A stretch of 64,000 nucleotides of DNA from Dentipellis sp. KUC8613. Its lineage: Eukaryota; Basidiomycota; Agaricomycetes; Russulales; Hericiaceae. Positions 1-64,000 of this stretch are shown here, piece by piece. Location of the stretch: contig NSJX01000004.1 in NCBI GenBank assembly GCA_002286715.1, positions 1,057,803 to 1,121,802 on the forward strand, given 5' to 3'. Numbering within the stretch: position 1 is the first letter of the stretch; every line of letters starts with the position of its first letter. The notes beneath the pieces are model-generated. The model saw nothing but the letters and a program-made list of their open reading frames with translations, did not search any database and had not been told where the DNA came from. The translations under genes were made by a program, and so were the position numbers.

Positions 1-729
1 ACATCAATATTCACTTCTCCGGTTCCGCGCACATCCGGTGCTGGCCGCTGACTGCGCAGTCGCGATTGTTCGGGCGACCTGGACAATATCTCGGTTACGC
101 GGCACACGCGAGAGAGACGCGGAACTTACACCGTGGTGACGGGCGTACCATCGGCGGCGCTGGTACCCGCACTACAACTAGCCTTCTTCTGGCGCAACAA
201 TGTGCCATTAGTAGCTAGTGCGTCCGGTCTCGCTGCGTATTGGTAGGACCTCAGACGGACGCGAACGTAGGCCCGGGCAGCCGCGTCTACAAGGAACGAG
301 GAAAACGACATAGCGAGGGAAGGCGAGGGATTTCTCGAGCGAGCGGCATGATGGAGCATGCATGGGATTGGACCGATAGGGGAGGCTCAGACGGCCAGAA
401 GAGAGGGCCCTGTGAGTGAGAGGACGGTAGGAAGGGTGACAGCAAAACTTGGGCGCGTCTTGAAGAGGAAGGCGGGAAAAACAAACGTCAACAGCGCGGC
501 CGCGTCAAAGCCGGCGCGCGCAAGGCCGACGCGTGCTGCAGACTAAAGTCCAACTAAAGTCAGTCCAATATCATCATGATTATCGTGCAACGCAAAGCGA
601 CATAACAATGGCAACAACACTAACTAATGGCCGTGTATCCAAGGGTGATTGCAAAGTGAGAACATAGCCGTCATAAAAGTCATAGAACAAGTCCACACCA
701 GATCATGCTCGATACTACACCACGAGATC
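1..729. other. no confident gene
   Basis: No ORF here resembles a known family. A plus-strand open stretch from about 121 to a TAG at 244-246 could be the last exon of a gene that starts outside the window, but it has no recognisable motif. The rest is probably 3' flank shared with the minus-strand STS1 gene. Confidence 0.4.
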
Positions 730-2047
730 CTAAACCTCCATCATTGGCTGGACAGTGCGTCCAACCAACCAGCCCACTTTGGCCACCCACTGATCCCTCA
801 CCTCCCGCAGCGCCTCCGTGCCGTGCCCCTTCGCCTCCGCAAACTCATCCAGTGAGCGCTCCCATCCCCGCACTGTCTCTCCACCAAACATACCTCCTTG
901 CCTATTCACGATCTCATCCACGCGATCAATCCAGGCCTTCCACTCGTCCAGCAATCGCGGCAAGATCATCGGCACGAGCGACGCCTGCGTGAGCGGCGGC
1001 TGTGCGAGGATATGCGACGTGAGCGCGGACAGGAACATGAACGTTTCCGGGGGCTGTGGTTTGTCTTTCTGAAGACAAGACGTCGATTGAGTGTTGGCTG
1101 ACGCTGAAGAGGAAGAGGCGGGTATATCCGAGAAATAAGGGAGATATGAGAGGCATGCAGAAACAAAGTCGTTGATATGGGGTCGGATCCGCGAAATGAT
1201 ATATTCTTCGCGCATGCCACCAGTGTTCGAATCGGATCCAGAAGGCGAGTTGAATCCGGACGAATGGGAGGGGGGAGATGGACGGCCAAAGCCCATGGAC
1301 GAGTTACCGAGTCCAAATCCACTGGGACGGTTGTTGAAACTGGTAGATGCGAATCCAAAACCGAAGGCTGCTGGAGATGCTGCTTGGGAGAATGAAGGAG
1401 TGTTGGAATAAGGATATGCATCTCGCAGTTTCTTGGCAGATTGAGCAAGGGCCTGGATGGCGGTTTCCAGGGAGGGACGGGGAATGAGGGACAAAATCAG
1501 TGGCTTCAGAGAAGGTTGGGCTTGGAGAAGGGAATTGAGGAGAGGCAGAAGAGATTGCGGAGGCAGACTCGCTTGCGTATGCCATGCATCAGCAATGTGA
1601 CATAGGCGCAATATAAGCGAACCTACCTAGGAGCACACCAACATCGATGTCTTGGTCTCCCGCTTTTTCGTCCTTATTCTCCTTGGAGGGGTCACCATCC
1701 TTCGATGCTGTCGCCACAGTGGCTGGCGTCGTGCGCGCCCTTTTGGGCACCGCGCGCCTCGGTCGCTCTGGGGTGGGGCTTCTGTCCATAGCATCATCCC
1801 GTGAGCCGTGGCGAGACATGCCACTGTCCTGGTCATCGTCATGTTCGATTCGCCTCTTCTGAGGGCGAGTAGACTGGCTGATAGTCGATGCAAGTTGTTG
1901 GAAGGCAACGGGGTGCGCGAAGTGCGCGGCGGAAGCAGGTCGGGCCATAGAGGACAGACCGAAACCAAAACCGAAGGGGGAGGGGGCGTGAGTAACGGGG
2001 TGAGAGTGAAAATCAAGTTGCGGCTGGGGCTGAATGAGGTTGGCCAT
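730..2047 (-). CDS. STS1: STS1/Cut8, nuclear proteasome tethering factor
   Basis: Two coding exons (complement of 1627-2047 and 730-1571) joined over a 55-nt intron give 420 aa. The family anchors 26S proteasomes at the nuclear envelope and supports turnover of nuclear proteins such as mitotic regulators. The N-terminal third is low complexity, with a basic stretch containing PKRARTT that could serve as an NLS. The Cut8 core starts exactly at the splice (VGVLLASLPPQSLLPLLNSL), followed by a Gly/Phe/Ser-rich insert (about residues 190-250) and a helical C-terminal bundle. The fit across the junction fixes the intron. The start at 2047 is chosen because the sequence upstream is not family-like; an in-frame ATG lies 45 nt further up. 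Function is inferred from family resemblance. Confidence 0.85.
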
Positions 2048-2189
2048 GGTCAAAGCTGTGGTCAAGAACAACGCCCGTACAAAGCGACGCAACCGCGCCG
2101 TGCTCCTTTAGACACGTCCCCGACCCGCCCTAAACTCAGCGTCACGTGAACTCTATTTCCCTATATAGCTTGCTCCTGCCTCACTTTTT
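2048..2189. promoter_or_regulatory. divergent promoter of STS1 and the snoRNA host candidate
   Basis: Short gap between the STS1 start and the presumed start of the plus-strand non-coding transcript. It contains a CACGTG E-box near 2143-2148, a TATA-like CTATATAG near 2161, and then a pyrimidine-rich run. That run resembles the 5' TOP tracts common in snoRNA host genes. Transcription start sites are inferred. Confidence 0.4.
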
Positions 2190-2253
2190 TCTTCTCGTTC
2201 TCCCACTGTCGGTGAGTTTATCCTCCCCTCTTCTCTCGGCGACGACGAGCCAA

Positions 2254-2317
2254 AGTATGAATCGCTACTTCGAAGCCTTTGGCTTATGAACTTTTTCATC
2301 TATACCCAAATTTCTGA
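2254..2317 (+). ncRNA. candidate C/D snoRNA in host intron 1
   Basis: A C-like box AGTATGA (2254-2260, 5 of 7 to RUGAUGA) and a D box CTGA (2314-2317) lie in intron 2212-2371. The D box is 54 nt from the acceptor. I found no confident rRNA complement upstream of the D box. This is the weakest of the three. Confidence 0.35.
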
Positions 2318-2424
2318 GCCTTTTTTAGTGGCCACGTCTTCTACATGCTGACTTCGCGTGTTGATCTTCAGTTGCTCAAAGCTATCTATTACGTTCTTGG
2401 GTGAGTCTCATCTTCAGTCTCCAT

Positions 2425-2504
2425 CAGATGACGAATAAAATAGAAGTCAAGCCCTGACCCCGTCTCAAGGACGGGTGTTGATGAGCATACCATGCTAATA
2501 CTGA
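2425..2504 (+). ncRNA. candidate C/D snoRNA in host intron 2, snR53-like guide
   Basis: Boxes in order: C (CAGATGA 2425-2431, or ATGACGA 2428-2434), D' CTGA (2454-2457), C' TTGATGA (2478-2484), D CTGA (2501-2504). The span is 80 nt, normal for a box C/D snoRNA. The guide just upstream of D contains CCATGCTAATA, complementary over 10-11 nt to the conserved 18S rRNA segment TATTAGCATGG recalled from memory. The fifth base upstream of D pairs with the A of TTAGC. To my recollection this is the site modified by yeast snR53 (18S Am796). The intron-host setting fits; identity is inferred. Confidence 0.55.
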
Positions 2505-2612
2505 TGCCTTTCTTTCATCTTCGTCATTTTCGACCTTGTGCTTACCTCCTTTCTCCCAGGTGTTCTCCGCGAAAGTCTCCACTGGTGAGTCTACGCTTCA
2601 GAAGCTTTCAAT

Positions 2613-2691
2613 ATGATTACTCCTATATCTATCCGAGCGCTGCGTTCAACGTAGCCGTGACGATTAAAAAAATTACAATGTCTTCAACCGA
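2613..2691 (+). ncRNA. candidate C/D snoRNA in host intron 3
   Basis: C-like ATGATTA (2613-2619) and C' GTGACGA (2657-2663) each match RUGAUGA at 6 of 7. The matching D-like boxes are CCGA (2633-2636 and 2688-2691), which deviate from CUGA. Span (79 nt) and distance to the 3' splice site (52 nt) copy those of the intron 2 candidate. No convincing target was found. Confidence 0.35.
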
Positions 2692-3001
2692 ATGATTCCT
2701 CTGTCGCAACCTTCTGTCATTGACTAACATCACGTTTTCACAGCTTCATGTAGTTCCTACAGTCGTTTGCATGTTCTATCGATTGTATGTAATACTAATG
2801 AAAGCTTTTGTCTCCCGTCTGTCTCGTCTTCGCGTGTTCTGAAGAAACATCTCGGTCCGATAAGTGGTATCCAGCGATCTGAACGATAGCATTTTGAAAC
2901 TCGAGCTTGACTAGGAATGTGGGTAGGTATATGTAGAGTACATGTATGAAATTCGAATGTAGGAGGTCAACTAACGAGATATCGCGTCCGTGCACGTCCA
3001 T

Positions 3002-6000
3002 CTAATGCGGATCCGTCCACAAGATATTGACAACCCACATCACAGCAAAGCCAAGGGCCACTCTGGTCTTCAGTCCCGGCCGCAAGTCCACCCCTCCATA
3101 CCAGAGACGGAATCCAGACGACGATGGTGGAGATGGTCCCTCTGCAAGACGATCCACCCAGCGCCGTGGCCTAATCGGGGTCATCGGTGGTTCCAGTAGC
3201 TGCTCGGAATCGCGATCCTCTGGCTTCTGCTGTCGATCGCCCTGTACAGTCAGAGCCACGGCATCTGGCGTTGCCACAGGTGAGTACGAGGCATCGCGGT
3301 CGTGCCGACTGCTTGTTGATACTGGACTGTACCCCACGTCGTTAGTTGTTGTTGGTAGCTGTTTCTTTGAGCCGCTGTCCCCGCATATCCAGGATGTTAT
3401 TTCGCCCGTGGCCCAGGACACGTTGTAGCTGATGTAGACAAATACAACCGCCGTGAGGACCATGTTGAGGGAACGCCATCTCGTCCACGGTAGGATAATG
3501 AGGATGCCCTTGGTGTCTGCGCCGAGCCAGAGGTGATATTGGATGATGAACGTCTCCAGCGAGCAGGTCCCGAAGAAAGCAAAGAAGCGGGAGGTCGCAG
3601 AACGAAGAATTGGGTTAGCGTTGCGTAGGATAACGAATGCGCCGACGGGGAGGAATGAAATGTAGGGGTGCCAGCCATTGTACACAAATTTGTCTGGCTG
3701 TGCAAGCTCGAAAATGAAGAACCAGACCATGACGAGGGCCGAGGCGCCAATACCAATCTTCGACGCAAGGGGCCAGTACTGATGGTCCGTCAGACGATAT
3801 TCTCGGATCTTGATGAAGACTACGGCGCTGAGCATGCCAAAGTAGACGATCCAGAGGTCTAAATTGAAGCGGAACGCCCATTCCTTAGCTGACCAGTGGA
3901 TATGGCAGAAGCGAGATAGGAAGTCAAACAAGGCTTGCAGTAACCACGGCTCCGACATGAACCATGTGACAAGACCCATAGACAATAGGATCTTGCCTAC
4001 CAGGAAAACGGTCCGCTCGTTGAATCGTGAACCGAGGGCCATTGTCACGTAGAGGATCAGGTACCACGTTGACACCAGGGGGGCGAAATAGTACGAGATG
4101 TAGTCCGTGTTCATGGTGTACGCTAGTACCATGGTGAAAAAGTTGAGACGTATCATGACCTTGGGAAATGGGCGTTAACATCGCGAAAACTGTCGACATC
4201 TGTCGTAACCAGATACCCACCTGCGCCACCCGCTTGAACCCAAAGTCGGCCTTTTTGATATAGAATGTGGTGTGGCCGTACCCCGTCATATATAAGTATG
4301 CAGCAACCAAGACGCGGATCGGGTTATAAACGCCTGAGATCTTAGATGCACCAAAATAATGGTAGATGAGAATGGCGACTACGACGCGTTAGCGAGAATT
4401 CCGGATGAGGTGAAAAGGGGGGGGACTGACTCTGCATCCAGCCTTTCCATTCGTCTGTCTGCTCTCTGTTCAGAAAGCCAAGATCCTTGTCGCCGCGCTT
4501 CACAGTGACCAAACCGACGACAAGACACAGAATATTGAGAAAGCCATACGTCCAAGGGTCAAATTGTTTCTGCTCTTTGACCCAAAATCCGGTTCTGTCT
4601 GCCAGGTAAACAGTTGAGATCGCACCACTGACTATCAGTGGCGGAAGTGTCTCCTCTCCGAACCACGAAGAGCCAGGACCTTGCGATCCCGCGCCAAATA
4701 AATAAATAAATAAGCACCCATATGGAGCAGTGCTGTGTTTCACTCACCACTAGACCGGTAATGGAGGAAGAAGGCATATGGACCCCACAGCAACACGGTG
4801 ACCAAGACTACTAGATGCAGTATATGCGGCCACGGATAGCTTCGGCAGCACGTCTTGTCCAATGGGAACACTTTCGGTAGACGATCGTTGCAGCGGAGAT
4901 TAAGCAACAGGTTTGCCTGGGTTCGGACAATGACATCAGAAAAGTGCAAGCCATCTTCGGTTTGTGAAGGATCAAGCATGTCATTGAACGCCAACGGCAG
5001 GGATATTGGGATCCTACGTTTGCCGGAGCCTAGTATATCCATGACACCAGCGGAGGTAGGGTGGATGCGATGATATAGATCCGAGTTCATAGCGTCCCGA
5101 TCCGCAGCAAGCATGGTCGTTGCTCGCTCGTACGACAACTTGGACGCAATGACATCCTCGATAGGCAACACAACCACTTCATCGGCGGGCGCGCGTTGAG
5201 CCTGGGAAATGGAGTTAATGATACTTTCAGTGTTGGCTTCCCAGGCGGATATCCCGCCTGACATGTCGGCATAGCGTAAATACCACAGGCCGGAACCGAG
5301 CACGAGGAGTGTTGGTCTATCGGAAGACGCCCCCGAATCCGGAGCGTTCAGGATGTCGTCGAGTTGTGTTGAATTAAGAAATGGGTCCCAGTAGAACGAC
5401 AGTCGGATGCCAGAACGAGAGTGTAGTAAATGGTCGGAGTGTTTAGAATCGTCGTCCGGGGGGCTGGTAGGCAATGTGGGGTCAACAATATTGGCGAATT
5501 GGAAGAAGAGCTTTCTGGTGACAGAGTCGCCGAGAAAAACCGCGCGGCTTGAGGCAAGGCAAAATTCTGCATCTTTTGGCTGGTACGCGTGGGTCATGCA
5601 ACCTGCAGGGACGAAACAGCTTTATTCGAGGCGCGCTCCTCAGAAGTTGCCACTTGACGTACCGTCAGGCTGCCAATTCTTGAATTTCGTGTCAAGCCAT
5701 CGACCGCTGTTCAGAAGCGCACCGCAGTGATGAGGATCCAAGCTGTCTGAAGACACTGTCAGCCTGGAACTCTTCACGGGACGGGTAGGGCTTACCCAGC
5801 AACGAATATCGAGTTAGTCCGAATACAAATGCCAACACAATTGCTGCTAAGGAAACATAATGGGGCCACAAAGGATTGACGGAGAATGCAAAAGGTCGAG
5901 ACTGTACCATAAGGCAGGTGGAGAGAGACTGAGGATGATTACTCCTTGAGTCTGTCTGGGGACGTGACAACTTGAAGCTCGTCGAATCCAATTGCGCGCC

Positions 6001-6057
6001 ATTCAACGCGCTGTCCCCATATGGTAACTCTTCCCTCTTTGAGTCAAGTGGCACCAC
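3002..6057 (-). CDS. CAS1: CAS1-type polysaccharide O-acetyltransferase (PC-esterase plus 10-TM Cas1 domain)
   Basis: Six exons (complement of 5796-6057, 5663-5746, 4748-5602, 4431-4679, 4221-4378, 3002-4159) give 921 aa, normal for the family. There is one N-terminal TM near residues 65-85. A lumenal GDSL/SGNH-like esterase domain follows, with LGDSVTR carrying the nucleophile Ser and DGLHFSD the Asp-His pair. Its start WQPDGCMTHAY is also typical. Then comes a multi-TM Cas1 acyltransferase region with [13 protein letters not shown] and [10 protein letters not shown]. The Cryptococcus homologue O-acetylates glucuronoxylomannan in the Golgi; animal CASD1 acetylates sialic acid. In this fungus the substrate is unknown, probably a cell-wall or secreted glycan. 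All splice phases close and the key residues are present, so it should be functional. Confidence 0.9.
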
Positions 6058-6274
6058 CTCGGCTGCTTATATGCATTCGACGCGCACGAGAAGATGCAGA
6101 GAAAAGGTATGATATTATGGGTGCTAGCTGGTAATGTCCGTTTGTGAAGTTGATACAGTGCTTAACAAGATGCTGTGAACATAACGACGGAAGGGAGTAC
6201 GAATGCAAGAGTCCAAGGTATTTAGATGCGACATGCGGAAATAGCTGGGATACAAGTGAACCAAGAACAGAGGA

Positions 6275-8544
6275 TTAGAAGGCTGTTCCTCCACTACTCG
6301 CACCATTAGTCGTGAAAGTAGTGAGGCCTGTAATCAATAATATCAGTCGATATTCACAAATACTGCGATGACGACGCGTCTCACCAGTCCTATGATCGGA
6401 CACATTTTAGCGTTAGTCTGCATCACAATGGAGGAGCAAGTGACGCACCCTTTGCAGTGGTTGTTGGAAGAAGTGGGTATGCAAGACAGATACCGGCAAC
6501 CTGAGCAGGCTGCAACCTACGGATGAGCGGTGTGATGAGGATTGAGGACGTTCACGTACCAGCGTAGGGGTCGGAAGTATAAAAGTTGCGGATGAGGACC
6601 ACGTATAGGACCACGGCCAACGGAATCGCCGCTACGCGGCAAAACCAGACGATGGCCTTATGCCGCTTCGTGGTGCTGATGACTGGGTAAAGTGTCATTC
6701 CTGTCAGGATACCCATCAAGAAACCCCCGAGATGGGCTACAGCATCGTCAGCATACGCATGAATCCGACTGCAGATGAACTTACCAAAGTTATCGACGTC
6801 TTACAGGTCGAAGAACAATGAGACTACAATATCACGCTATGCGTCGAGGGCTTACATGGTATATATCCAATAGCAACCCCAATGGCGAGTTCTATGATCA
6901 TGAAAATCATCTACAAATATGTTTAGAAAGCCATAGAGCAGCATCGCGGGAGAGCCAGACTCGCCTTCCTTACAGGCCGATACTGGAATTGCCAATTAGC
7001 AAAAAGATCGATCCAGGCCACCTGCACCAACAAAGTATGTCAGAGAAGGAGCAAACAAAACGTTTGCAGTCATACCGCGACTACGCCGAAGATCGCTCCA
7101 CTTGCTCCGACAGAAGGGACACCGACAAGAGAGAAATTGCCTCCCAATACATTTCTACACACGAAGATGAGCCTTCCTATATTTTACCAATGGCAGATAC
7201 TTACCCGAAGATGCCAGCGGCGAAGTAAACGATGAAGAATCCTATTGAACCCATCTCGCGCTCGATCTAGAAGGTCATCAGTGCCTTTGGCTTCAAGTTG
7301 AACGGAAAAAGAGACCTCCGCCGCCGCCGTTAACTGGGCCAACATATTCAACAATATATGGACAAAGCCGGCGTGCAAGAAGATTGGTGTTATAAATCTA
7401 GCGATCTATGAGGACCTTCAAATAACATTTGCAGGAGCAAGCTTACCGCCACCACTGATTGGGTTCCTTCCCATCAAAACCGCCAAACCCGCAGACGTTC
7501 TCTATGCTGCACAGCCGATCTGGTGGGTTAGCAGTGTCGTTAAGACCTATATCGAACTCCCCGTCAGAGTCTGCATTGAGGATGATCAGCGTTCGGCACC
7601 TACACGGAAACAGGGTTGTTACAGGCACATCTTCGACGGACTTCATGCAAGGTGGAAACCGGGCGCCAACACGAATCAGTGCACTCTCAGATGGACCGAG
7701 CATTGGGTTCACTGTGGGCTACACTGGCATTCAGCAACCTACTGAGCGCGCTGGGACACAGACGAACTTTAAATGATACAGGGGTTCCCTGGGCTTTGGC
7801 GTTGACGACCAACTCGTATATGAAGACGGCGACCATGGTCAGAGTCAGCGCCCAAACTGAAGTGCAAACGTAAGAAAGGAGGCGCTCCAGCTGGAGCCCG
7901 TGAATGCACTAACCAACAATGGGGTATCTCTGTCTGCCAATGCCACGCCTCTTGGCTTCGATGCGCTGCTCTAATGGGTATCTTCCGGCGTTCATGAATC
8001 GATCTAGGGGGCCAGCCTTCTCGGGTATGTTGGGCTGTGCATGCGGGTCAAATCCTTCCGCATATTCTACGACGGGAGTCGAATTGAGTGGCGGTAAACA
8101 TCGGAAGTGGAAGGAGATGGGCACACCGAGGTCCTGGTAGTTGCTCGGGTTTCCGGCGTAACCTGCTGCATTATACACTAAAGCACTGTCGCCCTTGTCG
8201 TTGAAGACTGAACTAGCAGTCTTGGAGGGCGGATCGGCGTAGGGGTCATATTCTTCGTTAATGTAAGGCATATGCTCTCCTTGAGCACCTGGGTATGAGC
8301 CAGAACCAGCCGCGCTCATTCGGTCCCCGGTGGTACCAAGCCGTTGGGAAAGGCTGGAAGGTGGCCGCATCTGTGGAGGGGACGAAGATCTGTAGTCCGA
8401 CATTATAGACGGAGGACGTCCGCCGGTGTGAGCGTCTGCTGTGGGCATGGCTATAGAGGAGTCCCCTAGAGTGGTGCCCGGCGCGTAATGAGAGCCATGG
8501 TCGTCGAAGGAGTCAAAGTGGGATGGGTCGTGTGCGGCGGCCAT
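6275..8544 (-). CDS. rhomboid-family intramembrane serine protease
   Basis: Fourteen exons (complement of 7914-8544, 7768-7856, 7604-7718, 7447-7546, 7316-7397, 7205-7266, 7076-7154, 6974-7021, 6856-6910, 6785-6799, 6560-6736, 6449-6509, 6385-6389, 6275-6327) give 523 aa. The N-terminal 190 residues are disordered and cytosolic. The rhomboid core follows: KPTVNPMLGPS, a Cys-rich lumenal loop with PCMK and CGFGGF, PNQWWRF, LHAGFVHILLNM, the catalytic Ser in GASGAIFG, and the catalytic His in AHLGGFLMG. The family cleaves TM helices in the secretory pathway; the substrate is unknown. Two exons are tiny: 15 nt (6785-6799) and 5 nt (6385-6389). Start at 8544 (MAAAHDP) is preferred; an in-frame ATG at 8793 would add 83 atypical residues. 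Confidence 0.88.
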
Positions 8545-8909
8545 TCGCAAACTGACAGTGGTTGTAGGGGAAAGAGAAGAAAGGATGTCGTGTACGTCGC
8601 GTGTAGGGTGGTATTTGGGTGCTATGAAGGCAGGAGCCTGAACTTCTGTAAGCGGCCGAGGGTCAACTTGGCAACCTGCGCCGAGGACGCTGAGCGCAGT
8701 TGGCGCACAGCAGCCGAGCGCGTTCAACACTGCTATGGGCGCCTCTTTCTCAATGCCGTCATTCAACTCGTCTGACTTCAATTCTTCACTCACTTGTCAC
8801 TGATCAAATCCCTTTCTGATGCAGTGTCCCCATTGTGCGAAAAATAAACGCAATGTGCTTGTAGGAAAACAAAATACACAGAAACACTGCAACATATCGA
8901 TTGCCTTCC
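8545..8909. other. rhomboid 5' flank and 3' flank of the next gene
   Basis: The first 250 bases stay open in the rhomboid frame up to an ATG at 8793 and may be 5' UTR or an alternative N terminus. The remainder is AT-richer and holds no gene that I can see. Confidence 0.4.
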
Positions 8910-10769
8910 TCAGTCGAGACTCAGTCCTTCGCTTTCAGCCCATCTCGCCATGAGCGTATTACTCGGCAGACCAAATGGATCCAAAACTTTGCGAGCAGTC
9001 TCAACACCGGCGATCGGAAGACCCTTAGGGTCCAATAATCCGAGCTGTGAGATAGCGGGCTTTAGTTACTATCCCTTTGAATTGTTGTTTCTGGACGAAC
9101 CTGCACGAGCAACGAAGCCTGGTCCCAGTATCTTCGCATGGCGGTGAGTGTGAGCCGCAATCCTTTGTATTTTTACATTGACTTACAGATGTCTGGGAAG
9201 CTTGCGTTAGCATGACATCTCAGGGTAAGAAAAGTGTCAGCACGCACTCGAAGGTCAGCTTGTCTCCGCGGAACGCGACGACTCCAACCAGAGCGACTTC
9301 GAAGGGCTTGCCGGTCGGCTTGATCCCGGGAAGCAGATAATCAATCTCCTACAAAGCCCATTACTGTCATGCAAGCATTGCCTCGGTCTACAATACTTAC
9401 TGTGGTATGAGTGCCTTTGAAAATCATTTCGTCAATAATCCGGTCCGCGCCGACTGAATAATGTCAATACACCTCGTCAGACTACAAGATAACTTGCCAC
9501 CCTCACCTGTCCGAGAGACGGTAATCATTTCGGTATCAGGAGGGGAGACCTGCAAAATCTGTGAGCAATCGAGCTACAACTCCTACACGTGTACACACTT
9601 GTGTAAAGTGATACTAAGAACAAATGACTATGAGTAATTGCAGACCTTCTTCGCGACCGCCCATACCTTGTAAAATCGCGTCAATTCATCGTGGCCCACA
9701 CCGCCAGTCATGTTGGCTACGTGATTGACATATGGTGTGTCCACCTATCAGGTGCGTCGTTAATTCTATCACTGCATGAAATCGACGGACGGAACATCAC
9801 CATGGTGGTAATAGTCTCTTTCCGGCAGTAGCCAAATGAGTATGGAGAGTAGGGTACACAAATTGTCATATTGTAACTTACTCAGCGCGTCGCGTTCAAC
9901 GAATTCCTGCCTCAGTTGTCAGCACTGCGTGCAGGGCGGACCCACAAATGCAAACTGACATAGTAAGTGTGTTTCTCCCACAGCTGCTCTAGATTGTAAT
10001 AAGGCCCCAACCGCCGCTTGAGCAGCTCGAGCGTTCGACTGTGCCCCAAAGATACCGCCGAACGGACATACGGGTCGACTGACAACTTCTCTCCAGCGAC
10101 TATAGACACTGGAGCTTTGGTCAGGAACGGAAACGGAGGGAAAGCTGGGACCATCGGGTAAGAATAAACCGCGACCGGCGGGGGTTCGGATATCGATAGG
10201 ACGTGCACTTGTGCATCAGATGTTGCAAGCAATTGCAAGGACGCGTGGAGTTTCTCTTGGGTCGAGGATATATGCACGACTGTCCTGCGATGCAGCACAA
10301 GTTAGCTTTGTAAGGTGATGTCTCAGAGCACGCGCTTACGGGACGAATTTGCCTTGAGCATCTCGGATGAGGATGTTTTCGCCTTTCTCTGAAAGCGGGT
10401 TGAAGTGCACACACGCTTTGAGGCCGTCGAGGCCCGACTTCCTCAGAAGGTTCGGGATCGTCAGTACGTCATCTTGAAGCAGCGCGTAGGTGAGAAATCC
10501 CCAGTCGCGATTGTGGATGAATTCCGCTGCGGAATCGAGGGCCTCGGCAAGAGAAGCAAGAGTGGATGGATAGACCACATGAAAGACGGTGTAACCCTCC
10601 TGGGAGAACTATAGAGACGTATCAGCGAGACTCCTCAAGTTGAAGTGTGAAACGGAAAACTGGCACTTGCCTGTTCGCACCACTCTGCATGCTCCTCTGA
10701 TACGAGACATACAAGCAACGGGGCTCTAGCGCCCACGGAATCTACAGAGTTGCGAAAGATACGCGACAT
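8910..10769 (-). CDS. fungal carboxymethylenebutenolidase/SnoaL-like two-domain protein
   Basis: Thirteen exons (complement of 10671-10769, 10340-10608, 9960-10284, 9882-9906, 9801-9817, 9667-9744, 9599-9613, 9507-9549, 9401-9453, 9248-9348, 9187-9192, 9101-9131, 8910-9044) give 398 aa. The N-terminal half looks like a diverged dienelactone-hydrolase (alpha/beta) fold; I see no GxCxG nucleophile motif, so activity is doubtful. The C-terminal half is SnoaL/NTF2-like: TMVDTPYVNHVANMTGG, FYKYHF, SRTVGADRIIDEM, EIDYLLPGIKPTGK and HLYWDQASLLVQ are family hallmarks. Exons of 6, 15 and 17 nt are needed to restore them. Intron 1 has a GC donor (GCAAGT). A TATAAA-like element near 10872 and a probable 5' UTR intron precede the ATG. 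Substrate unknown. Confidence 0.78.
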
Positions 10770-11398
10770 TATGGGCAGATCACTCCGGTCCTAGATCTGG
10801 AGCTCGTCAGTCACGGTGCTGAAGGACTGGCTGCGCTGGTACTTACGATTCCAAGTGGGATTCTTGATCCTTTATATGTTCTCCGAGGGGTAGATCCACC
10901 ACGATCAGGTCAACGTGACTGCATCGCCCAGCTGCGACCGCGGTTAGGGGAAGTGATTACCTACCCGAGCGTCTACTGCCTTATCTAGCAGTTTTTGTGG
11001 AAGCTCAACAGTGTACCTGAGATGCGGTTCACAGCTAAAAGGAACAGTCAATAGCGACATACCTGCAAGACATAAATGACAGAAGACGCGGCTCAGTTGC
11101 CGATTCTCGCGGTGTGCCAATACCAGCTTGGCAACATAGCTGTACAAACTATACAAGTTATGCATGTGGGAATCCTACTTGAGATCTAGAACACTGCGAC
11201 ACGTCCGTGACATGAAAATGTGAATGAGGTTGGATGGATGGGTGAGTAAGATGAGGCATGGCACGACCGGTACCAGGGTATGCGACGTGAGATGGTTCGG
11301 TAAAGCAAAAGCAATTGTGACATGCAAAGCGGCAGATCTAGCGAGCGAAAAACACGAGGAGCAGAACGCACAAATCGGATCCACAGGCCCTACACGCG
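10770..11398. other. intergenic, no gene seen
   Basis: Holds the probable 5' UTR (with one intron) and promoter of the minus-strand SnoaL-like gene and the 3' flank of the DIL-ankyrin gene. The ORFs on either strand are short and unlike known proteins. Confidence 0.5.
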
Positions 11399-14300
11399 TC
11401 AAGACTTGGGTGCAGTGGGTTCCACGGGCGTCTGGCCCGTCCCCCGCTTGCTCCGCAGAGAGGGCTTTTGAGTCAGAGGCGTCACCCGCCGTATCTCGGT
11501 TGTGATCGTTAGGTCGCCATCGTCTGTGTGTGGGTCCTCCGAGGAATAACCTGGAGGATGTTCGATGTCTTCGTCCTCGTCGTTTTCGTCTGGCTCTACG
11601 GGTCGTGTCCATCGTGAGGCTGAGCCAATCCCATCCACCCACTGCAAAGTCTCCAATCCGACATCGCGCAATCTCTTCGTTTTCGTCCGCCAAGGTATGG
11701 TGCCGTGACTACGTCTGCTTGCCCGACTCGCGCTGCGCACATCTCCGTTGGCACTGAGCTGCCCACTGTGGCGCTTCTCGTCTTCACCCATAGACGGCCG
11801 CTTCGGCGCCGCCGATAACATGCGAGGGTCGGAAGGCAGAAGAAGGGGAAGCATGTATCGAGAGTCCAGGAACTCGCCGAGTACTTCCGGCGACTTTGCT
11901 GGCTCCCATGAGGACGCATCCTGGTCGCGGTCGAACAGGAGGTCGATATTGCGCTGCGCCAGGGAGGTCTCCGTGGACGATGACGAGATGGAGGGCGCCT
12001 CGTGGCTGCCTGTGTCGCCGTGTAGCGATGCGAGCTCTTCACGCTCGCGTTCGCGCTCGCCCATCTGCTTCTGACGTTGAGTCCACATGTAGATCATCAA
12101 CACTATGGTTTTACCTCGCGCCGTAGAGCCTCCACGCCGAGCTTGACGCGGTGGCGCTCCCAGTCTTTCTGCAACTGGGCGAGATATTGACTGCACTCTT
12201 CTGTCATACGGCTTTCGTTGACTTCGTATTTATAATCGCGCACTGCGCGTCGCATCTGGCAGTCAATTCAGCTTCCAGCCATCAGAAAAGTGGGCTCCGA
12301 TGTGAATGACCTGCAAAGGGTTGAGATGCTTCATGGTCTGGATAGTGGCCACGAGGTTGGCAAATTCTGAGATCGAAGATAGACACTGCAAGCGACAATC
12401 AGATTCATAGAAAAAGCTAGCACATACGGAGCTTCGTGCGTACCTGCAGCCAGTTGAGTAGGTCCCGTACTGGTGCGAGATGGGAGATGACACCGCGAGG
12501 CAGATTGACTGCCTCGACCCACTCCTCTAAGGCGCCCAAATTCATGCCAATCTGCACTGCACGAGAACTGCGTCCTGTGAACAGATGTTTGCTGCGCAAG
12601 TATAGGTTTACCTTACCGGCATATGTACTTCTTCCGAGTCAATATCCGGTTGAAGATCTCGCAGGAAATCCAGTAGATGACCTGCGACCACATCTGCGTG
12701 ATGAGTGCGGGGTTGATTCCCGACAACGTCAGCATAGTTTGCAGCGCATCGAAGAATCCCGTGATGTCGCCGGGATTTGGCGTGGCGACTGGCGGTGCAT
12801 CCTGGAAGAGCGCCGATAGCGGGGTGACAGAACCTGCGCGATTTCGTTGAAAACTCTGCCGAATGGACTGGAAGCTGCGCGAGTTGGCCGGGGACGAAGG
12901 TGGTAAACCGGGGGAAGGAGGCCGGCTGGATTGTTTCGGAGACGTGGGATGGCCATTACGTCCACCTGGTGATGGCGTTGCGCCGCCAGCTGCAGCCTTC
13001 TTCTTGCTTGCAAAAGACCGCAGGAAGGACCAGTCAGACTCGAATTGCACACCATCGAATTCAGCAGGCAAGGGCGAATGGTCCAAGAGAGCAGTGTCGA
13101 TGAGCTGATCGATCCTTCGTTCGATGTATCGGATGATGAATACTAATCTGGAGTCAACGCCTCCCGTCGGTGAGATGAAGTTACCCTCGACTTACCGAAG
13201 ACCGAGTTGATAACTTCCTCGATGAGGACGAAGGAGCCGAGCAGTTCACACGTCTCGTTAATGGAATTGTCACAGCGCATCAGATGAAGCCACGCCGTCG
13301 TGTTGTAGAGCCAGAAGATTAAACATGTAGGATCATCTGGGCGATTCTGATGACGGTTAAATTAGAATACAGTACAGGGTATGGGGCGTGCTCACAAAAA
13401 ATGTTTCCTCGATCGCATCTGTTGCACCTATAATGAGATCTTCAAGCCAGTTATTATCGCACGTCAGGCATGCAAAGCGGGCGAGCATGTATAACGCGTT
13501 CGCAGGCTCGGAGTTCCGAAGCGATGGTTGAAAGTTAGTGATGAGTGACTGGAAAATATCTGGGAGGGCAGGAGGCGAGAACACCAGCATGGAGGTATAA
13601 TCCGGGGGAGGGGTCTGGGACACGACTCAATGACAGTCGTTCTGTTAACAACTGGATGGACGCACATATAGTCCGTCATCATCGTCGTCATTTTCTTCCT
13701 CTTCGTCGTCGTCTTCGGGATCAGACAACATGGTCTCCCAGCTATCGTCCCCCCACCATCTGGGATTGATGCCGAGTCGTTTGGACACATGGTCGCGCAA
13801 ACTTCGCTGCTTTCCGCGGCGAACCATACGCTTCTCTAGAGCCTTACGACGTTCTTCCATACGGCCACCGGTCCAGCCCTCGCCGCGCATGGCTTCAGAC
13901 AGGAGCAGAGCGACGTCCTCACGCCCAGGCATGGTTGTATGTGCGGTGACAATGTCAAGCGGGGTCAATTTGCGTCGCGTAAGGGAGAAGGGAGAGCAGC
14001 CATGCGTAAGCAGATGGGATATAAGGGTGGGGGGTGACATGAGAGCTGCGTGATGAAGGGCGGTCCAGCCGGCTGAAGGAGAATCGAGGCGCATCAGCAT
14101 ATTCTAACGCCTTGATGTAAAGAGGGCAGAATACAAACCATTGTCGGGGGTATTCACGTCTGCACCTTCAGATATGAGGAGACGGACGGACTCCTCGCGC
14201 TCGACGTCGCGATCAGACTCGGAACCGAAGCCGAGGATGGTGATACTGATGAGGCCAAGGCCATCCTCGTCGGTGACGCTGAGATCGACGAAGGGTTGCG

Positions 14301-14511
14301 AATGGGGGTCTGTGAGAAGGAAGGAAAGCAGCGAGAGGTCGCCAAAGATGGCGGCGCGGTAGAGGCAGTGCGAGACGAGCTCGGCCTTTTGTGCCGGCGC
14401 AAGACCAGAGTGGGAGGAAAGGAGAGGAGCGAGAAAGGAGATGGAGGGATAAATGGGATGCAGGTCGGGCTCCGGGGAGAGGTCTATGGGAGGCAGCGAC
14501 GACGAGGCCAT
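11399..14511 (-). CDS. ankyrin plus DIL (dilute) domain protein
   Basis: Nine exons (complement of 14139-14511, 13666-14072, 13396-13614, 13196-13346, 12617-13142, 12444-12567, 12311-12385, 12115-12255, 11399-12070) give 895 aa. The N terminus has two or three ankyrin repeats (AGWTALHHAAL near residue 125), then an acidic low-complexity patch. Residues about 300-640 form a DIL domain like the myosin V globular tail: FWLYNTTAWLH, KKYICRSRAVQIGMNL, VRDLLNWLQ, LNPLQMRRAV. The C-terminal 220 residues are charged and disordered. It resembles fission yeast SPAC11G7.02, an ankyrin-DIL protein without a motor, so a cargo or polarity adaptor role is an inference. The acceptor at 12568 was chosen over a 25-nt alternative because it restores the CRSRAVQI motif. 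Confidence 0.85.
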
Positions 14512-14615
14512 CGCGCAAGGCGGTGGTAACGGATGCAGACACGCTCTGCTCTGCTTTCCCGTAACACGCGTCGGTCTGTCGGCGTCTGTTTGTTCCACTC
14601 CCGCTCCTTCCTCTC
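14512..14615. promoter_or_regulatory. 104-bp bidirectional promoter, DIL-ankyrin gene and RRP15
   Basis: The two ATGs point away from each other across 104 bases. The gap contains an ACGCGT (MCB-like) hexamer at 14566-14571. Both 5' UTRs must be very short. Confidence 0.6.
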
Positions 14616-15411
14616 ATGCCGTCCGCCAAACGCATCAAACTTGCCCAAGAGCAGCCCGCTTCTAGCCCCGCAGAATCGGACATGGACTCTGACGGTAGCG
14701 AAGGCTCTCCCTCCGACGAAGTCTCTGACTCTGGGACCAACACCGACGACGAGATCGCCGCTGCCCAAGCACCACAAAAGTCCAAAAAGACACTCAAGCG
14801 CAAGCACCGCGCTACCGAGCCTGCAAAATTCGGTGCAACCCTCCTTTCACTCCTCGACACCGATGCACCATCCACTGCACCGCTATCTCTCCAACCCGCT
14901 GTAGCACGAAAACGCAATGATGAGAAGCTTGAGTCCAAGGCGCGCCGTGTGGTGAAGTTTGAGAGGAAAGAACGCGAAGACAAGCATCGGATAACAGATG
15001 TTATTGGTGGTTGGGGTGGTGAAAGCGAGCGGGCTCTCAGGAAGGTTGCCCAGAGAGGTGGTACGTGTCTCGCTTAGTCGATGCATTGCAACATCCTCAC
15101 TTCTTCATTTGTCCTCAGTTGTGAAACTGTTCAACGCTATTCAGCAGTCACAAGCTCAGGCATCCCAGGCTGCAGAAAGCCTGAAGGCAAAGCGTGGGTC
15201 CGGGAAGCCTACGTTGCCCGCGCCTTCTTTCGACAAGAAATCCAAAGGGAAGAGCAAGAACAACCCCATCGGCGGGGGTCAGGATTGTGAGTCGTGCATG
15301 GCTCAATGCTGAGATCAATGCTGAATGCTTCGATTGCATCTTCCAGCTGCACTGGACAAGGACGATTTCATGGACATGATCCGCTCAGGTGGTATCGTAT
15401 CGAAGTCGTGA
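14616..15411 (+). CDS. RRP15: Rrp15, ribosomal RNA processing protein
   Basis: Three exons (14616-15060, 15119-15286, 15347-15411) give 225 aa. Rrp15 is a nucleolar pre-60S factor needed for 27S pre-rRNA maturation. The N terminus is Ser/Asp/Glu-rich with a basic KRKHR patch. The conserved Rrp15p core (KFGATLLSLLD, KARRVVKFERKEREDKHRI, RALRKVAQRGVVKLFNAIQ) crosses intron 1 cleanly. The last exon encodes DKDDFMDMIRSGG, the usual C-terminal motif. The gene is divergent from the DIL-ankyrin gene. Confidence 0.9.
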
Positions 15412-15837
15412 CCCCAACGTGTATCACCTTCACCCCGTTTCTTCCGGGCATCGTCCGCAATAGCACCACGAAAGTTCGGCCCTTTCGTCGTGGCGCCCGG
15501 GTGCGTCGCCATCAGGGAAAAGTGCGACCAAGGATCTGTACCAGAACATGTGGAAGTCTCTACTTAAGGTCGTTCGGAAGGCTTCCGGACGACTAATGCG
15601 GGTACGAAGATGTGGGAAATGAGTCTAGAAGGCGTTTCCGAATCTGCAACACTATTCTGTAGCTGTTCCTTGTGTTATGTTTAGAACAGTGCTTTCGAAG
15701 GGTGTTATTTCTAGAGTCTGAATGCTAGCTTCGTAAGCGCCCGTTTCTTGGCGCGCGCGTTTCAGCCACAGTTCGAAAGACCTACCCTGAATTCGCGGCG
15801 GCGCATAAATTCTTCTCATCCCCACCTCCGTCGCGCA
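15412..15837. other. RRP15 3' flank and GID8 promoter
   Basis: No ORF resembles a known protein. Presumably RRP15 terminator and GID8 promoter/5' UTR; nothing further is visible. Confidence 0.45.
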
Positions 15838-16969
15838 ATGGTCTGTTCTTCTCCGTCCTCCCTTTTGGTCCACGAACTAACGAAGGCTCTAGCCCCCGGT
15901 GAAGACAACAATATCTCACGATGAATGGGAGCGACGGATGGAAGAGGTTCAAGTTTCTAAAGAGTGCGTACACGTTTCGTTGCTTTTTTGAGAGAAAGGC
16001 AGAGCGTCCTAGGATGAACAAACTTTTGGGAATCTCGCTGATTACACATTGATGAGATAACAAAAATTGCATGTATTATCTGAGCTCGACGCCCTGTCTT
16101 TGTCTTCTCTGCTTTCCACGAGCCACGACAATAACTGACCCTTAATTTACAGAGACTTGAACCAACTAGTAATGAACTACCTTGTTATTGAAGGCTACAA
16201 GTCAGCCGCAGAAGAGTTCAGCCAAGAAGCAAATGTGAAGCCACCAGTCGACTTTGAGAGCATCGAGAGCAGAATGAACATTCGGGAGGCGCTGCAGAGG
16301 GGCGACGTGCAAGATGCTATTACGCGCGTGAACGATCTGAACCCTGAGGTGTGTATCCTTTCTTGTCTTACGGGCCGCTTGCCATTGGCAGGCGGCTAGA
16401 TGATTATACTCTTGCATGCACCACTCTCAGGCCCTTCGGGTCGATGATGATCATGCAACACCAAAACTTCAGTCTTCAATATGATTCTTCTCCTACGTGA
16501 TTGGAATGCAGGAACGTGACGCTCATGCGCCCTTGATTTACAGATTCTCGACACGAATCCGGCGTTATATTTTCACCTGCAGCAGCAGAAGCTGATTGAA
16601 TACATCCGTCAAGGCCGGGTGGCGGAGGCGTTGGACTTTGCACAGACAGAGCTTGCACCGCGCGGGGAGGAGAATCCCGAATTCCTAGCTGAGCTCGAGC
16701 GGACGATGGCACTTTTGGCGTTTGACAGCGCGGCCGCGCCGGCGGCGATTGCGGAGCTTCTGTCGCCCGCGCAGCGGATGAAGACTGCGGGGGCGGTGAA
16801 CGCGGCCGTGCTGGAGAGCCTGAGCCAGGACTGCGAGACGAAGCTGGTGGGGCTGTTGCGGACGACGGTGTGGGCAGAGTCGATGCTGGACGAGCGGGCA
16901 GAGTTTCCGAAGGTGGATCTGAGCGAGGGGCTTTCGGGTGGCGGGGAGGATACGGTGATGGGGGAGTAG
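15838..16969 (+). CDS. GID8: Gid8-type LisH-CTLH subunit of the GID/CTLH ubiquitin ligase
   Basis: Four coding exons (15838-15840, 15893-15963, 16153-16348, 16544-16969) give 231 aa, the usual Gid8 length. The first coding exon is only the ATG, followed by a 52-nt intron. The protein begins MPPVKTTISHDEW. LisH comes first (DLNQLVMNYLVIEGYKSAAEEF), then CTLH (NIREALQRGDVQDAI...) and the CRA region (LDTNPALYFHLQQQKLIEYI, AEALDFAQTEL). Gid8 is the scaffold joining substrate receptor and RING modules of the ligase that degrades gluconeogenic enzymes in yeast. The last exon is much more GC-rich than the rest, but the reading frame is intact. Confidence 0.9.
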
Positions 16970-17202
16970 GTAGAGAGTATGGATATGTAGGAGTAGTGGA
17001 TTAATAGAGCGTCTGAAAGCAGCATGGTGATGATGGCGGCAAGGAGACGAGATCAAGTGCGGTGGAAGCGTGGGAAGCGCGCGGGAGATAGCGAACGGAC
17101 GATGAGCTCCTCCAACGCTGCTGCAATTGCCCGTCCTTGCGCCCTCCTCACGCGGCCGCGCTCCCCGCTCCTCCTCCTCCTCCTCCTCCGCGTCTCTCCC
17201 TC

Positions 17203-20200
17203 ATGTCTGAAGACGCACGCTCCATCGCCCGCTCTCGCAGGCCACATCGTCCCATCCTCATCGTCGCAAACCCAGGCCCCGATTCCGACAGCGGCGACGA
17301 CAATGCCCACTCGACCCCCGCCCGCCCCGCTTATCCACACCATCCCTACAACAACTCCCCCACCGCAAATAGCATCCCTACCTCTTCCTCTTACCGCGAG
17401 TCTGGCCCGCTTTCCACCGCCCACGCGCCTCACCATCCCGCTTCCCAGTCCAATCCCACTCTCTCCTCTCCATCTGGCACCAGCTCACCACCCCCAAGCA
17501 CCCCAGGCCATTCCCTCCCTCCCGTCGACATCAACGGCGACGGACTCTCCCATCACGACCCCCTTGTCTCCAGCTACTCCACCGACGCTCTTCAGCAGCA
17601 ACATCCCCACCAGAACATGCCCCACATCACGCCTTCACGTACGAACAACTTCTTTGGTAAAATAAAGTCCCATATCCCCCATCCACGCATGGGCCATGAC
17701 CGCCGCATGTCCAGTAATAGTCGTCCTCCCAGCGTACGTATTCGATTCCATCCAGGTTCCCGTCCGCTTACCTTGCCTGCAGTCACCCTCCGCTGCAACC
17801 TCATCTGACACTTATCTCCCTCGCCATTCCTCCGACGCCCGCTCTAGTCCCTCTGAAAAAACGATCATCTGTGTCACCCGCGATTCTGAGATCTATAGCA
17901 CCGTTGACATAACTGGATTCAGGGATGCCCTCTTCATTAAAGAGCTTGTGTTCTCCAAGGTGCGTTCTCGCTGCGTCTGACTTTACTCTTCATATCAATG
18001 ACCCTCTTACAGCTGCAAATATACGACGAGGACCAATCCCAGTACTCAGTGTACCGCACCGAGATCGGGGCGTATGCTCTCGGCGACGCCCTCAAGAACG
18101 AACAGCTCTTCGAACTCTGCCGTGATCAGGGAGATGCCAAAGGTTCTCTCAAGTTTCTCGTTGCCCCGTCTCTTGCCCATGTGCACGAAGTCCCGCCGCC
18201 GTCTCCTGCCACTCTGAGCAATATCCCACCTCCTTTCATCCCCCACAGCGGATCTCTTGCCCCTCTTCGGACGCGCTCCCGTCACGAGCATGAAAGCGTC
18301 TCTTCCGCGAGTGAGCGGATGCATCCCGAAGTCACCAATGGCTACGATCCCTCGGTGTCGGATGACATGGACGGCCCCGATCCAGACAGTCAACGCTCTA
18401 CCTTGCGTCCACCTCCGAGACAACCTACCGCCTCCCTTTCCACACAGAACCTCGCTGCGCACTCCTCTGCCCAGCAGAACTGCCGCAGACAGAATGGTCC
18501 CTCCCGCCCATTGTCTCCTCTCAATAACGGGCCTGTTCGCGCGATTTCCCCGTCTCCACTTCTGTCCCCCGATCGCACGCGGCAGCCACCTGGTGGCGAC
18601 TACTCGCGTCGCGTGGATCGCTCTGGCCCCCAGATCGGTGCTCCATCCTCGTTCTATCCTCAGTCGCCTGACCCTATTCGTACACCCCACGATGAGGAGC
18701 AAAATGGGGCGACCCCATGGCCTTTGGGGCTCGGATATGGGCACGGTCGATCGGGATCGGACGCTGCTGCTGAAAGAGAACGGGCTTTGCAGGCCTCGGA
18801 GGTTCGAACAGAAATGGCCGCGAGGCAGTGGTTACGCAAGGAGGAGCGAGAGCGGGATAGGGAACGGCAAATATCTGGTCATAGTCAAGGTTCTGGGCAG
18901 GATCGAGACAGAATCAAACGCAAGCCAGCATTGAAAAAGGACACTCTTGATTCTGGAACAAACAAGGCTACTCGTGACCGCGAACGCGATCAGTGGGTGC
19001 TGGTCAGCAACTCATCTGATCGCGCATCCCCTTCGCAGGAGAGCGCAGGCTCTGGTGGCCGGTTACAGCGCTCTGGACGTGACCGTGATCGCGACTTCAA
19101 ATATTCGCCGCGTTTCCCAGCCTCTTCTGCATATAATCGTACGGCATACGGTCTCTCACACGCACCCCGCCAACCGCCACCAGCTCCGCCCGGCAAGCAG
19201 GCGGTGCCCTCGAATTGGGCGTTCGTGACATATAAGGGGCCTGGCGCACCTGCAGCTCCGACACCACCATTCAACCTGAAGATGGCGAAGAGCGTCGACA
19301 GTATGAGAGACAAGTTCAATCATCCGGGTGCCCTGACGCCCGGCGGTTCTGGTCCGAGGAGAGGGCAACCACCCCCACCTCCACCATTACCCAAGACCCC
19401 GGGTTCTAGTACAGTCAAAGAGGCAAGTCTTGGGAGTGCTGGTGCTCCTAGCGGTACTCCCAGTGGAAGTGTGACTCCGGCGAGTGGGTATGTGAGTGGA
19501 GACAGCCTTTCATTCTCACCGAGGAGGGAGAGGGAAAGAGACAGCGATCGTCCGAGAGATCATGTGGGGAGCCCTGAGACTCCACGCTCTATGGATGCAT
19601 TGCGCCCCAATGCCTTTGTGTCGCCGACGAATCATCGTCCCGTGCGCCCGCTGCCCACCCAGACACCGTCACAGACACTCACCCAGAACCCTCCGGAGGT
19701 GACCTTGTCTGCTCCCCCACCGCCCCCACCGCCTCGCGCGTTGCCATCGAATGGGATGACGAATGGTCTGTCGACGATGCTAGGCTTACTATCCCCTCAG
19801 CAGGACCCATATCCCAGACCTCGATCGTCTCAGGGAGACGAGCCTATTCCTCCTCCCCCTCCTCCCCCGCCACCTCCATACCGCCCTCAGCGACCGGTGG
19901 ATTCTTCAGTGTTTTCGGAGCCGCTTCAAGAGCAGGATACGCGGTCGCCGCAATCTCATCCTATGCGTCTGCCACCCGTCCCCACGTCAAGTCGTCCCCA
20001 ACCTTCGCCCTCATACTCTCGCGATGAGAACTCATCGGCCGGTACAGGGACGAATATCCCAGTCCCAACACGTGCTCTCCCCGCCTTCCCTCCCACAGCT
20101 CGGCAACCAGTTGAGTTTGATCGAAATGCAGATGCATATGGTGGGCTTGTCGATAGCTTTTCATTCCATTCGTCACCGCCGCCTCGGAGCCCCGTTAGCC

Positions 20201-22615
20201 CTCGCAGTCCCCGCTTTGGACCCCGTCCTGACCCTTCCATCACTGCCACTGGCTTCCCTGAAGGCCTGCGCAGTCCGAGCACAAGTCAGCAGAGTCAGCG
20301 AACAATGGAGGATGCGCGAACACCAGACGCAACGATTATGCCGGAGGACCGGACTCGACTCGTACGTGATGCGCGGCAATTGATTGAATCGCAATCAAAT
20401 CCTGGGGAAGAGACATACATGCCTCGAACCAGGGCGCCTGGGGATGTCTTTGTCCTGCCGACCATTCCGCCACCGCCTCCTCTTACCCACCAGCCGACCC
20501 GCTCACCTGCGTACATTCCCCCGCCACCTCCGCTTCCTCCTATTCCAGCTCCAGCTCCTGCGCCAGTGTCTGCACCGGCACCGGCACCCACGCCTGCACC
20601 CTCGACGCCCGACACCCCGGAAAGTCAGTCGACCGAACAGGATGAGAGCGACAGCGAGAGTGGTACGCTTTGGCAGAAGCCCATGGTCGAGGACGATGGA
20701 GGTGGAACGCTCTGGCAGACACCCATGCCTGAGAGGCCCAAGTCATCGGGAGGCCGGGGTCCACCTCTTACCGTGCAGATCGATGGTCAGCCCAACGCGT
20801 CATCGTCGCAGGGCAAGAGTTCTGGGAGCGGCTACACCACTCTCATCCCGGCCAACTTCCCTCCTCCACCCAAGGACCCTCCGCCTTCACCTCCCCTGCC
20901 TCACTGGAAAGGCGGGCGGACGCCGACTGCACGCATGCCCGGCAGCGCCAGCAGTGTTGACAAGAAGACGCCCAAATCAGATGGTACTTTCCAGGATTCC
21001 TCTTGGGCATCTCGTCCGAACCCGGAGGATGTGTACGAGCGTTTGGAAGATTTCTTCCCCGGCCACGACCTCGACAAGCCCGTCATCGAGGCAAGCTCAG
21101 GCGGGACGTCTCCCACGGCTGCCGAATACCCTCCCACTGCTGGAATGGGCCCTCAGCCTTTCCCGACCACGGGTGGGAACAGCAGCAGTGGTGGCGGACC
21201 CCCGAGCGCCATGCCGGCTGACAACAAGCGGTTCAGACATAAGAAGTCCATCAGGGTCGTTGCAGAGGAACACAAGCAGCGCATCGACCGGACATCTCGT
21301 ATGCAGTCTGCGTCAGTGTCGAATGTCTTGAGGAAGCGGAGCACGAAGCTTTGGGGAAGTCGCTTGGAGGAGGTCACCAGCAACCCTGGCCCTTCGACGA
21401 CACCTGACTCACCGTCTTCGTCTGCCACGACGGTGCCTAAACGTGAGTGTTATTATGGGACTCATTGTTGGCCGTTGCTGACTGGCTTGTCATGATTATA
21501 GCCATCTTCAAGTGGGTCCGTGGCGAATTAATTGGGAAAGGCAACTTCGGTCGCGTGTATCTTGCGCTCAACGCCACGACTGGTGAGATGATCGCTGTCA
21601 AGCAAGTCGAGATTCCCCGTACAGCGAGCGACAAGAGCGATACTCGTCAGATGAACGTCGTCGAAGCTTTGAAGCTGGAGAGTGAGACCTTGAAGGACCT
21701 GGATCACCCGAACATTGTGCAGTACCTTGGTTTCGAGGAAACGCCGGCCTTCCTGAGCATGTGAGTCATCCGTACTGCTCTGAAGTATCTTTCCTGATGT
21801 AGATTGCGCAGTTTCTTGGAGTACGTTCCTGGTGGTTCTGTTGGGAGCTGCTTGCGCCGATATGGGAGGTTCGACGAAGACACGACGAAATCATTCACTG
21901 CACAAATCCTTGCCGGATTGGAATACCTTCATTCTAAGGGTATCCTGCATCGAGTATGTAGCACCTTGTCGTTCTCCAGCCATCTGATTCTAACTTCGAT
22001 TGGCTTCCAGGATCTCAAGGCCGATAACATTCTGGTGGAGCAGACTGGAGTGTGCAAGATCTCCGACTTCGGTATCTCAAAGCGGACGGACGACATCAAC
22101 GGACAGAACGTGCTCACTGCCATGCAAGGAACCGTGTTTTGGATGGCACCTGAGGTTGTCAATGCTGGCAAGCGTGGTTACAATGCCAAGGTCGATATCT
22201 GGAGTGTAGGATGTGTGGTCCTGGAGATGTGGGCAGGAGAGAGGCCATGGCGGAAGGAGGAAGCCATGGCTGTCATTGTGAAGGTAGGCGTCTCGGCATG
22301 CATTCTCTGCCCAATGTTCCTGGATTACTGAACTATCACTTGTAGCTGTATTCTTCAAAACAAGCACCCCCCATTCCCTCGGGTATCACTCTTTCTGCGT
22401 TGGCGGACGACTTCAGGAAGCTGTGCTTTGCAGTGTATGTCTCCTTGGCCTGACCGTCCTCATTCGAGTATTCACGTTTACCTGTCTGCAGTAACCCGGA
22501 CGAACGACCATCTGCAGCTGAGTTGCGCAAGCATCCTTACCTAGTCCTTCCGCCGGGTTGGACGTTCAACGGCTTCAGCTTAAAAGAGGGAGCTATGGAG
22601 GACTCTGACTACTAA
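17203..22615 (+). CDS. BCK1: BCK1-type MAP kinase kinase kinase (cell-wall integrity pathway)
   Basis: Eight exons (17203-17733, 17783-17959, 18013-21442, 21502-21760, 21812-21953, 22011-22283, 22346-22434, 22492-22615) give 1674 aa. The N terminus is disordered. Residues about 200-270 form a Ras-association-like segment (KTIICVTRDSEIYSTVDITGF... SLKFLVAP). A roughly 1000-residue Pro/Ser-rich linker lies in one 3.4-kb exon. The kinase domain occupies the C-terminal 290 residues: P-loop GKGNFGRVY, AVKQVE lysine, HRDLKADN split by an intron, DFGISKR, GTVFWMAPEV. The family phosphorylates the MAPKK (Mkk1/2-type) upstream of Slt2/Mpk1. An in-frame ATG at 17137 would add 22 Pro-rich residues; 17203 is preferred. 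Confidence 0.92.
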
Positions 22616-23042
22616 TTTTTTGTCATCTCTTTCCCGCATAAACACTGTGGGTTGCATCTTATCTCTGTCGTTCTTTTTTGGATTTCTCGCCACTTCCATC
22701 ATTACCCCCGTTACCCAGCATGATCCCACCACCATTTTTTCTGCCCATACTTTGCTCCCATGTCTGCATGCATCTTACGATTCTGAGCACTCGCAACCAC
22801 ATTTGTCTATACAATACGTTTTTGTCACTTTATGAACGGTCTGTACTTTGCGCATAGTTAATAGGTTCCGCAATGATATCCTGGATCTTTTTGTGTATCC
22901 GCTGCATTCATGACGTCATTGAAGGAAACGAAGAACGGACTTCCTAAACAGAATCTTGGCGTTTACTATGTAGTGAAGCCCACCGGAACCAGCACTCCAC
23001 TCCTTGTCTCATCTCTCTTTCACCCGTTGGCCTACTCACGGG
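22616..23042. other. BCK1 3' UTR and promoter of the IQ-motif gene
   Basis: T-rich sequence after the BCK1 stop, typical of a 3' UTR, then the 5' flank of the next gene. No further gene is seen. Confidence 0.5.
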
Positions 23043-25418
23043 ATGGAAGAACAACTTCATCGCATTCGCCTCTCTTTCGTGAACAATGACGAAGAGGAAA
23101 GAACCCGCGAACGTGCGGCGAAGCGCATCCAGCATGCTTGGAATGTCCACAAGGGTAGCAAGGCGAAAGCAAAATACTTGACGCCAGAAACGAGGTGGCA
23201 GGAAGCGACGTCGAATGCACAGTTGGAGGTGATGTTTCCTGCTTCATAAATGACCGTTATGTCGAATAATCTTGTAGCTTTCGAACATGGGAGCCGAGCA
23301 AGGACGGAATAAGGCAAGGGCACGCTGGCGTCGTGCTGGTATCATGACCAGGCGGTTGCAGGACGGCGATCCGATGCTCGAGACTGCAGGCGTCGTTGCT
23401 CCCAATGCAACCCGAAAGCCACTCGAGACGCAGCATTGGCTAGAGCTTATTGACGGGTGAGCTTCGGAGTGCCTGTCGTTCGACTTGTTATTTCTCTAAG
23501 CGCGAACCCCCTGTTAGAAAACACCGCTATGGATCTAATCGTTAGTTGGTGTCATCTGTGTCACTTATACATGACTAACATCTTCGCAGTCAAGGTAGTA
23601 TAGTATCACCTTCACGCCTGCCGATCGCCATACTTATGGAAATTGTTAGTTCTACCACAGACGGTGGAAGGACACAGATACTGAGGAGAATTTCTTCAAG
23701 TGGTTGGTTGAGCCTCATTCCGTCATGAGCTCGAGGACATGCAGCTAATCTGTGTCTCAAAGGCTGGACCACGGAGGCGGGAAAGATCTGTCTCTCCGGG
23801 AATGTCCTAGAGAACAGCTGGAGAAAGAGGTGCGATATGCAACTACCGCGTATTTGTCGCATCTACTAATACGACGCTGTCAATAGCGCATCACGTACGC
23901 TTCTTTGGATATATCTTGAGAACTATGACTAACATTGGTTACATTGACAGGTATCTTTCCAACGAACAACGTGAGTTTGTCGAACACTGCGCACAGGCTG
24001 CATTTCTCACATTGTGCTTCAAGGCCTGAATTACCTTGTTGAGATTGACTCAGACGGGAAATTGCATTGGGCACGAAACAAGATGCTTGTGGACACCACC
24101 GCAGGGCACTGGAAAGACGCTGGTAATGGCGAGGGCATTGTCCCGGAAGACGAGCCTGATGCGCCTCCTCGGCCCTCGACCAATGTGCCTTCTTCGTCCA
24201 CCTCTTCTAGATCGGCTTCTTCTGGCTCCCTCGATAATGCGGCGATGCACTATATCGGAGTACCGAAAGGCAGGAATAAATTGATGAGAGCGTTTTGGCG
24301 CAACTTCACGATTCGTGGACTGGGAGAAAAGCTGCTCAGGAAGACTGTCAGGCGAAATACATGGATATACGTCTCTGTAAGTTTCCACCTGATAGCGTGA
24401 ACTTCCGTGCTCATGGTATTACCAGGATAAAAACTGTGGGGATGCTATTCTTCATTTTCATGGTCATGAGTTGATTGTATGGTAGTCAACATATTCGTAG
24501 GTATCAAAGGTAGGTTGTTTCATCTACCCTGTTTTGCTCCGTCTCTTACCACTGCGCAGACCCTGGGACCTTCCAGCACTCTTCTTTTCTTGCCGGCGGC
24601 CTTGTCACCTCGGCCGGCCTAATATCCGTCAAAGATGGCATGATTCATACTTTGTCCCCGCTCTCAGGGCACTATCGGTACGGGTTCCATTATTTTTGCC
24701 GTTGTCTCACGACTTATAGTTATCTCAAGGACGTCTATAAACGTACCGTCTAACATTCTCCATCTCTTTTTTGTGCTCACAGTTTGCCGCTGTATTATAG
24801 CACTTTCATCAATTCTTGGACATTCTCAAAGAGCGGGGAGTCAATATGGACAAGGTCGAAGTAAGCAAAGCAGAAACGGCGCTATGGCTGTGAGTCGTCC
24901 CATTTCACGGCAAAACGAGTCTCTGGGGTATGGAAGGCTCATACCTATGCAGTATCGAACACCTTGGCAAGCTCAAGAAAGGACAGGCACGCGTCGTCTC
25001 AAAGGGCAAAGCGAAACTTCACAAAGCCAAAGAGGAGATTGAACACCTACCCGAGATCATCAGTGACACTGACTGGAAGAAAGAAATTCTGGAAGGCAGG
25101 AAGAGGAATAAACCTCCAAACGATGGTGCAGCAAATTCATCTGAGCACATAGAGGGCCAAGAAGCAAAAGGTGCGAAAGGTGTTCCACCCGGAGATCTGG
25201 AGGAGAAGATCGTTGATCGGGCCGCTCTGCCTGGCGGTGATGGGCTGAAAGAAAGAGCTGCTGGCGCGGTTGACAACAGAGAGAAGAGCGACGTGTTGGC
25301 ATCGAATCAAGATGCGGAAGGGAGAAGCGAGGGCAGACCTGTAGAACAATTCCGGCCTCCAGACGACAAACCGTTTACACAAGACCATAGGGGAGAGTCC
25401 TCAAGTAGTGACACGTAG
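23043..25418 (+). CDS. IQ-motif calmodulin-binding protein, IQM-like
   Basis: Fifteen exons (23043-23228, 23278-23456, 23518-23540, 23590-23594, 23650-23702, 23763-23829, 23887-23894, 23951-23970, 24024-24376, 24426-24435, 24486-24509, 24560-24677, 24730-24742, 24801-24889, 24953-25418) give 537 aa. An IQ motif ([18 protein letters not shown]) lies near the start. The conserved core runs [13 protein letters not shown] sequence, [86 protein letters not shown] and [13 protein letters not shown], as in fungal homologues of plant IQM proteins. The C-terminal 140 residues are charged and disordered. Exons of 5, 8, 10 and 13 nt are required to keep the frame and these motifs. Biological role unknown. 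Confidence 0.82.
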
Positions 25419-25588
25419 AAAACCTAGTTTACTGCGGTCAAGGGTACTTGTTCATATGGTACACATATATACCAGACTTGCAAGGTACTGTACATCGATA
25501 CTTTCTTGTTTTACGCTCTGCTCCATTTGCTTTCAATATTGGATATACCAACTGGCACCGCAGCCTACAGTTTGGCAAGGAGTGCACG

Positions 25589-26294
25589 TCAGCATACTGA
25601 AGAGGTAGATGTTGGCACTCCGCGTACCTTCTCGTCGTAGTCTACCCATTCTCCGTCCTCCAGCTCTACCTCATTGAAAGGCGTATTTGATGAGACACCG
25701 ACGCATTTCCATATTCCCTGATATTCTCATATCTACACTGCTATCTTGTGGAGATATATGATTAGCTTACCCTAGGGTCGAATCCGGTGAACTCAAGGCC
25801 TCGACAGTCAATAGTCACGAATGGAGAAAATTGGCCATTCGCATCCGCCGAGTAGGGTTGCGGCGGGGAGGCCGCCTCAAACTTGGCCGAACTTTCGCGC
25901 TTGCACAGACCACAGCGCCACACAAAGTGTGCTGTGCTTCCTTTGCCCGCATTTACTTCACGCTCTTCCTATCGAATATTTGTCGGGACGGCCTAATACG
26001 CCACCACAGGGCGTGCGACGTACCACGCGGTTCAGAGAAACAAATTTCGGGTGGGTTTCATTGCAGCTTGTGCACCTCACCTGGACATAGGCTCCAGGAT
26101 GTCGCTCCAACATGGAGACGAGGAACACTGACCTGAAAGAAATATTCGAATTCATCCGAGGCCGGTACGAGATCAGTCACGTTCTCGAGATCTGCTTTGA
26201 TCGAAAGTAACAGGCGCTGATAAAATTGACGTTAAATTCTCTCAACACGATAGATAGAGACCAGATGGAGACGAGCAAGCTCACTCACGACCAT
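25589..26294 (-). CDS. CXXC-motif zinc-binding protein (UPF0587/DUF866)
   Basis: Five exons (complement of 26289-26294, 26133-26216, 26024-26080, 25771-25968, 25589-25717) give 157 aa, the family length. The first coding exon is just ATG GTC. Two CxxC knuckles (VRCTSCNETH and RCGLCKRE) would bind one zinc. ADLENVTDLVPASDEFEYFFQ-type sequence, ECRGLEFTGFDPRGIWKCVG-type sequence and DGEWVDYDEK are the family signature. The human homologue is C1orf123/CZIB; molecular function is still poorly known. The last codons after YDEK may be altered by one more small intron, so the C terminus is less certain. Confidence 0.87.
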
Positions 26295-26443
26295 GGGGAT
26301 AGATGGGTGGAGTGGCGAGCAGCAAAGCGGTTGTTTGGGCGTGTGTGGCAAGAGCCTCGACTGTATTCCAAATTAGGAGACGCCTCCTCAAGTTTCCGTG
26401 CGCTGCTTCAAGTTCGCGTCGAGCTCGGACTTGTCAACACAAA
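26295..26443. promoter_or_regulatory. 149-bp bidirectional promoter, CXXC zinc protein and mS35
   Basis: The ATGs of two divergent genes are separated by 149 bases with no other ORF. No TATA box or ACGCGT is visible. Confidence 0.55.
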
Positions 26444-27410
26444 ATGCGCCTTCTCACTCCACTGCGCAGGACCGCTGCCGTCGCTCGTGCGACGCGCTCG
26501 GTCCACTCGACTGCCGTCTTGGCCTATCCCCGTTCTGCCCCACCACGCACGCCAAGTGCCGCTGCTATAGTGGAGGAGATTGCCGACCTGGAAGGCACGG
26601 AGCAGCCGCAGAGGATGGAGTGGAAGGAGGAGGATTGTGAAGAGCCATTCATGGATGACGACTCTTCGTCTGGAGGTCATATCTGGTTGAACCAGCAACG
26701 ACAGACGCTCCAGTACCTCCGCCTCATCGAGCACGAGATGCCTCAGCTTGTCGGTGCGTCGAGGTCATTTGCTTGTATACTCACTATCTGACTCTTCGTT
26801 GAAGCTTTCCGCAAACCATTCGTTCCGCCTACCTCTGAGACTCCTATCGTTGTTCGCTCTATCTCATACGCTGGCGAAGAACACCCCGCGACTGTGAAGC
26901 GTGTCATCACCGTTCCTGTGTCCCGACTTCCGTTGAAGGACAAGCACGCCGTCTATAAGTTCCGCCTGCTTGCTGGAGTACGTTGGACGCCTGAACCTCC
27001 GAAAGATTCTGGCCTCAAAGCTGGAGAGAGTGGGAAGGACGGGTACATTAAAATATCCTGCGAAGATTTCCCCAGACCAGCTATGAACCTCAAGTGGGCA
27101 AGCGACACTCTTGACAAGCTGATTGAGGAGGCGAACGTAAGTCTTTTAAGCAGATATCTCGCGGAGTTACTCACGCAATCTACAGAATGGTAAAGACCAG
27201 TTCAGGGATGTCCCTTATGATCGTCGACACTTGGACGCGAAAGCCATCAAGGCCGGAAAGGGCAAGCTCATTCGGGACATGGCGGGCGGAGTGGGTCGTT
27301 ACGCTTCAGTGCCCTCTCTCAAGGACTTCCCGAAGTCGTGGCTGCCGAAGGTGCCTAAGCAGACCCAGCAGCCGTCCAGCGATGCAGCACCCGAGCAGCC
27401 CTCGTTATGA
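26444..27410 (+). CDS. mitochondrial small-subunit ribosomal protein mS35 (Rsm24-type)
   Basis: Three exons (26444-26753, 26805-27136, 27186-27410) give 288 aa. The first 30 residues are Arg/Ala/Thr-rich with no acidic residue, a clear mitochondrial presequence. The mS35 domain follows: RLIEHEMPQLVAFRKPFVPP, RSISYAGEEHPA, KVTVPVSRLPL-type sequence, YIKISCEDFP and NLKWASDTLDKLI. It is a structural protein of the mitochondrial 28S/37S subunit. The C-terminal tail is Gln/Pro-rich. Confidence 0.88.
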
Positions 27411-27605
27411 TGTTGTCGTTGGACTCTATTGTGATTTTTACTATCCTATTAATGCGAGTTATATCCTAGACCGCTCTCGTGCTAGTGACCCTTGCGTAGT
27501 CGCAGCATCACGTGAATTCGGATCCAGGAACATTGCACAATTCCGAATTCGAAGGTGAGAACATGCTCGCAAATCATGGTCACGGACGCCTTTCCTCTGC
27601 CCACC

Positions 27606-28771
27606 ATGACCAACGTTATTCGAGCATCAGTCGTTCAGACGTGCACCGCGGCGTATTCACTCGCTGATACGCTGGACAAGCTCGAGCGCCTTACCATCCT
27701 AGCAAAGGAGAGAGATGGCAGCCAGCTTGCAGTCTTTCCTGAAGCATTGTAAGCGAGAGCTTCGACCAGGCTTCCTATCGATCACTAACGATTCCCAAAG
27801 CATAGGAGGTTATCCGAAGATGTCCACCTTTGGTGCGGTCGTAGGAGAGCGGTCGATCCAAGGCCGTGATGAATTCCTCCGCTACTACAAAGCCGCTATT
27901 GAGCTTCCCTCCCCTGCTCTTGAGCATATTGAGAAAGTGAGCAGAGAGACCGGCGTGTTTCTGGTTGTGGGGGTCATAGAACGCGATGGAGGTACACTCT
28001 ACTGCACTGCCATCTTCGTCGACCCGAACCAGGGCTTTGTTGGAAAGCACCGCAAGCTCATGCCGACTGCGTCGGAGCGATTGATATGGGGCCAGGGAGG
28101 CCCAGACACACTTCCAGTCGTGGAAGCACAGTTCACCTCGAGGAAGGCTGAGGAAAATGGAGTCTCAGCTAAGCTCTCGGCTACCATATGCTGGTAAGTC
28201 ATGTATACTTCGACCATGAACAGGCTTCGCCTGACGAGGGAGTTGCCATTAGGGAAAACTATATGCCCCTGCGTAGGTCTCTCAGTCTGAAGAAGTGTGC
28301 ATGACCTTCTCAATGTCTCTGAAGTGCGAACCTTCTATTATTCCAAGGGAACCCAGATCTACTGTGCGCCTACTGTTGATGCACGCCCCGCATGGCAACA
28401 TACGATGGCGCATATTGCACTGGAAGGCCGCTGCTTCGTCCTGTCTGCCTGCCAGTTTGCTCAAGAGAAGGACTATCCTGCGGAGCATCCGGTCGCAGAC
28501 GTCAACGCTCGCAATCCAGAGGCTGTCATGATCGCTGGTGGAAGCGTCATTATCAGCCCGCTCGGAACAGTCCTGGCAGGACCATTGCTGGATGGCGAGG
28601 GTGTTCTCACTGCTGAACTCGACCTCGACGACATCGCACGCGGGAAGTTCGATCTGGATGTGGTCGGGCACTACGCAAGAAACGATAGTGCGTACAATGT
28701 GCTTCACTTGGCCCGTTCCCCGTGTCTGATCCTTGTCTTCAGTTTTCCACTTGGAAACGACCGGGGTATGA
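27606..28771 (+). CDS. nitrilase-superfamily carbon-nitrogen hydrolase
   Basis: Five exons (27606-27748, 27801-28193, 28253-28272, 28325-28687, 28743-28771) give 315 aa. The catalytic triad of plant/fungal nitrilases is complete: Glu in VFPEAFIGGYPK, Lys in GKHRKLMPT, and Cys in ATICWENYMPLLR. The substrate-lid region (YCAPTVDARPAWQHTM) and SVIISPLGTVLAGP are also typical. Such enzymes convert nitriles to acids or amides; I cannot tell nitrilase from cyanide hydratase by eye. Exon 3 is only 20 nt and carries the residues right after the catalytic Cys. The start at 27606 is used; an in-frame ATG at 27555 exists but adds atypical residues. Confidence 0.87.
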
Positions 28772-29290
28772 CAAGTCTAGTTTCGAGATCTAACTGACCC
28801 CTACCAAGGAGTGGTCTGGCGTGCCTGTATGCAGCAAGGTACATAATATGAAATGTCATTGTCATACTTGAAACCAGCAGCCACAGGCTCTTGCCACTAC
28901 ATCAGACCCTTGCGGCCATGAATGCGCAGGTAACTTTGACCGAGGCACAATGTCTCACAGTTCAAGACAATCACAAAATTGCCAGGGCCATTTTTGCCAC
29001 GAAGCGCATTGCTGAACACATGTGTTGTGTTTACCAAAGATGTGGGCGCCTTATGACCGGGGCCTTTAACGCCTCTTCCACAAAGGGACAAGTCTCATGT
29101 CGCTTACGGCCTTGTGGCTGGGTGGATAAGATACGCATTGACACATCTTTTGTCAAAAGGGCATGAAGCAGAGTATAAAGTACTCGGATCGCCTGAGCAG
29201 ACCATTTTGCTATAATAACCCCCCGTTGACGGGCCTGTCCTCGCATAAATCCCCGTTCTCACCTCGACCCATCTCTAACGACCTGGAATA
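28772..29290. other. nitrilase 3' flank and promoter of the orphan gene
   Basis: No gene seen. A TATAAA element at 29174-29179 lies about 115 bases before the ATG of the next ORF, a plausible core promoter position for a fungal gene. Confidence 0.4.
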
Positions 29291-29965
29291 ATGGCTAATT
29301 CGTCTTGCTATCATGAATCCTCCGACGCCCACGTTGCACTCATGTCAGCATATATGGCTCGTTACCCGCAGGCGGGTAACATCCAAGTCCGCCCCAAACC
29401 AGCATCTCATCTATCCAGCCGAGCAAGTAAAGCGAATCAGTCTAGAGCGCCGCCGCCAACAGATAACGCTCCGGTCAAAAGCCTAGGAGAAGGCGCCTTC
29501 ATGAAGGATGTGCGCTTCTGCAAGAAGGCGGACGGCACGGTGATAGCAGTGCCGAAAGAGACCGGATTCGGGAGCACGGGGCGGACAATTTATGAGGGCA
29601 AGGCAAGGCAGGAGTGGACGAGGAAGGAAGGACGGAAGGCAGAAAGCCGATCGAAGCGGGATGCTACAAGAATGGACCACCGTCGACCTACGCCATCGCA
29701 TGCACGGAATCCAGTCGAACAAGAGAAGCACTGGCAAGCATACAGTAGCGACAGCCGCCCGTGTCCAAGCACGATACCCGCGTGGTTTGACGCAATGGCG
29801 ACAATTGGCAACGTTGCGTTAACAGGGCCGTCTTTCACGGAACCCAGTGACCATGACGAGCAACTGGGATTCTGCGCGATAGAGATAGAGGAGACGTTGG
29901 ACCAGGAGATGATGAATGCTGAGGAGATCTTTGCGACATTTATCGAGGCGGGTCGGCGCTGTTGA
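29291..29965 (+). CDS. uncharacterised single-exon protein, 224 aa
   Basis: An intronless ORF with an upstream TATAAA and a clean stop. I recognise no family. The N terminus is polar and Ser-rich. The middle holds GAFMKDVRFCKKADGTVIAVPKE-type sequence, followed by a very basic stretch (about residues 100-140) and an acidic tail ending in a predicted amphipathic helix (EEIFATFIEAGRRC). There is no signal peptide or TM segment. Being intronless among multi-exon neighbours, it could be a young or lineage-specific gene. Coding status rests on ORF length and codon composition only. Confidence 0.5.
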   Translation: MANSSCYHESSDAHVALMSAYMARYPQAGNIQVRPKPASHLSSRASKANQSRAPPPTDNAPVKSLGEGAFMKDVRFCKKADGTVIAVPKETGFGSTGRTIYEGKARQEWTRKEGRKAESRSKRDATRMDHRRPTPSHARNPVEQEKHWQAYSSDSRPCPSTIPAWFDAMATIGNVALTGPSFTEPSDHDEQLGFCAIEIEETLDQEMMNAEEIFATFIEAGRRC

Positions 29966-30442
29966 GCGGCGCAGAGGTGGCATAAGGTGGCTTTCTAGTG
30001 TACAAGGGATGATTTAATGACCGTAGAACAATACGAAAGGGGACATTAATGTTGACACGGGGGTGCTTCTGAGGCTACGAAGGGAATGGGGTGCCGCACG
30101 TTTGACGCATGGCATGAGCATGGAGGGAGACTATAAGAGAAAGGACAGGATAGGAAGGCAGAGGTCATGTCGATCGTATCTGAAGACGAAGAGAAACGGG
30201 GGATCAACTGGGTGAGCATATCGCAGAAGAAAGATTTAGAGAGGTGCTAACGGCGACGGTAGCATCTGCTGTTGCCGAGACCGAAGGTGCGCGCCACAGG
30301 AAGCCAGCACTCACAGAGCAAACAAGTACAACGCCGACGCCCAACTTCTTTCCTTCCCCCCGTCCAGGTCAACGTGAATGTAACCCTCCTTCTCTTCCTC
30401 CCTCTTCCTCCTTCACTTACCCATTACTCTCTGTTTTAATAG
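29966..30442. other. orphan 3' flank and septin 5' leader
   Basis: No ORF of note. A CT-rich tract ends in TTTTAATAG directly before the septin ATG at 30443, which looks like a 3' splice site, so the septin probably has a 5' UTR intron ending at 30442. Confidence 0.45.
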
Positions 30443-32163
30443 ATGACGGACTCCTACGTCTCCAGCCGCAACGGCGATTTGTCCCCCTCGCCGAACGGCG
30501 GTGCAAATGGTTCCACCGCGTCCCTCCCTAACAACACGACTGGCATTTCCCCCATAGTCCGCAAGAAGCTCATGGGCTACGTCGGTTTTGCCAACCTCCC
30601 GAACCAGGTCCACCGGAAGAGCGTCAGGAAGGGCTTCCAGTTCACTGTTATGGTCGTGGGTACGTGTACACGTTTCACCCAACATGAGCCGCCTCGTTTG
30701 ACGCGTCGTCATATAGGCGAGTCTGGTTTGGGAAAGTCGACACTTGTCAACACCTTGTTCAACACGCCCCTCTATCCGCCTAAGGAGCAGCTCCCTCCCA
30801 ATGCCGAGCGACCGCAGACCGTCGCTATTGAGAGTATTAGCGCTGGTAATGATCCCGTGCTTTTCCTTCCATAAGCGCGTCGCTAATCATATCATATACA
30901 GATATTGAGGAGAACGGTGTTCGTTTGCGTTTGACTGTCGTTGACACTCCTGGGTTTGGCGACTTCGTCAACAACGACGACAGGTTCGTCTGTGACATTC
31001 TCTTATGACCACCATCTCTACTAATATGTGAACTGTATCACAGCTGGAAGCCAATCGTTGAGAACATCGAGTCCCGGTTCGACTCGTATCTTGAGCAGGA
31101 GAACCGTGTCAACCGACAAAAGGTCGTTGACAACCGGGTGCATGCCTGCCTCTACTTCATTCAGCCCACCGGCCACTCGTAAGTCCTTTACGCTCTGTTT
31201 GTTACCGCGTATATTCATCGTTCGGTAGCTTGAAGCCTCTGGACATTGAATTCATGCGCCGGCTGCACACGAAAGTTAACCTCATCCCCATCATTGCCAA
31301 GGCGGACACGCTTACGGATGAAGAGGTGGCAGAGTTCAAGGCTAGGGTAAGCATGCACCGTGATGGCGCAGCAAGATGCTTCATTTTTACTCCATATGTA
31401 GATTCTTGCCGACATCGCCTATCACAACATCCACATCTTCGAAGCTCCCAGATACGAGAACGAAGATGAGGAGACACTTGCAGAGGCAGAAGAGATTGCC
31501 AGCAAAATTCCTTTTGCTGTGGTCGGCTCGAACTTGGTGGTGGATACACCTGATGGTCGTCAGGTTCGGGGGCGCTCATACCCATGGGGTGTTATTGAGG
31601 TCGACAATGAGGAGCATTGCGACTTCGTCAAGCTGCGCCAGATGCTGGTGCGGACTTACATGGAGGAGCTGAGAGAGTACACCAACGACGTCCTCTACGA
31701 GAACTGGCGAACGGAAAAGCTGATCAGTATGGGTGTTGCTCAGGACTCCAGCGTCTTCAAGGAGGTCAAGTATGTCCACTCTCGTTGCCTTTCTATCCTA
31801 CTGCATGTTGACCTGTCCTACTAGCCCGGCTTTGCGCATGCAAGAGGAACGTGTCTTGCACGAGGCAAAGCTCGCGAAGATGGAGGCCGAGATGAAGATG
31901 GTCTTCCAACAAAAGGTGCAGGAGAAGGAGGCCAAGCTCAAGCAGTCCGAAGAGGAGCTCTATGCCAGACATCGGGAGATGAAGGAGGCTTTGGACAAGC
32001 AGCGCGCCGACTTGGAGGAAAAGAAGCGGAAGATCGAGAGCGGCAGGCCCTTGACTCCCGAGAAGGGTTCGGTAAGCACCGTGAAATATTCTGGAAACTC
32101 TCCACCGTGCTTACGACTGTCCAACTACAGAAACCCACAAGGAAGGGCTTCCTTCGCACTTGA
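30443..32163 (+). CDS. CDC3: septin, Cdc3/AspB type
   Basis: Eight exons (30443-30659, 30717-30845, 30902-30983, 31044-31178, 31229-31346, 31402-31769, 31825-32071, 32131-32163) give 442 aa. A polybasic membrane-binding segment and [20 protein letters not shown] precede the GTPase domain. G1 is [10 protein letters not shown]3 DTPGFGD, G4 AKADTLT. The septin unique element ([20 protein letters not shown]) follows, then a C-terminal coiled coil (about residues 350-425). Septins form hetero-oligomeric filaments at the bud neck, septa and branches. The VGFANLPNQ signature and long coiled coil point to the Cdc3 class rather than Cdc10. Confidence 0.9.
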
Positions 32164-32634
32164 AGGATGTCACCTTGGCTCGCAAAATCACCGTTCTGCG
32201 CTCTCTTTGCTTTCTTAATACATATTGGCACCGTTCAGCTGCTCCCGGTCTAGTCTTGGTATCGTACTTTCCCTATTTCTGTACGAAGGCTGTGTCCTAT
32301 TTCTCGTCAAGTGCCTCTGAACACTTCTCACACTCGTTTGGATGGATATCCGGGCGGCGACGCCTCTCTTCTATATGAATACCATTATCGCTTTTTGTTT
32401 TAGTTGGCTTCGATGAATCGTTGAGTCGACGATTATTTGACGAATATATGATACCACGGCTCGCTTGCCCCTGCTAAGCTCTGCAAACTCTGTGATCAGC
32501 GTGATTCCTCGATTGGCAGTACTTGCTTTTTCTGCTTTTGGGCAAAGTCCGAGACGCGCCTCCGGTGGCTCACCTTCAGTGGCTTTGATTTCTAACTTGC
32601 ATGCACAGATCTCTCCTTCTCTCTTCCCTCCGCC
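32164..32634. other. septin 3' flank and MTR10-type gene promoter
   Basis: T-rich presumed 3' UTR of the septin and 5' flank of the transportin gene. No other gene is seen. Confidence 0.5.
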
Positions 32635-35600
32635 ATGACCGAAGTCCAAGATCTGTTCTCTGCATTAGAAGTCTTCGGCCGTACCACCAACAAAGCGGAA
32701 CTAGACAAAGCCAATGAGTGGCTTGAGAGGTTTCAGCACGCGGTATGTGGATTTAATTTATATCACTCGAGGCTCTCTAACCATCGCATGGCGTTCTCGC
32801 TTAGCCTAATTCATGGGCGATCTGCAATCTCATTCTGCAGTCCTCCGAGTCACCGCCTCCAACGAAGGTGTTTGCGGCCCAGACACTGCGGGGCAAGGTG
32901 TGTCATGCGTCGCGTATCCTCGGCGTTGCAGAGGCTCATCCATCCTGGACATCATCCAGGTGACCCATGACCTCAGCCAGGTTGACCCCCAGAATCAGCT
33001 TGCCTTGCGCGATACCCTCATCGCCACTCTCCAACTCTACCAGAATGGACCGCGGAATATCGTCGTGCAACTGTGTTTAGCGCTTTCCGGCCTTGCACTC
33101 CAGCTTCCGGCATGGAAGAACGCCGTCCAGGGCCTTATAGACACTTTTGGAAAGAACCCAGCAACTGTGCCAATCCTGCTGCAGTTCTTGACCGTGCTTC
33201 CGGATGAGCTCAACACGAACACAAAAATTCCGGTCACGGTTAGTCTAACTTTGTCCACGCCACTTTCTGCGGAGACTGATAGGCTCCTATAGGACCAAGA
33301 GTATAGGGAGAGGGCTGCCGAGTTGCTGACAGAGAATGCATCGCGGGTTCTGGATCTTTTGTCAATGTACGTCCAGGCATCAGGTGAGCACCCATTCCTA
33401 TCGAGTCATCTGTCTATAGCTCAGCGCCTTCGTCAATCCACAAGGGGTCACGCAGGACATCCAGACACAGGTGTTCCAATGCCTGCGCAATTGGCTGATT
33501 GCAGGCGAAATCTCTGCTACGGATTTGGCGGCCACACCACTTTTCGACTACTGCTTTGAGGCTCTGGCATCCGAGGCGCTCTTCGACACCGCCGTGGATG
33601 TTGTCTGCGATCTCATCCATGAGACACAAGAAATTGATGACAACATGCCCGTCATAGAGCGCATCGTTCCCAAAGTCATCTCTCTGAGGCCTCTCCTTAC
33701 AGCAGCTGGCGAGGACGCCGAGAAGACGAAGGGTTACGCGCGTATATTCGCGGAGGCAGGCGAAACCTACCGTCTCCTCATTCTGCAACACACCGAGATT
33801 TTCTTCCCTATCGTAGAGGCCATTAGCGAGTGCTCCGCCTACCCCGACCTGGACGTCGTGCCCATCACCTTCCCTTTCTGGACTCGACTCGCTTCGAGCA
33901 TTGGCAAGAAGGCATCGGTTTCGCCACTCTTCTTCGAGGCATACAAGAACCTGATGTCTGTTGTCATTCGTCACCTGCACTTCCCCCCAGAGTCCAGTCC
34001 TATGCGTGGTCAAGAACTGGACGACTTCCGGTCTTTCAGGCATGTCATGGGTGATACGCTGAAGGACTGCTGTCATGTCCTCGGGACGGAGCCGTGCCTC
34101 ATGACTGCGTATGACATGATCTCCGTGGCGTTGGCTCAGGGCAACAACGCGACTTGGCAATCAATCGAAGCTCCGTTGTTCGCTATGAGGTCTATGGGGG
34201 CACAGATTGAGCTCAACGATGAGAAGGCAGTGCCGAAAATCCTCGACCTCATCCCGATGCTTCCCTTGCATCCCCGCGTGCGCTACGCAGCACTTCTGAT
34301 TATCTCCCGCTACACAGAATGGATCAATCTGCACCCCAACTACATTCAGAGCTCGTTGCAATATGTCTCTGCAGGATTCGAAGATTCAGACCTGGAGGTC
34401 GTTGGAGCCGCTGGGCACACGTTCAAGTATCTCTGCCAAGATTGTAAACAAGTACGTTGCGTCGACCGCATCCCTGGACAAGCAAATTAACCCGCATCTG
34501 CAGCATCTTATCTCATTTTTGCCTCAACTGCACGCCTTTGTGGCAACTGTTGCATCGAAGCTACTGCAGGCCGATAAAGTTGTTATATACGAGGCCATTG
34601 CTCACGTCATCTCTGCTATGCCCATGGAACAAGCGGCACAATCTCTGAGAACTTTTGCACTCGAGATTCTTGCACCCGTTCACGATCTGGCCGGAAAGCC
34701 GACCGTGGCCTCCAAGGAAGATCTGCAACGTGCTTGCGGTAAGTTCTATTGACTATGATGCGCGTGCGCGTTGCTTACTTCAAAGTAGATGGTTTGGCGA
34801 ACTTGGAGACCATGCTGCACGTTGTCGGGACATTCGGAGAAGACCTGCCGGAAGCTTGTCAAAATACTGCACAGGAGGCCTGGGCCATCTTCGACATCTT
34901 CCTGGCGAAGTATGGAACTGATTTCCACTGCTCCGAACACGTCACTCGCGTCCTCCGTCACGGTCTTACTCTGTTCGGCTCTGCGGCCTTGCCCGTTGCT
35001 CCGAGTGTGCTGGGGAGGATGACCTCCGGCTTCGAGAGCACTGGTTATGGTAATTATGTTTGGATTGCGGGCAAGACCGTCTCGCGGTTCGGGAATGAGG
35101 AGGACCCACAATTGCGGGCTGCTTTCAAAGAAATGTATGAGCGGACAACGAACAAGATGGTCGCTTTGATCCAAGAGAAGACGCCGTCCGCTGTTCCAGA
35201 TGGTGCGTATTCACTGCAGTTCGCGAGCCGACCGCAAGTTAACGGTATCACTACGAACAGTGCTCGAAGATTATGTTCAAATGCTGCTTGCCCTTGTCGA
35301 ATATGGCCCTGATATATTCTTCGAGTCTTCTGCCTTCCCCCTGGCCTTCCGGGTGGCCATGTCCGCTTTGACGCTCGTCCAGACGGATCCCATCTTCGCG
35401 TCCTTGGATCTCATTCGCATCATCCTCTGCCACGACTGCCTCTCGCCCAATGAGCGTAACCCGCCGCCGAAGTTCCCGATATATGCATCGTCTATACGCC
35501 AAACGATCGACAAAGAGGGCTTCGACCTGGTCGGGCTGCTGATGTCTGGTCTGGTCGGTGATTTCCCTGAGGAGTCTCCCTCGACCATTATCACCATATT

Positions 35601-35884
35601 CCGAGTGCTTTCGGAGCTCTGGTCTCAGCAGCTTCTGACCTGGATGGGTCCGATTCTTATGCGACTTCCGACAAGCAGCGCACCTGACATGGCGAAGGCT
35701 CAGTTCTTAAGCGACCTGGCCGAGTAAGTTTTTCCTTGTATGGACATTATGTTCACGGTGCTAATAAAATTGCAGGTATGTGAACGCAAAGCAATACGAC
35801 AAGGTCAAATATGCGATAATCACTCTTCACAGAGCATCGCGCAAAACGCGCGACAGGCGACGAGTGGAGCCCTTCGACAGATAG
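32635..35884 (+). CDS. MTR10: transportin-3/Mtr10-type karyopherin beta
   Basis: Nine exons (32635-32742, 32805-32897, 32960-33238, 33293-33383, 33445-34451, 34504-34738, 34789-35202, 35261-35723, 35776-35884) give 932 aa. The protein is an all-helical HEAT-repeat solenoid. It begins with an importin N-terminal domain (NEWLERFQHAPNSWAICNLI, FAAQTLRGKV), followed by an exportin-1-like region (NIVVQLCLALSGLALQ, LLQFLTVLPDEL). The family imports SR/RGG RNA-binding proteins (Npl3 in yeast) and takes part in tRNA re-import. The C terminus YDKVKYAIITLHRASRKTRDRRR is close to that of Mtr10 homologues. The transportin-3 assignment is by overall resemblance. Confidence 0.88.
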
Positions 35885-36169
35885 AGGAATGGAATTAGAG
35901 AAGGACAAGAGGAAAGTATCGTTGTATCCCTTATCTGCGATGTTATACTATACCACGATGATGTACTTGTTAGCATCTGGGTTTTGAATGCATGAAACTC
36001 ATGATTGTCTGGGACGGGCTCGAGTTGAGGAAACACTGCCACGGCCCCGCTGCAACTGTCGTTTGATATCTTAGTCAGCACTCTGCAACACGCCGGCCGG
36101 CCTCCGGATTCGACACCTTCAAGAGCAGAGCCGTGTCACCTTCTTTCTCTACTACCCCTTCCCCACAAG

Positions 36170-37611
36170 ATGCTTGGACGCGTCGGACACTCGCTAGCAC
36201 ACAGCGGTACGTGCAGCCCTGTCTCTTTCCCTTGCAATCGCCCTCACCTCTCATACAGCTGGCCGCCGGGCATTTTCCCAGTCCACTACCAGAAGAAGCT
36301 ATGAGGACACAATCCGCAACCTGCTCATTAACAAGGACACCAAGGTCCTCTGCCAGGGTCTCACTGGAAAGACTGTGCGTTGCTCCGAACCCAACGGGCT
36401 TGAATGCCGAGCTCATCTACTGCGTCCAGGGTACTTTCCACGTGAAGGAGGCTATTGCCTATGGCACCAAGATGGTTGGCGGTGTGTCCCCCAAAAAAGC
36501 TGGCCAAACTCACCTTGGCCTGCCTGTGTTTGGAACCGTGAAGGAGGTGCGTATCGTTCATCTCCCTTGCCTTCCGTCGTGCTGACAGTTCGCGTGCGTC
36601 ACAGGCGGTCAGGGAAACCCAGCCCGACGCGACTGTCCTCTACGTCCCTCCGCCTACCGCCGCAGACGCAATCATCGAGGCCATTGAAAACGAGATTGGG
36701 CTCATCGTCTGCATCACGGAGGGCATTCCCCAGGCCGATGAGATCAGGGTGAGTGCGGAAGCCCTTACTCCCCGACGGCGCGGATGGTAACCCTCTGCCA
36801 GGTCATCAATGCCCTCAAGAGCCAGTCCAAGTCGCGTCTTGTCGGGCCTAACTGCCCTGGTATCATCAACCCTCTAGGCTGCAAGATGGGCATCCAGCCA
36901 GGTCACATCCACAAGCCTGGACGCATCGGTATGCGTATTTACGCTTTTTTTTCACATGAATCGAAGTAAACGGACGTCCGTGTAGGCATCGTATCCCGCT
37001 CGGGCACCCTCACATACGAAGCCGTCGCGCAGACCACTGATGTCGGCCTCGGCCAGTCCCTGTGCGTCGGCATTGGTGGAGATCCTTTCCCCGGAACCCA
37101 GCACGTCGATGTCATCAAGGTCTTCCTTGAGGACGACAACACCGATGGTGGGTACCCCACGGGGTTTCCTTCCGCAGATCAATTTGATAATAATTTTGCC
37201 TAGGCATTGTCATCATCGGCGAGATTGGTGGCTCCATGGAGGAGGAGGCTGCGGATTACCTGACGAAGTACAACCTCAGCCGCTCGAAGCCCAAGCCCGT
37301 TGTCGGCTTCATTGCCGGCCGCACTGCACCTCCCGGCAGGCGCATGGGTCACGCTGGTGCTATCATCGCCGGTGGCAAGGGTCAGTCTTCTATGTCCGCA
37401 CACCCCGGTGTTTCACTGACTTCCCTTCCCGTGGCTCCGTTAGGCGCCGCAGTGGACAAGGTCGCTGCGCTCGAGAAGGCGGGTGTCATTGTGACCGACA
37501 GCCCCGCAAAGATTGGCACGGAGATGCTCAACGTACGTTCGTCATTCTGCTCCCCTAATGCACCGGCTCACCGTGCACCTATAGGCCATGAAAGCAGCGG
37601 GTTTCGTATAG
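36170..37611 (+). CDS. LSC1: succinyl-CoA ligase alpha subunit, mitochondrial
   Basis: Nine exons (36170-36206, 36259-36374, 36430-36546, 36605-36748, 36802-36928, 36986-37147, 37204-37380, 37444-37532, 37585-37611) give 331 aa. The first 30 residues form a presequence ([20 protein letters not shown]). The CoA-binding Rossmann domain ([18 protein letters not shown]) and ligase domain follow, with [15 protein letters not shown] and the active-site phosphohistidine in GHAGAII. The enzyme makes succinate and ATP or GTP from succinyl-CoA in the TCA cycle. The tail KAAGFV is short, as in fungi. The beta subunit is not in this window. Confidence 0.93.
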
Positions 37612-37721
37612 ACTATATACCGTTCTTGCTAGTCGGTTCTATGGGTTGTTTACGTAATAGAATTTATATCCCAGTATACCAGTTTGCGAGAATCGCAAGC
37701 GCGTTCCAGCTATAGTCCTCC

Positions 37722-38613
37722 ATGTCGTCCTACAGTCCATCTCCTGCTTTCAATCAGGCTGCATCTTACCTATCTAATGCATCAGCCCTGGCAAAAGTAT
37801 CGAATACCGTGAAGCTCGAGGTCTTATAGTGTTCCTTGCTCATCGCACCCACATCCTGACTCTTGTGCGGTGGTCCATCGCCCTCCACAGCTCTATGGTT
37901 TATTCAAGCTCGTCACTGTATCGCCTAGCCCAAACACGAGCCGGCCGTCCATCTTCGATATGACGGGCCGCGCGAAATGGGACGCGTGGGCACAAGCAAG
38001 TAAAGACTACGAAGGGCGCACATCAGACGCCGAGAAGCGATACCTGGACATTGCGCGGAGTCTCGGCTGGAATGATGATACCCCGGCGCACGATGCATCG
38101 GCAGCAACAACTTCATCCCATCCCGCAGAAGCAGAAAGCTCAGGTGACGAGGGGAGCGGACGGGGGTCCGGAGGCGGAATGGGCGTCTCGGTTAGCGTGT
38201 TTGCTCCGCCCGAGTCTGCAGAGCACACGGACAGCAGCGAGCTGCATTCGCTCGTCCTGAAGGACACGCATACGGATCTGCACGCATTTCTGCAAGCCAA
38301 TCCTGACTGCGAGATCGACGCGAGGGACAGCTTTGTGAGCATATTCGTTGCTTGCGTACTGTACCGGTGGGCTGAACACTTCGTACTAAGGGCTATACAC
38401 CACTACACCTCGCTTCTGACAGAGGGCATGTCGCTGCGGTCGAGATGCTGGTCAAGAAGGGTGCGGATAAATCATTGAAGGTAGATCAATTTGTTGAAGA
38501 CTATATTCGCATTGACCATTTCCGCGGATCCATTACAGGACCCGGATGACTTCACTGCTTTGGAGTTGGCGAGTCTCGCAGGACACGAGAAGGTGATTCC
38601 TTTGCTGCAGTGA
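37722..38613 (+). CDS. acyl-CoA-binding domain plus ankyrin repeat protein (ACBD6-like)
   Basis: Four exons (37722-37820, 37891-38334, 38391-38480, 38539-38613) give 235 aa. The ACB domain fills residues about 8-95: FNQAASYLS, LYGLFKLVTVSP, RPSIFDMTGRAKWDAW. An acidic, Gly/Ser-rich linker is followed by two ankyrin repeats (GYTPLHLASDRGHVAAVEML and DDFTALELASLAGHEKVIPLL). The architecture is that of ACBD6, which binds long-chain acyl-CoA and stimulates N-myristoyltransferase in animals. The gene starts only 110 bases after the LSC1 stop. The exon 1 donor GTCTTA is weak but is supported by the domain continuing across it. Confidence 0.88.
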
Positions 38614-38821
38614 CGGAATTCACGGTGAGAGTAGAGATGGCGATCAAACAATATGGACACTCTGGGAGTAATTAGAGGAAACTGATTAATGCAAGTGATA
38701 TGTTACAATACTGTGTGTGCAGCTGCGTCGTCCAGGACTCCCCAGGCGGTGACACCGAACCCAGCACCCCCTCTCGACGTCATCCAGATGTCCTCCAGAG
38801 TTGTCATGATGATCAAGGGTG

Positions 38822-39228
38822 TTATGAGGACTGCGATGGCTGCGAGGTCGATGCTGGTGATTCTTGGCCGGGTGACGGACGTGGACCGGTCGCTTTTGGG
38901 TGGTATTTGGAGTCTGGCGGGATGATGCCTCCCTGTGCATACAATGAATGAGCGTTCAAGGAAGGAAGAGACACAGAGCACGCACCCGCTCCAGCAGCTT
39001 GACCACGGTCTTGCTCGGCAATGCTCCTCCCGCCTCCAGCCAGTATTTGATTCGGTCGACACTCCATTCCATGGTCTTCTGCGCCTGGCCGAGGCGCAGA
39101 CGAGGGTCGTATATGCCGAGCGTCTCTATGGGTTTGGCATCGCGTCTCTTCCGCAGGTCGATGGCGACCAGGTGGAAGATGCGGTTGTTGCGCCGACCGT
39201 GCAGTGCCAGACGAAGACGGACAGGCAT
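38822..39228 (-). CDS. MRPS16: mitochondrial ribosomal protein bS16m
   Basis: Two exons (complement of 38986-39228 and 38822-38932) give 117 aa. The bS16 fold is clear: MPVRLRLALHGRRNNRIFHL, PIETLGIYDPR, WSVDRIKYWLEAGGALPSKTV, and LLER-GGIIPPDSKYHP across the intron. It is a component of the mitoribosomal small subunit. The C-terminal 35 residues are a Ser/Pro-rich extension. As in many S16m proteins, no long cleavable presequence is evident. Confidence 0.9.
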
Positions 39229-39331
39229 GGAGGAGAATGAGGAGCGTGGGAAGAAAATCGCGCGGGTCACGGTCGTGCTCTATCCTCTCCGCCACACACG
39301 CGCCGAGACGCGTCCGGATCCACTGCGCGTC
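39229..39331. promoter_or_regulatory. 103-bp bidirectional promoter, bS16m and AP endonuclease
   Basis: The two ATGs are 103 bases apart in opposite directions. An ACGCGT hexamer sits at 39308-39313, close to the AP endonuclease start. Confidence 0.55.
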
Positions 39332-40713
39332 ATGTCTCTCAAACGCAAGGCTCAGCCAGTATCTTCACAGGACGCGTCCAGCAAGAAAGCGAAGGCAAAT
39401 TTCTTTGCTCCTAGGACAGCTTCGGGGCCCTCAAGTTTAATTCAACCGCAATTTGTATATTCCAAGAAGCAAGATAGCTCGCTGAGACTCACGACGTGGA
39501 ACGTGAATGGCATCAAGTCAGTGGACGAGAAGGTCAGCCCCAAAATTAAGAATTCGGTGCGAAATCAATCTGATGATAGCATAGGTTCTCAAGAAATATC
39601 TTGAAGCAGAAGACCCCGATATCCTTGTTTTGACAGAGACGAAGTATGGCAAAGGGAAGCCAGATATCATGTGTCTGAAGACCAGGTATAAGGTAATTCG
39701 ATGTCTCATTAGAATCGACGTCTTGCGTGCTCACTAGCCTACGCCAGCACCATGTGTGGGGCACTGATCCAAAAGCTGGTCAAGGTGGGGTATGACAGCC
39801 TTCGAACCTGAGCAAGCTGATACAGATGCAAGAGCAGCCGGAACGGCGATCCTGTCCAAACAGAAGCCGCAAAATATTACAATTGGTCTGCCTACGTGGC
39901 AAGGCTCTTCCGAAGAGACAGCCGGGCGTAAGCGCAAACCTGACTCACAGGAGTGATTTAAAATAACAGTACGTCAAGGCTTCGTCCAACTGGAATTTGA
40001 GCATACATACGTTATTGGAACATATGTCCCTAATTCTGGAGAGAACTTCAAGGTCAGCGGTGTCCACAATCTGGGCCATGGGCATACAAAAGACTCACTA
40101 TGGGCTAACTAGTCACTGGATACCAAGAAGACATGGGATGCGGCATTTAAAGAACATATCGAGAGCCTCGATCCTGACAAACCAGTAATCTGGACGGGAG
40201 ACTTCAATTGCATACCCAGCAAAAAGGGTACGCTCTCCAATCTCTGAGATGAAGCGTGACCGTTCAAGGAGTACCCGACTCGTTACAGACCTGGATAAGA
40301 AAGCTCAGACCTTTTGGAACAACCTGGCTGGCCTGTCCGACGTGGAACGGACAGGGCTGAGTGCCATTTTGGATGCTCCGAAAACTGACAACGGTAAACT
40401 CAAGGACGTATGGAGGCACCTGCATCCAGACGCAGAGGAATTCACGTTCGTCCTTCGTTGTGAGGTCGTGATCATCAGGACTAAACTTCAACTATCCTGT
40501 AGACACGCAAGCCTCAAGTACGGTGCATGGAGACTTGACTCCTTTATAGTTAGTATGGCAGTCTTACGCGAGAACTCGAATAACTCACTATGTCCATAGC
40601 TTTCGGAGGGCATCCTCGATAAAGCGCAAAGCTGTGAGATACGTCACGAGCTGAAAGGCCTCAACTTGTCCGATCATTGGCCAGTAACATTAGATTTTTT
40701 CGGACCATTATGA
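39332..40713 (+). CDS. AP endonuclease, exonuclease III/APE1 family
   Basis: Nine exons (39332-39532, 39585-39692, 39748-39784, 39826-39927, 39970-40052, 40113-40227, 40289-40445, 40503-40548, 40600-40713) give 320 aa. A basic, nuclear-type N terminus (KRKAQPV... KKAKANFFAP) precedes the EEP catalytic domain. Motifs present: TTWNVNGIKS, LVLTETK (metal-binding Glu), GTAILSK, YVPNSGE, TGDFNCIP, WRLDSFI and LSDHWPVTL (catalytic His). The enzyme would cut DNA 5' to abasic sites in base excision repair. The mid region, with only VWRHLHPDAEEFTHASLKYG, is somewhat shorter than in human APE1. Confidence 0.88.
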
Positions 40714-40871
40714 CTTCATGCTTATACCCGGTAATGCTTTGGAATGTGGACGGACATTCTGTCAAGAAAGAGACCTATGGTTTGCACATTTCAGTAGATG
40801 CAGGGGGTCACTATTGTACACAAATATCCATTTTGAACATGAAAGCATTGTCGACAGAGCGTAGAGGACGA

Positions 40872-41349
40872 TCATGACTCTTCGGGTCCATTACTACCAG
40901 GGATCAGCTAGAACAGCGTAAATCAGATCGGTTGAGGAACGGCTATAGCAGGACCTTACCATGCAGATATTATTCCCGTTGAGCAATGTCTGTGCCAGCT
41001 TAGTCTTTTTTCGTCCCTTCGGTGTAATCTCGCTGAGGGCAAAAAGTCAGATATGACGTCTATGTAAGGAACGCAAGATACTCACTACTCGACAACGTCC
41101 TCCAGCACCATATCTTCACGGTCAAGAAGTCAGTACACGGTGTATATCGGGTTCCAGAACGAGTCATACTCACTGACGAAGTCGTCAAATCCAAGGAGCG
41201 TCCCAGTGAACTCGCGTTCATTCTTCATAACTACCCATATCCGGGAGCCGATGCAGCGATCAATGAGCTCTATCGTCCCGTTCTGCATCAATACCTCAGT
41301 CTATTGTCGGGAACGCAGACATACCTAGCGGAAGGATCTGGGACGCCAT
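40872..41349 (-). CDS. LSM5: U6 snRNA-associated Sm-like protein LSm5
   Basis: Five exons (complement of 41325-41349, 41174-41269, 41086-41113, 40960-41032, 40872-40907) give 85 aa. Sm1 motif: LIDRCIGSRIWVVMKNEREF with TGTLLGFDDFVNMVLEDV. Sm2 motif: LLNGNNICMLIPG. LSm5 belongs to the LSm2-8 ring on U6 snRNA and the LSm1-7 ring in mRNA decay. The acceptor at 41270-41272 is preferred because it gives ILPLELIDRC without a stop. Confidence 0.93.
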
Positions 41350-41824
41350 GTGGTCTGTGCTCGAAAGCAATAATTGACAGGCAAGCTCTCTGCGCGCGGC
41401 GCGTCTGTGGCGTCGAATTCAGCGTCAGAGAATTCACGCGACCATTCTTTCAAATGACATCCTCGAACGCTTCGAATACAAGACTCCTCAAATCGGGCCA
41501 CGGTCTCATGAATTTGACATGGGGAAATAGACTAGACTACATTTTTGGTTTTGTTCTTGTTCTGGTACTTAAACATGGTCTACGTGATGCCGTTAAATCA
41601 AGGAGAAAAGAAACATGTTGCTGTGGACAAGCCGGATCAGAAGAAAATGGTATGAGAACGACGACGCAATGATTATTGCAGGGGTAAATGAGAAAGAAAG
41701 CACTAAAAGGCTAGTGATGAACGCGTCGAAGAACTGGTGTTGTAACATAACATGAAAGGCACCCTGAGAACACAACAGCTTACTCATACAACACAGTATG
41801 AGAGACGAGAACATGGCGAGTCCA

Positions 41825-43715
41825 TCACTGGCCGAAGCTGAAACCACCCGGAGGGGGCGCCCCTTCGTTGGTGTTGAACTGTAGAAACGCTGGTCAGCTC
41901 AGAGCGAAGGCAATGTGACAGGTTACTTACGGAGAAGGCACCGCTAGCATCGACATTGGCGGGCGCAATTGCAGCGTCCATCTCTTCCTCATCAGGGAAG
42001 TACTTGTCCATGATGTTGAAGGCCTTCTTGTAAATATCGATGTTGTCGTGTTGCTGCAAGTTGTGGATGGTGATCATGCCACCAGCGTCCTCCACATACT
42101 GGGCATATTTGTTGACACCCCCAGGACCCTCAGCCTGCTTGTCCATCTCACCGACCTTGAGGATATTGTCGAGGCCATCAAGAGCAACCTGGATGATCTT
42201 GTTGTCCATCATTGTCAACAGGTCGCACAGAGGCTTAATGCAACCCTGCGAAACGAGGTAGCGAATCTGGGCGGGCTCTTGCAGACCACCGGAAGTCGCG
42301 TTCGAGATCGCCCAGCAGGCCTCCTTGCGAGTCTTGAAGTCGGCGTTGGAGAGTATGTTAATAAGAGGAGGAATAAGATTGGCCTCAATGACAGCCTGGA
42401 TCTGGGGCGGGGATCCAGCAGTAATGTTGGAGATGGTCCAGCAGGCCTCCTTCCTGATACCATCCTTGGGAGAGGACAACAACGACAGGAGGGCAGGGAG
42501 AGCACCAGACGCGATGACAACCTGAGTCTGCAGGTCATCACCCGTCACAATGTTCCCAACCGACCGAAGGGCGGGCGTCTGTACGGACGTCGAGGGATGC
42601 AAGAGAAGGTCAACAAGGCGCCTGCAGACGCCAGACTCAATGACAGCCTGGATCTTGTCGTTGGATCCATCCGAGAGATAAGAGATAGCCCAGCAGGCAT
42701 CAATCAGGATCTCATCATCCACAGAGTAGATCAGCTTGGTGAGGACGTTCAGAGCGGGAGCAATCTAAAAATGGAAGGTGTAAGGTTCGAAGTCCTCATC
42801 AAACAAAGGGCATATACACACCAACTCCCAGTCTGGCTGAGGAGACTTCCCGCGACAGAAGTTGCTGAGAGTCCAGGTAGCGTTGCGAAGCATGCTGATC
42901 TTGTGGTTCTCGCTCAAGAGCGCGAGCAGAGGACGGAGAGCGCCCTGCTGAAGCACGTAATCCCTGCACGCAGGGCTGTCACCGGCAATGTTGCCCAATG
43001 CCCAGACCGCCTGCTCGCGCACGTCCAAAACAGGCGACGAGAGGAGATTGATGAACTCGGGGACAGCGTTCGCTTTTATGACCACCTGCGTATGCTCTTG
43101 GGTACCTGATGCGATGTTGGTCAACGCCCAAGCAGCTTCAAACTGAAGTATGGAAGAAAAAGGAAGGCGCGGGTGAGGACTAGGGTTATGAAAATCCAAA
43201 AAAATTCACGAAAACTCACCTGGAGCATCGAGTGGCCGCCCTTGAGGAACTCAACAAAGCGAGGAACGACGTTGCACTCGATCACTTTCTCGATCGGTGG
43301 GTTCTTCTCCTTCGAGAGAAGCTTCCTGAACTTGGTGGTCGCGTCCAGTTGACGGTCAGGATCATCCGAAAAGACACCGCTGATCATCTCCTCGGCGAGC
43401 TACAACCAAAGTCGTGTGAGGTGAAAACCTATCAGTAAGCATAGCGAGTAACTGCGCACAGGAGGATCCCAGTTGCTGACCCCAGTCTCTTCATCGGAAT
43501 CAGCAGACGACGTCGGGAGGAAGTTACGCCTCTTGGCGATGTTCTCTTCGCGCTTCTGTCTTCTGATCTCGACCTGCTGCTCCTCACGACGACGCCTCAA
43601 GTCATCTTGCTTGAGTGCTTTATTCTTATATTCTGTACAAGACGCGTCAGTCTAGAGATGCTAGACAGCGATGAGGATACATACGTTCTCTGCGATCGGC
43701 GTTCGAACGCTGCAT
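41825..43715 (-). CDS. SRP1: importin alpha (karyopherin alpha)
   Basis: Six exons (complement of 43685-43715, 43460-43632, 43220-43399, 42822-43142, 41931-42764, 41825-41878) give 530 aa. The N terminus is the basic importin-beta-binding domain ([21 protein letters not shown]). About ten armadillo repeats follow, with the WxxxN array lining the NLS groove ([54 protein letters not shown]). The C terminus is Gly/Phe-rich. It adapts classical NLS cargo to importin beta. This is a single intact copy. Confidence 0.94.
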
Positions 43716-43981
43716 AGCTGAAGAAGACAGTTTGAAAGATGTGGGAGGGGTGAAGAGAGGACTACAAGTGGATTGGATGGGAAGACACGCTCTTGAGGAA
43801 AACGCGAGGCGACCCAAAGCCCCTCACAAAGGACGCCACAGTCACGCTATAACGTCACGCGTCACACTTTACAACAAACGCGCGTTCGCCGAAACGAACG
43901 TTATGGAAGGTCATAGAGCGGCCTATGCAGAAACACAATCATCGCTTTTGTCTACTAGGAGTACATGCAAATTTAGCGTAG

Positions 43982-46900
43982 CTACGTGTCATGGTCAAAG
44001 GGGTACTGCAGAAGAGCGTTCATCAGCGCAATCGATAAGGACACCAAAGTAGGAACATACCTCGAATGGCTGTGGAGGCTCTGTCTCAGGGCCATCGTCC
44101 AGCGCAATGTGTATTTGTCGGGCATCCGACGCAGGAGCAGTTCCACTTCCGGCAGCTGCAGGTTGTTGTGCAGGGGGTGCCACCACCTCCGGTCCAAACT
44201 CAATGAACTCAGCAGGCTCCTCCGGCTGTCGATCGATCAGCATAAGAATACCGCCTCCACCAGCGTACTTCTCTGCCAGGACAGAGGAAGAAGCCTTGCT
44301 ACCATAGACCGCCGACTTGCCACTTCTTGCTGATCGCGTCGATACTGGGCGCACAGGCTGGAATCTGCTGCCCGATGGGATTACAATATGCGCCATCTGT
44401 GCGGGAGTAACGCGAGAGAAGTTGGATAGTGTCTCAGAAGTAGGCTCTTTGCGCTTTGGTGTCGACTTCGCGTCTGCGGATTGACCCTGAGGAAGATTGG
44501 ATAAAGATCCCTCAATGGGGGAGACATCGCCGTGTTGAGTCGATGACAGCGGCTCCTCTGCCTTCATCTCGACATCACCGTCCTTCTTGCCCTCCTCAGC
44601 AGCCTTCCTGCGCTCCCTGGCCTTGACCTTGGCAGTTGTCGACAGAACAGCGGTGGCCACCTTAGCAGCTACTTCCTTCTTAGGCGGCTTGGTCAGCGGC
44701 GGGTATGCGAACAAGCTGGGTCTGGCGTTGGAAACAAATTCGAAGACGGGTGCCTGAAGGTGTCATCGTCAGCGAAAGCAAAGAATGACACCAAGACTCG
44801 TCGCTCACCTTGAGCTCTTCATTCAAACCAATTATGCCGGTCGGTTCAAATGCAAGGCATGCACAGTGCGCCAGTGGGTACCAGTACCAGAACTGGCAGA
44901 ACAAGACCATGCCTACAATAGCGCTTCTATTCTGCGTTCCGGCACGGCTTTGCAGGCTGATGGTAGCGTTGCGCCCGCCAGCGTCGATGAAGCCTTGGCC
45001 AAGTGCTGCGCCAAAGCGAGCCATAGGATCTTCGTGCTTGTCGGTGATGATCTTCGTGTATAGCGCGCGAGTGGAAGACATGGAGGGCGACGAAGCTTCG
45101 GACTGCTCGACAAGGATCATACCAAGGGCGATGAAGGCGCCTTGGCGAACAAAGTCGACACTGTCCTTAGTCATCGGCTCCAGGATCTCGACAGCATCTT
45201 GCAGACCAGTGCCCGCGCATGCAATGCCGAGTGCCAAGGTAGCACCACAGCGCACGTGGGGGTTGTAACTCTCACTCAGCAACTGCACAATACGAGGAAC
45301 TTGGGCTGGGTTCTTGAAGAGAAGGAACGCTAGGGACGTCACAGCAGCACGACGGACGTCGTCGGAAGTGTCAGAGACTGCGATGTGCAGGAGCTTGCGA
45401 ACGGCGTCATTGTTGGAGGTGCCTGCGTAGGCCAATGCGAGAGTGTAGACACCGCCATACCGAAGGATAGGATCCTGCAACGCAAGGCTGTTAGTGACTA
45501 TTTTCCAGCCTCGAGGAGAAGAGCAAACCTTCTCGGCCAATAGTTGCTTGATGACGTCGTTGGCTTCTTCCTGGCGGCCGTAGTAAAGGAAGGCCAGGCC
45601 CACGGCCAAACCACGGATGATCTTCTCGTGCTGCGTCTCCCGAGCATATGTCAGCATTTCTTCAGCCGAAGTCGCATCACCCGCTCCAAGCATCACCAAA
45701 CCCATGGCGTACCCTGCCGCTTCACCAGCAACAGCGGAATCAGTAAAGAGGGTTTGCTTGAGATCGTCGTACGCTTCAGCGTTGTGACCGCCCATGCCCG
45801 CAATACCCAGACCGAGAGCAGCGCCATGCTGCACGACTTCCCCTTGAGCAGCTTTGAGCATGTCGCGGAGGAAAGTCTCTGCAGTCCGTCCACTGCCCAA
45901 ACCAGCATTGATCAAACCAAGAGCATACAGCGAGCCACCCTCCGAGTAGGCAGCGCCAGACAACTGGCTTTCGCCGCCATTCTGGTTAGGAAGGTATGGC
46001 CCAAGAATGACCATGCCCTGCTCGAAATTTCCCTTGTGGATGACACCAAGTGCAGCCGTTGCGGTGAATTTCGACCAATTTGATGCGTACCCAAGCCATT
46101 CAAGGTTTTCGCGCAGGAAGATATCTGAAGTTGTGCCGGCATGCATGAAAGCGTTCTGGAACGTGAGAGCGGTATGGTAAACGGATGAGCGGGGTTCGAG
46201 TGCATCCTAGATGTGGGCGTTAAATGCTTGCTCCCTAAATACGAAGACGGCAAAAACTCACCTTGGTGGCTTTAAGGACGAGCATATCAACCTTGTTGTT
46301 TCGCCTCAGGAACTCTCGATATAGTTTTACGGACTCTTCGCCGCCAAGAATCTGGCGCAGGGTGTCGAGATCAGGCTTGGTGGCCTGTGCACCGTAATTA
46401 GTCTAGCAAAGGCTGAATGTGTTGGGCATCACATACCTCGTCGCCTTCGGGCAGCTCTTTCCGAACAGTGTCCAAGAAGTCTTGCGCAGCGCCTTCGACC
46501 AGATCGAAAGCTAGTTGATATGCCAACAACTTTTGGCTGGGTACCAGAGAGGTGAGCAAAGGTATTGTAATGGCTGGGCTGCTCAGTGTGACAAGGAGAC
46601 GCGTAAGGGCGTGGATATGGGGAGACTTGGAGTCGGCGGTGATGGGTGGGAAGAGGTTGTAAAGGAAGTGGAGGACTTGATCGCGGTAAGAAAGAGAGAA
46701 GTTCGTGTCGAGCACCGCTTCCATGGCGTATGAGAGCAGTGCGGTATCGTGCGTTTGTTCGTAGATTTGGGTGATAACATCCAAGCGGTGGGACTCCAGG
46801 GCAATGCCTACTGCCTGGGGCGATAATTGAGATGGGTTTTTGGGTACGCGAGCTAAATGCATACCTGCTTGAATTCACCGTCCTCGATGCATCGCCTGAA

Positions 46901-47432
46901 GATGGTTTCGATAATATCGCGCAGACGCGGATCGAGCGCGGTACTGGAAGCGGTTTGCTCCTCGCCGCGGGCCTCGATATAGCGATCAATTGCTTTGGCT
47001 ACAAAACGCTGTTAACTTGAGGGTACGAGCTCCTGAGAAGCTGGCTTACAGGTCATTGTTTCCACGTATTCCGCTTGACCAGGGGTCCGAGCATCTTGTT
47101 CAAACGCGCTCCCTGCTCCGAGAGCAAAGGAGAGGGCCTCATCGTATTCTTCGAGGTAGTAATAGACTTTACTTGCGAGAAGTGCAGCAGAACTACGTGC
47201 CTCTTCTGACAGGTCGCTGCTCTCGTAGAGAGATTCACTGTAGATGGTGGTTAGAACACGAGAGACGCGAAACCGGAGCGGCGTACATAAGAGCAATGTG
47301 TTCCGAGATTTCAGCCCAGAACTGGGGTACGAGGGAAATTAGAGACTTGAGAGCGTGCTGCCTGAGAAGGGGTTCTGGCTCTGAGAGCAAGGCGAGGACG
47401 CCTGCGGCGGAGGATTGAGGACGGGGCACCAT
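43982..47432 (-). CDS. RPN2: 26S proteasome regulatory subunit Rpn2
   Basis: Nine exons (complement of 47287-47432, 47050-47237, 46865-46998, 46437-46814, 46262-46384, 45529-46206, 44809-45474, 44061-44753, 43982-44005) give 1009 aa. Helical repeats at the N terminus are followed by the PC-repeat toroid (SLYALGLINAG, GAALGLGIAGMG, AAGYAMGLVMLGAG, GAFIALGMILVEQS, FGAALGQGFIDAGGRN). Then comes a charged insert (KVKARERRKAAEEGKKDG) and the C-terminal EYPFDHDT, the usual Rpn13-binding tail. Rpn2 is a scaffold of the base of the 19S particle. I see no canonical PACE element in the promoter. Confidence 0.93.
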
Positions 47433-47583
47433 CTGTTCGAGGACAAGTATTGGGAGACGCGTCACCTTGGGCAAGTGTCCAGACGCGTGGGTCGGCTTCT
47501 TCCAGCGCCGCCTCAATTCCCGCCCATCCCCGAACCGCCCCTCTTCCTCCCGTACATTCCCTATTCCACATTTCCACCTCCCC
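47433..47583. promoter_or_regulatory. 151-bp bidirectional promoter, RPN2 and COX6A
   Basis: Divergent ATGs 151 bases apart. Two ACGCGT hexamers at 47457-47462 and 47483-47488 lie between them, followed by C-rich sequence upstream of COX6A. Confidence 0.55.
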
Positions 47584-48206
47584 ATGTCTTTCCTCGCTCG
47601 CAACACCCGCGCCGTTGCGCGCACGGCCACCAGGAGCCGTTTCTACTCCATCGTCGTTGATGCGCCCCCCGCTGAGTGGGTCGCTAAGCGTGAGGCCATC
47701 AAGCATCACGCTGCTGGTGCGCGCCGTCTCTGCAAATCGTTTCGAATTCCTCTGACCCTGCCTACCTTTCGCTGCAGGCACCACCGACCTTTGGCGCCGC
47801 ATCAGGTATGAACAGATAAAGTGATAGTATTGGTTTCATCTCCTGAGTGCTGACTTTTCCTCTACAGCCTGTACGTCTGCATCCCCGGTGGTGAGTTATA
47901 CCTTGGTGCCCTTCGTTCACGTGTATCTGATACACTCTCTTCGACAGCTTTCGTTGTCGCCGCCTGGGTTCGCAACGTCGAGGCCGAGCACGCTGAGCAC
48001 ACCGAGCACGCCAAGAAGGCCAACGGTGGGGAGCTGCCCGCAATCCCCGACTACGAATATCTCAACAGGCGTGTCAAGCCCTTCCCTTGGGGCCAGAACT
48101 CTCTTTTCTTCAACCCTCATGTGAGTTCTACTTCTCCCTACCCCACTGGGCATCCCAACTCAGATTACGTCGCTCCTAGGTCAACAAGAACATGTCGGAG
48201 GAGTAA
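47584..48206 (+). CDS. COX13: cytochrome c oxidase subunit VIa
   Basis: Five exons (47584-47716, 47778-47805, 47868-47890, 47948-48120, 48180-48206) give 127 aa. A basic presequence (MSFLARNTRAVARTATRSRF) is followed by the single TM helix with GTTDLWRRISLYVCIPGAFVV-type sequence. The intermembrane-space part contains EYLNRRVKPFPWG and SLFFNPHVN, both COX6A hallmarks. It is a nuclear-encoded accessory subunit of complex IV. Exons 2 and 3 are only 28 and 23 nt. Confidence 0.92.
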
Positions 48207-50168
48207 TTGGTCTCACTATCTGGATGCCTTACAATAATCAGAATTGTGGTTCTACAATTTGAGTAGTTGTTGTGGACTGAAGGCGAGAAAAGTGACTGAT
48301 GGAGAGGTTCATCTCGACCACTGCCGATGGACGGGATGATTCTAGTCCCATTCGAGGTGTTCTGGCCAAGGCTTGCCGTGATCTAGTGGTGATCGAGCCC
48401 TTGGGAAGCGAACCGCGCATAAAACTCTGGAACGCCTAGGGGGCAATGAGATTCGACCATCTCATGACGCAATGACAATACACAAAACTGCTGTGTCTAG
48501 AAAGCGGTCTTTGTGACTTCACGCATCTTTATGTACGCGCTCAGGGAAAGTTAGCGCGCCCTGGGCATCTGCATCAGTCCCGCACCCTTCTCAATTGCAT
48601 CCAATGGCGCGTCGCTCATTTGCCTGCTACCATGGCATCTGCACGACGCGTTAGATGCGTCATCCCTCACTAGCTTCACTGACCGCACGCGACTGCGAAG
48701 TGCAGCGGTAGGTGAAAGGATTGGAGCTGCCAGCTAGTCTCCGCAGCTGACCTCGATAAGGAAGATAGTCGTTCCTTATTAGAGGTCTGCCGCCATTTCG
48801 TGAGGGTTGGCTGGAGGTCAGGATTCGGAGGTTGCCGTGCTCGACAACGCTCTCGAATGTCGATGCCGACCGATGCCGTGTATGCCGATGTGTGCCGTCT
48901 AGATGGATAATTATTAATAATGGTTTTCCGTGAATCTCGAACGAGAAGTTCATAATGAGATTATAATTGTTTTCTTCATACAGGCGAAAAAAGCGGCGAG
49001 AAAGGCTTGACCAGAGAGCACGGAAGCTCCAGATGAAATCAGTCACATAGCCCACTAGACTATCATGCCAACGTGAGGTTAGTATTCTGAGAATCCATGA
49101 GGTGATGTGAAGTAGGCAGGATCAGGAAAGAAAATGGTTAAGGTAGGACTCGAACATCGCGTTTGCCAATGCAGAGACCGCAGCATAATCCCTTAAGCCA
49201 CGGTGCATACATACTTTTGCTTCCAAGCATCTAATGACGTGCATGAACGACCGTGTCCACTTGGAAAATTTAAAGAAATTCCGCAAAGGTTCAAACGTCC
49301 CGCCTAATGCGAAGACCACGCTGTAAGCCGCTAAGCCATCTGCACACGCGTAGATTGCTTCTAAGTATATGATAGCGTGTGGATCAAATCACATTGGAAG
49401 AAAAATCACATAGGCGGGATTCGAACGTCTCACCACCCCGCGGCCGCTTGCGCTGACGCAGAAGACCGTTCAGCTACGCACACATGTTATTTGTAAGAAC
49501 TCCGTGTACCATGAAGTGCGCGCACCGTAAGCTGCGACATCAAGCTGTTTCTTGCCATCCGAAATATCTGCTGTACACTTGAGCTGCCAATCATGACTGT
49601 TTGAACATGTAGGTATGTGGTAAAAGAGTGTTTTGGATTGGTTGGAGACCATCTGCTATCTGGCATGACCGGGACTTGTACATAGGATAAGGCGATGGTC
49701 AATAGATATCGGCTTAGATTTCCGAATACCTCCCCGTGTTGCTCACGTGCTCTGCAGATAACTACATAGCTAAGGTATAACATCCCTTTGAAACCCAGCC
49801 AACACCGCCAGCAGTCTAGTCCCAATAAGGTCCGTGAGAATGACCATATATGGGATGAAGGGGGTGCTCCTGCGAGCCCATAGAGATTTGGTTGCAGACT
49901 AGCTGCCAGCCATGTCGCGTAAGTAGACGTGTTGGCCGATCGTTCTGGTGCGGCATTTGCGGCTATCCTGCATAGAACCCTGCGGAATGCAACTCGAGTA
50001 CAACCGTCAAATGAGTAGTAGGCTATTATTTCTTTTTCTCTTCCCCGCGGGAAGGGACTGTCGCGAACCACGTGATATGACGAGGCGCTTGGACGAAAAA
50101 GCGTCTCATCTTGCAAGGACTAGTGAAGCGCCGATCTAGTTCAGAAAGCAAGCAAGTACCTATCCAAC
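48207..50168. other. gene-poor region with repeat remnants
   Basis: Nearly 2 kb without a protein I can support. It holds a short GATGCCG-rich stretch around 48860-48900, AT-rich sequence near 48900-48980, and degenerate tRNA-like repeats at 49137-49483. A 209-aa minus-strand ORF (49487-50116) has no recognisable domain and looks incidental. The final part is the promoter of the epimerase gene. Confidence 0.5.
49137..49483 (-). repeat. three degenerate tandem tRNA-like repeats
   Basis: On the minus strand, three units of about 130-145 nt each carry a box-B-like segment (plus strand: ACTCGAACA near 49148, GGTTCAAACG near 49289, GATTCGAACG near 49418). Each also has a box-A-like TGGCTTA/TAGCTGA about 50 nt away and a GCTTCYAAG spacer between units. 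None folds into a proper cloverleaf, because the T-stem does not pair. They resemble pseudo-tRNAs or a tRNA-derived SINE in tandem. Confidence 0.45.
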
Positions 50169-51260
50169 ATGCCTCGGGCCATCATTTCTCCTTCCGTCCT
50201 TGCCTCTGACTTCGGTCAGCTCAACGCAGAATGCAAACGCATGATCAAAGGCGGCGCTGAATGGCTACACATGGGTACGTTCTGGCCCAATCTACGCTGC
50301 CAGACACCCAACGATCGAACTGAAGTTTCGTATCTTCTGGTCTGAAGATGTCATGGATGGGTGAGTCCCGATGGCCTGTGGCTGGAGATCCTGGCTGATC
50401 GCGCTGTTGCAGGCATTTCGTGCCGAACATCACCATGGGTATGAATCTCGCACGGTGAGACTTCAGAAGTAGCTCGTAACAGTCTACCGCCGCAGGTGCC
50501 CCCATCCTTGCATGCGTGTCCAAGGGTGTGCCAGGCATCTTCATGGACTGCCATATGATGGTTGCCCAACCCGAGAAGGTGCGCCTAGCGAAGGCACCAC
50601 TCTGTACCACACAGCCCAACATATTCTTTATTCTAGTGGGTGAAAGACATCGCGGAGGCAGGCGGTGCCCTCTACTGCTTCCACATCGAGGCAACCAGTA
50701 AGTCCAGCGCTGTATCTTCATCTTCAACCATTCGTTGATGTTCACCATCCATTCAGCGGACCCCGTCTCGCTCATCCACCTGATCCACGAGCACAAGATG
50801 CGCGCCGGCGTGGCGATCTCGCCCGACACGCCCTCCACCGCCATCTCGGACGAGGTCGGCGAGTTCGCAGACATGCTGCTCGTGATGACCGTCTACCCTG
50901 GTACCCAATCCCGATTTTCTGCATACCGCGGACATAGTCTCACCATGCGCGACCAGGCCGCGGCGGACAGAAGTTCATTGAGCGCTGCGTACCGAAGGTC
51001 GCCGAGCTCCGCGCACGCTTCCCCGACAAGGACATCGAGGTTGACGGCGGTGTCGGCCCCAAGACGATCGACGTCTGCGCCAACGCCGGTACGTCAACTC
51101 CCGAAATACGTGCGCGTACGTGCCCTATGCTGATGATCGCCTAGGGAGCAACGTCATCGTCGCGGGCACCGCGATCTTCGGAGCGGCCGAGCCAGAGCAG
51201 GTCATCGCAGGCCTGAAGGCCACCGTGAACACTGCGCAAGCCAAGGCTGCCTCGAAGTAA
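50169..51260 (+). CDS. RPE1: ribulose-5-phosphate 3-epimerase
   Basis: Eight exons (50169-50274, 50348-50360, 50412-50437, 50496-50578, 50637-50697, 50757-50900, 50957-51088, 51145-51260) give 226 aa. The protein is a TIM barrel: IISPSVLASDFGQLN, HMDVMDGHFVPNIT (metal and catalytic Asp), MDCHMMV, CFHIEAT, EVDGGVGPKT (second catalytic Asp) and AGTAIFG. It interconverts ribulose-5-P and xylulose-5-P in the pentose phosphate pathway. The phosphate loop reads YPGRGGQKF rather than the common PGFGGQKF. Exons 2 (13 nt) and 3 (26 nt) carry the active-site DVMDGHF segment. Confidence 0.92.
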
Positions 51261-51880
51261 TAACGGATACCGAATAGAACGTTGATAACCAACCTGAACG
51301 GAGATGCAGCCTATGAGACGGAAGTTGCTTTACCAGTGTATCGAAGTAGGAAAGACACATAGAATTTATCGCGGAAACGACGAAGCAGTGTAGAATAGTC
51401 ATGGCTATTATATATCCATTGTGCACGGTATGAGGCATGGTGTGTTTGTCAATACATCGTTTAGAGAGCTGCTCCGAATCGTAAGGTAACCGCAACCACC
51501 CAGCTCGACCACCGCGCAAGCGCAGCGCCGGCGAGGCCTCTGCGCAGCATTATGGACATGATGATATGAATAAGAGACAAGCAGCGGAACACGCGTCGGT
51601 CGACCGGCGTTAAATAAATTGCGATTTCGATGTCTAGGTGAAGATAGGACAGATGCCAGCATGAGTAGGTGGTGGAGTTGGAGCGAGCGGAGGCGCAGGT
51701 GGCGGGGGAGGAGAATGAGAGACCTCGGGTATCATTATTGGGTGAAGGCTACGGTGGATGCTCATGCCCGCGGAACGTGCTCCACCACACACAGCACGCC
51801 GCGGTACCACATATTGAATGCAATATATCCAAGGCGCGATGCATCACGTCGCTACGGTACAGGCGCAAGGTGTACCCAGG
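51261..51880. other. intergenic, convergent 3' flanks
   Basis: Lies between the stops of two convergent genes. No ORF resembles a known protein and I see no repeat. Confidence 0.5.
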
Positions 51881-54291
51881 TTACCACTGCAACCACTCGC
51901 CATACATATTAGGGCGCTCCCCGCGGATGTAGGCTTCGAACGTGCGCTTGAGAACAGTGGCCCAGTCCAAGTCGCGCTTGTCTTCTGATACAATGTCTGG
52001 CGGCAGCTCGACAGTGCTATTCGTGGCCAAATCGCCAAGTCTGGCGAGACGTTCCCCATCCATGAACCGAGCACCAAGGTCGGGATAATTCCTCGAGGGA
52101 TCGAACGGTTTCCACCTATACAACACAATATCGTTATAACCAATCGCACGACGCGTAATGGAGGTACTTACCAGAAGTTGTGGAAATGGTAAGAATAGGC
52201 ACCGCGGAAGAAGCCTTCGAACCCGAGGGCAGCAGGTGGTCCACCGTTCCTGGCTGGAGTATCGAAGAACTCTCCAAACCTAATTTCAAGGCACTGTCAG
52301 TCTTACTGGTACTCAAAAATAATGAGAAAAAAATGCGTACTCAGTGAAGTAAGGCTGAGGAGGACGATCACGTTGATAGTATTCCGTGTTCAACCACGCA
52401 GAGTCAAACAGCGCATCGGGAAGGCGAAGCAAGAGGCCCTCCAAGTACGCATCCTTGGTGTATTTGGACACTGTCATGGGGTGGAAGTCCAGTCCGTTCT
52501 TGAGCGCGGTGCGGAACAAGAACGTGCCGAGGGCTGAATTCTTGTTCATCCGAAGCACAGCAGTGTTGTATTTCTCAAGACGCGACCAACGGTACGCGAA
52601 AGCGCCCTTCCAGCCCCAGAGCTCTTCCCAGTCGCGGAGGAAGATGGTGTCGGCATCCAAATACACACCTCCGAACCGATGGCAAAGTACGAAACGCGCC
52701 ATATCCGACAGAATGACGGACAGACGATCGTACGAGGAAGCCGACTTGGAGCCAAGACGGTTCAACATGTCATCGTCATCCTTTTGCTGCGAGACCTTCG
52801 TCGGCGACGCGTTGGCCTGGGTGCCATTGACAACCTCGCCGGTAGCCTCGACAGCTTCCTGAGCAGCCTCTTCCTTCTGTGGAACCTGGATGATGTGGCC
52901 ACCCGAGTTGAACAGCGTGTCCTGGAATGTCCTCCACTCGTGCTTGATCTCCGGAATGCCGTCCAATTGCTCCGTAGTGTTCCATAGTTTGAATGTAATG
53001 ACATCCTTGAAGCGCGGATGCAGGAAAGGAGACGCCCAAGGACTAGACTTCAGCTGCTCGAACATGTCGTGTAATGCGTTCGGATTGGGGATAGACGCCG
53101 CGGGGCCCGGGTTGATCCAGAGCCAGAACTTGGGCCTGCAAGCAAGCGCATCGGGGTCATCTTCATGAGCATTGAGCCTGAGGTTCTGCGTGAAAAGGTA
53201 GGACATCAGAGCGAGATACGGCTTGTCTGTGAAGGGTCCCGTCCAGAACATGTGGAACAGCCGGGGGTTCTCAGGATCACAGGTGACCGGAAGCGTCTTG
53301 TAAGGGTGATGCTGCAGTGTAGGCGGAAGCTGCACGGAAGGTTCCCATTCCACGCGAGGCTTCTTGTACAGGCCAGCATTGGGGTCCGCAGGAGCCGACG
53401 GTTGGATGAGGCCGTCGAAGCCTGCCTTGGCCAGATACACCGAGTCGCTGTATCTCTCGACATCGCCCTCCTCCATATAGATGTACTTCCATTCGTCCAA
53501 GTTCCCTCTCCGGATGCGAGCTGAGTTATCGAGGCCTCCGCCCAGTCGGAGGACCTCTAAGCAATCACGAACATACTGCGTGAATAGGGTCAATACTGCG
53601 GCTGACAACCCCCGCAAATGCAACGCGGTTCATACCTTTCCTGTAGAAAAATCACATAGATCCATAATCACGTCCAGATCCGCGACGCTTCCCGGTACTG
53701 GTCTGGGCGGGTACGCAACATGGGGCGGCCGCGCCTGAATATCCAAGTATGCGCGCTTCGGTCCGCGCCCAATCGTCTCCGACACATGTGCGCTTGGAGG
53801 CCTGAAGCGCGACGGAATCGTCACTGCCTTCTTCGTGGGGGGCAGCGCAGGGTTAATGGGTGGGTGTGTCAAACCGATGGCTTTTGGGACTGAAGACGAC
53901 CAGTCAGCCGCACGCTTTCGCGAAAAAGGCGTCAGATGCACTCACTCTCGCGCGTGCTCGGATAGTGCCCGCTCTCAACCTCCCACCGCCATATCTTCTG
54001 CAGGTCCTCGCGGCCGAAGACAAGTGTCGACGGATCGCCGGGGAAGAACGGCGGCGACCACGGCTTCTCCTCTGTGCTGAAATGCCTGCTCAGCATGAAC
54101 ACAGTGCCAAAGAACGAAGCGCAGGCGAGCAGCAGGAGAAGCATGCCGCGTCGTCGGCCGAAGCGTGTGATGGTGCGGTTGTGGACGTAGGGAAGGTTGG
54201 GGAGGAAGAGGCGGAGGCGGCGGTTGCGCACGCCGGGGATGGGGAGGGAGAGGGAGATGACCCATGAAGAGGATTTTGAGTGTCGCGACAT
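51881..54291 (-). CDS. DXD-motif glycosyltransferase, type II membrane protein
   Basis: Five exons (complement of 53946-54291, 53636-53889, 52341-53575, 52172-52279, 51881-52115) give 725 aa. A cytosolic basic tail ends at RTITRFGRRRG, followed by one TM helix (MLLLLLACASFFGTVFML), so a Golgi type II topology is likely. The catalytic region has FWTGPFTDKPYLALMSYL and GGVYLDADTIFLRDW, whose D-A-D is the nucleotide-sugar/metal-binding DXD of the Gly_transf_sug (GT32-like) family. It ends with NFWWKPFDPSRNYPDLG. Donor and acceptor are unknown. An in-frame ATG at 54564 would add 91 low-complexity residues; 54291 is preferred. Confidence 0.82.
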
Positions 54292-54658
54292 CTTTTCCTG
54301 GATAGCGCTGGAGAAGGTGGGGAGACCATTAGGCGTCCATGCTTTTTCGCGAAAGCCATTGGCTCGCGGAGGAGCGGAGAAGAGGACGGACATGAGGGCG
54401 TTGCGCGCGACGGCGGTCGCAAGGCGCGTCGCGGGCGGGAGGAACGGCGGGAACTTGGAGGAGGAGGAGGAGAGGAGGGAGGCGGGACGGTGGCTGAGGA
54501 GAGAAACGAATCGTGGCAGCCGTTGCAGACGCCGCCCAGCTCGCGGCGCTTGTCCGAATTTCATCTCAACCCGACATCCTCGACCGTGGGAAATTCACAG
54601 CTTTCTAGTTCTATCACTCCAATTACTCTACTTGACATCTTCCTACAACATTTATTGC

Positions 54659-57039
54659 CTAGTGTGCCCCCAAATCCTGCATCTCCAGGTCTGCCGCATC
54701 CGTCGGCACCGTCAGAATCCGCATCGTGTTCGTGTGGCCAAGGCCGCCCTTCCAGCCCTGCACCGCGATGACCGTCGAGCCGGGCTTGATCAAGTTCAGC
54801 GACAGCACATTGCGCAGACCAAACCGAATGCGGTTGTCGACCTGTGCCACATCCATCATCAGCACTTCGAATGAGGAACAAAAAATGTCTGGGATACATA
54901 CGTCCGTCTGCCACTGCGAGCTCGAGATGCCGCGCGGCTCCTTGTACCAGAACGGATAGCAGCCACGGTGGAGGTGGATTTGGCGCGCCGTCTGCTCGTT
55001 GCGAGTGACTGAGAGTGGCATGTTTAGCAAAGCTGTCACACTGCATTTCACCGAACTAACGCACCAGTGATGATAGGGACACTAGGGCGGTACTTCGAGA
55101 TCAGGCGAGCGGTGTTGCCACTCGTGGAAAGTACGAGGATCGCTGCAGCATTCTGCTCGGCCGCAGCCGCGACCGCAGCGAGCGCGACAGTCTCCACGGT
55201 CCCCGTGGGCCGGGGCTGCGCGTTCCGAATCTCGTCGTACAGAGGGGGGTAGCAGATAGCCGCCTCTGCAAGGAGGCAGGTCTCCGCCATCATAAGAACT
55301 ATGTCCGCATACGTTAGACATGTGATGCATACACGACGAACGTGGACCTTACCTGACTCGATGGGGTAGGATCCCTTTGCAGTCTCGCCGGACAACATCA
55401 CGCAGTCTGCGCCATCCAGGACAGCGTTGGCGACGTCGCTGACTTCAGCACGGGTGGGCCTCGGGTTGTACTGGAAAACATAAGGATGAGGACAGAAACG
55501 CGGCAGTCAGATGGGCAATGTAGTTACCGTCATCGACTGTTAAATGAACTTGAATCAGTAACGAGCATACCCTCGAACAAGCAAACCAACACACCTCAAG
55601 CATCTGAGTGGCGACAATGACAGGCTTGCCAACCATGTTGCACTTCGCGATCATCATCTTCTGAGCCAAGAACACCTGGCTGGCAGGGATCTCGATACCC
55701 AAGTCACCACGGGCAACCATGACACCGTCAGTCTCCTTCAAGATCTCGTCAAAGTTCTGCACGCCCTGCTCGTTCTCAATCTTCACGATAATCTTGATGT
55801 TGGCGCCCTCGGGGCCAAGGACAGCGCGGATATCCTTGACGTCCTGCGCGCGGCGGATGAACGACGCGAAGATCATGTCCACGCCATTGCGAACACCGAA
55901 CTTGAGGTCATTTTTGTCCTTCTCCGACAGAGCAGGAAGGTCGACGGGGGTCTTGGGCAGGTTGACACCCTTGCGCGACGACAGGGTGCCGTTGTTGATC
56001 GCACGGACCTGCACCTTGTTTCCATCGATGGCCAGGACGAGAAGTGAGAGAATGCCTGGCGACAATTGCCTGTCAGGCTGTCCACAGAGCAAGTGAAGCG
56101 AACTGCATACCGTCATCGACGAAAATCAGCTTGCCGGGCGCAGTGACCTTGGGCAAGTTGGCCTGGAGACATTATATTGAGTATACGGACAAGCTAGAGC
56201 CAAGACCTTAAACTGACATAATCCATGTAGAGGACCTTGTCATCGCAGATGTCCTTGTACTTGGGATCCGTAGACACGATGAACTCATGACCAGCCTTGA
56301 TGGCAATCTACGTCCAAAAATAATGTCAAATGGGGAGAAAGCCATTGACTGCAAATGAGCTCACGTCTTGGCCATTCCTCATCAAGCCCGTCCGAATCTC
56401 AGGGCCTTTCTGTGTGAACACACAGAAGCATCAGCCAACTCAAATCCTCGCGCCAAAATGCCGTACTGACCGTGTCCAGCGCAATCGCAACGGGACGGCC
56501 CTCGGGGTGGGCTGTGCACAACAGCTAAGTATCCAGCCGCACAAAAAACATGCATATATGCGCACCCGCGACGGCCTTGCGGGTGTTGTCGATGACGCTC
56601 TGGTGGTACTCATACTCGCCATGCGAGAAGTTCATGCGCACTGGACATGTATGCCAATAAACATGTGATAAGCAAAGATATCGGGACGCGGGGGTGAGAT
56701 CGCACTGACCGATGTTGACACCCGCACGACGGAGCTCCGTGAGCTTTTCGACGGAGTTGGTCTTCGGACCTGAGCACGTATAAAAGAGGCCTCAACATCC
56801 CGCCATCAGATAGCCGTGCGCGCTGCGACATACCGATCGTCGCGATAATGGACGTCTGCGGAGACGAACAGTGAACGCAGATCAGCATACATGAAACTCA
56901 GACCGCTCGTTGCGCAACGCATACGCACTTTGCGAAGGTACTTGGTGGCCTCGGTGGGCTGCGGCGCGGTGGTGGGGTCGAGGGTCGCATTCCACTCGAG
57001 ACGGGATCGGATACCATCGGTGGGGAGATAAGCTGCCAT
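54659..57039 (-). CDS. PYK1: pyruvate kinase
   Basis: Fourteen exons (complement of 56929-57039, 56834-56855, 56710-56769, 56566-56640, 56471-56511, 56365-56409, 56218-56307, 56111-56162, 55595-56055, 55528-55536, 55353-55470, 55065-55298, 54902-55008, 54659-54841) give 535 aa. Motifs: [64 protein letters not shown] and [12 protein letters not shown]. This is the last glycolytic step, PEP plus ADP to pyruvate plus ATP, and a single allosteric enzyme in most fungi. A 9-nt exon (55528-55536) encodes Ser-Met-Thr of the conserved [15 protein letters not shown]. Introns are dense in the first half. Confidence 0.95.
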
Positions 57040-57633
57040 TGGGGGTGTTTTGCGTGTAGAGTGGCAGAGACAAGGCTTTCGGGCGGTGGGGGTATCTGTA
57101 TAAAGACGAGCGGAGCTAGAGTGGCGACGCAAACGTCAGGCGAGCTCAGAAATCGGACGACGGACAAAGGCAGCTGCGGAGTCACAAGCTATAAGTACGG
57201 GGTATCAGACGCGCGGTCCGAGTGCTTATCAAAATCGATGTACGGCACGACCTCCAAGTGCGGAGGATTTGTACTTACGCTGTTGTTCGGGGCGAATGCT
57301 GAGACGCGTCTGCTCAAGAGCAAAGTGCGGCCAAGGACTTATCTACTGTGCAATCAGCCCAATGCAGCGCGAGGAACGTTGGGGCTTGATGAAACGCACT
57401 GGGGCGAATCGGTGCAGGCGCGTGCGTCGCGCTCGGATTTGTGCACGGACCCGCTCTCCGCCAATCGCAGCAAACATCGATAGCAGTGACTTGATTAGTC
57501 CGACAACAGCCATCCGCATACTACAACCGTCAGGAATATACCATACGTATAACATCCAAGGAAACGACACAAGAAAGCGAAGAGACAAACCAAAAGACAG
57601 TCTGATAGTAATACTTCTCCACAGAACACAATC
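57040..57633. other. pyruvate kinase promoter and CSL gene 3' flank
   Basis: No gene seen. TATA-like sequences occur near 57110 and 57190 on the minus strand, but neither can be called with confidence. Confidence 0.4.
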
Positions 57634-60170
57634 CTACATCACGCGCAGAGTCCACCCATGCAAGCCGCCGTCCGCCGCTGCCGCCGCCTGCGCAGCTGCA
57701 AGCCAGCCCGTATCGATGCTACCAGCCCCGGGGTTTTGCGGATTTTGCCCAATGGCGCTAAGGTCCATGTTCTGAAACACGTTCTCGCATGCAATCGTAC
57801 GCCCTGAGTGGTACCCCACGCCATCTGCCGAGCGTATAAATAGGAGGGGAAGGCCACGTCCCGAGATATGCGGCGGCGCTATGGTGGTCCCGATCCCCGA
57901 ATCCTTCTCCCCCGGCGCGGACCTTGACTCTTCGTCCTGTCCTTGCCTGTCACCATCCGCGGAAGCACCGTTCTCGTCGCCATCATTTCGCTGGCCTGGC
58001 GACATCGTATCCTCCTCGATCGCCCTGATGATGTCGCCAATGGGTGGCAATTCGGCGATGACAATCGAGTGCAACGAGTGCGTCGGAAAATATCTCGGTT
58101 GTGACATCGCTGCCTGTGCCTGTGCGGCTGCTTCTGCCTGCGCTGGGTCGATCGAAGGGCTTCCTCCCTCCGGGCCAGGAGGCACGGCATGAACGAACGG
58201 GTTCACCGACGTCAGGGGTCCCGCCGGCCCGCTCTGGTACAGGCGTAGAGGTAAAGGTCCGAGATTGCCAAGGTATACATCCAACGGAGTCTGCACGCGT
58301 GTCTTCGGGTGGTCATAGAAGAAGTTGGATATCGTCATCTCGAGAGAATTCCCTGCTGGCCGATAGATAGGGGCAGTGAATAGTGTCGGGAACGGTGTGA
58401 TAGGCATTTCCGGCACTACTTCATTAGATCCAAACGCATCGAAGAAGGTATATTGGAATTTCGCTGGAGTTTCTTCCGTCAGCTCTGCTCGGCGAAGATG
58501 GTGGTAGGTCTCTTACAGATACCAACAATCGTCCAGCATAAATAATCGTCCACCTCATCTGTCACGATACGAACGCCATCCTTGACCTCCTCACGTACTC
58601 GAGGCGACTGGAAAATCAGTGGATGTGTACCGGGCTGGCTGGAGGGGGGAGTAATGGGAGGGGGAGCGCCTGGCTGAGCACCAGGCAGCGGACCAGCAGC
58701 GGACAGGTAATGGCGAGCGCCATCAGGGTTGATTCGCTGAAGCGCAATCTTCTGCATTTGACTGACCGGGCCACCATCATCTGGCACAATCTTCCCTTTG
58801 TCCACCTTGCGGATGATGAGTGGGGCTGTCGAAATACCAGTCTGTGCGTCAGTCAGGATGACTTCGCAACCGTAGGTCACAGGCGACTGTGCTGCATTGA
58901 CGATGGCAGTTAGCTTCGATTAAGTGTAAGATGCATTACCTTGTCTAATGAGGACTCACGATGGGAATGCACATCTCCTGGCTTGATGACCAAGTTCACA
59001 CTAAATGCCGACCACGAGACGTTGCTGGCACACAGCTGATTCTGGTCGATAGTCATATACTTTGTCCGCACCGTTTGCGAATTGATTCGGTTGAACAGGG
59101 AAATGGGGTTCCCTCCCAATATACACGATGCCGTGTTGCGGGTCTTCGCTGTCTTCTTGGACGGCTTCGAGATGATGGTGATGGGCGCTGAGTCAAATGT
59201 AGCCCAAGTGCGACCAGGTGGCGATTGTCCCCCTTCAGGAGTGGCAACTACGTGTTGTGGCTGCTCCGCTATGTCAAGAGATAACAAGAAACTCTTGGCC
59301 TTTGCGGTACCGCTGACATGGAGGAACTTGAAGCAAGCAGACATGTGGGCATCCAATGACGACTTCTGCTCGAAGGAGCGCTCTCCCATCTCGGACACGA
59401 CGCTCATGGAGAGCTGCTGCTGCCGCATTCGCCATAGAGGGCCCTCTATGTGGACGACGGGCGGTGGACAAAGGAAACGCTTCTCGCTACCGTAGGACTT
59501 CTGCGCGACGGCCGCGTGAAGGCAGATGACGGTGGTCATGGGGACAACGCGAGAGGGATCCTGGGAGACATGATCGCGAACAACACGCCGGATTTTAGGA
59601 TGGGGATCCTCGGATGGGTCCGAGTCGTCGTGCTTGCGCTTGCCGGCGGCCTGCGCGAAACGCGTCAGCACGTGACCTGATGGGTTATGCGGAATACGAA
59701 GGGAATCAAAGAAAACTAACCACCCTGCTTGTTGGGAGCTCGTGGAGTGCAGGCGGGAGCATGACGGGCCACGGCATAGGCAAACCCCCTTGCGGAGGAT
59801 ACGGAGGCTGCTGTTGCTGCGGCGGGTGCTTGCTGGAGGAAGCTATGACTGCTTGGAGAGAAACGTCGGCCCCTGGAGGGGGAGGGGGAAGATGATGGTT
59901 CGAAGATAAAGAAGGGTGGACAGGGGGAGGAGAGTGTGAGTTGGACTGCGGAAGATTGGAAGCCTGAGACGCGTTCTGTGCCGAGGAAGACGCGGTGGAA
60001 GGGTTGGCAATCGCGTTCACGACGGATTCGATGAGACTTGCGTGGTTGTCGTTGGGATGGGGGGAGGGGGAATGATCGAGGTGTGGGTGAGGGGAGTTGT
60101 TTTGAGGCGGAGAGCCAGCCATCTGAAGAGGATGGAGGTTGTCGAGAGGGAGGGGGTGGACAGTCCTCAT
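57634..60170 (-). CDS. CSL-family (CBF1/Su(H)/Lag-1) transcription factor
   Basis: Four exons (complement of 59721-60170, 58960-59650, 58517-58891, 57634-58463) give 781 aa. The Pro/Ser/Gln-rich N terminus is disordered. The LAG1 DNA-binding Rel-like domain begins with TVICLHAAVAQKSYGSEKRFLCPPP. The beta-trefoil follows (NQLCASNVSWSAFSVNL, GCEVILTDAQTG, PLIIRKVDKGKIV), then the C-terminal Rel-like part (FQYTFFDAFGSNEVVPEMPITPFP). Fungal CSL proteins (Cbf11/12 in fission yeast) work without Notch, in adhesion and lipid or cell-cycle control. An alternative start at 60122 (MAGSPP) would drop 16 residues. The intron 1 acceptor at 59651 is the only one that gives an open frame. Confidence 0.88.
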
Positions 60171-60326
60171 CCTGAGCCGTGAGAGCTCTCGTCGCTGTGT
60201 GGGAACGTTTGGGGGTGAGTGGGAAGAATCGCAAGTCCCACGTGTAGGCCGTGAGAGCTTCTCTGTTTATACTCGCCACTCCCGGACCCCGCCACTCCTT
60301 CCGGGGTCCTGCTTATGTACACGCCC

Positions 60327-61049
60327 TCACAACACACCCATTCCCGACAACAGCTGTAGCCATTGTCTATCCTTCCTTTCCTCTCCCTGCCCGGGCAGAA
60401 ACAGCTCCCAGCTGCTCTCCCGGTCATCTCCTGCTGCCACTCCTGCACTCCCCGCCCTCAGTCTGCTCAGCGCCAGGTGCAACGACACCTCGTCGCATGC
60501 CTCGTCTCCGTCGTAGGGCGACCACAGCTGCTCGTCCGCGCCTCGGCCTGCCGTCGTGCCCACGAACATCTCGACTGCGCACCAAATCAGTATGTACTGT
60601 ACACCCGAAGCGGGTAGATGACACCCACGAATGGAGAGAATGCCAAGTTTGTCCTCATCCCGGATCACTGCGTCTGCGTTTGCTTCTTCGACCTCGCCGA
60701 ACAAACTCTCTCCTGACGCTGCGTCGTCGTCACTGGCCGCCGTCTCAACGGTGTGGCTCCCCTCCGCTTCGTCGTCTGCCTCCTCGTCCTTGAGCCATCG
60801 CCATTCCGCGGCCTCCTCGTCGGTCCGCAGCTGCGGCGGGAAGAACCCGCCCATGTTGAATGGGTCCTCTCGGTCTGAGCGCGGTGTTGTATATCCAGAC
60901 GGCACCCGCCTTGCCTGCGGGAAGGCCTCGAGAAAGTCCAAGGTTGTCTTGGTCCGCCGAGGACCAAGCTGCGGCCGCTGGGCCTTCTCGACTAACGGGG
61001 CGAGCCCGCTGACATGGGGTGCAGACTTGGAACGCTGTATGTTGGACAT
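60327..61049 (-). CDS. uncharacterised protein, 240 aa (or 222 aa if a small intron is spliced)
   Basis: An open frame from ATG 61049 to a stop at 60327. I recognise no domain. The N terminus is basic with a PRRTKTTLDFLEAFP stretch and NMGGFFPPQL, then a long acidic patch. DEQLWSPYDGDEACDEVSLHLAL lies near the C terminus. A candidate 54-nt intron (GTGGGT... CTGAT ...GCGCAG) between about 60559 and 60612 is in frame and free of stops, so both spliced and retained forms would be coding. No TM or signal peptide. Function unknown. Confidence 0.55.
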   Translation of the reverse strand: MSNIQRSKSAPHVSGLAPLVEKAQRPQLGPRRTKTTLDFLEAFPQARRVPSGYTTPRSDREDPFNMGGFFPPQLRTDEEAAEWRWLKDEEADDEAEGSHTVETAASDDDAASGESLFGEVEEANADAVIRDEDKLGILSIRGCHLPASGVQYILIWCAVEMFVGTTAGRGADEQLWSPYDGDEACDEVSLHLALSRLRAGSAGVAAGDDRESSWELFLPGQGEERKDRQWLQLLSGMGVL

Positions 61050-62029
61050 GTGTGTATGTGATGGAAAGTCGGTATGAGTGTAGAAGGGTACGAGAACTGG
61101 GGAAGGAATGACAGAGCTGACGTCAAGGCGTCTTTAAGAGATTTTGAAGAAATGATAAGGAACGGTTCGGGGAACGAGATCCACTGCGGCGCAGACCAAG
61201 AGGAGGCGCGAGGCATCTGGGCGGGTGCCCCAGCGTCCGAAACGGGGCCTCCTCCTTTCATGCGCCAACCCAATCTCGCAAGTCCTGCGTGCCCGATCTC
61301 CAATACCCCACAATCCCCGCGTCGCCTTGCAAATTGCCTCCGCCCCATACCATTCCAGTCGTGCCCCGGTGCTTTCCCATTTTCCAGCCTTCTCTAGCTC
61401 GTCTCGTGAGCAACCGCTCGACGTCTATAGCATGCGACTAGGCCCGCCCTGACATATCCTCGGGTGGTCCAGGACGAGACCGGAAATGCCCGGAATGCAC
61501 CAGGCAGCTTCAGCCTGTGCATTTGTCCAAAATATGCAATTCAGCTCCATGCCCAACATTCTTCTTTATGGAAGCCACGCGCATTACCCTTTTCGGAGGA
61601 CGTACGACTTTTGGAAAGTTCCACGGGGTCTGCGCGGATGGAGTCCACGCGCGCATACTGCTGCCCAATTGGGATTACCCGCTGTGACAGGGGTGACACC
61701 CTAACCCTAAGTCACGAAGGTCGGCATGGCCGGCACGGCCGTTTGTTTGTCCCATTGGTAATGCGATAGCCACGTGGTATTAATGTTCATGTTATTCTGC
61801 TTCTCTCATCGTCTGCGGTCGTTTATCACTGTATGGATTCCCGCCGACTGAGTGCTATACTGATAAGATCATGCTTGTGCTCGCGTCTTAGCTCGTCTAC
61901 GTCGACCGCAAGACCAACGTCGACTCGGGCCAGCGCACGACCTCCTGCTCAACCACCAGCGCGGCCTCATCGGCTGTGCGCTCGCTGTGACGCGCCCCGA
62001 ATGCATCGCGCCCACGGGAATTTGACGCG
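61050..62029. other. nearly 1 kb without a gene
   Basis: No supportable gene. It contains two tandem CCCTAA hexamers (61699-61710), identical to the common fungal telomere unit, and then the left edge of the scrambled BRO1 locus. Small ORFs here have no family resemblance. Confidence 0.45.
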
Positions 62030-62398
62030 TATCTCGGGGAAGCGCAACTCAAGGAGCTCGAGCTGGAGAACTTCATCCATGCGCCGTCGACCGACCTCAG
62101 CCGCGAGGTCATCAAATTCCTCGTTGGCGTCATCCTTGCACAGGCGACGGAGGTGTTCCTGGAGAAGTGTAGGGACGAGAAGAAGACGAATGTGCTCGTG
62201 TCACAGGTCGCCTCGCAGGTTGCGTCTATGTACACCGCGCTCAGCGAGGAGGTAAAGGAGTTCATGGGCAAGGGCATCTTTGACCGCAATTGGGTAACTG
62301 TGCTCCAGGTGCGTCTATCTGTGCTCTTTCCTCAACTACCATTGCTGACCAGCTTCAGTCCAAGGCGAAGTACTTTACATCTGTCATGCACTACTATA
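62030..62398 (+). pseudogene. BRO1-domain fragment B (plus orientation)
   Basis: 62066-62308 and 62359-62398, joined over a good GT-AG intron, encode ENFIHAPSTDLSREVIKF through LAQATEVFLEK, VKEFMGKGIFDRNWVTVLQ and SKAKYFTSVMHYY. This is the central BRO1 domain of Bro1/Rim20/Alix-type ESCRT adaptors. It is preceded by an unrelated-looking EFDAYLGEAQLKELEL and not by the expected upstream BRO1 sequence. After HYY it switches to antisense BRO1 sequence. No complete gene can be built. Confidence 0.75.
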
Positions 62399-62476
62399 TA
62401 CGTGAGCATGCCCGCGCTGCAACGGAAGTAGTAGAACGCGCGCTTGAGACCCTCGGGATCGGCGCGGCTCCACCGC
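62399..62476 (-). pseudogene. BRO1-domain fragment A (minus orientation)
   Basis: Read on the minus strand this gives RADPEGLKRAFYYF followed by GMLTYI, the stretch that normally comes just before fragment B. Here it lies downstream of B on the opposite strand, so its natural partner is head to head with it. Confidence 0.65.
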
Positions 62477-62481
62477 CGCCC

Positions 62482-62916
62482 TTCCACTGGTATCTCGTCC
62501 TCACCCGCCACACTGCCCTCAACCATCGCCTTGAACCGGCCAAGCCCAGTCTTCACACCAAGCGCATCCAGCGCGCTACGCACCTCGCCTGCGGCGCCCT
62601 CGGACATCTCGACCTCGCCACGCACGAGCTTCGCCTTCTCCTCAGAGTAGACGCTCGCGGACTCGTGCACGCTGAGCGGGACGAGCCGGATGAACAGGTC
62701 CCTTCCGATGACCTTCTGCACCTCGGGCGTGCCGTACACCTCCTGGATCGGCACGATCGTCGCCGCGCCGACCTTGTCGACCGCGGGCAGCGTCTCCGCG
62801 GGCGGCAGCGGCGCGTTGTAGATCAGGTCGTTGTCGCGCTGCGCCTCCGCGCGCCGCTCGCTGACGAGCCCGAGGTGCGCCTTCGTAAGGTCCGCGAGGG
62901 ACTGCTCGGCGTCTCT
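62482..62916 (-). pseudogene. BRO1-domain fragment D (minus orientation)
   Basis: The minus strand encodes AEQSLADLTKAHLGLV, DNDLIYNAPLPP, PIQEVYGTPEVQKVIG, IRLVPLSVHESASVYSEEKA and LDALGVKTGLGRFKAM. This is the C-terminal part of a BRO1 domain, which should follow fragment B after about 60-80 residues. It is intact in frame but inverted, and its end (VEGRRWS) runs straight into fragment A. The segment between B and D is missing. Confidence 0.72.
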
Positions 62917-62935
62917 CTTCGGCATGCGCGTCTAG

Positions 62936-63353
62936 AACGGCGGCGCATTCTACGTCGAGGTCTTCGGGCGCAAGTACGCACCCCCTCCCTTTCTTCGATT
63001 ATCAATCTCTCACTCCTGCCTTTTTTCTGCGCAGATTCGAACGCGAACTAGAAGCTCTCCGCCGCGAGCTCGCTGAGGCCAACGTACGCTCGGCACGCTC
63101 CAGCCCCACACTCGCCGCGTCGGACGTGTCCACGCCCGTTTCGCCAATCCTCGAGCCTGCCGTCCCGAGCGGCGCCGACATGCCTCTGTTTACACATTCC
63201 AATCCTTTCGTCTATCTGTTAATGCCGTCCCCGTCCTCGTCCCGTCGTCGATCTTCGTATTTCACCCCCACTTGTACTCGCAGAGTTTTGTGCTCGTTGC
63301 TGCTTTCGGTGGGTGCGTTCGACTATGCTGTTGGTGGTACGAAGGTTGTTTAG
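62936..63353 (+). pseudogene. unknown gene fragment, possible terminal exons
   Basis: Two plus-strand exons (62936-62973 and 63035-63353) joined by a normal GT-AG intron encode NGGAFYVEVFGRKFEREL, a short Glu/Arg-rich helix and a Ser/Pro-rich tail. There is no start codon and the left edge abuts the inverted BRO1 piece. I do not recognise the family. It looks like the 3' end of another gene brought here, or the true 3' end of a gene whose middle was replaced. Confidence 0.4.
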
Positions 63354-63366
63354 TACACGGAGGCTA

Positions 63367-63464
63367 GTTGGAGCTCGTTGGCCAGTTTCTATGCTAGTTA
63401 CACTACTATGTACAAGTTGGAGCTAGTTGGCCGGTTTCTATGCTAGTTACACTACTATGTACAA
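63367..63464. repeat. 49-bp tandem duplication
   Basis: Two adjacent copies (63367-63415 and 63416-63464), identical except for two substitutions, contain CTAGTTACACTACTATGTAC. The high identity implies a recent event. No coding potential. Confidence 0.9.
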
Positions 63465-63596
63465 GATTAATTGCATCAGTAGCACCGGAACCTAAACCTG
63501 GAGAGCTCAGCTGAGGGATCGCCTATGTAACTCGGAATGCAATACAGGCTTTCTCACCGCATAGCTACTTCAGTACGTACTCGTCTCTAAACGAAA

Positions 63597-64000
63597 TTAC
63601 AATGCTTCAAGAATATCCCAAACCTCCTGCAGCAGCTCCTCCTGCCCGATCGGGGCCTTTACATCCAGTCGCACCGATCCGAGGATCCTGTGGGTGTTTT
63701 TCTGGGCGATGGCCCTCAGCGTGCTCTGGTCGGCTCCCTTGTTCGCCTGGACATGGATCCAGCGGTATTGCGTGCCCTTTTCCGAGAACATCTTGCCGAA
63801 GTCCAGGCGGATTCCTATCTGCTTGTCTGTGCGATCGTGCCGAACCGGCCATGCACGATCTCCTAGTGATGCGGACAGAAGGCTGTCGACAACCTTCGCA
63901 TGTCCGTTGGACTTCTATGCTTCAGTAAAAGGAAGAAATAACAGACAAAGGTACTCACCGACCGAAAGAAAGGCGCAATGACTTGATTATAATGCTTGAT
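63597..64000 (-). CDS. uncharacterised protein, 5' part beyond the window
   Basis: The last two exons of a minus-strand gene (complement of 63959-64000, running off the end, and 63597-63914) give the final 119 residues. The C terminus has RLDFGKMFSEKGTQYRW, ADQSTLRAIAQKN and EELLQEVWDILEAL, predicted as mixed alpha/beta. I recognise no family. The GT-AG junction (GTGAGT donor) and continuous frame support a real gene. Transcription comes from outside the window. Confidence 0.55.

What the first reader, a model, noticed from the sequence alone, without database searches (positions are those of the whole stretch)
2190..2790. Candidate intron-encoded C/D snoRNA cluster with a non-coding host
Three introns of 160, 159 and 159 nt sit in a row, separated by non-coding exons of 29 and 25 nt. 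Almost every other intron in the window is 45-65 nt. Each long intron has C/D-like boxes with the presumed D box 54, 55 and 52 nt from the 3' splice site. That spacing is hard to obtain by chance and matches intronic snoRNA biogenesis. The transcript would start at a pyrimidine-rich tract.
Basis: partly seen in the sequence, partly recalled or inferred. Interest (0 to 1): 0.78.

Follow-up and report, generated by a model that had tools for sequence, protein, structure and literature searches.

The report
Three guide RNAs in fungal introns
A small fungal gene that apparently makes no protein carries, one in each of three introns, short RNAs that would tell the cell where to methylate its ribosomal RNA and the spliceosome RNA U6; it is a known kind of gene, but one of its predicted target sites looks new.

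Summary
In detail: introns of 160, 159 and 159 nt (2212-2371, 2401-2559, 2585-2743), exons of 29 and 25 nt, a C-like box 27-30 nt into each intron and a D box ending 54, 55 and 48 nt before its end. Intron 1 has a 14-nt perfect complement to agaricomycete 25S rRNA touching its D box (predicted base = yeast Um898) and a 10-nt element for yeast Gm867. Intron 2 has a 10-nt complement to this genome's own U6 (A53 in human numbering) and a weaker element for yeast Um2417. Intron 3 has a 15-nt perfect complement to fungal 25S, where the yeast, N. crassa and Dictyostelium tables I read show no methylation. The exact guide strings occur once, twice and once in the 34-Mb genome. The second U6-guide copy lies in another long intron, with guides conserved and intron ends diverged. 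Rfam scores are far below cut-off, so I do not file these as Rfam snR40 or snoU6-53. No expression or methylation data and no relative's genome were reachable. Multi-intron snoRNA hosts with little coding potential are already described in fungi, Basidiomycota included. New member of a known kind.

The parts
2162..2169 (+). TATATAGC, possible TATA element of the host gene
   Evidence: sequence only
2179..2205 (+). pyrimidine-rich tract, presumed start region and exon 1 (exon 1 ends at 2211)
   Evidence: sequence only; start not mapped
2212..2371 (+). intron 1 (160 nt), host of C/D RNA 1
   Evidence: GTGAGT...CAG
2238..2320 (+). C/D RNA 1: stem GGC/GCC, C ACGACGA 2242-2248, hairpin arms about 2249-2255/2277-2283, C' TTATGAA 2284-2290, D CTGA 2314-2317
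   Evidence: Rfam snR40 19 bits, cut-off 50, E 0.76
2259..2273 (+). D' guide GAATCGCTAC (2259-2268) and D'-like TCGA (2270-2273), predicted base = yeast 25S Gm867
   Evidence: 10 of 10 complement to LSU printed in PMC12287172; D'-like box matches CUGA at 2 of 4 positions
2300..2317 (+). D guide CTATACCCAAATTT (2300-2313) and D CTGA, predicted base = yeast 25S Um898
   Evidence: 14 of 14 complement; TATACCCAAATTTCTGA exact once in genome
2372..2400 (+). exon 2 (29 nt)
2401..2559 (+). intron 2 (159 nt), host of C/D RNA 2
   Evidence: GTGAGT...CAG
2422..2509 (+). C/D RNA 2: C ATGACGA 2428-2434, D' CTGA 2454-2457, hairpin 2459-2464/2470-2475, C' TTGATGA 2478-2484, D CTGA 2501-2504
   Evidence: Rfam snoU6-53 18.5 bits, cut-off 36, E 0.53
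2438..2457 (+). D' guide (pairing part AGTCAAGC 2445-2452) and D' CTGA, predicted base = yeast 25S Um2417 (tentative)
   Evidence: best site in L007, but 19 of 200 shuffled guides pair as well somewhere
2490..2504 (+). D guide CCATGCTAAT (2490-2499) and D CTGA, predicted base = U6 A53 (human numbering, recalled)
   Evidence: 10 of 10 complement to own U6; exact twice in genome
2560..2584 (+). exon 3 (25 nt)
2585..2743 (+). intron 3 (159 nt), host of C/D RNA 3
   Evidence: GTGAGT...CAG
2606..2699 (+). C/D RNA 3: C ATGATTA 2613-2619, D'-like CCGA 2633-2636, hairpin 2639-2644/2650-2655, C' GTGACGA 2657-2663, D ATGA 2692-2695
   Evidence: no Rfam match listed here up to E 10
2675..2695 (+). D guide ACAATGTCTTCAACC (2675-2689) and D ATGA, predicted base = first U of 25S GGUUGAAGACAUUGU (about yeast U2587, count recalled)
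   Evidence: 15 of 15 complement to 25S printed in PMC4024029 and PMC5327576; exact once in genome
2744..3000 (+). start of exon 4; 3' end not determined (3000 is arbitrary)

Best explanation
The locus is a multi-intron snoRNA host gene that probably encodes no protein. An RNA polymerase II transcript starting near 2180-2200 is spliced and its exons are by-products. Each intron carries one box C/D RNA placed about 28 nt from the 5' splice site and about 50 nt from the 3' splice site. After splicing and debranching, box C/D proteins protect each RNA and exonucleases trim the rest. The mature RNAs guide 2'-O-methylation: RNA 1 on 25S rRNA (yeast Um898 and Gm867 sites), RNA 2 on U6 (A53, human numbering) and, more tentatively, 25S (yeast Um2417 site), RNA 3 on 25S at GGU*UGAAGACAUUGU. 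Shown by sequence: intron signals, boxes, complementarities, uniqueness, paralog. Inferred: transcription, processing, methylation.
For: Box and spacing regularity across the three introns. D guides of 14, 10 and 15 perfect pairs to agaricomycete LSU, own U6 and fungal 25S. Predicted bases of RNA 1 fall on two known yeast sites whose spacing (31 nt) matches the printed LSU, with the Am876 and Gm908 positions also A and G. Exact guide strings once, twice and once in 34.1 Mb. Paralog L006: 59 of 78 identical from box C to D against 7 of 20 and 18 of 52 in the flanks; guide blocks 15 of 15 and 19 of 19; hairpin keeps a pair through changes on both sides (by eye). Best two relaxed Rfam matches are C/D snoRNA families in introns 1 and 2 on the right strand. 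Fungal precedents for the gene design.
Against: Rfam: 0 matches at cut-off in the window and E-values of only 0.53 and 0.76 in the relaxed scan. Intron 2 alone is modest: 37 of 2000 shuffles reach its 10-nt match. Box C of intron 1 is off-consensus, its D' box weak, and its D' guide lies within a predicted hairpin. The stems next to C/D of introns 2 and 3 are short (2 pairs by eye). Some rRNA target stretches were found by searching for the complement; the strain's own rDNA is not in the assembly. No expression, splicing or methylation data.
Confidence: 0.93

Rival explanations
1. The introns belong to a short coding gene or to the leader of a coding gene, and the snoRNAs are ordinary passengers in its introns.
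For: One frame of the presumed spliced RNA is open for 73 codons, without an ATG. The paralog sits in an intron of a DCTN5-like coding gene, after its stop codon, and the 16.4-kb RNA in a LisH/CTLH-like coding gene.
Against: No ATG in exons 1-3 as drawn (from 2190); the longest ATG frame in the spliced stretch to 3000 is 23 codons.
Confidence: 0.06
2. Some of the three are decayed or non-guide copies: the boxes and guides are remnants and only one or two RNAs are still made.
For: Box C of intron 1 is off-consensus, and the paralog L006 has a poor C box (ATGCAAC). The D' elements of introns 2 and 3 are not better than 19 and 6 of 200 shuffled guides.
Against: D guides are perfect and, for introns 1 and 3, unique in the genome; spacing is uniform.
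Confidence: 0.2
3. Chance: three unrelated long introns that happen to hold box-like words and short complements.
For: Boxes are short and common; shuffled intron 2 reaches its match in 37 of 2000.
Against: Shuffles reach introns 1 and 3 in 2 and 0 of 2000 (the latter optimistic); predicted bases of RNA 1 are known yeast sites; the paralog conserves both guides of RNA 2.
Confidence: 0.01

Closest known systems
Fungal polycistronic intronic snoRNA clusters I-III (PMC3596301) and UHG-like snoRNA hosts of Neurospora crassa (PMC2780460)
   Same: Several introns in a row, one C/D snoRNA each, short exons with little coding potential; reported in Basidiomycota too (passages and sections read)
   Different: None of clusters I-III (snR78-72, snR57-55-61, snR41-70-51) has this set of guides
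snR40 (yeast; Rfam RF01201)
   Same: D guide and D box for 25S Um898
   Different: The 18S Gm1271 guide of snR40 is absent from RNA 1, replaced by an element for the Gm867 site; 19 bits against a cut-off of 50
snR50 (yeast)
   Same: Site Gm867 is predicted for the D' element of RNA 1
   Different: Here it shares an RNA with the Um898 guide; snR50 sequence itself was not compared
snoU6-53 / MBII-28 (Rfam RF00377)
   Same: Guide CCAUGCUAAUA and CUGA for U6
   Different: The match is to the first (C-proximal) part of the Rfam model, while here the guide stands before box D after a C' box; a second guide is added; 18.5 bits against a cut-off of 36
snR66 (yeast), N. crassa CD2 (Um2379)
   Same: D' element of RNA 2 points to the Um2417 base
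   Different: 8 contiguous pairs plus 3 after a bulge against L007; N. crassa CD2 is listed with 13

Membership tests
Box C/D snoRNA | Boxes C and D (RUGAUGA / CUGA) near the ends | tested here: met
   C ACGACGA, ATGACGA, ATGATTA; D CTGA, CTGA, ATGA. Imperfect in RNA 1 (C) and RNA 3 (C and D); PMC3596301 accepts ATGA as D
Box C/D snoRNA | Guide of 10 or more pairs ending just before D, target base at D+5 | tested here: met
   14, 10 and 15 pairs
Box C/D snoRNA | Terminal stem closing C and D | tested here: inconclusive
   GGC/GCC in RNA 1; only 2 pairs by eye in RNA 2 and RNA 3 (flanks)
Box C/D snoRNA | Binding of fibrillarin/Nop56/Nop58/Snu13 and stable accumulation | not testable with these tools
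   no RNA or protein data
Rfam snR40 (RF01201) | Score at or above gathering cut-off | tested here: not met
   19 bits against 50, E 0.76
Rfam snoU6-53 (RF00377) | Score at or above gathering cut-off | tested here: not met
   18.5 bits against 36; paralog 20.7
UHG-like non-coding snoRNA host gene | One snoRNA per intron, several introns | tested here: met
   three of three introns
UHG-like non-coding snoRNA host gene | Spliced RNA without a long reading frame | tested here: met
   longest ATG frame 23 codons in 2190-3000 as drawn; transcript ends unknown
UHG-like non-coding snoRNA host gene | Intron interiors conserved, exons free to change | tested here: inconclusive
   only intron 2 could be compared, with a paralog in another gene; no relative's genome reachable

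The most novel reading that the evidence does not exclude
One transcript co-produces guides for the ribosome and the spliceosome: a fungal U6-A53 guide joined to a 25S guide in one RNA, and a guide for a 25S base (first U of GGUUGAAGACAUUGU, about yeast U2587) that the yeast, N. crassa and Dictyostelium tables I read do not list. This fungus would then carry an extra 25S methylation and a U6 mark not in the N. crassa table (nor, from recall, in S. cerevisiae; S. pombe is open, since the passages read mention further U6 sites).
Probability: 0.45. Interest if true: 0.5.

Novelty: new member of a known kind. Interest (0 to 1): 0.36.

Why it matters
It gives exact, checkable predictions: five named bases in 25S rRNA and U6. 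If the U6-A53 guide works, a filamentous fungus keeps a U6 methylation known from mammals and absent from the N. crassa list. It also shows guide elements reshuffled between snoRNAs: the yeast snR40 Um898 guide sits beside an element for the yeast snR50 site. Rfam at its standard cut-offs reports none of the RNAs described in this window, so snoRNA annotation of such genomes by that route alone would miss them.

Tried and rejected
Rfam at gathering scores: 0 matches in 64 kb. rRNA families in the own genome: RF02543 asked and RF01960, none answered; an LSU pattern with up to 1 mismatch and 2,601 bases of the L007 LSU found nothing, and the exact complement of the intron-3 guide was found on no reverse strand, so rDNA seems to be missing from the assembly. 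rRNA patterns in viral contigs: 0 in each. CCGA as box D of intron 3: set aside, because the 15-nt complement would run into it and because C-box position 6 (U) faces D position 1 (A) if D is AUGA (pairing rule recalled); the 16.4-kb RNA has the same AUGAUUA/AUGA pair. A D' target for intron 3: best LSU pairing -16.0 at GGGUAUAGGGG, reached by 6 of 200 shuffled guides, D'+5 base on no listed site; left open. Protein-coding reading of the exons: weak. U2 was compared and gave nothing convincing; U5 was fetched and printed but not compared. The fungal snoRNAome paper (PMC5824354) is not held, so whether this cluster is listed there is unknown. mgU6-53 with fungi: 0 papers. The Arabidopsis landscape paper (PMC8351944) was only searched for position numbers and gave reference-list hits. 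Of the three papers, one was read in passages (PMC12287172) and two were not opened.

Full report
Observation. Introns run 2212-2371 (160 nt), 2401-2559 (159) and 2585-2743 (159), each GTGAGT...CAG, with exons of 29 and 25 nt between them. C-like boxes start 30, 27 and 28 nt into the introns, D boxes end 54, 55 and 48 nt before the intron ends, and C-to-D spans are 76, 77 and 83 nt. Branch-point-like words CTGAC, CTTAC and CTAAC begin 24, 19 and 20 nt from the ends of introns 1, 2 and 3. Upstream are TATATAGC (2162-2169) and a pyrimidine-rich tract. The neighbour on the other strand has a Cut8 domain (PF08559, E 8e-12, above its cut-off).

Known RNA families. At gathering scores Rfam reports nothing in the window. 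A relaxed scan of 1800-3200 gives four matches; the best two are C/D snoRNA families on the right strand in introns 1 and 2: snR40 at 2238-2319 (19 bits, cut-off 50, E 0.76) and snoU6-53 at 2473-2537 (18.5 bits, cut-off 36, E 0.53). The other two are a minus-strand snoRNA match (E 6.3) and a bacterial sRNA (E 6.1). These scores alone prove nothing. The alignments show that the guide and D box are nearly letter-perfect while the rest differs.

Intron 1. CTATACCCAAATTT (2300-2313) is a 14-of-14 complement of a mushroom LSU stretch printed in PMC12287172 and touches box CTGA at 2314. Of the nine passages shown from that paper, seven have the full 14-nt target and two differ in its first base, leaving 13 (read by eye); the eukaryotic contig L007 gives 12. 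The D+5 base faces the U of yeast Um898, which snR40 guides (PMC5199042 table passage). A second element GAATCGCTAC (2259-2268) is a 10-of-10 complement of the same LSU; counting five from a D'-like TCGA (2270-2273), it faces the base of yeast Gm867 (listed for snR50). The two predicted bases are 31 nt apart in the printed LSU, as 867 and 898 are, and the positions of Am876 and Gm908 are A and G. The printed LSU was found by searching for the complement of this second element, so the 10-nt match is partly post hoc; by my arithmetic a 10-nt match to a stretch that short has a chance near 0.02. The spacing agreement is independent of that. TATACCCAAATTTCTGA occurs exactly once in 34.1 Mb; four other places have two mismatches. 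Weak points: box C is ACGACGA, and the D' guide lies within a predicted hairpin.

Intron 2. CCATGCTAAT (2490-2499) is a 10-of-10 complement of this genome's own U6. With CTGA at 2501, the D+5 base faces the second A of AUUA, A53 in human numbering (recalled). CCATGCTAATNCTGA is found exactly twice in the genome, here and at C161:58760-58774; 16 other places have one mismatch. The other copy (L006) lies in a 164-nt intron after the stop codon of a DCTN5-like gene (Pfam DCTN5 E 1.2e-08 and 2.1e-04 on two exons, both below that family's cut-off). From box C to D the copies agree at 59 of 78 positions, against 7 of 20 and 18 of 52 in the flanks; the guide blocks agree at 15 of 15 and 19 of 19. The hairpin between them changes from CCGUC/GACGG to CAGUC/GACUG, keeping the pair (by eye). 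The D' element AGTCAAGC has its best site in L007 at GCUUGACU, and D'+5 gives the yeast Um2417 base, but 19 of 200 shuffled guides pair as well somewhere in L007: probable, not shown. L006 has a poor C box (ATGCAAC) and may be decaying or may use its well-formed C' box.

Intron 3. ACAATGTCTTCAACC (2675-2689) is a 15-of-15 complement of fungal 25S. I recognised the target from memory; print confirms it in a broad-fungal LSU primer (PMC4024029) and in a contig of an earthworm transcriptome whose best protein match is a Cenococcum (fungal) protein (PMC5327576). It occurs exactly once in the genome; three other places have one mismatch. With AUGA (2692-2695) as box D, the target is the first U of GGUUGAAG, about yeast U2587 by a recalled count back from Gm2619. 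The yeast table lists no methylation between Um2421 and Gm2619, the Dictyostelium table passage none between the equivalents of these two, and the N. crassa Table 1 none between Um2383 and Um2682 (its authors call the list not exhaustive). Its D' element has no convincing target.

Chance. The longest complement ending within two bases of CTGA or ATGA was 12, 10 and 15 nt (targets: own U6, L007, the 25S fragment). Dinucleotide shuffles reached this in 2, 37 and 0 of 2000. Of 1,596 tiles of 160 nt over both strands the best eight were printed; the five with 12 nt or more are tiles of introns 1 and 3 and one at 16401. That last tile led to another intronic C/D-like RNA, an unplanned positive. Intron 2 does not stand out in this test and rests on its paralog. 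The 25S fragment had been chosen for containing the intron-3 complement; my own estimate for a 15-nt match between such an intron and about 5.5 kb of rRNA is below 0.001.

Host. Spliced from 2190 to 3000, the RNA has no ATG in exons 1-3 and no ATG frame above 23 codons; one frame without ATG is open for 73 codons. Fungal hosts in PMC3596301 (section 5 and passages) and PMC2780460 (passages, Table 1 and one section) have little coding potential and were compared there with mammalian snoRNA hosts.

Mechanism. Most likely: transcription, splicing, debranching, protection by box C/D proteins, trimming, and 2'-O-methylation of the named bases. Only the sequence side is shown; nothing here tests expression, protein binding or methylation.

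Place among known things. The kind is known. This set of guides is not among the three fungal clusters of PMC3596301. The fungal snoRNAome catalogue was not held, so I do not claim that the set is unpublished. Reshuffling of guides between snoRNAs in fungi is stated in the abstract of PMC2780460 and is visible here. For U6, N. crassa Table 1 lists only Am47; the S. pombe paper PMC10484740 (passages) names A41, A64 and C55-C57 and mentions several other sites, so absence there is not shown.

Verdict. Observation confirmed, interpretation supported with corrections, ordinary in kind. Three points are of moderate interest: a fungal U6-A53 guide joined to a 25S guide, a predicted 25S site absent from the three tables read, and the failure of standard Rfam cut-offs to report any of these RNAs.

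Noticed in passing
window 16349-16543 (+): A 195-nt intron of a LisH/CTLH-like gene holds another C/D-like RNA: C ATGATTA 16400-16406, guide ACTTCAGTCTTCAA + ATGA (16481-16484), 14-of-14 complement to LSU contig L007; a relaxed Rfam match to snoMe18S-Gm1358 (21.4 bits, cut-off 50, E 0.18) covers an 18S-like guide CATGCACCAC, which from recall is the yeast snR40 Gm1271 site.
   Followed up: partly
L006 1461-1624 (G000:C161): Second copy of the U6/25S double guide, in an intron after the stop codon of a DCTN5-like gene; its C box is poor.
   Followed up: yes
G000 contigs C104, C11, C120: Seven U6 matches above cut-off, four of them within about 25 kb on contig C104.
   Followed up: no
G000, whole assembly: No LSU rDNA found by pattern or by DNA search, so the rDNA array is probably missing from the assembly; the family searches did not complete.
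   Followed up: partly
L007 (JABSRU010000113.1): A contig filed under a gammaproteobacterial MAG is a eukaryotic LSU rRNA, i.e. contamination.
   Followed up: no
window 730-2162 (-): The Cut8-like gene and the snoRNA host are divergent, with about 115 bp between the presumed Cut8 start codon (2047) and the TATA-like element (2162), so they may share a promoter region.
   Followed up: no
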